A stretch of DNA of 32,275 bases from Myxococcales bacterium (GTDB taxonomy: Bacteria > Myxococcota > Myxococcia > Myxococcales > 40CM-4-68-19). Below the pieces are notes generated by a model that worked only from the letters and a program-made list of their open reading frames with translations, ran no database searches and was not told the origin of the DNA. The DNA lies in NCBI GenBank assembly GCA_020201435.1, contig JAIVGS010000221.1:1-32275 (forward strand), given 5' to 3'. The translations under genes were made by a program, and so were the position numbers. Shown in pieces: positions 1 to 32,275 of this stretch (positions are counted from its first letter, which is position 1; each line of letters begins with the position of its first letter).

Positions 1-435
1 TGGCAGGACCGCGTCGTCTACACCGTCAACAACTTCACCGGCTCGTACCTGCGCTCGGCGCGCACCGACGGAAGCGGCGCGGTCACGCTCTCGGAAGGTC
101 ACGGCCAGGAGCTGCTCTTCGAATCCGAGCTATCCGGCGATCGGGTACTCTTTTATCGCACCAAGGCCACCGAGCCGGGCGGATGGCTCTCCACGGTCTC
201 GCTCGGCGGCGGCGGCGAGCGGGTCGTCGGCGACGACCTGACCGGGACCCGCAAGGCCGCCGACCAGGATTTCGGCGGGGTGACGAAGGCGGGCCGGCTC
301 GTCTTCGAGGCCGAGCTGGAAGAAGGCCAGGCGCCGCGGTTGTTCATCGTCGAGCCAGGTGGGGAGGTCCGCGCCTTGACTGGAGCGGGAACGTCCGCCA
401 CCCTGTCGGCCGTCGTGGAATCCGCCACCCACTGA
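1..435 (+). CDS. C-terminal part of a beta-propeller-like protein (5' end outside window)
   Basis: Frame 1 is open from the first base to the TGA at 433-435, giving the last 144 residues of a protein that begins before the window. The sequence alternates short beta-strand-like segments (RVVYTVNN, RVLFYRTK, RLVFEAEL, RLFIVEPG) with Gly/Asp-rich turns, at roughly 40-residue spacing. This pattern is typical of TolB/WD40-like propeller blades. I see no catalytic motif. Function cannot be assigned from this fragment; an extracytoplasmic binding or scaffold role is usual for such propellers. The next gene starts 11 bases downstream on the same strand, so the two are probably co-transcribed. Confidence 0.6.
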   Translation, partial: WQDRVVYTVNNFTGSYLRSARTDGSGAVTLSEGHGQELLFESELSGDRVLFYRTKATEPGGWLSTVSLGGGGERVVGDDLTGTRKAADQDFGGVTKAGRLVFEAELEEGQAPRLFIVEPGGEVRALTGAGTSATLSAVVESATH

Positions 436-446
436 AAGGAACGTCG

Positions 447-947
447 ATGCGCCGCCTTGCCCTCTTTGCTCTCGCTTTCGCCGCCGGCGCGGCGCGGGCC
501 GACGGCCTCGATCGCGACACCCTCCTCACCGACTCGCCCGCGGTCCCGAACGCGGGCACCGTCCGCGTGACCGGGGGGGCCACCGGGTCTACCAGCGACG
601 CCTCGACAACCGGTGGAAACAACGGCACTTCGGGCGTCAGCGGCAGCGTGAGCTGGACGCCGATCGCGAACGTGAGCGGCGACGTCGGCGCCTACACCCA
701 GATCGGCGCGAGCGGCGGCGTTTCCGCCCGCGTCCGCTACCAATTCCTGTCGCAGGCGCGGCACGGCATCGACCTCTCCGGCGGCCTGCGCTTCAAGACC
801 ATCAGCTGGCACGCCTCGGCTGCGCCGGCCGTCTCGTGGATGGCGACACGCACGCTTCAGCTCCAGGCGCTGATCGGGGTCGCGCAGCCGAAGAAGACCG
901 ACCTGACTACGCCGGTGGGCGTCGTTTCAGCCAGCATCGACTTTTAG
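447..947 (+). CDS. Small exported protein, possible outer-membrane beta-barrel
   Basis: The protein has 166 residues. I chose the ATG at 447 because an AAAGGA ribosome-binding site lies 6 bases upstream and because it gives a clean signal peptide (MRRLALFALAFAAGAARA, cleavage after ARA). The mature part opens with a Ser/Thr/Gly-rich stretch (about residues 45-68). It then has several alternating-hydrophobicity strands (VSGSVSWTPIA, VSARVRYQFL, LSGGLRFKTI, LQLQALIGVA) and ends in Phe (VVSASIDF). Amphipathic strands with a terminal Phe suggest a small outer-membrane beta-barrel. I recognise no named family. It follows the propeller gene closely, so both may belong to one envelope unit. Confidence 0.65.
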   Translation: MRRLALFALAFAAGAARADGLDRDTLLTDSPAVPNAGTVRVTGGATGSTSDASTTGGNNGTSGVSGSVSWTPIANVSGDVGAYTQIGASGGVSARVRYQFLSQARHGIDLSGGLRFKTISWHASAAPAVSWMATRTLQLQALIGVAQPKKTDLTTPVGVVSASIDF

Positions 948-1021
948 CCCCGCCGCTCGCCTTAGGTTGATGACCGTCCGCGTGCGAAAGCTCAGGAGAT
1001 CCGGCACCTTCGGCGCCTCCA

Positions 1022-1047
1022 CCAGGGGGGATCTCGCTCCCCCCTGG
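1022..1047. terminator. GC-rich perfect hairpin, possible terminator
   Basis: A 9-bp perfect inverted repeat (CCAGGGGGG at 1022-1030, CCCCCCTGG at 1039-1047) encloses an 8-base loop. It lies 75 bases after the stop of the small exported protein gene and before the next gene. There is no T-run on either side, so intrinsic termination is uncertain. A second C-run (ACCCCCC) follows at once and could compete for pairing. Confidence 0.35.
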
Positions 1048-1098
1048 ACCCCCCAAAGTCTCACCTTCAGCCCAAGCGACGTGGGTGGGTAATTTAGA

Positions 1099-1596
1099 TT
1101 GTTTGTCTTGGGGCACTTGGGGGTCGGCAGCCGGCTGCTGTTCGGCTGGCGCGCCCGGTTGCCCGCGCTCTGGCTGTATCTCGGCTGCCTGCTGCCGGAC
1201 GTGATCGACAAGCCGCTCTTCTACCTCTTCGGCCCGACCCCGCTGATCAGCGGGACGCGCACCTTTGGCCACACCGCACTGTTCCTGCTCGCGTGGGTGC
1301 TGCTCGCGCTTCTGCTGCGACGGCCCTGGTCGACGGCCCTCGCCGCCGGAATCGCCACCCACTTCCTGCTCGACGTCGCCGGCGAGATGGTCTCGGCCCC
1401 GGACCCCGAATCCTCGATCTGGCTGGCGATCTTCTTCCCGGCGTTCGGCGTCCGTTTTCCGGTGGCCCACTTCGCGACCATTCTCGAGCACCTCGAGATC
1501 AGCGCGCAGAGCGGATACGTCCTGGCGGGCGAGCTGGTCGGCGGCGCGATCCTGTTGTCGGCCTGGTGGCGCGGGCGCCGCCGCTCGGCCGGGTGA
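1099..1596 (+). CDS. DUF457/YdjM-type inner-membrane metal-dependent hydrolase-like protein
   Basis: This is a 165-residue polytopic membrane protein with about four hydrophobic segments. It carries the conserved polar pattern of the DUF457 (YdjM/LexA-binding) family: H6 in GHLGVG, PDVIDK with D34 and D37, H58 in TFGHT, and H88/D92 in THFLLD. In this family these His/Asp residues are thought to bind metal; the true substrate is unknown. No ATG is available: the in-frame TAA at 1090-1092 leaves TTG at 1099 or TTG at 1108. The first was chosen because family members begin a few residues before the GH motif. It is bounded upstream by a hairpin and is probably its own unit with the lipoprotein that follows. 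Confidence 0.7.
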   Translation: MFVLGHLGVGSRLLFGWRARLPALWLYLGCLLPDVIDKPLFYLFGPTPLISGTRTFGHTALFLLAWVLLALLLRRPWSTALAAGIATHFLLDVAGEMVSAPDPESSIWLAIFFPAFGVRFPVAHFATILEHLEISAQSGYVLAGELVGGAILLSAWWRGRRRSAG

Positions 1597-1627
1597 CCCC
1601 GAACCCGCTCCCGGTTATCATTCGCTC

Positions 1628-2020
1628 ATGCTCCGGCTTGCCCTCGGCGCGGTCTTCCTCACCGGCTGCACCGCGAGCACGCTCGCCGGCGCCAGCACCG
1701 TCACGGCGGCCGCCGTCGGCACCGCCGCCCTGCAGCGGCACGCCGGCGGCTGCTACGCCATCTGCGCAAACGGAACCACGTGCAACCCGCGGACCGGCCT
1801 CTGCGAGCGCATGCCGTGCGACGGTTTGTGCAGCGCGGACCAGCACTGCGAAGTGACGGCGATCGAGAGCAAGTGCGCGCCGGGTCCGGCCTCCGACGTC
1901 GTCTCGACTGCACCAGGCCGGGGCAAGACGCTGCCGATCCTGCCGCCTCCCGCACCGGTCGAGGGCGGTCCGCCGCGGGTCATCCCCGCCGCCGAGCAGC
2001 ATCCGCCCAACGACAAGTGA
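1628..2020 (+). CDS. Small cysteine-rich lipoprotein
   Basis: The protein has 130 residues from the ATG at 1628. The N-terminus is a lipoprotein signal with a good lipobox (FLTGC, lipidated Cys14). After an Ala/Thr-rich linker comes a compact cysteine-rich module of about 45 residues (CYAICANGTTC, CNPRTGLC, CDGLCSADQHC, ending ESKC). Its spacing resembles small EGF-like or Dickkopf-like disulfide knots, which are common in predicted myxobacterial lipoproteins. The tail is Pro-rich. Its role is unknown, probably at the outer membrane or cell surface. It converges with era, with one base between the two stop codons and no room for a terminator. Confidence 0.65.
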   Translation: MLRLALGAVFLTGCTASTLAGASTVTAAAVGTAALQRHAGGCYAICANGTTCNPRTGLCERMPCDGLCSADQHCEVTAIESKCAPGPASDVVSTAPGRGKTLPILPPPAPVEGGPPRVIPAAEQHPPNDK

Positions 2021-2021
2021 C

Positions 2022-2921
2022 TCACTCCTCGTAACCGGCCCGCCGCAGGCCCTTCGCCGACTGCGTCCAGCCCGGCTCGACCCGCACGTGCAGCTGCAGG
2101 AACAGCTTGGCCCCCAGCAGCCGCTCGATCTCGACCCGCGCGCGGGTGCCGATCTCCTTGAGCCGCGCGCCGCGCTTGCCGATCACGATCGCCTTCTGGC
2201 TGTCGCGCTCGACCAGCACCGAGGCCGTGATCCGCACCAGCCCGCGCGGACCGACCGCACGCTCCGACTCGTCGAACTCCTCGACCACGACCGCCGTGCT
2301 GTACGGGACTTCCTTCTCGGTCTGGCGGAGGATCTGCTCGCGGATCAGCTCGGCGCACAGGTCGCGCTCGGACAGGTCGGTCCACTGCCCGGCCGGAAAC
2401 ATCGGCTCGCCCTCGGGCAGGTATTTGAGCAGGGCGTCGAACAGCCCGTCGACGTTCTCGCCGGTGAGCGCTGAGAGCGGGTAGATCTCGGTCCACGCGT
2501 GCAGGTCCTTCCAACGGTCGATCAACGGCAGCAGCGCCGTGCGCGGAAGCGCGTCGATCTTGTTGATCACCAGCAGCGTCGGCTTGCGCGCCGCGGTCAC
2601 CTGCGAGAGCGCCTTGCGCGTCGCGCTGTCGATGGCCGGCGACCCGGCTTCGATCAGGAACAGCGCGACATCCGCGTCCGACAGCGTCTGGAGCGCCTGC
2701 TGCACCATCCGCGCGTTGAGCCCGCCTTTCGCGGTGTGCAGGCCGGGCGTGTCGAGGAACGCCGCCTGCGCGGCGGGCCGGTTGACGATCCCGAGAATGC
2801 GGCCGCGCGTGGTCTGCGGCTTGGGGCTGACGATCGCCAGCTTCTGCCCGAGCAGCCGGTTGAGCAGCGTGCTCTTCCCGACGTTCGGCCGCCCGACGAT
2901 CGCGACGAAGCCTGCTTTCAA
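2022..2921 (-). CDS. era: GTPase Era
   Basis: Era binds the 3' end of 16S rRNA and helps mature the 30S ribosomal subunit. The 299-residue length is normal. The G-domain shows G1 (GRPNVGKS, residues 10-17), the G2 threonines (T37-T38), G3 (DTPG, 57-60), G4 (NKID, 120-123) and a G5-like SALTGEN near residue 150. The C-terminal KH domain has VIGKRGARLKEIG (246-258). The start is TTG at 2921, overlapping the cyclophilin stop by four bases, which suggests translational coupling. In many bacteria rnc lies directly upstream of era; here the cyclophilin and a collagen-like gene stand between them. Confidence 0.95.
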   Translation of the reverse strand: MKAGFVAIVGRPNVGKSTLLNRLLGQKLAIVSPKPQTTRGRILGIVNRPAAQAAFLDTPGLHTAKGGLNARMVQQALQTLSDADVALFLIEAGSPAIDSATRKALSQVTAARKPTLLVINKIDALPRTALLPLIDRWKDLHAWTEIYPLSALTGENVDGLFDALLKYLPEGEPMFPAGQWTDLSERDLCAELIREQILRQTEKEVPYSTAVVVEEFDESERAVGPRGLVRITASVLVERDSQKAIVIGKRGARLKEIGTRARVEIERLLGAKLFLQLHVRVEPGWTQSAKGLRRAGYEE

Positions 2922-3571
2922 GGGACCTTGGCTGACCGGACGATGTCGACCTTGTCGAGCCGCGTCTGGCTGTTTCCCGCCCGGGCGATCTGCGGCACCA
3001 GGTCTCCACCTTTGACCACCTCGCCGAAGATGGTGTGCCGGTTGTTCAGGTGCGGCGTCGGGACCTCGGTGATGAAGAACTGCGAGCCGTTGGTGTTCGG
3101 TCCGGCGTTGGCCATCGCCAGAAGGCCCGGTTTGTCGAACTTCTTGCCGCTCTGGAACTCGTCCTCGAACTTGTATCCGGGGCCGCCGGTCCCGGTCCCG
3201 AGCGGATCGCCGCCCTGGATCATGAACTGCGGGATCACCCGGTGGAACAGCGTCCCGTCGTACAGCTTCGCCTTGCTCTTCTGGCCGGTGCGCGGGTCGA
3301 TCCAGTCGGCCTGGCCGGTCGCGAGCCCGACGAAGTTCTGGACCGTCTTCGGCGCCTCCTTCTCGAACAGCTTGACGGTGATGTCGCCGCGGCTGGTGTG
3401 GAAGACGGCGTAGAGGTCGCCGGGGCCTTCGGGCAGCTTGACCATGGAGATCACGTCCTTTGCGTTGAGCTCCTGCGGCGGCGCCTGGGGAGGCAGCGGA
3501 GCGGGAGGCGGGACCTGCGCGTTGTCCTTGCAGGCGAACAGGAAGAGCGGGACGAGGATGAGCGCGCGCAT
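2918..3571 (-). CDS. Cyclophilin-type peptidyl-prolyl isomerase, lipoprotein
   Basis: Peptidyl-prolyl cis-trans isomerase of the cyclophilin family, 217 residues, predicted to be membrane-anchored in the periplasm. The ATG at 3571 starts directly at a lipoprotein signal (lipobox LFAC, Cys14); the upstream in-frame TTG at 3604 would add 11 unlikely residues and falls in a terminator hairpin. A Pro-rich linker (about 20-35) precedes the domain. Catalytic and core motifs are FHRVIPQFMIQGGDP (catalytic Arg101), GSQFFIT and HLNNRHTIFGEV. The human CypA Trp position in the HLN motif is not Trp, as in most bacterial enzymes with low cyclosporin affinity. Its stop overlaps the era start. Confidence 0.93.
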   Translation of the reverse strand: MRALILVPLFLFACKDNAQVPPPAPLPPQAPPQELNAKDVISMVKLPEGPGDLYAVFHTSRGDITVKLFEKEAPKTVQNFVGLATGQADWIDPRTGQKSKAKLYDGTLFHRVIPQFMIQGGDPLGTGTGGPGYKFEDEFQSGKKFDKPGLLAMANAGPNTNGSQFFITEVPTPHLNNRHTIFGEVVKGGDLVPQIARAGNSQTRLDKVDIVRSAKVP

Positions 3572-3603
3572 GAGGGGCGCGGAAAATAGATCACCAAAAA
3601 CCA

Positions 3604-3633
3604 AACGTCCACGGCGGAGTGCCCGTGGACGTT
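3604..3633 (-). terminator. Rho-independent terminator of the collagen-like gene
   Basis: A perfect 11-bp stem (3604-3614 with 3623-3633, arm AACGTCCACGG) encloses an 8-base loop. On the minus strand it is followed by a T-rich stretch (TGGTTTTTGG). It lies 31 bases after the collagen-like stop codon and just before the cyclophilin start, so it should separate these two transcription units. Confidence 0.8.
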
Positions 3634-3664
3634 CGGAGTCTGCGCCGCCTTGGGGAGGACGACG

Positions 3665-4792
3665 TTACTGCGGATCGAACGTGACCGCCTGGAGGCTGGC
3701 GATCTGGTAGTCGTTGGTCGGGTCGTAGGTGAAGCCCGTGCCCGACCGGTACTGGACCTGGACGGTGTGGGTGCCGGCCGCGAGCGTCGCGAAGTAGGTG
3801 CTCGACGTCTCGCCGTATTGCTGGCCGCCGCCGGCCACCTGCTGCGTGCCCTGGATCGACTGGCCGTCGATCGCGAGGCGGGTCACGACGTGGCCGCCGC
3901 CGAGGAACACCGAGAAGTTCCACGAGACCTCGACGACGCTCGCCGTGCTCAGCCAGACGGAGAGCCCCAGGTTCGGGATCGGGCGCCAGACGTTGTCGGC
4001 GGCGCCCTTGAACCCGGCCACCGAGACCTGCGAGGTCACGACCGGCGGGATCACGCCGCCGGCCGGACCCTGCGGACCGGTCAGGCCGGTCGAACCGGTG
4101 GCGCCGGTCGCGCCCGTGGCGCCGGTGTCGCCCTTGGGACCCTGGGGGCCGGTAGCGCCCGCGGGACCGGTCGCGCCGGTGTCGCCCTTCGGGCCCTGCG
4201 GGCCAGCGGCGCCGGTGTCGCCCTTGTCGCCCTTCGCGCCTTGCGGGCCGGCCGGACCGACGGCGCCGGTCTCGCCCGGCAGGCCCTGCGGACCGATCGG
4301 GCCCTGCGGGCCTTCCATGCCGATCGGACCCTGGGCGCCGGTCGCGCCGGTCAAGCCTTGCGAACCCTGAGGACCCGCGGGACCCTGCGGACCCGTGGCG
4401 CCGGTCGCGCCGGTCAGACCCTGCGGACCCTGCGGCCCGATCGGGCCCATCGGACCCATCGGACCAACCGCGCCGGTCGCGCCTGTGTCACCCTGCGGCC
4501 CTTGCGGACCCTGAGGGCCCTGCGGACCTTGCGGGCCCGCCGCGCCCGGGTCGCCCTGCGGACCCTGGGGACCTTGCGGGCCGACCTTGTTCCAGGAGAG
4601 CGGCGCCTCGCCGCCCTTGCAGGTGTCGGAGATCCGCGGCCGCCCGCTCGAGTCGACGCATGAGTTGATGACGTCGGTCGTGGCCGCCGCCGTCGTCGTC
4701 GCCGACGCCGCACCCTTGCCCTTTGCGGCTACAGCGGAACTGAGCAGCAGCATCGCAAGTCCAATCGGCCGAGCCATTCTGGTCGCTAGCAT
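3665..4792 (-). CDS. Secreted collagen-like protein with C-terminal globular domain
   Basis: The protein has 375 residues. The ATG at 4792 is chosen because GGGAGG lies about 5 bases upstream. A signal peptide (hydrophobic [13 protein letters not shown]) is followed by a small domain with two cysteines ([16 protein letters not shown]). Then come 58 uninterrupted Gly-X-Y triplets (residues 71-244), rich in GPQ, GAT and GDT. The C-terminal 125 residues, after a VIPP linker, are beta-rich ([30 protein letters not shown]) and probably form a jelly-roll-like trimerisation or ligand domain. Bacterial collagen-like proteins form stable triple helices without hydroxyproline and usually act at the cell surface or in the matrix. 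The gene has its own terminator. Confidence 0.88.
4061..4582 (-). repeat. Collagen Gly-X-Y coding repeat, 58 triplets
   Basis: A perfect 9-base codon-triplet periodicity encodes 58 consecutive Gly-X-Y units with no interruption (residues 71-244 of the collagen-like protein). Dominant units are GPQ, GPM/GPI, GAT, GDT and GPK. Such tracts are prone to slippage, so the repeat number may vary between strains or be miscounted in assemblies. Confidence 0.9.
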
Positions 4793-4938
4793 CGCGCCCT
4801 CCCTTGGGCCCCCGTCACAGGCGCGATTCTGTCAAACAGGCCATGTGGGGACGCAATGCGTCGTTCTCGGGTACGGTGAGCGGGCGGAGTCCTATGAAAG
4901 ACTTCACTTGAACGGTAGGTCGGTGTGCGCGCAGGTCG

Positions 4939-6156
4939 TCAGCGCACCCACGTCCGCGCACGTTCGAGAAATTCCAGGATCAACGGCGCTTTACGCTGCG
5001 AGTAAATCTGGAGCGTGCTCGCGCCCGATTCGATCGCCGCTCGCTTGGCTCCCGCGTACCGCGCGGCCTCCTCCGGATGAGCGCGCAGATAGTCGCGCAG
5101 CGCGAGCGCGTCGCGCCAGAGCGGGCCTTCCTTGATCACCACCTGGGCGTTGAAACCGACCGCGTTGCCGCGCTTGCGGAAGTAGAGCCGGCCGGGCACC
5201 CCGGCCTCGCCGCAGGCCTCGTAGTCGGGGAGCCTCAACAGCGCGGACACGTCGGGCAGGCCGACGAGCAGATCGACGATCGGCTTGGCGTCGAGCCCCG
5301 GCACCGCCGTGCTGCCGATGTGCTCGATGGCTGCTTCCGGCAGCGCCGCCCGCAGGCGCGCGATCTCCTCGGCCGCCAGGTCCGGCCAGCGCGCGTCGGG
5401 CGGCTGCACCGTGACCGGCTCGTCGAGCAGCGCGTGCTCGAGGGCGGCAGGATCGGCCAGCGCCGCCCGCGCCGCGGCCTGTTCGGCCTCCTTCTTCGAC
5501 CGCCCGCTGCCGCGTCCGAGCGCCGCGGCGTCGAGGCGCACTTCCACCTCGTACGATCGGGCGTGATCGGGCCCGTTGATCGCCAGCACCGTGTACTGCG
5601 GCACCCGCCGCCGGCTCTGGAAGAGCTGCTGCAGCTCGGTCTTCGGATCGCGCGCGAGCCCGTCGGCGCGCTCGAACAGGGGCGCGAGCATCCGCTCGAG
5701 GACTTCCAGCGCGCGCTCCATCCCGCAGCTCAGGTAGACGGCGGCGATCACCGCCTCGAGGGCATCGGCGAGGCGGCCGGCGTTCTCGCGGCCTCCGCTG
5801 CGCTGTTCGCCGCGGCCGAGCAGGAGCAGCTCGCCGAGCCCGAGCTGCCGCGCGACCAGCGCCAGCGACTCCTCGCGCACCAGCGAGGCCCGCAGCCGGG
5901 TCAGATCGCCTTCGGGGGCATCGGGAAACCGGTCGTACATCCGCCGCGCGATGAGGTACCCGAGGACCGCGTCGCCGAGGAACTCGAGCCGCTCGTTCGA
6001 TCGCAGCTGCTCGCGCGCGGGCCCCAGCGAGCGCTCGTGGACGTAGCTTCCGTGGCGCAGCGCCTCCAGCGCGACGTCGCTGCGGAGGGAACCTTCGGGC
6101 AGTCCGAGCCGGGAGGTCAGCAGCGCGACGCGCTCCTGGTCGGACAGCTCGGCCAT
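4939..6156 (-). CDS. rnc: Ribonuclease III fused to a GrpB-family domain
   Basis: The protein has 405 residues, about 175 more than a normal RNase III. Residues 1-150 are the endonuclease domain with the signature NERLEFLGD (54-62). The catalytic acids are E58, D62, D131 and E134. Residues 160-226 form the double-stranded RNA-binding domain (DPKTELQQLFQ through KKEAEQAAARAAL). Residues 235-405 match the GrpB/UPF0157 family, which belongs to the nucleotidyltransferase fold: HIGSTAVPGLDAKPIVDLLV (279-298), then a W-x-x-x-L-x-L-R-D-Y-L-R-x-H-P motif. The single frame has no stop between domains. RNase III processes rRNA and other double-stranded RNA; the GrpB part has no firmly established substrate. 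The ATG overlaps the meaB stop by one base (TGATG), so they are translationally coupled. Confidence 0.93.
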   Translation of the reverse strand: MAELSDQERVALLTSRLGLPEGSLRSDVALEALRHGSYVHERSLGPAREQLRSNERLEFLGDAVLGYLIARRMYDRFPDAPEGDLTRLRASLVREESLALVARQLGLGELLLLGRGEQRSGGRENAGRLADALEAVIAAVYLSCGMERALEVLERMLAPLFERADGLARDPKTELQQLFQSRRRVPQYTVLAINGPDHARSYEVEVRLDAAALGRGSGRSKKEAEQAAARAALADPAALEHALLDEPVTVQPPDARWPDLAAEEIARLRAALPEAAIEHIGSTAVPGLDAKPIVDLLVGLPDVSALLRLPDYEACGEAGVPGRLYFRKRGNAVGFNAQVVIKEGPLWRDALALRDYLRAHPEEAARYAGAKRAAIESGASTLQIYSQRKAPLILEFLERARTWVR

Positions 6157-7094
6157 CACAGCCTCGCGGCCTCGTCGGCCACCGTGTAGGGGTCGGTCTG
6201 CCGGCGGGCGATGCGCAGCGCGAGGTCGTCGAGCTCCGCACCCTGCCGGGCGAGCCGGTCGAGCGCGACTTTCAAGAGCCTTTCGCGCAGCACCTCGACC
6301 AGCTCGCTCTTCGCCCGCTGCGTCTCGCGCTGAAGCAGGCCGGGGCCGTTCTTGAGCGACTGGTAATGTCCGTCGATCGCGGTCCACACCTCGGCGACGC
6401 CTTCGCCGCGCGAGGCGACGCACTTGACGATCGGCACGTCGACATCCTTGCCCATCACGTGGTTGAGCTCGAGCATCGAGCGCAGGTCGCGAACGGTGCG
6501 GTCGGCGCCTTCGCGGTCGGCCTTGTTGACCGCGAAGAGGTCGGCGACCTCGAGGATGCCGGCCTTGATCGCCTGGATGTCGTCGCCGAGGCCGGGCACA
6601 ACCACGACGACGGTCGAGTGCGCGAGCCGGCAGACCTCGACCTCGTCCTGCCCTACGCCGACGGTCTCGATCAGGATCACGTCCTTCCCCATCGCGTCGA
6701 GCACGCGGACGCAGTCGGAAGTGGCTCGAGAGAGCCCTCCCAGCTGTCCGCGCGTCGCCAGCGACCGGATGAAGACGCCGGGGTCGAGCGCGTGATCCTG
6801 CATCCGGATGCGATCGCCGAGGATCGCGCCGCCGGTGAAAGGGCTGGTCGGGTCGACCGCGACCACGCCGACCGTCTTGCCGAGGCTGCGCAGATGTCCG
6901 ATCAGCCGATCGACGAGCGTGCTCTTGCCCGCGCCGGGATTGCCCGTGATTCCGACGATCTGCGCGCGGCCCGTCTTCGGCCACAGCTCCCGCAGGGCGC
7001 TTTCCGCCTGCGGCTGCGCGTCGTCGATCAGGCGCATCAACCGTGCCGCGGCACGGACGTCGCCCTTGACGACACGCTCTGCCAGGTCGGTCAT
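6156..7094 (-). CDS. meaB: MeaB/ArgK-type G-protein chaperone of B12-dependent acyl-CoA mutases
   Basis: MeaB (MMAA in humans) is a GTPase that loads and protects adenosylcobalamin-dependent acyl-CoA mutases. The 312 residues show the P-loop GNPGAGKS (51-58), the Mg and switch regions (VDPTSPFTGGAILGD, then ETVGVGQDE at 143-151) and NKAD (190-193). The C-terminal dimerisation helix is intact. The mutase subunits it should serve are in this window (20828-21238 and 23165-24853) but not adjacent. It overlaps the acyl-CoA dehydrogenase by four bases (ATGA) and touches the rnc start, so it is co-translated with both. Confidence 0.93.
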   Translation of the reverse strand: MTDLAERVVKGDVRAAARLMRLIDDAQPQAESALRELWPKTGRAQIVGITGNPGAGKSTLVDRLIGHLRSLGKTVGVVAVDPTSPFTGGAILGDRIRMQDHALDPGVFIRSLATRGQLGGLSRATSDCVRVLDAMGKDVILIETVGVGQDEVEVCRLAHSTVVVVVPGLGDDIQAIKAGILEVADLFAVNKADREGADRTVRDLRSMLELNHVMGKDVDVPIVKCVASRGEGVAEVWTAIDGHYQSLKNGPGLLQRETQRAKSELVEVLRERLLKVALDRLARQGAELDDLALRIARRQTDPYTVADEAARL

Positions 7095-8236
7095 GCTTTC
7101 AAAAGCTCGCGAGCGATCACGAGGCGCTGGATCTCGCTCGTGCCCTCGCCGATGGTGCAGAGCTTCACGTCGCGGTAGATGCGCTCGACCATGAATTCAC
7201 GGGTGAATCCGTACCCTCCATGGATCTGCACGCCGTGGGCGGCGGCGCGGCAGGCCGCTTCCGACGCGAACAGCTTGGCCATCGCGGCCTCGCGGGTGTA
7301 CGGCTTCTTCTCGTCGGCCAGCCGCGCCGCCCGCCAGACCAGAAGGCGCGCCGCGTCGATCTCGGTGGCCATGTCCGCCATCATCCAGCGCAAGGCCTGA
7401 AAATCCGCGATCGGCTTGCCGAAGGCCTTGCGCTCCTTCGCGTACGCCACGCTCTCCTCGAGCGCGCCCCGGCCGAGGCCGACGCTCAGTGCGCCGATCG
7501 TGATCCGGCCCTTGTCGAGAATCTTGAGCGTATCGATGAAGCCGCCGTTGACCTCGCCGATCCGCCGCCAGTCCTCGACGTAGCAGTCCTCCATGATCAG
7601 CTCTGCCGTGTCCGAGGATCGCATCCCGAGCTTTCCGTGCAGCGGCCGCTGCGAGAAGCCCTTCAGCTCTTTCTCGAGCAAAAACGCGGTCACACCCTTC
7701 TGCCGCTTGTCCGGCTCGGTCAGCGCGAGCACGACGAAGACGTCGCCGACGCTGCCCTGGGTGATGAACATCTTCGTGCCGTTCAGGACCCAGCCCTTGT
7801 CCTTGCGCACCGCCGTGGTCCGCATCCCCGCCGCGTCCGATCCGCTGCCGGGCTCGGTGAGGCCCCACGCCGCCAGCTTTCGTCCGGCCGCGATGTCCGG
7901 GATGTACCGCTCGCGCAGCTCGTCGCTCCCGAAGCGCAGAAGATGCGAAGTGCCGAGGCCATTGTGCGACGCGACCGTCAACGCCAGCGACCCGTCCCAG
8001 CGCGCGACTTCTTCGACCACCGCGGCGATGCTCAAGGTGTCCAGGTCGGCCCCGCCCAGCTCCTCCGGCACCGTCATCCCGAGCAGGCCGAGCTCGCCGA
8101 GCTGCGAGACGACCTCGCGCGGAAACCGCTCGTCGCGATCCCACTCCGCGGCGTGCGGCTTCACCTCCCGCACGCAAAAATCGCGCACCATTTGCACCAG
8201 CTTCTGCTGGCTTTCGTTCAGCTCGAAATCGATCAT
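7091..8236 (-). CDS. Acyl-CoA dehydrogenase (short-chain type)
   Basis: FAD-dependent acyl-CoA dehydrogenase of 381 residues, the family's normal length, starting at ATG 8236 (MIDFELNESQ). It has the N-terminal helical domain, the middle beta domain with WGLTEPGSGSDAAGMRTTA and LNGTKMFIT, and the C-terminal helical domain. The catalytic base is E364 in IGEGTSEIQR, the position used by short/medium-chain and glutaryl-type enzymes. Isovaleryl-CoA dehydrogenase has Ala there, so this is probably not that enzyme. It should pass electrons to ETF, which is not in this window. Four-base overlaps join it to the kinase gene upstream and to meaB downstream. Confidence 0.93.
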   Translation of the reverse strand: MIDFELNESQQKLVQMVRDFCVREVKPHAAEWDRDERFPREVVSQLGELGLLGMTVPEELGGADLDTLSIAAVVEEVARWDGSLALTVASHNGLGTSHLLRFGSDELRERYIPDIAAGRKLAAWGLTEPGSGSDAAGMRTTAVRKDKGWVLNGTKMFITQGSVGDVFVVLALTEPDKRQKGVTAFLLEKELKGFSQRPLHGKLGMRSSDTAELIMEDCYVEDWRRIGEVNGGFIDTLKILDKGRITIGALSVGLGRGALEESVAYAKERKAFGKPIADFQALRWMMADMATEIDAARLLVWRAARLADEKKPYTREAAMAKLFASEAACRAAAHGVQIHGGYGFTREFMVERIYRDVKLCTIGEGTSEIQRLVIARELLKA

Positions 8237-9801
8237 TTTCGGACGATAAGCTCGCCGGCTGCCAAAGGCTCGGGATTTTCCGCGTCGTCCGCCTGGCGGT
8301 AAATCCAGATGTCGAGCGTGTGCTTGCCGTTGGACAGCTCGCCGATGCGGGTGCCGTGCCTGCGGCTGACCTCGAGCGCGAGCTGGTCCTCGTCGTTGGG
8401 CAACGCGGGGTCGTAGATGATCTGGGCGCGCTTCTGGCCGTCGACCCACAGCTCCTGCCACACCTCGCCCGGCTTGTTGGGACCGATCTGGCGGGCGAAG
8501 TAGCAGCGGCCGTAGATCGGCTCGGTGTACGAGAACGTGCTCCGCACGGCGCCCTCGTCCTCTTTGCCGCGCTCCAGCGTCTTGCTCGAGAAGACGCAGT
8601 TCCCGTACGCGCCGTTCTGCTGAACGAGCTTGAGCGAGGGCGCGGGAGGTCCGGGCGAAATCCACCCTTTCGAAGGCACCCGCCACGCGCTGGAGCCGGC
8701 GCCTTTTCCGCCGCGGAAGACCGCGGCGAGCAGGATCGCGATCAGCACCACCACCACGCCGGCGCCGGCACCGATCACGACCAGCCGGTTGGCGCCGAGC
8801 AGCTTTCCCTTCCACCAGGACGCAGCCGCCGGCTTGCGCACGTCGTTGCGCGACGAGGGCCGGCTGGTCGGCTTCGACGGCATCCTCGGGCGCGTCGCCG
8901 CCGGCGGCGTCACCGGCTTCGGCGCCACCTTCGGCATGTCGGGTTTGGTGATCTGGGTCTCCTTCGCCCGCCCGCCGAGCGATTTCGGCAGAGCGTCGAG
9001 GGCCTCGATCAGCTCGTCGCACGACTGGTGCCGATCGACCTGCTTCTTCGCGCACATCTTCTCGACGATCGCGACCACCCGCTCGTCGCACGGCGCGAAC
9101 TGGAGGATGCTCGGCAAGGGCGTCTTCACCTGGGCGAGCATCACATCGACCTTGCTCTTGGCCTCGAACGGCCTCTTTCCCGTCAACAGATGAAAGGCAG
9201 TGATTCCGAGCGAGTAGATGTCGGTCCGCGCGTCGATCGGCTGCCCCATCGCCTGCTCGGGGCTCATGTAGAACGGCGTCCCGAGGACGGTGTTGCCGGT
9301 CAGGTCCTTCTTCGCGTCGCGCAATTTCGCGATGCCGAAGTCGAGGATCTTCACGTCCCCGATCTCGGAGACCATGATGTTGGCGGGCTTGATGTCGCGG
9401 TGGATGACGTTGTTCGCGTGGGCCTTTTTCAGGCCCTCCGCGGTCTGGTGGAGGATGTTCACCACCTCGAACGCGGGCAGCGTCTTGCGCTGCTTGAGCA
9501 GCGCGTCGAGCGGCTTGCCCTCGAAGTACTCCATCACGATGTAGGGATCGCTCTCGTCCTCGTCGGAGCCGACGATTTCGTAGATCTGGATGATGCTCGG
9601 GTGCATGATCTTCGCCAGCACCTGCGCTTCGCGGCGAAAACGCTCGACGTATTTGGGCTCGCGCTGGGTCAGGACCTTGATCGCGACGTAGCGATCGAGC
9701 GACGGATCGACCGCGCGATAGACCGCCCCCATGCCACCCGCGCCGAGCATGACCGCGTCGCGGTAGCGGCCGAACGAGGGTGAGGTTTCCGCCTCGGACA
9801 T
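8233..9801 (-). CDS. Hanks-type Ser/Thr protein kinase with one TM segment and extracytoplasmic domain
   Basis: The protein has 522 residues. The kinase domain (about 12-272) has the Gly-loop GAGGMGAVYRA, ATP-binding K42 (VAIKVL), HRDIKPAN with D136, DFG with D154, GTPFYMSPEQ and DIYSLGITAFHLLTG, so it should be an active RD kinase. A basic, Pro-rich juxtamembrane linker (about 280-335) leads to a single TM helix (about 339-362). The remaining 160 residues are predicted to be extracytoplasmic. They have two cysteines (YGNCVF, YGRCYFARQ) and match no sensor domain I know. ATG 9801 has AAGGA upstream. It overlaps the acyl-CoA dehydrogenase start by four bases. Confidence 0.94.
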   Translation of the reverse strand: MSEAETSPSFGRYRDAVMLGAGGMGAVYRAVDPSLDRYVAIKVLTQREPKYVERFRREAQVLAKIMHPSIIQIYEIVGSDEDESDPYIVMEYFEGKPLDALLKQRKTLPAFEVVNILHQTAEGLKKAHANNVIHRDIKPANIMVSEIGDVKILDFGIAKLRDAKKDLTGNTVLGTPFYMSPEQAMGQPIDARTDIYSLGITAFHLLTGKRPFEAKSKVDVMLAQVKTPLPSILQFAPCDERVVAIVEKMCAKKQVDRHQSCDELIEALDALPKSLGGRAKETQITKPDMPKVAPKPVTPPAATRPRMPSKPTSRPSSRNDVRKPAAASWWKGKLLGANRLVVIGAGAGVVVVLIAILLAAVFRGGKGAGSSAWRVPSKGWISPGPPAPSLKLVQQNGAYGNCVFSSKTLERGKEDEGAVRSTFSYTEPIYGRCYFARQIGPNKPGEVWQELWVDGQKRAQIIYDPALPNDEDQLALEVSRRHGTRIGELSNGKHTLDIWIYRQADDAENPEPLAAGELIVRK

Positions 9802-9810
9802 CGCCGGTCC

Positions 9811-10986
9811 TTATATCTCAACCTTTCCACGGACGGAGTGGGCGAGCGCCCACACTGCACACGCGGCGAGAGCGGCGTAACGCGCGCCCACCGTCGGAAA
9901 AAAGACGAACCGGTCGAACCAGGCGGTGATCGGCCACACCCGCTGCGATTGGATGTGCAGGCGCGAGAAGCTTGCGACGAAATCGCCGAGCGCGATCACC
10001 GAGACCGCGCTCGAGAGCCATCCCGGCAGTCCGGCGAGGGCGGCGAGCGCGACCACCCACAGCCAGTACTGCGGCGAGAAGACCTTGTTGGCCAGGAAGA
10101 AGACGCACATCAGCCCACACGATGCACGCAAGAGGTCGAGTCGTTTGGTGACGAGCTCGATGATCGCCAGCGCCAGCGCGACGGCCAGCGTGACCGCCGC
10201 TGAGATGAGGTTGGCAGTCGGCGCGAAGCCCCGCGGATCGACGCCCGCGAGCAGGTAGAGACTCGGCTCGATTTCGCGGATCTGGTTGTACCTGAAGAAC
10301 CACTCCCAGTTCTCGCGCGCCGCGAGCGCGAACGGCGCGTTCAGGACGACCGTGACGACGACGAAGATGCCGAACAGCGCCAACGCGTGGGTGAGCTTGT
10401 GGCGGAGCGCGATGAGGAGGACCAGGCCCAGGACCAGCAGCGGAAAGAACTTCGTCCACACCGCGAGCGTCAGCACCGCGACGGCGGCCTTGTCCTCGAG
10501 CTTCGCCCACAGCCAGAGGCCGACGGCGAGGGGGAGGATGCCGAAAAGGTCCCAGTTGAGGCCGGTGTACACGAGCAGCGCGGGAGAGGCCGCCCACGCC
10601 CACGGCGTCGCTTGCGGGAGCGAGGAAAGGACCCAGAGCGTGCCCAGTGCGCACAGCGCAAGTGCCAGGAATGTCACGGCAAAATAGCCCGCGCGGTCGG
10701 GTGCGAGCGCGCTCGGCCACCACATGCCGAGGCCCATCAGGACCGGGTATTCGACCTTGTCCTTGAGATACGGGAACTTGTGCGTGGTCGCGCCGCGGTC
10801 CTCGTGGAGCGCGAGGATGTCCGAGTACGCGAGGGCGCCGAACGACCACAGCCGGTACCCCCACGGCGACGGATGGCGGGTTCCCTCGGCGGTCCTGAGA
10901 TAACCCACAGCGAGGATCGCCGTGCACACCACGGCCGGAAGCGCGAACCGGCGCAGCGTCGCCCGTCGGTCAAGCGGCTGATCCAT
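9811..10986 (-). CDS. GT87/DUF2029-like polytopic membrane glycosyltransferase
   Basis: This 391-residue integral membrane protein has about nine or ten hydrophobic helices. It resembles GT-C fold enzymes of the GT87/DUF2029 type, which transfer sugars from polyprenyl-phosphate donors on the outer face of the inner membrane. The evidence is an acidic first-loop motif (YSDILALHEDRG) followed by a YPVL motif, then a later NWDLFGILPLA segment and an SPQYWLW motif. Family membership is inferred from layout and these motifs; the acceptor is unknown. It is the most upstream gene of the minus-strand run and ends nine bases before the kinase start. Its ATG lies 32 bases from a divergent lipoprotein gene. 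Confidence 0.72.
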   Translation of the reverse strand: MDQPLDRRATLRRFALPAVVCTAILAVGYLRTAEGTRHPSPWGYRLWSFGALAYSDILALHEDRGATTHKFPYLKDKVEYPVLMGLGMWWPSALAPDRAGYFAVTFLALALCALGTLWVLSSLPQATPWAWAASPALLVYTGLNWDLFGILPLAVGLWLWAKLEDKAAVAVLTLAVWTKFFPLLVLGLVLLIALRHKLTHALALFGIFVVVTVVLNAPFALAARENWEWFFRYNQIREIEPSLYLLAGVDPRGFAPTANLISAAVTLAVALALAIIELVTKRLDLLRASCGLMCVFFLANKVFSPQYWLWVVALAALAGLPGWLSSAVSVIALGDFVASFSRLHIQSQRVWPITAWFDRFVFFPTVGARYAALAACAVWALAHSVRGKVEI

Positions 10987-11017
10987 GCGCAGTCAGCGTG
11001 TCATAGTTTGCGCGTCG

Positions 11018-11566
11018 ATGAGAAAAATGATGCTGGCGGTCCTGCTCGCTGCCTGCGGCGGCTCCGACCTGAATCGCGCGTCGGTTTCGGGCAAGGTCGA
11101 GGGCACCACGCTGAACATGAGGAATTCCGCGGCCTTCGTCGTTCGGACGACGGGCACGCCGAGCATCGACGTGGTGCTCAGCAACGTCGGCGACGGCTGC
11201 GAGGCGACCGCCGCGAACCTCAAGTCGAAGCAGGTGCTGGAGCTCGGCGTGACGTCGCTCGGCGGCGCGCTGCTCGATGCCGGAACCTTCGGCGTCTACG
11301 ACCAGCAATCGGGCAACATCCCGCAGGGCACGGTCGTCTTCGCCGATTACCACAGCACCAACGAGACTTGCGCCGACACGACGCCGCCGAACACGCTCGG
11401 CGCGTCCGGCAAGGTGACGCTCGACCGGGTGACGCTCGGCGCCGGCGGCGAAGTCTCCGGCACCTTCGACCTCTTCCTCGAAAACGGCGACCATCTGAAG
11501 GGCTCGTTCGACGCGCCGGTCTGCGGCGACGGCCCCGACGCCGGCCATGACGGCGGCTGTCACTGA
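11018..11566 (+). CDS. Predicted lipoprotein of unknown function
   Basis: The protein has 182 residues. ATG 11018 is preferred over the in-frame ATG at 10985, which would overlap the divergent gene's start codon and bury the signal peptide. The N-terminus MRKMMLAVLLAACGGS is a lipoprotein signal with lipidated Cys13. The mature part is about 170 residues of beta-rich sequence (VSGKVEGTTL, AAFVVRTTG, SIDVVLSNVGDGC, GEVSGTFDLFLENG). It has three further cysteines and a Gly/His-rich end (GPDAGHDGGCH). Strands of the GTVSGTFDLTL type recur in myxobacterial surface lipoproteins. No catalytic motif is visible. Confidence 0.7.
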   Translation: MRKMMLAVLLAACGGSDLNRASVSGKVEGTTLNMRNSAAFVVRTTGTPSIDVVLSNVGDGCEATAANLKSKQVLELGVTSLGGALLDAGTFGVYDQQSGNIPQGTVVFADYHSTNETCADTTPPNTLGASGKVTLDRVTLGAGGEVSGTFDLFLENGDHLKGSFDAPVCGDGPDAGHDGGCH

Positions 11567-11607
11567 AACCTGAAGACATCTTTACGCAATTTGGCGTCGG
11601 CCGTTTG

Positions 11608-11635
11608 GGAGGCCGGCCCTTTAGGGCCGGCCTCC
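11608..11635. terminator. Strong hairpin between convergent genes
   Basis: A perfect 12-bp stem (GGAGGCCGGCCC at 11608-11619 with its complement at 11624-11635) carries a four-base loop (TTTA). It sits between the lipoprotein stop and the end of the carboxyltransferase gene, where a bidirectional terminator is expected. Neither side has a clear T-run, so it may slow polymerase or protect 3' ends. Confidence 0.55.
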
Positions 11636-11659
11636 AAGCGCTGAACTAGTGTCTTCGAA

Positions 11660-13189
11660 TCACACCGGCGTCACGCTCCGGCGCTTCGGCGTCAGCGGGC
11701 GATCGCGCTGGGAAACGGCCTCGAAGCGTTTGACGATCTCCTCCCGCAGCCGGTCGCCGGGCACGATGGTGTCGACCACCTGCTCTGACGCGAGCTTCTC
11801 GATGTCGATGTCGGCTCGATATTCCTCGCGCAGCTTCTGGACGTAAGCCGCTCGCTCCGACTCCGGCTTCTCCGCGATCTTGTTGGCATACACGGCGTTG
11901 ACCGCCGCTTCCGCGCCCATCACCGCGATCATCGCTTGCGGCAGCGCGATGGTGCAGTCCGGCTCGAACGCCGGCCCGCCGAAGGCATACAACCCCGCGC
12001 CGTACGCCTTGCGGACGATCACGCAGAGCTTCGGCACCGTCGCCTCGCTGACCGCCATGATCATCTTGGCGCCGTGCCGGATGATGCCTTCGCGCTCGAC
12101 CTTGGTGCCGATCATGAAACCGGGGACGTCGGCGAGATAGAGGATCGGGATGCCGAAGGCGTCGCAGAGCCAGATGAAGCGCGCGGCCTTGTCGGCGCTG
12201 TCGACGAAGAGGACGCCGCCTTTGTGCTTCGGCTGCGAGGCGACGATGCCCACCGGCCGGCCTTCGATGCGGGCGAACGCGGTGATCACTTCCGGTGCGA
12301 AAAGCTTCTTCAGCTCGAAGAGCGAGTCCGCGTCGACCAGCTCCCGCAACAGCGCGAACATGTCGAAGAACTTGTTCTGATCGGGCGGGATGATCTCCTC
12401 GATCCGCTTCCCCGAAGAAGCGGGAGCGCGCGCCGGCCTGATCGGCAGCGGCGCCGCGAAATGTTCCGGAAAATAGCCCAAGTAGACCTTTGCGACCGAG
12501 ATTGCTTCGTCCTCGCTCTTGACCAGCACGTCGCCGCAGCCGGAGACCGTGCAGTGCATCCGGGCGCCGCCGAGCTCTTCGAGGGTGACCTTCTCGCCGA
12601 TCACCATCTCGGCCATCCGCGGCGAGCCGAGGTACATCGAGGCGTTGCCTTCGACCATCACCACGATGTCGCAGAAGGCTGGAATGTACGCGCCTCCCGC
12701 CGCGCTCGGCCCGAAGAGCAGGCATACTTGTGGAACGAGCCCGCTCATCTGGCACTGCATGTAGAAGATGCGGCCCGCGCCGCGGCGGCCGGGGAACATC
12801 TCGATCTGATCGGTGATCCGCGCGCCCGCGGAGTCGACCAGGTAGAGCATCGGACACCGCGTCTTCATTGCGGTTTCCTGGATGCGGATGATCTTTTCGA
12901 CGGTCCGGCGGCCCCAGGAGCCGGCCTTGACCGTGCTGTCGTTCGCCATCACCGCGACGACGCGGCCGTCGATCTTGCCGAGGCCGGTGACGACGCCGTC
13001 CGCGGGAAGCTCGGGGTCGGAAGCGTTGGCGAACGCGCCGTCCTCGACGAACGTGCCCTCGTCGAGCAGCCGCCGCACCCGCTCTCGCGCGAACAGCTTG
13101 CCGGTCTCCGCGTTCTTCTGGTGGTACTTCGGCGCCCCGCCCTTCTCGATCCGGGCCAGCTCCGCCTTCACCTTGTCGTCGAATGCCAT
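11660..13189 (-). CDS. Acyl-CoA carboxylase, carboxyltransferase (beta) subunit
   Basis: The 509-residue protein transfers CO2 from carboxybiotin to an acyl-CoA. It has both crotonase-fold halves. The N half has GRVVAVMANDSTVKAGSWG and the oxyanion loop GPSAAGGAYIPAFCD; the C half has GIPILYLADVPGFMIG and GPAFEPDCTIALPQ. It is related to propionyl-CoA and methylcrotonyl-CoA carboxylase beta subunits, and the substrate cannot be settled by eye. A crotonase with AUH-like features and HMG-CoA lyase elsewhere in the window favour methylcrotonyl-CoA; the B12 mutase favours propionyl-CoA. No biotin carboxylase or biotin carrier gene is present here. ATG 13189 has AAGG upstream. The gamma-glutamyltransferase gene ends 15 bases before it. 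Confidence 0.9.
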   Translation of the reverse strand: MAFDDKVKAELARIEKGGAPKYHQKNAETGKLFARERVRRLLDEGTFVEDGAFANASDPELPADGVVTGLGKIDGRVVAVMANDSTVKAGSWGRRTVEKIIRIQETAMKTRCPMLYLVDSAGARITDQIEMFPGRRGAGRIFYMQCQMSGLVPQVCLLFGPSAAGGAYIPAFCDIVVMVEGNASMYLGSPRMAEMVIGEKVTLEELGGARMHCTVSGCGDVLVKSEDEAISVAKVYLGYFPEHFAAPLPIRPARAPASSGKRIEEIIPPDQNKFFDMFALLRELVDADSLFELKKLFAPEVITAFARIEGRPVGIVASQPKHKGGVLFVDSADKAARFIWLCDAFGIPILYLADVPGFMIGTKVEREGIIRHGAKMIMAVSEATVPKLCVIVRKAYGAGLYAFGGPAFEPDCTIALPQAMIAVMGAEAAVNAVYANKIAEKPESERAAYVQKLREEYRADIDIEKLASEQVVDTIVPGDRLREEIVKRFEAVSQRDRPLTPKRRSVTPV

Positions 13190-13204
13190 CGCGCGCCTTG
13201 TAAC

Positions 13205-14815
13205 TCATTTGCCGAAATACGGCGCGGGCGCGGGGATGGCCTCCCCGTCGTGTCGCGGATCCGACGCGCCGAACTTCATCCCGCTCTTGCGGTCGAACAG
13301 GACGGCCTGGCCGAAGCCGAAATCACCTGTGGATCTAGGTGGATACACGGTGAGCTGGTGACCCAGTGCAGTCAATTCCGCCCGCACCTCGGGCGGTACG
13401 GACGATTCGATCTGCACGTCGCAGCCGGAGAAGTCGAGCTTGGTGAACCGTCCCGCCTCGAGCGCCTGCTGGATCGTCATTCCGAAATCGGCGATGTCGG
13501 CCACGAACTGCGCGTGGGCCTGCGCCTGGTTCCAGCCGCCCATGATGCCGAAGCCGATCCGGACGTCGCCTCTCTGCATGAAGGCCGGGATGATGGTGTG
13601 GAGCGGACGCTTGCGGCCGGCGACGGTGTTGATCTTCCCCGGCTCCAGCGTGAAGAGGCTGCCCCGGTTCTGCAGGGCGAATCCCATCCCGCGCGGCACG
13701 ACCGCCGACCCGAAGTACGAGTAATTGCTCTGGATCAGCGAGACGATGTTTCCCTCTCCGTCGACCACCGTCAGGTAGATGGTGTCGTTGCCCATCGGCA
13801 GCTTCGAAGGCTCGGCCGCGCAGGCGGCCTTCTGCATGTCGATGAGCTTCGCCCGCCGCTCGGAATTCGCCCGCGAAAGCAGCTCCGTGACGGGCACCTT
13901 CCCGAAGCGCGGATCGCCGACGTACCGCGGCAGGTCGGCATAGGCGAGCTTCTTGGCCTCGATCATCGCGTGCAGCGTGCGAGCAGAGTGGAAACCCCAC
14001 GCGGCCAGCGGGAAATGCGAAAGGATTCCGAGCATTTCCAGCGCGGCGATGCCCTGGCTGTTGGGCGGCAGCTCGAACACCGTCCATCCGCGATAGTCGG
14101 CTTGCAGAGGCTCGACCCATTCGGGCTGCCACTCCGCGAGATCGTCCGGGTGCATGAACGGCACCGCCTGGACGACGGCCTGCGCGGTCTCGCCTTTGTA
14201 GAACCCGTCGCGACCGCGCTCCGCGATGCGGCGCAGCGCGGCCGCCAGGTCCGGATTGCGGAAGACGTCGCCGGCCTTCGGCATGCGGCCGAATGTCGAA
14301 TCGTTGGCGATGGCCGTCGACGACGCCCAGAGACCGGCCGTGATCTCCATCACCGGAAAGCCGTGCTCCGCGTACCAGATCGCCGCTGCCAGGTCGGCGG
14401 ACAGCGGCAGCTTGCCGAAGCGATCGTGAAGCGCGGACCACCCGCCGACCGCCCCCGGAACCGTGACGGAAAACGGGCCGCGGTGCGGCATCTCGTTGAA
14501 TTGCTTCAATAATTCCGGCCCGAACGCGCGCGCCGACCAGCCGCTGGCGTTGAGGCCGTACACTTTGTCCTCGCGGGCGATGTAGACGATGGCGAACAGG
14601 TCGCCGCCGATCCCGTTCATCATCGGCTCGGTGACCCCGGTGACCGCGTTTGCCGCAATCGCCGCATCGACCGCGGTTCCGCCCCGGGCGAGGATCTGCA
14701 CCGCCGCCTGCGATGCGAGCGGCTGGCTGGATGCCGCCACCCCGTGCTGCGAGGCTGCGACGGAGCGTCCGGGAATGGGCAAAGCGGCGGCGATCGTCAT
14801 CGCGAGGGCCATCAT
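13205..14815 (-). CDS. Gamma-glutamyltransferase family protein
   Basis: Ntn-hydrolase of 536 residues. Members self-cleave into two chains and move gamma-glutamyl groups from glutathione-like donors, or act as related amidases. Supporting motifs are ASSQPLASQAAVQILARGG, GTAVDAAIAANAV and NGIGGDLFAIVY, with the predicted nucleophile T345 in GNDTIYLTVVDGEGN. The typical E. coli-type TTH motif is replaced by DTIYLT, a variant seen in a divergent subfamily, so glutathione may not be the substrate. The N-terminal hydrophobic stretch is short, making export possible but unsure. ATG 14815 is followed by a second ATG and preceded by AAAAGG. It probably forms an operon with the carboxyltransferase gene. 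Confidence 0.9.
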   Translation of the reverse strand: MMALAMTIAAALPIPGRSVAASQHGVAASSQPLASQAAVQILARGGTAVDAAIAANAVTGVTEPMMNGIGGDLFAIVYIAREDKVYGLNASGWSARAFGPELLKQFNEMPHRGPFSVTVPGAVGGWSALHDRFGKLPLSADLAAAIWYAEHGFPVMEITAGLWASSTAIANDSTFGRMPKAGDVFRNPDLAAALRRIAERGRDGFYKGETAQAVVQAVPFMHPDDLAEWQPEWVEPLQADYRGWTVFELPPNSQGIAALEMLGILSHFPLAAWGFHSARTLHAMIEAKKLAYADLPRYVGDPRFGKVPVTELLSRANSERRAKLIDMQKAACAAEPSKLPMGNDTIYLTVVDGEGNIVSLIQSNYSYFGSAVVPRGMGFALQNRGSLFTLEPGKINTVAGRKRPLHTIIPAFMQRGDVRIGFGIMGGWNQAQAHAQFVADIADFGMTIQQALEAGRFTKLDFSGCDVQIESSVPPEVRAELTALGHQLTVYPPRSTGDFGFGQAVLFDRKSGMKFGASDPRHDGEAIPAPAPYFGK

Positions 14816-14853
14816 GTTGCGCCTTTTACCACCGGAATTATGATGATGCGGCC

Positions 14854-15207
14854 GTGCCGGTAAACCTTCGCATGCTCGCCCTCATCCTGCTCGCCCTCGC
14901 CGGCTGCCAGTCGCCTTTGCCATGCGATGGTCCCGAGCAGTGCGGCGGTAACGCCTGCTGCTTCGATTTCCCCATCGGCTATCTGGGCCAGGGTCCGGCG
15001 GTGTACTGCACGTCAGCGCCGGATGCCTGCCATCCCACCGAGACGTTGAATACGCGCACCACGCGGATGTGCGAAACGGACGCCGACTGCGTCGCAGGGG
15101 GGATCTCGACCGTCTGGTCGCATTGCTGCCCGTCGTCGGTGATGGACCGGGCGGCGAATACCTGCGGCGGACCGTGCAGCCGGCCCGGCGACTCGCGCTC
15201 CCGGTGA
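14854..15207 (+). CDS. Cysteine-rich small lipoprotein
   Basis: The protein has 117 residues. GTG 14854 is chosen because it supplies a positive n-region (MPVNLR) before the hydrophobic core; ATG 14872 is the alternative. The lipobox is LAGC (Cys18). The mature part has about a dozen cysteines in two clusters (CDGPEQCGGNACC, then CETDADC, HCCPSS, CGGPC), which suggests disulfide-knotted modules on the outside of the cell. No family is recognised. It lies 14 bases before the clpS-clpA chimera and faces away from the gamma-glutamyltransferase gene across 38 bases. Confidence 0.65.
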   Translation: MPVNLRMLALILLALAGCQSPLPCDGPEQCGGNACCFDFPIGYLGQGPAVYCTSAPDACHPTETLNTRTTRMCETDADCVAGGISTVWSHCCPSSVMDRAANTCGGPCSRPGDSRSR

Positions 15208-15221
15208 TACTCTAGGGCGCG

Positions 15222-17615
15222 ATGCCCAAGGGCAAGCCGCGCGAACAGGGCGACACCGCGGTCGTCACCGAGAAGAAGTCGAAGACCCAGAAGCCGAAGC
15301 TGTGGAAGGTCATCCTCCACAACGACGACTTCACGACGATGGAGTTCGTCATCCACGTGCTGGAAGTCGTGTTCAATCGGACTCCGGCCGAGGCCCACGA
15401 GCTCATGCTGCAGGTACATACCCGTGGCTGGGCGCGGCTGGTCGAGCTGAAGCGCGATCTCGAGAGCCACCTGGCGGAGGCGCAGCCGCAGCTGCCGGAG
15501 GGCAGCGAGCGCGACCCGGAGCAGACGCGGGCGTTCCAGCGGGTGCTCGAGCGGGCGGCGATGCAGGTGCAGTCGAGCGGGAAGGAGACCATCGACGGCG
15601 GCAACGTGCTCGTCGCGCTCTATCGCGAGCGGGACTCGCATGCGCTCTACCTGCTCGAGAAACAAGGTGTAACGCGACTGGACCTGCTCCGGTACATCTC
15701 CCACGGCGCGCTCAAGGTGCGCGACGAGACCGGCATCCGGCCCGCCGGCGACGACGACGAGCTGCACGCGCAGCCCCAGGGCGACGACGAGGACGGCGGC
15801 CTGGCGGACGACCCACTGGCCGCTTACTGCGTCGATCTGATTTCGCGGGCGGCGGACGGTCGGATCGATCCGCTGGTCGGACGCAAGGCGGAGCTGGAGC
15901 GGACCATCCAGGTCCTCTGCCGGCGCCGCAAGAACAATCCGGTCTACGTGGGTGAAGCCGGCGTCGGAAAGACGGCGCTGGCCGAGGGGCTTGCTCTCGC
16001 CATCAACGAGCAAAAAGTACCCGAGATCCTGAAGGATGCGCCGTTGTACGCGCTCGACCTCGGCGCCCTGCTCGCCGGCACCAAGTTCCGCGGGCAGTTC
16101 GAGGAGCGTTTGAAGGCGGTGGTGAAGGCGCTCGCCGAGAAGCCGGGCGCGATCCTCTTCATCGACGAGATCCACATGCTGGTCGGGGCGGGCGCGACCT
16201 CCGGCGGCTCGATGGACGCGAGCAATCTCTTGAAGCCCGCCCTGGCGAACGGCGAGTTGCGTTGCATCGGCAGCACGACGTTCGCGGACTTCAAGGCCTC
16301 GTTCGATCGCGACAAGGCGCTCGCGCGCCGGTTCCAGAAGATCGAGGTGCTGGAGCCTTCGCGCGACGAGGCGGTCCAGATCCTCCGCGGCCTGCAGAGC
16401 CGGTACGAAGAGCACCATGGCGTGAAGTACAGCGAGGCCGCGGTCGAGGCGGCCGTCGACCTCTCGGCCAAGCACCTCGTCGACCGGCACCTGCCGGACA
16501 AGGCCATCGACGTGATGGACGAGGCCGGCGCGCTGCAGCGGATCATCCCGCCCGAGCAGCGGGTCCAGGTCATCGGCGTGCCGGAGATCGAGCAGGTGGT
16601 CGCGAAGATCGCCCGGATCCCGCCGCGGAGCGTCTCGGCCGACGACAAGACGGCCTTGAAGAGCATGGCCCCCGAGCTGAAGAAGGTGGTCTTCGGCCAG
16701 GACGCGGCGATCGAGTCGCTCGCTTCGGCCATCCTGCTCTCCCGCTCAGGCCTGGGAAATCCGACCAAACCGATCGGCAGCTTCCTCTTCAGCGGCCCGA
16801 CCGGCGTCGGCAAGACCGAGCTCGCGAAGCAGCTCGCCCGCATCATGGGCGTGCCGCTGATCCGCTTCGACATGTCGGAGTACATGGAGAAGCACACCGT
16901 TTCCCGCCTGATCGGCGCGCCTCCCGGCTACGTCGGATTCGACCAGGGCGGCCTTCTCACCGACGCGATCCGCAAGCAGCCGCACGCGGTCCTCCTGCTC
17001 GACGAGGTCGAAAAGGCGCATCCGGACGTCTTCGACATCCTGCTCCAGGTCATGGATCACGCGACCTTGACCGACAACAACGGCCGGCAGAGCGACTTCC
17101 GCCACGTCGCGCTCATCTTCACGACCAACGCCGGCGCTCGCGAGATGTCCGCGGCGCGGATGGGCTTCGGCGCCGGCACCCGCAATTTCATGGTCGGGGG
17201 GACGAAGATCGGCGAGAAGATCGCCTCCTTCGACCTCGATAGCACGGCGGGTGGCGACGCCAAGAAGGCCATCGAGCGGACGTTCTCCCCCGAGTTCCGC
17301 AACCGGCTCGACGGCTGGATCGCGTTTTCCAGCTTGCCGATGGAGATCGTGGAAAAGATCGTCGACAAGCAGGTCGACGAGCTGCGGGCGCAGCTGCGCG
17401 AGAAGAACGTCGAGCTCGAGCTCCGGCCCGACGCCCGTACGTGGTTGGCGGAAAACGGCTTTTCGCCGCAGTTCGGGGCGCGGCCGATGGCCCGGCTGAT
17501 CCAGAGCATCGTCAAGAAGCCGCTGGCGGAGCGGATTTTGTTCGGCGACCTGGAAAAGGGGGGAAAAGTCGTACTCCAGGTCAAGGACGAAAAGCTGGCT
17601 CTCGAGAAGGAATGA
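15222..17615 (+). CDS. clpA: ClpS-ClpA chimera: N-terminal half of ClpS fused to ClpA unfoldase
   Basis: The protein has 797 residues. Residues 25-70 are the first half of ClpS, with the N-degron pocket residues N34, D35, D36, M40 (HNDDFTTM) and H66 (LQVH). At about residue 70 the ClpS sequence stops and continues in frame with the middle of the ClpA N-domain (RLVELKRDLE onward, 72-161). The last third of ClpS and the first repeat of the ClpA N-domain are absent. D1 has Walker A GEAGVGKT (244-251) and Walker B ILFIDE (311-316). D2 has GPTGVGKT (525-532) and LLLDEVEKAH (591-600). ClpA unfolds substrates for ClpP; ClpS delivers N-degron proteins. No stop or frameshift is seen. A natural fusion, a deletion or a bad assembly join all remain possible. 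Confidence 0.93.
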   Translation: MPKGKPREQGDTAVVTEKKSKTQKPKLWKVILHNDDFTTMEFVIHVLEVVFNRTPAEAHELMLQVHTRGWARLVELKRDLESHLAEAQPQLPEGSERDPEQTRAFQRVLERAAMQVQSSGKETIDGGNVLVALYRERDSHALYLLEKQGVTRLDLLRYISHGALKVRDETGIRPAGDDDELHAQPQGDDEDGGLADDPLAAYCVDLISRAADGRIDPLVGRKAELERTIQVLCRRRKNNPVYVGEAGVGKTALAEGLALAINEQKVPEILKDAPLYALDLGALLAGTKFRGQFEERLKAVVKALAEKPGAILFIDEIHMLVGAGATSGGSMDASNLLKPALANGELRCIGSTTFADFKASFDRDKALARRFQKIEVLEPSRDEAVQILRGLQSRYEEHHGVKYSEAAVEAAVDLSAKHLVDRHLPDKAIDVMDEAGALQRIIPPEQRVQVIGVPEIEQVVAKIARIPPRSVSADDKTALKSMAPELKKVVFGQDAAIESLASAILLSRSGLGNPTKPIGSFLFSGPTGVGKTELAKQLARIMGVPLIRFDMSEYMEKHTVSRLIGAPPGYVGFDQGGLLTDAIRKQPHAVLLLDEVEKAHPDVFDILLQVMDHATLTDNNGRQSDFRHVALIFTTNAGAREMSAARMGFGAGTRNFMVGGTKIGEKIASFDLDSTAGGDAKKAIERTFSPEFRNRLDGWIAFSSLPMEIVEKIVDKQVDELRAQLREKNVELELRPDARTWLAENGFSPQFGARPMARLIQSIVKKPLAERILFGDLEKGGKVVLQVKDEKLALEKE

Positions 17616-17648
17616 AGAATACCCGGCCCGCTCCGGTAGAATGGGAGC

Positions 17649-18212
17649 ATGCTTCTCGCGCTCGCGCTGCTGGTGGGTCAGGCCGAACCGTCGGCGTTCG
17701 CCTGTACGTTCGAGTCGGCGATCGGCGGTTCCCGCTGCATCTACGAGGCGGAATCGGCCTCCGGCGACGCCCAGGAGAACAGCAAAAACGCCGCGGAGGC
17801 CGGCGCTCGAGGCTGCGCGGGTGCCGCGCGCCGCGACGCAAGTCTACGGAAGGACTGCGAAAAAGCTGTCGCCGAGGCGAGCCTTGGGCCGCGCTGCGCG
17901 CTCGCTGCCCGGCTGTCCGACGCGCGCGGCCGGCTGACGCCGCAGGCGCAGGGTTGCGTCGAGGCGCTCCGCCAGGCGATCGCCCGGACCTCGCGCGCGG
18001 CGGCCCTTTCGCTCGAGTGCTGCAGTTGCCTGGATCAGGCGCGATGCGCGGTGAGCGCGTCGCAGTGCAAGGCCGAGCTCGCCGATCTGATGCCCGGGCC
18101 GGCGCTGAAGTCATGCCTCGCCAAATCGTGCTCCGACGCTTGCGCCTTCGTCGCTCCCGCCCGTGAACCGGCCCCGCCTCCTCCCGCCGCTGACCATTCC
18201 GACAAGATTTGA
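17649..18212 (+). CDS. Cysteine-rich secreted protein of unknown function
   Basis: The protein has 187 residues starting at ATG 17649, with a signal peptide (MLLALALLVGQAEPSAFA) ending just before the first mature cysteine. The mature chain is mostly Ala-rich helix-forming sequence. It has about 14 cysteines, including CCSCLDQARC and KSCLAKSCSDAC, and ends in a Pro-rich tail (REPAPPPPAA). This suggests a helical, disulfide-stapled exported protein. I do not recognise the family. It lies 33 bases after the clpS-clpA stop and 11 bases before the next lipoprotein gene, so it is probably co-transcribed with at least the latter. Confidence 0.65.
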   Translation: MLLALALLVGQAEPSAFACTFESAIGGSRCIYEAESASGDAQENSKNAAEAGARGCAGAARRDASLRKDCEKAVAEASLGPRCALAARLSDARGRLTPQAQGCVEALRQAIARTSRAAALSLECCSCLDQARCAVSASQCKAELADLMPGPALKSCLAKSCSDACAFVAPAREPAPPPPAADHSDKI

Positions 18213-18223
18213 AGGAGCTCCCG

Positions 18224-19111
18224 ATGCGTACGTCGATCGCCGTCCTGGTTCTCGCCGCAGCCTGCGCCACCGCTGAACCGCCGGTGGCGACCGCGCCGGC
18301 GCGCCTCGAAGTCGTTCCGCCGCGCGCGGCGCCCCCGTTCGACGCGCGCGCGTTCGCCGCCGATCAGCTGTCGCCGGCCGACTGCGAGACCGCCGCGCGC
18401 CAGATCCACCAGAACAACGCCGATCAAGGCTGGACCGCGCTCGTCGCCTGCGTCGAGCGGACGCGGTGGCCGCGCGGCGAGTTCACCATTCTCGAGCGGC
18501 TGACCGGCGGATTCTGGGACCTCGACCTGCAGACGCGGGCCGATGCGCCGCGGCTGGTCGCGCGGGTGATCGCGCTGCGCGGCGGCGACGTCGAGGGCGA
18601 CATCCCCCTCGCGCAGAAGAGCCGCGTACCTTTGTTCACCCTCGCGGCGGCAGTGCGCCAGCCGGACGTCTACAGGGGCCGATGGGTGGTGATCCGCGCC
18701 GCCGTCAGCGAGATGAAGGCGAATGCCGCGTATGTACGTGAGACCTCGTTGCGGGCGACCGCGCGCGAAGTGCAGGTCGGACCGACGCGGCGGACCGAGC
18801 ATTCGAGCACCACCTCGGCCAGCGCGGACGTGCAGACGACGCGGTTCGGCAACGCGAGCGGCAGCGCGCGGGTCCATTCGACCGACCGGACCGATTCGTC
18901 GCTGGTCAAGCAGAAGTTCGAGAACGAGCGCGTCGAGACCGGCCGCCAGGCGGTGGGGAGGCTGGCGCAGCCGGATCCGTTCCTCGAGCCGGACAAGGAC
19001 TTCATCTTCATCGCCCGGTTCGACGGAGTGCGGCCGGGCGAGGACGACGCGCCCGTCGCGCTCCTGTCGATCGCCGGCTACTACCGGCCGAACGCGCTGC
19101 TCATCCAGTGA
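18224..19111 (+). CDS. Predicted lipoprotein of unknown function
   Basis: The protein has 295 residues. ATG 18224 has a clear AAGGAG site seven bases upstream, so the in-frame TTG at 18209 is rejected. The N-terminus MRTSIAVLVLAAAC is a lipoprotein signal (Cys14), followed by a Pro/Ala-rich linker. The body has a helical part (about 45-130) and a beta-rich part with VPLFTLAAAVRQPDVYRGRW and VVIRAAVSEMKAN. The latter resembles short OB-fold-like modules in other deltaproteobacterial lipoproteins. There is a charged Ser/Thr-rich insertion near residues 190-235. No catalytic residues can be named. It converges with the enoyl-CoA hydratase gene with nine bases between them. Confidence 0.65.
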   Translation: MRTSIAVLVLAAACATAEPPVATAPARLEVVPPRAAPPFDARAFAADQLSPADCETAARQIHQNNADQGWTALVACVERTRWPRGEFTILERLTGGFWDLDLQTRADAPRLVARVIALRGGDVEGDIPLAQKSRVPLFTLAAAVRQPDVYRGRWVVIRAAVSEMKANAAYVRETSLRATAREVQVGPTRRTEHSSTTSASADVQTTRFGNASGSARVHSTDRTDSSLVKQKFENERVETGRQAVGRLAQPDPFLEPDKDFIFIARFDGVRPGEDDAPVALLSIAGYYRPNALLIQ

Positions 19112-19120
19112 GGACCGCGG

Positions 19121-19897
19121 TCAGCGGCCCTTCCACGACGGGCGGCGCCGCTCCGCGAACGCCTTCAGGCCTTCGAGCCGATCCTCGCTGAGGAGGACTC
19201 TCTCGTAGTGCCGGCGCTCGGCCTCGAGCGCGGCGTCGACGGCGAGGTCCCAGCTTTCGTTGATCGACGCCTTGGCCGCGGCGACCGCGACCGGCGCGTT
19301 GTCGGCGATCTCCCCGGCGAGCGCGAGGGCGGCCGAGACGACGTCGCCGGCGGCCGAGATGCGGTTGGCGAGGCCGATCTGCAGCGCCTCGGACGCTTCG
19401 ACGCGGCGGGCGGTGAGAATCATGTCGTGCGCGCGGCCGATGCCGACGATGCGGGCGAGCCGGACGGTGCCGCCGCCGCCGGGGATCACCCCAACTTTCG
19501 TCTCGGTCAGGCCGATCTGGGCGGAGGGGTCCATCACCCGCAGATCGCAAGCCAGCGCGAGCTCGCAGCCGCCCCCGAGGGCGAGCCCGTTGACCGCGGC
19601 GATCCAGGGCTTGGCGCAGCGCTCGATCTCGCGGAATCCGGCGTGCAGCTCGACCAGCCAGCGACGGATGTCGTCCTCGGTCCAGCTGGTGCGCTCTTTC
19701 AGGTTGGCGCCGGCGCAGAAGGCGCGGTTGCCGCTGCCGGTCAGGACCACGGCGCGGACGCTCGCCTCGACCGATGCCTGGCGCGCGTGCTGCGCCAGCT
19801 CGGCCACCAGGGCGCGCGAGAGCACGTTCATCTGCGGCTCTTTGTCGATGGTGAGAATCCGCGCGCTACCGCGATCTTCGGTTCGTAGTTCGGGCAT
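19121..19897 (-). CDS. Enoyl-CoA hydratase, possibly methylglutaconyl-CoA hydratase
   Basis: Crotonase-fold hydratase of 258 residues, normal length. It has the CoA and oxyanion motif RAFCAGANLKER (58-69) and NGLALGGGCELALACDLRV with E112. The second acid is E132 in LTETKVGVIPGGGGTVRL. Both catalytic glutamates of a true hydratase are present. The AGANLKER form and the neighbouring HMG-CoA lyase resemble AUH/LiuC, which hydrates 3-methylglutaconyl-CoA in leucine breakdown; a general short-chain enoyl-CoA hydratase is the alternative. Its ATG follows the HMG-CoA lyase TAA with no bases between, so the two are surely co-translated. Confidence 0.9.
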   Translation of the reverse strand: MPELRTEDRGSARILTIDKEPQMNVLSRALVAELAQHARQASVEASVRAVVLTGSGNRAFCAGANLKERTSWTEDDIRRWLVELHAGFREIERCAKPWIAAVNGLALGGGCELALACDLRVMDPSAQIGLTETKVGVIPGGGGTVRLARIVGIGRAHDMILTARRVEASEALQIGLANRISAAGDVVSAALALAGEIADNAPVAVAAAKASINESWDLAVDAALEAERRHYERVLLSEDRLEGLKAFAERRRPSWKGR

Positions 19898-20824
19898 TTA
19901 CGTGCTCGCTTCGGCGCGGGCCTCGCCGGGGTGGCGGCGGCCGAGGGCGGCCTGCAGGCGGCGGCCGGTGAGCTTGTGGCCGATCAATCGCTGGGCGAGC
20001 TCGCCCGCCTCGAAGAGCTTTTCCAGATCGACGCCGGTCGCGATCTCCATGTCGTCGAGCATCGAGGCGAGATCTTCGGTCGCGAGATTGCCGGCCGCGC
20101 CCGGTGCGTAGGGGCAGCCGCCCATGCCGCCGATGCTGGTGTCGAAGATGGTGATCCCCATCTCCAGGCCGACCAGGCAGTTGGCGAGCGCGGTGCCGTT
20201 GGTGTCGTGCAGGTGCAGGGCGAGATACCCGGGATCGAGGTGTTTCAGAAACAGCTCGAGAATCGTCCGCGTCTGCAGGGGGTTGCCGACGCCGATCGTA
20301 TCGCCCAGCGAGAGCTCGTCGCAGCCGATCTTCTTCAGCTCCCGCGAGATCTCGAGCGCGCGCATCGGGTCGACCTTGCCCTCGTACGGGCAGCCCCAGA
20401 CGGTGCTCAGGTAGGCGCGGACGAAGCGGCCCTGCTTCTTCGCCGCCGGGACGATCTGCGCGAAGTGCCCGAGCGACTCCGCGATGCTCTTGTTGGTGTT
20501 CTTCTGGTTGTGCGTCTCGCTCGACGACATGAAGACCGCGACCTCGCGCAGGCCGGCAGCGATGGCGCGGTCGAGGCCGGTCCGGTTCGGCACCAGGGCG
20601 GCGTAGCGCGGGCCCGGCGGAAGGCGGCTGGCGAGCTTGTCGGTGTCGGCGAGCTGCGGGATCCAGTCGGGCCGCACGAACGAGCCGATCTCGATGCGGG
20701 AAAGGCCCGCGGCTGCGAGCTTCTCGATCAGGCGCACCTTGTCGTCGACCGGGAGCTGCGCCGCCTCGTTCTGCAGCCCGTCGCGCGGACCGACTTCGTA
20801 CAGCGTGACGCGCGGCGGGTACAT
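19898..20824 (-). CDS. Hydroxymethylglutaryl-CoA lyase
   Basis: HMG-CoA lyase splits 3-hydroxy-3-methylglutaryl-CoA into acetoacetate and acetyl-CoA, the last step of leucine degradation. The 308-residue TIM barrel shows VGPRDGLQNE (R14, D15, E20), SFVRPDWIPQLAD, SLGDTIGVGNP, the metal ligands HLHDTNGTALAN (H204, H206) and the signature GGMGGCPYAPGAAGN with C237 on the active-site loop. The common SFVSPKW form is SFVRPDW here, a variation outside the metal site. It is the second gene after the B12-binding subunit (three-base gap) and abuts the hydratase. Confidence 0.94.
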   Translation of the reverse strand: MYPPRVTLYEVGPRDGLQNEAAQLPVDDKVRLIEKLAAAGLSRIEIGSFVRPDWIPQLADTDKLASRLPPGPRYAALVPNRTGLDRAIAAGLREVAVFMSSSETHNQKNTNKSIAESLGHFAQIVPAAKKQGRFVRAYLSTVWGCPYEGKVDPMRALEISRELKKIGCDELSLGDTIGVGNPLQTRTILELFLKHLDPGYLALHLHDTNGTALANCLVGLEMGITIFDTSIGGMGGCPYAPGAAGNLATEDLASMLDDMEIATGVDLEKLFEAGELAQRLIGHKLTGRRLQAALGRRHPGEARAEAST

Positions 20825-20827
20825 GGG

Positions 20828-21238
20828 TCAGCTCCGCGGCCGCACGTTCTCGCGGACCCACCTGGCGATCGAGCCGGTGGTCGCGCCGGGAGTGAAGATC
20901 TCGCTCACGCCCATCTTCTTGAGCTGCGGGATGTCCGGGTCGGGGATGATGCCGCCGCCGAAGACGATCACGTCGTCGGCGCCCTCCTTGCGCAGCAGAT
21001 CGATGACCGCGGGAAAGAGCGTCATGTGCGCGCCGGACATGATCGAGAGGCCGATCCCGTCGACGTCCTCCTGGACGGCGGTCGAGACGATCATCTCCGG
21101 CGTCTGGTGGAGGCCGGTGTAGATCACTTCGAAGCCTTCGTCGCGGAGGGCTCGGGCGATGATCTTGGCGCCGCGATCGTGGCCGTCGAGGCCGGGTTTC
21201 GCCACCAGGATCCGGACCTTGCGGGAGTTGTCTGCCAT
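20828..21238 (-). CDS. B12-binding small subunit of an acyl-CoA mutase
   Basis: The 136-residue stand-alone cobalamin-binding domain has the DxHxxG motif (D18-G-H20-DRG), where H20 is the lower axial cobalt ligand, plus GLSIMSGAH and FGGGIIP. Length and sequence fit the small subunits of isobutyryl-CoA mutase, 2-hydroxyisobutyryl-CoA mutase and archaeal-type methylmalonyl-CoA mutase. Its natural partner is the large subunit at 23165-24853, which lies upstream on the same strand but is separated by two minus-strand and two plus-strand genes. It starts one base from the methyltransferase stop and runs on into the HMG-CoA lyase gene. Confidence 0.93.
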
Positions 21239-21239
21239 T

Positions 21240-21941
21240 TCAGGGCTTCTCCAGAAGGGCGACGAGTTGCGGCGACGATTCGGTCAACGGCGCGCTGCGC
21301 AGGACGAGGCCGGCTCGGGCAGCCAGGTCCGACAGCGCGGGTGGCGCATAGTATCGGATGCAAAATGTGGCGGAAAGGCGCACACCGCTGTCGGTGGTGA
21401 TGGATTTCGTCACCCGGTCGACAGTGCCGTCGAAGGCGCTCTCCTCGACCACGCGGCCGAGGCCTTCGACCTCCTCCTCGAAGTGCGACGACGGCGACAG
21501 CCGCAGCGGATTGTCGGTGGTGAGCACCAGGGCGCCGCCGGGCCGCAGGACGCGGGCGCACTCCTCGAGCGCGCCGCGGCTTTCCTCGTCGCTGCCGAGG
21601 AACATCGAGCTGTAAAAGCAGAACGCGGCGGCGAGCGAATCGGCGTAGAGGGGCAGCGCCTGCAAGTCCGCTCGGACGAGGCGGGCCGCGGGCGCCTGGG
21701 CGCTCGCTTCGGCAAGCAGCAGCGCGCTGCGGTCGATCCCGATCGGGTGCGGATGTCCTTGTTCCACCAGCGCTTTGAGGTGGCGGCCGTACCCGCAGCC
21801 GAGGTCGGCGACCGGTTTGCCGGGGCTGACCTGCGCCAGCGCGAGGGCCATCGCGACGTCGGTCCGGGCCAGCCGTGGCGGAGCGAATCGCCGCGTAGTC
21901 TCGAGGAAGACGCGGTCGGCTACTTCGTCGCCGGGATCCAT
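21240..21941 (-). CDS. Class I SAM-dependent methyltransferase
   Basis: The protein has 233 residues from ATG 21941, which sits inside the last codons of the HxlR gene (22-base overlap); the longer frame back to 22181 would cover most of that gene. The Rossmann-fold methyltransferase core shows motif [10 protein letters not shown] (44-52), an acidic residue after strand 2 (IGIDRS), [12 protein letters not shown], and [16 protein letters not shown] after strand 4. The C-terminal third ([23 protein letters not shown]) is unlike the common ubiquinone methylases. The substrate is unknown. It is co-transcribed with the HxlR regulator and may be part of its response. Confidence 0.87.
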
Positions 21942-22243
21942 TGGTCCGCCCAGCGTTCGAGCTCGTCGACGACCCGGCCAAGGCCGCGGCCCATGTTCGT
22001 CAGGCGGTATTCGACGCCGACGGGGCGCTCGTCCAGGACGCGGCGCTGGATGACGCCGGCGCGCTCGAGCTCCTTGAGGCGCTGGATCAACATCCGCTCG
22101 CTCACCGCGTCCAGGGCCTGGACGAGCTCGCAATAGCGCCTGGGCCGGGTGATCAGCGCTTGCACGATCAGCGCGGTCCAACGCTTGCCGAGGAGATCGG
22201 CGGCAGTGTGGAACCGCTGGCAGGCTGGGACGGGCCTCTGCAT
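21920..22243 (-). CDS. HxlR-family winged-helix transcription regulator
   Basis: The 107-residue dimeric HxlR/DUF24-type regulator has the N-terminal Cys (C8, PACQRFHTAADLL), the GKRWTALIVQAL helix, the recognition helix region (VSERMLIQRLKELERAGVI) and the wing VEYRLTNMGRGL. Several family members sense electrophiles or redox state through this conserved Cys. A near-perfect ACTTAC/GTAAGT palindrome lies between this gene and the divergent yceI-like gene, the expected site for autoregulation and control of the neighbour. The gene overlaps the methyltransferase start by 22 bases. Confidence 0.92.
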   Translation of the reverse strand: MQRPVPACQRFHTAADLLGKRWTALIVQALITRPRRYCELVQALDAVSERMLIQRLKELERAGVIQRRVLDERPVGVEYRLTNMGRGLGRVVDELERWADQWIPATK

Positions 22244-22292
22244 CGAGGGGAGTATAGCGCCGCGAATCCCTTACCGCACGAAAGCATCAGTT

Positions 22293-22327
22293 ACTTACGA
22301 AAAGTAAGTTCCAAACCTTTTGTAAGT
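22293..22327. promoter_or_regulatory. Probable HxlR operator between divergent genes
   Basis: Perfect inverted repeat ACTTAC (22293-22298), GAAAA spacer, GTAAGT (22304-22309). A third GTAAGT half-site lies at 22322-22327, 18 bases on, in the same orientation. The site stands 35-50 bases before the yceI-like ATG and about 50 bases from the HxlR start, so it can control both. Palindromes of this form are typical of HxlR regulators. Confidence 0.75.
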
Positions 22328-22343
22328 CCTTGGAGGACACGTC

Positions 22344-22892
22344 ATGGCAGTCAGCACCTGGAACATCGACCCCTCGCACTCGGCCATCCACTTCTCGGTC
22401 CGCCACATGGTGGTCTCGAAGACGCGCGGCCGCTTCACCAAATGGAACGGGCAGATCGCTTTCGACCCCGAGCGGCCGGAGGCCTCGTCGGTGCAGGTCA
22501 CCATCGAGCCGGCGAGCATCGACACCGCCGACGCACAGCGCGACGGGCACCTCAAGTCGGCCGATTTCTTTGACGTCGAGAAGTACCCGCAGGCGAGCTT
22601 CAAGAGCACGAGCGTCGCGGAGTTGGGCGGCGACAGGTACCGGATCACCGGCGACCTCACCGTCCATGGTGTGACGAAGTCGGTCTCGTTCGACGCCGTT
22701 TTCGAGGGCGCAGGGAAGGATCCGTGGGGCGGCGAGCGGGCGGGCTTCAGCGGCGCGCTCACGATCGACCGTCGCGAGTTCGGTCTGCAGTGGAACAAGG
22801 CGCTCGAGACCGGCGGCGTGCTGGTCGGCGACAAGGTCGAGCTGACGCTAGAAGTGGAAGCGGTCAAGCAGGCCGCCGTGAAGGCCGCGTAA
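22344..22892 (+). CDS. YceI-family polyisoprenoid-binding-like protein
   Basis: This 182-residue YceI-fold (lipocalin-like beta-barrel) protein starts at ATG 22344 behind a strong GGAGGA site at 22332-22337. Family markers are WNIDPSHSAIHFSVRHMVVSKTRGRF at the start, DAQRDGHLKSADFFDVEKYP and the GDLTVHGVTKSV segment. There is no signal peptide, so unlike E. coli YceI it is probably cytoplasmic. YceI proteins bind polyisoprenoid or fatty-acyl compounds; the ligand is unknown here. The HxlR operator upstream suggests it is induced by the signal that HxlR senses. Confidence 0.92.
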   Translation: MAVSTWNIDPSHSAIHFSVRHMVVSKTRGRFTKWNGQIAFDPERPEASSVQVTIEPASIDTADAQRDGHLKSADFFDVEKYPQASFKSTSVAELGGDRYRITGDLTVHGVTKSVSFDAVFEGAGKDPWGGERAGFSGALTIDRREFGLQWNKALETGGVLVGDKVELTLEVEAVKQAAVKAA

Positions 22893-22940
22893 GTCCGCGG
22901 AATCACAGCGATGTCAGACCCGTGCTGCAGAATGCGCAGC

Positions 22941-23126
22941 ATGGAGATCGAAATCGAGATCGAGGAGGCGCGGCGTCGTTGGCCCGAGTTGCTCGCCAAA
23001 GCGGCCAACGGCGACCGCGTCGTTCTTCTGTGCGACGGCCACCACATCGGCGCGCTGGTCGGCCCGGAAGACATGGAGGCGGTGCTCCGCTGGCGCGCCA
23101 CCGGTGAGACCGGGCCTCCGAATTGA
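22941..23126 (+). CDS. Phd/YefM-type antitoxin-like protein, no toxin partner visible
   Basis: A 61-residue protein from ATG 22941; an in-frame ATG at 22911 would add ten residues rich in Cys, Arg and Met that are unlike the family. The pattern EARRRWPELLAKAANGDRVV, then VLLCDGHHIGALVGPEDMEA, matches the Phd/YefM DNA-binding antitoxin N-domain, here with a short C-terminal tail. Such antitoxins normally sit directly before a PIN, RelE or Doc toxin gene. Here the next gene is the mutase large subunit on the opposite strand. It may be a remnant or a stand-alone regulator. Confidence 0.7.
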   Translation: MEIEIEIEEARRRWPELLAKAANGDRVVLLCDGHHIGALVGPEDMEAVLRWRATGETGPPN

Positions 23127-23139
23127 ATTCGCGGTAATC

Positions 23140-23162
23140 GGCAGCCGGCAGCCGGTAGCCGG
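23140..23162. repeat. Three tandem heptamers between convergent genes
   Basis: GGCAGCC, GGCAGCC and GGTAGCC follow each other, plus a final GG, in the short space between the antitoxin stop and the mutase stop. Copies are too few and too short for a CRISPR or a clear variable-number repeat. Confidence 0.4.
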
Positions 23163-23164
23163 TT

Positions 23165-24853
23165 TCAGAACATCCCCTTCTCCCGATACGCGCCCCAGAC
23201 CTTGCGGAAGACGTCGCAGATCTCGCCGAGCGTCGCGTAGCCCCTCACGGCGTCCAGGACGGGGTACATCAGATTCGCCGAACCGCGGCAGGCGTCCTCG
23301 ACGGCGCGCAGCTTGTCCTGCACGTCGCGCTGGGAACGGCTGCGCTTGACGGCGTTGAGGCGCTCGACCTGGCCGTGGGCCACTGCGTCGTCGATCTTGA
23401 GCGTGGGGATCGGCTCGTCCGAGTCCTTCTTGAAGGCGTTCACGCCCACGATCTTGCGCTCGCCGGAATCGACCTCGCGCTGCCACTGGTAAGCGCTCTC
23501 GGCGATCTCGCGCTGCGGGTACCCCTCCTCGATGGCCCGGATGATGCCGCCGAGCGAGTCGATCTTCTTCAGGATTTCCATGCAGCGGTTCTCGGTCTCG
23601 TCGGTCAGGTACTCGACGAAGTATGACCCGGCGAGCGGATCGACGGCGCGATCGACCCCGCTCTCGTACCCGATGATCTGCTGCGTCCGCAGCGCGATGG
23701 TGACGGCCTCCTCGGTGGGAAGGGCGTAGGTCTCGTCGAGCGAGTTGGTATGCAGCGACTGCGTGCCCCCGAGCACGGCGGCGAGGGCCTGCAGGGCGAC
23801 CCGGACGACGTTGTTGTACGGCTGCTGCGCCGTCAGAGAGACGCCGGCAGTCTGGGCGTGCGTGCGCAACATGAGCGACAGCGGCGTCGTCGCGCCGAAG
23901 CGCTCCTTCATGACCCGCGCGTAGATCCGGCGCGCGGCGCGGAACTTGGCGATTTCCTCGAAAAAATCGTTGTGCACGTCCCAGAAGAAGCTGAGCCGCG
24001 GCGCGAAGTCGTCGACGTCCATCCCCCGCTTCTTGCACTCCTCGACGTAGCCGAAGCCGTCCGCGAGCGTGAAGGCGAGCTCCTGGATCGCCGTCGCCCC
24101 GGCCTCGCGGATATGGTAGCCGCTGATCGAAACCGGATGCCACCGCGGCATGTGCTTCGCGGTGTATTCGATCATGTCGACGACGATCCGCGTCGCCGGC
24201 CGCGGGCCGACCACCCATTCCTTCTGCGCGATGTACTCCTTCAGGACGTCGTTCTGGATCGTGCCGCCGAGCTTGTCCTGCGAGATCCCCTGCTTTTCGG
24301 CGACGGCGATGTACGAGCAGAGCGCGAAGATCGCGCTGGCATTGATCGTCATCGACGTGGTCACGCGGTCGAGCGGAATGCCGGAGAAGAGGATCTCGAA
24401 GTCCTTGAGGGTCGAGACCGCGACCCCCTCCTTGCCCACCTCGCCCCGCGACATCGCGTGGTCGGCGTCGTAGCCCATCAGCGCCGGCATGTCGAATGCC
24501 GTGGAAAGTCCGGTCATTCCGTGTTCGAGCAGGTACTTGAAGCGCTGGTTGGTGTCCTCCGGCGAGCCGAACCCGGCGAACTGCCGCATCGTCCAGAGCC
24601 GGCCGCGATACATCGTCGGCTGCGGCCCGCGCGTGTAGGGAAACTGCCCGGGAAATCCGAGATCGCGCTGGTACTTCTCGACTTCCTGTGCGCTCGGTTC
24701 GCCGACGTCGGCCGGCGTCAGCAGGTCCGGAATCGGAATCCCCGAGTCGGTGTGGAACTCCGCCCGCCGCAGCGGCGCCTTCTGCAGGGCGCGCGCGAGG
24801 TCGACCTTGCGCCATTCCTCGCGGGCCTTTTCGAGAAGCTCCTTCGGTGTCAT
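23165..24853 (-). CDS. B12-dependent acyl-CoA mutase large subunit, isobutyryl-CoA mutase type
   Basis: The 562-residue TIM-barrel subunit of an adenosylcobalamin-dependent mutase lacks the B12-binding domain, which is supplied by the 136-residue subunit at 20828-21238. Core motifs are [21 protein letters not shown] and [11 protein letters not shown] with H247. The specificity positions are F92 (RQFAGF), A119 (STAFDMP) and Q210 (EYIAQKEW). Methylmalonyl-CoA mutase has Tyr and Arg at the first and third; isobutyryl-CoA mutase has Phe and Gln; 2-hydroxyisobutyryl-CoA mutase has Ile and a distinctive Asp at the second. [12 protein letters not shown] also matches the isobutyryl type. The likely reaction is isobutyryl-CoA to n-butyryl-CoA. 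MeaB in this window is a candidate chaperone. Confidence 0.9.
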
Positions 24854-24885
24854 GACGGAAACGTATAGGGTAAAGAGTCGCTCCC

Positions 24886-26046
24886 GTGAAGCTCCGCACC
24901 ATCGGGCTGTTCGCGGCGCTGCTCGCGGCGGCGGTGCCGGCGGCGCGGTTCGTCGCGCGCTGGCTCGGGATGCACGAGCCCGAGCTGCTCGAGACCGACT
25001 ACATGCGCTACGTCGCCAGCTCGCTCATCGGCCTGCGCTTCGGCTGGTCACGGCTCTACGACCCGGAAGCCCAGCGGCAGGTCGCCCATTCGCTCGGCGA
25101 CATCTTCTGGATGCCGAACGTCTACACGCCGGCGCTGTCGCTGGCGATGACGCCGTTTACCGTTCTTTCGCTCAATCACGGCTTTTTCCTCTGGTCGCTG
25201 CTGATGCTTGCCAGCGTCGTCGTCGCGTGGCGAATCCTCGCTCCCGGCGACGCGAAGGTCAAAGCCCTCGAGCTGGCGATGTTTTTCGTGCCCTACCCGG
25301 TCGCGCTCGGCCTCACCGAAGGGCAGGTGCTGCCGCTGCAGATCGCCTTTGTGGCGATCTCGTACCTCCTGCTGCGCGCAGGCCGCGATCTCGCCGCGGG
25401 CGCGGTGCTCGCCTGCATCGCGTTGAAACCGCAGGGGCTGCTGCTGGTGCCCTTCGCCCTGCTCGCGATCGGGAAGCGAAGAGCGTTCCTCGGCTGGGTC
25501 GCGGCCATGGCCGTCGCCGGCGTCGCCGTGCTGGCGGCGATCGGCATCGACGGCACGCGCGCCTGGATCGACCGCATGCGCTGGGCGAGCGCGAACCCGC
25601 AGGCGCTGTGGGTCGCCTGGTCCTACACGCTGTCGCGCCGTTTCAAGAGCCCGATCGCCGGCGCGGTGGCCGATCTCGCCGCCGTCGCCGTGACGCTCGT
25701 CGCAGCGCGTCGCCACCGCCGATCGGTCGAGATCGCGTATGCCGCGGGAATCGTGGGCTCGGTGCTGTCCTCACCCTACCTTCACCTCTATGACCTCACC
25801 CTGCTCATTCCGGCGGCGTGGCTGTTCCTCCGCGCGGTCCCGGGACCGGCGACGGTGGTCGCACTGCTCGTCGGCTACGCGGCGATGATCGTCGCTCAGA
25901 GCTACACCATCGGCGGCCGCTGGGTGCTGCTCTTCGAGTGCCTGTGGCTGCCGGCGATGGCGCTCCTTCCTGCACGACTCATCGCACATTCCCCTCCCGG
26001 CCCCGTTCGCGGTAACGATCCGGAGTGCGCCTCCTCCTCGCCCTGA
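24886..26046 (+). CDS. GT87/DUF2029-type membrane glycosyltransferase
   Basis: This 386-residue integral membrane protein starts at GTG 24886 and has about ten hydrophobic helices. It shows the usual GT87 landmarks: an acidic first-loop motif ([12 protein letters not shown]), LYDPEAQRQ, a proline motif ([11 protein letters not shown]), [10 protein letters not shown] and KPQGLLL. GT87 enzymes transfer mannose or other sugars from polyprenyl-phosphate donors in the membrane; donor and acceptor are unknown here. It is divergent from the mutase gene (32-base gap). Its last 22 bases overlap the next gene, so the two are probably translated together. A second such gene is at 9811-10986. Confidence 0.83.
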
Positions 26047-27032
26047 CGACCGTTGCAGTGGCGGCTCGCGCCGCGGAGCCGCCCGCGATCGCGGTCACCG
26101 AGTTCCAGGCCGACGCGGCCGACGGCGACAAGGCCAAGGGGCTCTCCGGCGTGGTCGCGGCGCGACTGGCGTCTTTCCGCGCGCGCGTGGTGGGCCTCGA
26201 CGAGATCCGCGCCGCTCTCGAACTCGAGAAAAAGAAGCAGATGCTCGGATGCAGCGAGGAGAGCTGCCTTCAGGAGATCTCCGGAGCGCTCGGAGTGCGA
26301 TACCTCGTCCACGGCCGCGTCGACCGATTCGGAAAGAGCGCGCTGCTCAACGCCTTCGTCTTCGACTCGCGCAACGCCCGCGGCGTGCTGCGCTGGTCGC
26401 AGCGCGTCGACGACGAGGCGCAGCTCGTGGCCGAGGCCGACAAGTTCGCGGTCCAGGCCGCCGCCGCGATCGGCCTCGAACAACCACCGGCGACGGCGCG
26501 GGCGCCGATCGGCGGCGTCGTCGGTGAAGCTGTTCCCGCGCCGCTCGAGCCCGACTTCGACGTCAACCTGAAGCTCGGCAATACGCTCAACTCGCTCCAC
26601 GGTGCGACGTTGAGCACCTTCAACCTGCGGTTCGACCTCGAGGGCGACTACTACTTCAATCCGCGGTGGCAGGCGTTCGTCCAGGCCGGCCTCGTCGTCG
26701 GCAGCGCCAGCGACCCGACCGGCGCCGAGCCCGGGCAGAAATCGTTCCATCTCTTTCCTGCCTTTGCCGGCGTGAAGTACACCTTCCGCCCCCAGCAAAC
26801 CTGGCGGCCCTACGTCAGCGCCGGCGTCGGGATGAGTATCCTGAACAAGCTGTTCCAGAACTCGGAGACGGCCGGCCTGACGACCCAGGGTCTGTTCGGC
26901 GTCGCCTGGGTGCCGACCCGTCACGTCGGGTTCAACGCCGAAGCCAGCGTCAACCTCGCCGGCGTTTCCAGCGACGGCAGCGGCGTATATTTCGGCTTCA
27001 ACACGAATTTCGGCGTGATCGCATTGTTCTGA
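26025..27032 (+). CDS. TolB-like domain joined to a C-terminal outer-membrane beta-barrel
   Basis: The protein has 335 residues from GTG 26025, with a signal peptide ([16 protein letters not shown]). Residues 20-135 resemble the TolB/CsgG-like alpha-beta domain common in deltaproteobacterial envelope proteins: AVTEFQAD, a helix, LDEIRAALELEKKKQMLGCSEESCLQEI and GVRYLVHGRVDRFG. The CSEESC pair is typical of this subfamily. After a short linker (about 145-175) the last 160 residues form amphipathic strands ending in Phe (GVYFGFNTNFGVIALF), as in OmpA-like eight-stranded barrels. A periplasmic sensor or recruitment domain tethered to the outer membrane is plausible. The start overlaps the previous gene by 22 bases. 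Confidence 0.78.
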   Translation: MRLLLALTTVAVAARAAEPPAIAVTEFQADAADGDKAKGLSGVVAARLASFRARVVGLDEIRAALELEKKKQMLGCSEESCLQEISGALGVRYLVHGRVDRFGKSALLNAFVFDSRNARGVLRWSQRVDDEAQLVAEADKFAVQAAAAIGLEQPPATARAPIGGVVGEAVPAPLEPDFDVNLKLGNTLNSLHGATLSTFNLRFDLEGDYYFNPRWQAFVQAGLVVGSASDPTGAEPGQKSFHLFPAFAGVKYTFRPQQTWRPYVSAGVGMSILNKLFQNSETAGLTTQGLFGVAWVPTRHVGFNAEASVNLAGVSSDGSGVYFGFNTNFGVIALF

Positions 27033-27073
27033 CGCTCTTGCCGCGGTGTGACGGGCGACACACCGTTGACGGC

Positions 27074-27577
27074 ATGCGAGTGATCCGCGGAAAGCGCGAG
27101 TGTCCGTTCGCGTGGCGAGTCCGCATCGCGGCGCGCGAGAAGGATCTGCCGTTCGAATGGATGCCGTTCGACGACGGCGGCACGACGTGGAAGTCGCCCA
27201 CGCTGATCGAGGACGGATTCCAGCTGACCGAGTCGCTGGTGATCATCCAGTACCTCGACGAGGCGTTTCCGGAGCGGCCGCTGCAGGCGCTGGGCGCGCG
27301 TGAGCGGGCGCAGATGCGGCTGCGGATGGCGGAGCTCGGCGCGTTCGAAAAAGAGGAAAAGTTTTCGCCAGGCTACGAGGCGCTGGAACCGATGCTCGCC
27401 GACGGCCGGACATGGCTGGGCGGCGACGGGCCGGACCTGTCGGATGTGGCGGTGTGGCCTTTTCTGGCGCAACTTGAAAAGGGCGGACATCCGATCCCCG
27501 ACGACCTCAAGCACGCAACGGCCTACTGGACCCGGGCCCGCGACCGGGACTCACTGGTCAGCACGCGGCCTCGCTAA
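27074..27577 (+). CDS. Glutathione S-transferase-like protein, short
   Basis: The protein has 167 residues from ATG 27074. The N-terminal thioredoxin-like domain shows the active-site region RGKRECPFAWRVRIAA with C10, the SPTLIEDG strand and LTESLVIIQYLDE, where E53-S54 should bind the glutathione gamma-glutamyl group. The helical C-terminal domain is only about 90 residues, shorter than the usual 110-130, and ends with DLSDVAVWPFLAQLEKGG, a conserved folding motif. Cys at the active site fits omega, beta or stringent-starvation-like classes. The substrate is unknown. It is followed by a hairpin region. Confidence 0.82.
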   Translation: MRVIRGKRECPFAWRVRIAAREKDLPFEWMPFDDGGTTWKSPTLIEDGFQLTESLVIIQYLDEAFPERPLQALGARERAQMRLRMAELGAFEKEEKFSPGYEALEPMLADGRTWLGGDGPDLSDVAVWPFLAQLEKGGHPIPDDLKHATAYWTRARDRDSLVSTRPR

Positions 27578-27588
27578 CTGCAACTGCG

Positions 27589-27677
27589 CACCGCGAAGGC
27601 GCGAAGGCCCGAAGGTTACGGGTTGGTTGCGGGGCGGCGTCGGTTGCCGAACCCACCCACTTCGCGCCTTCGCGGTG
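27589..27677. repeat. Long inverted repeat with 8-bp tandem units, between convergent genes
   Basis: Two perfect 18-base arms (CACCGCGAAGGCGCGAAG at 27589-27606 and its complement at 27660-27677) are separated by 53 bases. The left side consists of three tandem 8-mers of the form CGCGAAGG (27592-27615, the last one CCCGAAGG). A TTTTG stretch follows the right arm on the plus strand. The position between two convergent stop codons fits a bidirectional terminator or a dispersed REP-like palindrome. Confidence 0.7.
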
Positions 27678-27687
27678 TGCTTTTGCT

Positions 27688-28827
27688 CTAGTCTTTCAGA
27701 ATTTCTCGAGCGATGACGAGGCGTTGGACTTCGCTGGTGCCCTCGTAGATGGTGGTCACGCGGGCGTCGCGGTAGTGACGCTCCGCCGGGAACTCGTCGA
27801 TGTATCCGTACCCGCCGTGGACCTGGACGGCGATGTCGGAGGCGCGGTTCGCCTTCTCGCTGGCGAAAAGTTTCGCCATCGAGGCCTCGCGGGTGAACCG
27901 GTGGCCCGCCTCTTTCAGCGCCGCCGCCCGGAGCGCGAGAAGCCGGGCCGCGTCGAGCTCGGTGGCGACGTCGGCCAGCATGAAGCGGATCGCCTGGTAA
28001 TTCGCGATCGGCTGCCCGAACGCCTGCCGTTCACGGGCGTATCGCACGGCAGCGTCGAGCGCGGCGGTCCCGATGCCGACCGCCTGCGAGGCGATGCCGA
28101 TCCGCCCGCCGTCGAGCGCGGTCATGGCGATGACGAATCCCTCCCCGGGAGCGCCCATCAACGCCGAACCCTTCAGGTGCACGTCGTCGAAGGCGAGCGA
28201 GACGGTGGTCGACCCGCGCAGGCCCATCTTGTCCTCGTGCTTGCCGACGTGGAGGCCGGGGAGGCCGGGCTCGACCAGAAAGCAGCTGATCCCCTTCGAC
28301 CCCGCATCGCCGGACCGCGCCCAGACGACGATCACGCCGGCGCGATCGCCGGAGGTGATCCACTGCTTGCTGCCGTTCAGGACCCAGCCGCTGCCGTCCT
28401 TGCGGGCGGTCGTGCGCAGCGCCGCGGCGTCCGACCCTCCCTGCGGCTCCGACAATCCGTAGCTCGCCGCTTCGAACCGGCCGGACGTGATCTCCGGCAC
28501 GTATTTCCGTTTCTGCGCCTCGGTGCCGAAGCGCACGATCGTCTCGGCGACCATGTTGTTGACCGCCATCGCCACCGAGGTCGACGCGCACCCCTGCGCG
28601 ATCTCCATCATCGCCAGCGAGTACGCCACCGCTCCCGCCGCGGCGCCGCCGTACTCCTCCGGGACGTTGACGCCCATCAGCCCGAGCTCGGCCAGCTCCA
28701 GCAGCTGCTCGCGCGGAAAGCGTCCCTCTCGATCGATCCCCGCCGCGATCGGCGCGAGCGTCTTCTGCGCGTAGCTCCGCGCTGCCTGCTGCACCAGGCG
28801 CTGGGTCTCGTTCAGCTCGAAGAACAA
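27688..28827 (-). CDS. Acyl-CoA dehydrogenase, short/branched-chain type
   Basis: FAD-dependent acyl-CoA dehydrogenase of 379 residues. The start is TTG 28827 (MFFELNETQ); no ATG lies nearby and family members begin here. Motifs are GVNVPEEYGG, YGLSEPQGGSDAAALRT, LNGSKQWITSG, QVHGGYGYIDE and the catalytic E362 in IYEGTSEVQR. The YEGTSE form is that of butyryl-CoA and short/branched-chain dehydrogenases, not isovaleryl-CoA dehydrogenase. It starts three bases after the stop of the winged-helix gene, and a third dehydrogenase lies upstream, so the trio is probably one operon. Confidence 0.93.
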   Translation of the reverse strand: MFFELNETQRLVQQAARSYAQKTLAPIAAGIDREGRFPREQLLELAELGLMGVNVPEEYGGAAAGAVAYSLAMMEIAQGCASTSVAMAVNNMVAETIVRFGTEAQKRKYVPEITSGRFEAASYGLSEPQGGSDAAALRTTARKDGSGWVLNGSKQWITSGDRAGVIVVWARSGDAGSKGISCFLVEPGLPGLHVGKHEDKMGLRGSTTVSLAFDDVHLKGSALMGAPGEGFVIAMTALDGGRIGIASQAVGIGTAALDAAVRYARERQAFGQPIANYQAIRFMLADVATELDAARLLALRAAALKEAGHRFTREASMAKLFASEKANRASDIAVQVHGGYGYIDEFPAERHYRDARVTTIYEGTSEVQRLVIAREILKD

Positions 28828-28830
28828 GGG

Positions 28831-29259
28831 CTACTCCGTCGTCGTCACCGGAGTATATGCGCTGGGGCGCGTGATCACCTTGTACATCTTCTCGAATTCG
28901 CTGGCGAACTCGTCGAGCCGCTTGCGCAGGAACGAGCGATCGATCAGGACTCCGTCGTTGTTGACGAGCTGAAACTCGCGAGCGACGGCGAAGCCCTTCT
29001 CGGTGATGCCCCAGCGCGCGTGCCCGTCCTCTTTCAGCACGCCCAGCCGGATGAAATCGTTGATCGCCCGCGCCAGCGACGTGTGCCACCGCGCCAGCCG
29101 GCGCTCGAGCGGGTTCGACTCCCAGTCGCGAGCGCTGAGCGGGACGATGTCGCGGATGTGCACGTAGATGTCGCTGATCCCCGCCGAACCCCCGCCGAAC
29201 AGGAGCGCCGACAGCAAGGGCGCGCAGAACATCTGCCGAGGTGTCAGCTGATCCGACAT
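28831..29259 (-). CDS. Winged-helix protein resembling the Mrr N-terminal domain
   Basis: The protein has 142 residues. ATG 29259 has GGGAG six bases upstream, so the in-frame start at 29319 is rejected. The sequence (LLSALLFGGGSAGISDIYVH, IVPLSARDW, RRLARWHTSLARAINDF and GVLKEDGHARWGITEKG) resembles the Mrr_N winged helix. That domain is found at the front of some restriction enzymes and also alone in proteins of unknown role. No nuclease domain follows. The C-terminal 50 residues are helical and charged. Its location between two acyl-CoA dehydrogenase genes suggests a DNA-binding regulator of them, but this is inference. Confidence 0.6.
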   Translation of the reverse strand: MSDQLTPRQMFCAPLLSALLFGGGSAGISDIYVHIRDIVPLSARDWESNPLERRLARWHTSLARAINDFIRLGVLKEDGHARWGITEKGFAVAREFQLVNNDGVLIDRSFLRKRLDEFASEFEKMYKVITRPSAYTPVTTTE

Positions 29260-29338
29260 ATCGGCTCCCGTTCCCCAGCCTTCTTTTGGTGCCGCACCCT
29301 GGACGACCATCGAACCCACCCCCTGGGTCGATCCCCCG

Positions 29339-30478
<1,140 letters not shown>

Positions 30479-30589
30479 GGTGCGAGGCTCTCGAGGCTGG
30501 AGTGCAGGGTGGACGAGCATACACACACTCCCCCACTCCTCCAAGAGGTTCGGTCAAGCGACGGACGTCGGATGGCCAAATGCCGCAAG

Positions 30590-30877
30590 TTACGAGGCTT
30601 TTTTGTCTGCGTACTTGCCGGGATCCTTGACGAAATCGGGTTTGCAGTCGGGGCAGCAGAATGCATAGACGCGGCCCTCGTACGTGACGAAATCGGTCTC
30701 CGAGCTGACCTTGAAAACGTCGCCGGAGACGGGGCAGCGCGCCCAGGTCCCTTCCGGCGGCTGCTTGTCGAACGACCGCGGAGCGTCCTGGTGCTGGCCC
30801 TTCCTGGCGTGCTCGGCGTGGTCGTGGGCGAAGGCGGGGGCGCTCGCCAACGCGAGGGCAATGAGGATAGGTTTCAT
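30590..30877 (-). CDS. Exported YHS-domain protein
   Basis: The protein has 95 residues. ATG 30877 gives a signal peptide (MKPILIALALASAPAFA), followed by a His-rich segment (HDHAEHARKGQHQD). The rest is a YHS/TRASH-like metal-binding fold: CPVSGDVF, VTYEGRVYAFCCPDCKPDF and VKDPGKYADK, with C48, C74, C75 and C78 as possible ligands. YHS proteins commonly bind copper or other soft metals. The His-rich stretch also suggests metal handling in the periplasm. It stands alone on the minus strand, divergent from the next gene with 30 bases between. Confidence 0.82.
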   Translation of the reverse strand: MKPILIALALASAPAFAHDHAEHARKGQHQDAPRSFDKQPPEGTWARCPVSGDVFKVSSETDFVTYEGRVYAFCCPDCKPDFVKDPGKYADKKAS

Positions 30878-30907
30878 GCCGCACGTTCTAGCGCGGAGGG
30901 GACGCTC

Positions 30908-31297
30908 ATGCACAGGATGATCTTCACCGTCGATACCTGGATCGCGGGCGCCTTCGGCGTGGTGCTGGTCGCGGCGCCGCAGGTTCTGTTCACGCTGTAC
31001 GGCATGCAGGGCGACGCGAGCAGCGATTTTCTCGCCCGCCTGCTCGGGGCGTTCGTGCTCGGACAGGCGCCGCTGCTCTGGTGGACCCGGGATCACGTCG
31101 CGACGCCGCAGGGCATCGCGATCACGCGCGCGCACGGGATCGTGGACACGATCTCGACGGCGCTCTGCGCGGCGGCATGCCTGCGCGGGATCATGAATCC
31201 GGGCGGCTGGGTCGTGGTCGCGCTCTTCGTGCTCTTCGGAAGCGGCCGGATCTACTACGGCTTCATCGCCCGTCCGGCGATGGCGACGGCGGCGTGA
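30908..31297 (+). CDS. Small four-helix membrane protein of unknown function
   Basis: The protein has 129 residues from ATG 30908, with a GGAGGGG site just upstream. Four hydrophobic segments are visible (TWIAGAFGVVLVAAPQVLF, LLGAFVLGQAPLLWW, ISTALCAAACLRG and WVVVALFVLFGSGRIYYGF). Conserved-looking polar positions are few: RDHVATPQG and TRAHGIVD in the central loop. The architecture resembles small DoxX-like or DUF4345-like proteins, but I cannot assign one. Its last 35 bases overlap the end of the convergent cytochrome gene. Confidence 0.6.
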   Translation: MHRMIFTVDTWIAGAFGVVLVAAPQVLFTLYGMQGDASSDFLARLLGAFVLGQAPLLWWTRDHVATPQGIAITRAHGIVDTISTALCAAACLRGIMNPGGWVVVALFVLFGSGRIYYGFIARPAMATAA

Positions 31298-32072
31298 AGT
31301 TCCAGCGCACGCAGGCGATCGCGTCGTAGGGCACTTTGTTCGACAGGTCGAAGTCGCTCGAAACCGCCAGCTCGGACGCGGAGAGCATCGCCGCGTCCTT
31401 CCGCGCGCACGGCGGCCACCTCTCGGCGAACAGCCAGAACACCACGTCCCACCGGTCCTGCACGCTCAAGGCGTCGCCGAACGACGGCATCGCCGTTTCG
31501 AGGCCGCCGTAGGTGACGCGGGCGAACATGTCGTACGGGCGCCAGCTCTGTTCGGCGTGGATCAGATCCGAGGGCGGCGGATCCATCGGCGACGCGATCT
31601 CGGGCACGCCGTCGGCTGCCTTTCCGTGGCACGTTGCGCAGGCGGTCGCGAAGACCGGCGCGCCGCGGTCGAGGTCCGGCTTCCCGGGCGGCGCCATCGG
31701 CAGCTTCGCGCGCTCCTCGATGTTCGCGGCGACCTGCTTGCAGACTTGGGGAAAGTCGTAATCGACCGGCTTCTGCAGTCGCCGGCGCAACGCGGCGACG
31801 TCCGCCGAACCCGACTCGTCGTAAGCCAGCGCGAGCAGGTGATCGATGGCCGGGCGGCGCGAATCGAGTCCGCCGTCGAGCTCGCGACTCTCGCGGTAGT
31901 CTTCGCCGGCGAGGTAGACGCTGGCCGCGACGTGAGCCCAGTCGACGCCCGCGTCCGGCGCGGTGTGCGACGCGTTCTTGCAAGCGCAGATGAGCAGCAG
32001 CGTGGCGATGCGAGCCCGCAGGCTATCCGTCGCAGGCGATGATCTTGAGGAGCGGGGTGCGCCGCTGTGCAC
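31263..32072 (-). CDS. Cytochrome c-type lipoprotein
   Basis: The protein has 269 residues from GTG 32072; the frame stays open to 32234 but the extra part lies in a hairpin-rich region and lacks family likeness. The hydrophobic start (RIATLLLICAC) with Cys31 looks like a weak lipobox. A helical N-terminal region (about 40-125) precedes a class I cytochrome c domain. The heme site is CATCH (C135, C138, H139) and the likely axial Met is M185 in GGLETAMPSFGD. Sequence after the heme site (GVPEIASPMDPPPSDLIH) is typical of diheme-like electron carriers, but only one CxxCH is present. A role in periplasmic electron transfer is likely; the partner is unknown. Confidence 0.8.
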   Translation of the reverse strand: MHSGAPRSSRSSPATDSLRARIATLLLICACKNASHTAPDAGVDWAHVAASVYLAGEDYRESRELDGGLDSRRPAIDHLLALAYDESGSADVAALRRRLQKPVDYDFPQVCKQVAANIEERAKLPMAPPGKPDLDRGAPVFATACATCHGKAADGVPEIASPMDPPPSDLIHAEQSWRPYDMFARVTYGGLETAMPSFGDALSVQDRWDVVFWLFAERWPPCARKDAAMLSASELAVSSDFDLSNKVPYDAIACVRWNFTPPSPSPDGR

Positions 32073-32118
32073 GCGCAGACGGTACCCGATATCCGCATTT
32101 TTTTGCTGCGGCAGCGGC

Positions 32119-32261
32119 GCCCCCTGAAGGGAGCTGGTCCCGGCGACCTTGATTTGCCAAGATCGCCGCCAAAGACAATCGATCGCCGATGGAGCCTCCG
32201 AAGGAGGCTTAGCGTTCGATACAGCTACCGACAATGCCAGACCCGGCCTTCAGGCCGGGTC
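32119..32261 (-). ncRNA. Candidate structured leader RNA upstream of the cytochrome gene
   Basis: Four hairpins lie in 143 bases. Positions are 32119-32134 (6 bp, tetraloop), 32142-32167 (10 bp), 32193-32209 (7 bp, UUC loop on the minus strand) and 32240-32261 (9-10 bp, GACCCGGCC arm). In the first two, one position pairs as G-U only if the minus strand is transcribed and is a C-A mismatch on the plus strand. This favours a minus-strand RNA, that is, the cytochrome gene leader. No known riboswitch class fits by eye. Confidence 0.35.
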
Positions 32262-32275
32262 ACGTGGCTTCCGGT

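Follow-up and report, generated by a model that had tools for sequence, protein, structure and literature searches.

An in-frame clpS-clpA chimera in a draft Myxococcales genome very probably reflects a one-off 260-bp gap in an ordinary operon

The window, a 32,275-nucleotide stretch of a Myxococcales draft genome (GCA_020201435.1, contig JAIVGS010000221.1), contains a single open reading frame in which the first part of ClpS is followed by most of ClpA. ClpS is the adaptor that delivers N-degron substrates to ClpAP, and a clean in-frame chimera of two such functionally linked neighbours, seen in one draft, resembled an evolved fusion; the case is of value chiefly as a warning. Comparison with relatives exposes a private 260-bp gap behind the apparent fusion, and no new protein machine. 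We consider it very probable that the locus is the ordinary clpS-clpA operon of the genus with a one-off gap, the product of misassembly or of a very recent deletion, and that nothing new works there. The ancestral operon would have consisted of two genes overlapping by ATGA, with ClpS feeding N-degron substrates to ClpAP; 260 bp would then have gone in one draft, 260 modulo 3 being such that the ClpA frame happens to be restored.

The assembled sequence does contain the chimera, whose parts are as follows.

15222..17615, + strand: chimeric clpS'-'clpA open reading frame, 797 amino acids (open frame, Pfam ClpS and NCBIfam ClpA)
15222..15426, + strand: 5' part of clpS, residues 1 to ~68-70, encoding an N-terminal extension, the first strand, two helices and pocket residues N34, D35, D36, M40 and H66 (PF02617 profile positions 1-51; 92% DNA identity to the clpS of relative G002; ClpS alignment)
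15426..15427, no strand: deletion junction (alignment to congeners; no bridging direct repeat of at least 8 nt)
15427..15716, + strand: remainder of the clpA N-domain, equivalent to E. coli ClpA 49 to ~144, i.e. the end of repeat 1 and repeat 2 (alignment to PDB 1lzw chain B)
15810..17612, + strand: ClpA D1 and D2 AAA+ modules (Pfam AAA, AAA_lid_9, AAA_2 and ClpB_D2-small)

All 797 codons form one clean, uninterrupted frame, in which ClpS residues 1-70 lead directly into ClpA from E. coli-equivalent residue 49, and the identity of both halves is far beyond chance. The Pfam ClpS profile PF02617 matches residues 23-73 with E-values of 4e-19 to 6e-20, using just positions 1-51 of its 80, while the curated NCBIfam ClpA model TIGR02639 scores 1003.6 bits, above its cut-off of 993.15. 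Residues 71-165 align to chain residues 49-144 of E. coli ClpA (PDB 1lzw chain B). Both AAA+ modules have intact Walker A motifs (GEAGVGKT and GPTGVGKT), the C-terminal D2-small domain is present and, by eye, the translation has a Met-Gly-Phe in the region of D2 where the IGL-like ClpP-binding loop would be expected.

Measured against the known proteins, the chimera shares with ClpS (PF02617; E. coli 1mbu/3o2b) residues 1-70, comprising a disordered N-terminal extension and all of the N-degron pocket residues (the NDD of N34, D35 and D36, with M40 and H66), but lacks residues 71-106, about a third of the protein, with strands two and three, the third helix and the conserved E79, A81, K84 and P98 of the C-terminal half. 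It does not, therefore, contain a complete ClpS core of three strands and three helices (~80 profile positions). With ClpA (TIGR02639; E. coli 1ksf/6w1z) it shares everything from E. coli-equivalent residue 49 to the end, whereas residues 1-48 are replaced by the ClpS fragment, leaving the two-repeat N-domain incomplete. The sequence-only reading had described an in-frame ClpS-ClpA chimera that keeps its pocket residues, and in both respects it was right; it was also right that the C-terminal third of ClpS is lost, but the first N-domain repeat of ClpA, which it took to be missing altogether, is gone mostly and not wholly.

Alignment of the locus to those of congeners shows what is missing. 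At 15426/15427 the window is shorter than G002, G004 and G005 by 260 bp, and than G001 by 263 bp; the alignment to G006 is split otherwise, yet covers a similar gap. In all five same-genus genomes with an assembled locus, clpS and clpA are separate genes (the G003 draft has no usable copy of the locus), and the same is true of same-family genomes. The chimera, used as a query, is matched in two pieces in each of the five congeners, by a separate ClpS over residues 1-71 and by ClpA from residue 70 on. In these relatives the end of clpS overlaps the start of clpA by ATGA, clpS of G002 has 106 codons, and the stretch missing from the window runs from about clpS codon 69 to about clpA codon 48. 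The neighbourhood is collinear with that of G005, so the window contains the native clpS-clpA locus and not an extra copy. The congener operons (e.g. VBLM01000386.1 and VBLC01000053.1) occupy this same locus, with DNA identity between the window and the nearest congener of 92% in clpS and ~86% in clpA; they are longer by 260-263 bp and comprise two genes, as compared with one fused frame in the window. These alignments support the proposal of the sequence-only reading that the chimera arose by a deletion spanning the boundary between two ancestral neighbours, clpS and clpA. Its placing of the join near 15429-15435, with roughly 300 bp gone, stands as to the deletion and is refined as to position and size. 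Separate genes in close relatives, which it had named as one half of what would speak against a genuine fusion, are what we find.

The fused junction is not conserved, and is private to the source assembly (G000). Allowing up to three mismatches, the junction sequence occurs in one of seven genus genomes, G000 itself, and is absent from the other six. Among 120 ClpS-matching open reading frames from the window and related loci, the window's is the only one in which ClpS leads into a ClpA frame; in two others, of more than 900 amino acids, an open stretch comes first and ClpS lies at the C-terminal end. A scan of the contigs of related genomes, from which 80 loci were kept, yielded no second ClpS-ClpA fusion, nor was one found among the matches listed, the stronger ones, in a ClpS search of 195 genomes across the phylum, nor in the viral contigs searched. 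The titles, abstracts and passages of the literature that we searched contain no example of a natural ClpS-ClpA fusion. One candidate second fusion, ClpS in a 697-amino-acid frame of G012 (L027), was rejected: ClpS is near the C-terminal end of that frame, and the clpA frame is separate, ~220 bp away.

Structure prediction does not support folding of the fused N-terminus. AlphaFold2 gave chimera residues 1-165 a mean pLDDT of 47.7 (79 sequences), with values of 30-49 and no strands in the ClpS half. The alignment necessarily mixes two families and the ClpA part itself reached only a moderate 57-68; we therefore regard the low pLDDT as supporting and not as conclusive. Intact ClpS of G002, in contrast, was modelled with a pLDDT of 86.9 overall and 97-99 in the core, with three strands (24 sequences). 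Relative to that model the chimera is without strand 70-77, helix 78-94 and strand 100-105, i.e. two of three strands and the third helix, a part that also holds G74, E79, A81, K84 and P98, invariant or near-invariant across relatives. The folded core of E. coli ClpS extends from residue 26 to residue 106 (PMC12493166). The ClpS half of the chimera would thus not be expected to fold.

Substitutions on the window's branch since its split from G002, polarised with four outgroups, bear on the age of the join. The ClpS part shows seven synonymous and no nonsynonymous changes, a small count, while the two ClpA parts show synonymous against nonsynonymous changes of 24 to 2 and 62 to 6, the usual strong constraint. 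Had the ClpS half lost its fold long ago, changes should by now have started to accumulate; its unaltered amino acids indicate that decay has had no time to set in. The ClpS count fits either a deletion much younger than the G002 split or no deletion in the organism at all.

These results leave little room for the suggestion of the sequence-only reading that a conserved fusion might form a self-delivering N-degron unfoldase, in which a ring-borne ClpS pocket would hand N-degron substrates to its own pore. The kept pocket residues and the open frame are in its favour, as is the constraint on the ClpS half, unchanged from that preceding the deletion; but that pre-existing constraint accounts for the lack of change, two of three ClpS strands, the third helix and invariant residues are lost, no stable fold was predicted for the N-terminal 165 residues, and the same junction was found in none of the other six genus genomes and none of the related loci. 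We regard such a machine as extremely improbable, and would give an equally slight chance to a real natural fusion whose residual ClpS half still helps to recruit substrates to the ClpA ring. The one-off gap that we favour is not free of difficulties of its own. The join is in frame, which would happen by chance one time in three, and the 797-amino-acid frame is clean; the sampled rest of the assembly, ~109 kb compared with G005, showed no broken conserved gene; and a repeat-free junction is not the commonest signature of k-mer misassembly.

A join so private and so young would be either a local assembly or chimeric-read error, with slightly better than even probability, or a very recent real deletion, with slightly less. 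That clpS and clpA are ordinary, separate genes in the organism and were joined only in the draft, by a local misassembly or chimeric read, we judge to be evenly balanced between true and false. G000 is a draft of 363 contigs, with 96% completeness and 3.2% contamination; its relatives in public records are metagenome-assembled 'Deltaproteobacteria bacterium' genomes, and it too is apparently metagenome-assembled, from environmental DNA. Misassemblies are documented in k-mer-based metagenome bins generally (PMC8172020), all congeners are normal at the locus, and a ClpS half with no amino acid replaced since the G002 split is in keeping with a gap made in assembly. In addition, clpA in the sister draft, G002, is itself broken by a 50-bp frame-shifting gap (L054, VBLM01000386.1, 1147-1148), which lies in the D1 module shortly before the first Walker A motif; the codons downstream are otherwise intact. 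That gap is unrelated to the window's deletion and shows that one-off gaps in conserved coding DNA occur in drafts of this group; it belongs to a different genome and is no proof of error in G000. Against an assembly error, the two ends are not linked by any direct repeat of at least 8 nt, so neither collapse of a repeat nor recombination between repeats explains the join, and the ~109 kb of G000 aligned to G005, on which the base rate of broken genes rests, revealed no other broken conserved gene, from which it follows that the assembly is not generally bad. (Candidate split genes in G000 were rejected as artificial long frames running over several real genes in GC-rich DNA.) A search of all 363 contigs for the missing 260 bp found the paralogous ClpS and otherwise nothing beyond short matches at chance level, and a complete copy of ClpS1 is absent from the assembly. 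The rival view, that the sampled strain genuinely and recently lost this DNA, so that its clpA-linked ClpS is inactive and the N-domain of its ClpA damaged, is a serious contender that we place somewhat short of an even chance. The clean frame and the otherwise unbroken conserved genes argue for it, as do the intact D1 and D2 modules and the ClpP encoded on contig C122; the single draft, the junction's absence from any second genome and a ClpS half devoid of decay argue against it.

Should the deletion be real, the adaptor half would be unable to fold and the N-domain on which ClpS docks would be damaged, leaving at best a ClpA with a crippled N-domain whose D1 and D2 rings could still unfold substrates for ClpP without an adaptor. 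Precedent comes from Leptospira, in which ClpA without an N-domain retains ClpP pairing while adaptor control is lost, and from N-domain deletions of E. coli ClpA, which keep variable activity (PMC12493166). By analogy, since such proteins retain pairing or activity, the likeliest outcome would be a ClpA blind to its adaptor, with ClpAP still degrading adaptor-independent substrates. Like those constructs, the chimera has ring modules without an intact N-domain; the laboratory truncations are clean, however, whereas the chimera keeps a ClpS fragment and half of the N-domain. Of the ClpA residues named as ClpS contacts (PMC12493166), E23 and E28 fall within the lost 1-48, while T81 and R86 are kept according to the alignment. 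The sequence-only reading had proposed a search for a separate clpS elsewhere in the genome, and a full-length ClpS paralogue with NDD, H66 and ETK is indeed encoded on contig C22 (9282-9518); G001, G002, G004, G005 and G006 likewise have two ClpS matches each. After a real deletion this second ClpS would no longer dock normally, and a natural ClpA with a damaged N-domain, alongside a retained second ClpS, would offer a modestly interesting view of how ClpAP manages when its adaptor is lost.

Elsewhere in the window, ~670 bp at about 10986-11657 are without counterpart in G005, whose locus is otherwise collinear; they contain open reading frames on either strand and have no Pfam match. The - strand encodes, at 3665-4792, a collagen-like protein whose triple-helix repeats occur many times in tandem. 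At 4939-6156, also on the - strand, RNase III, a double-stranded RNA-binding domain and a GrpB domain are joined in a single reading frame; the same order is found in one 404-amino-acid open reading frame of G005 (L174, 7107-8321, - strand), and this fusion, unlike that of clpS and clpA, is common to the window and G005.
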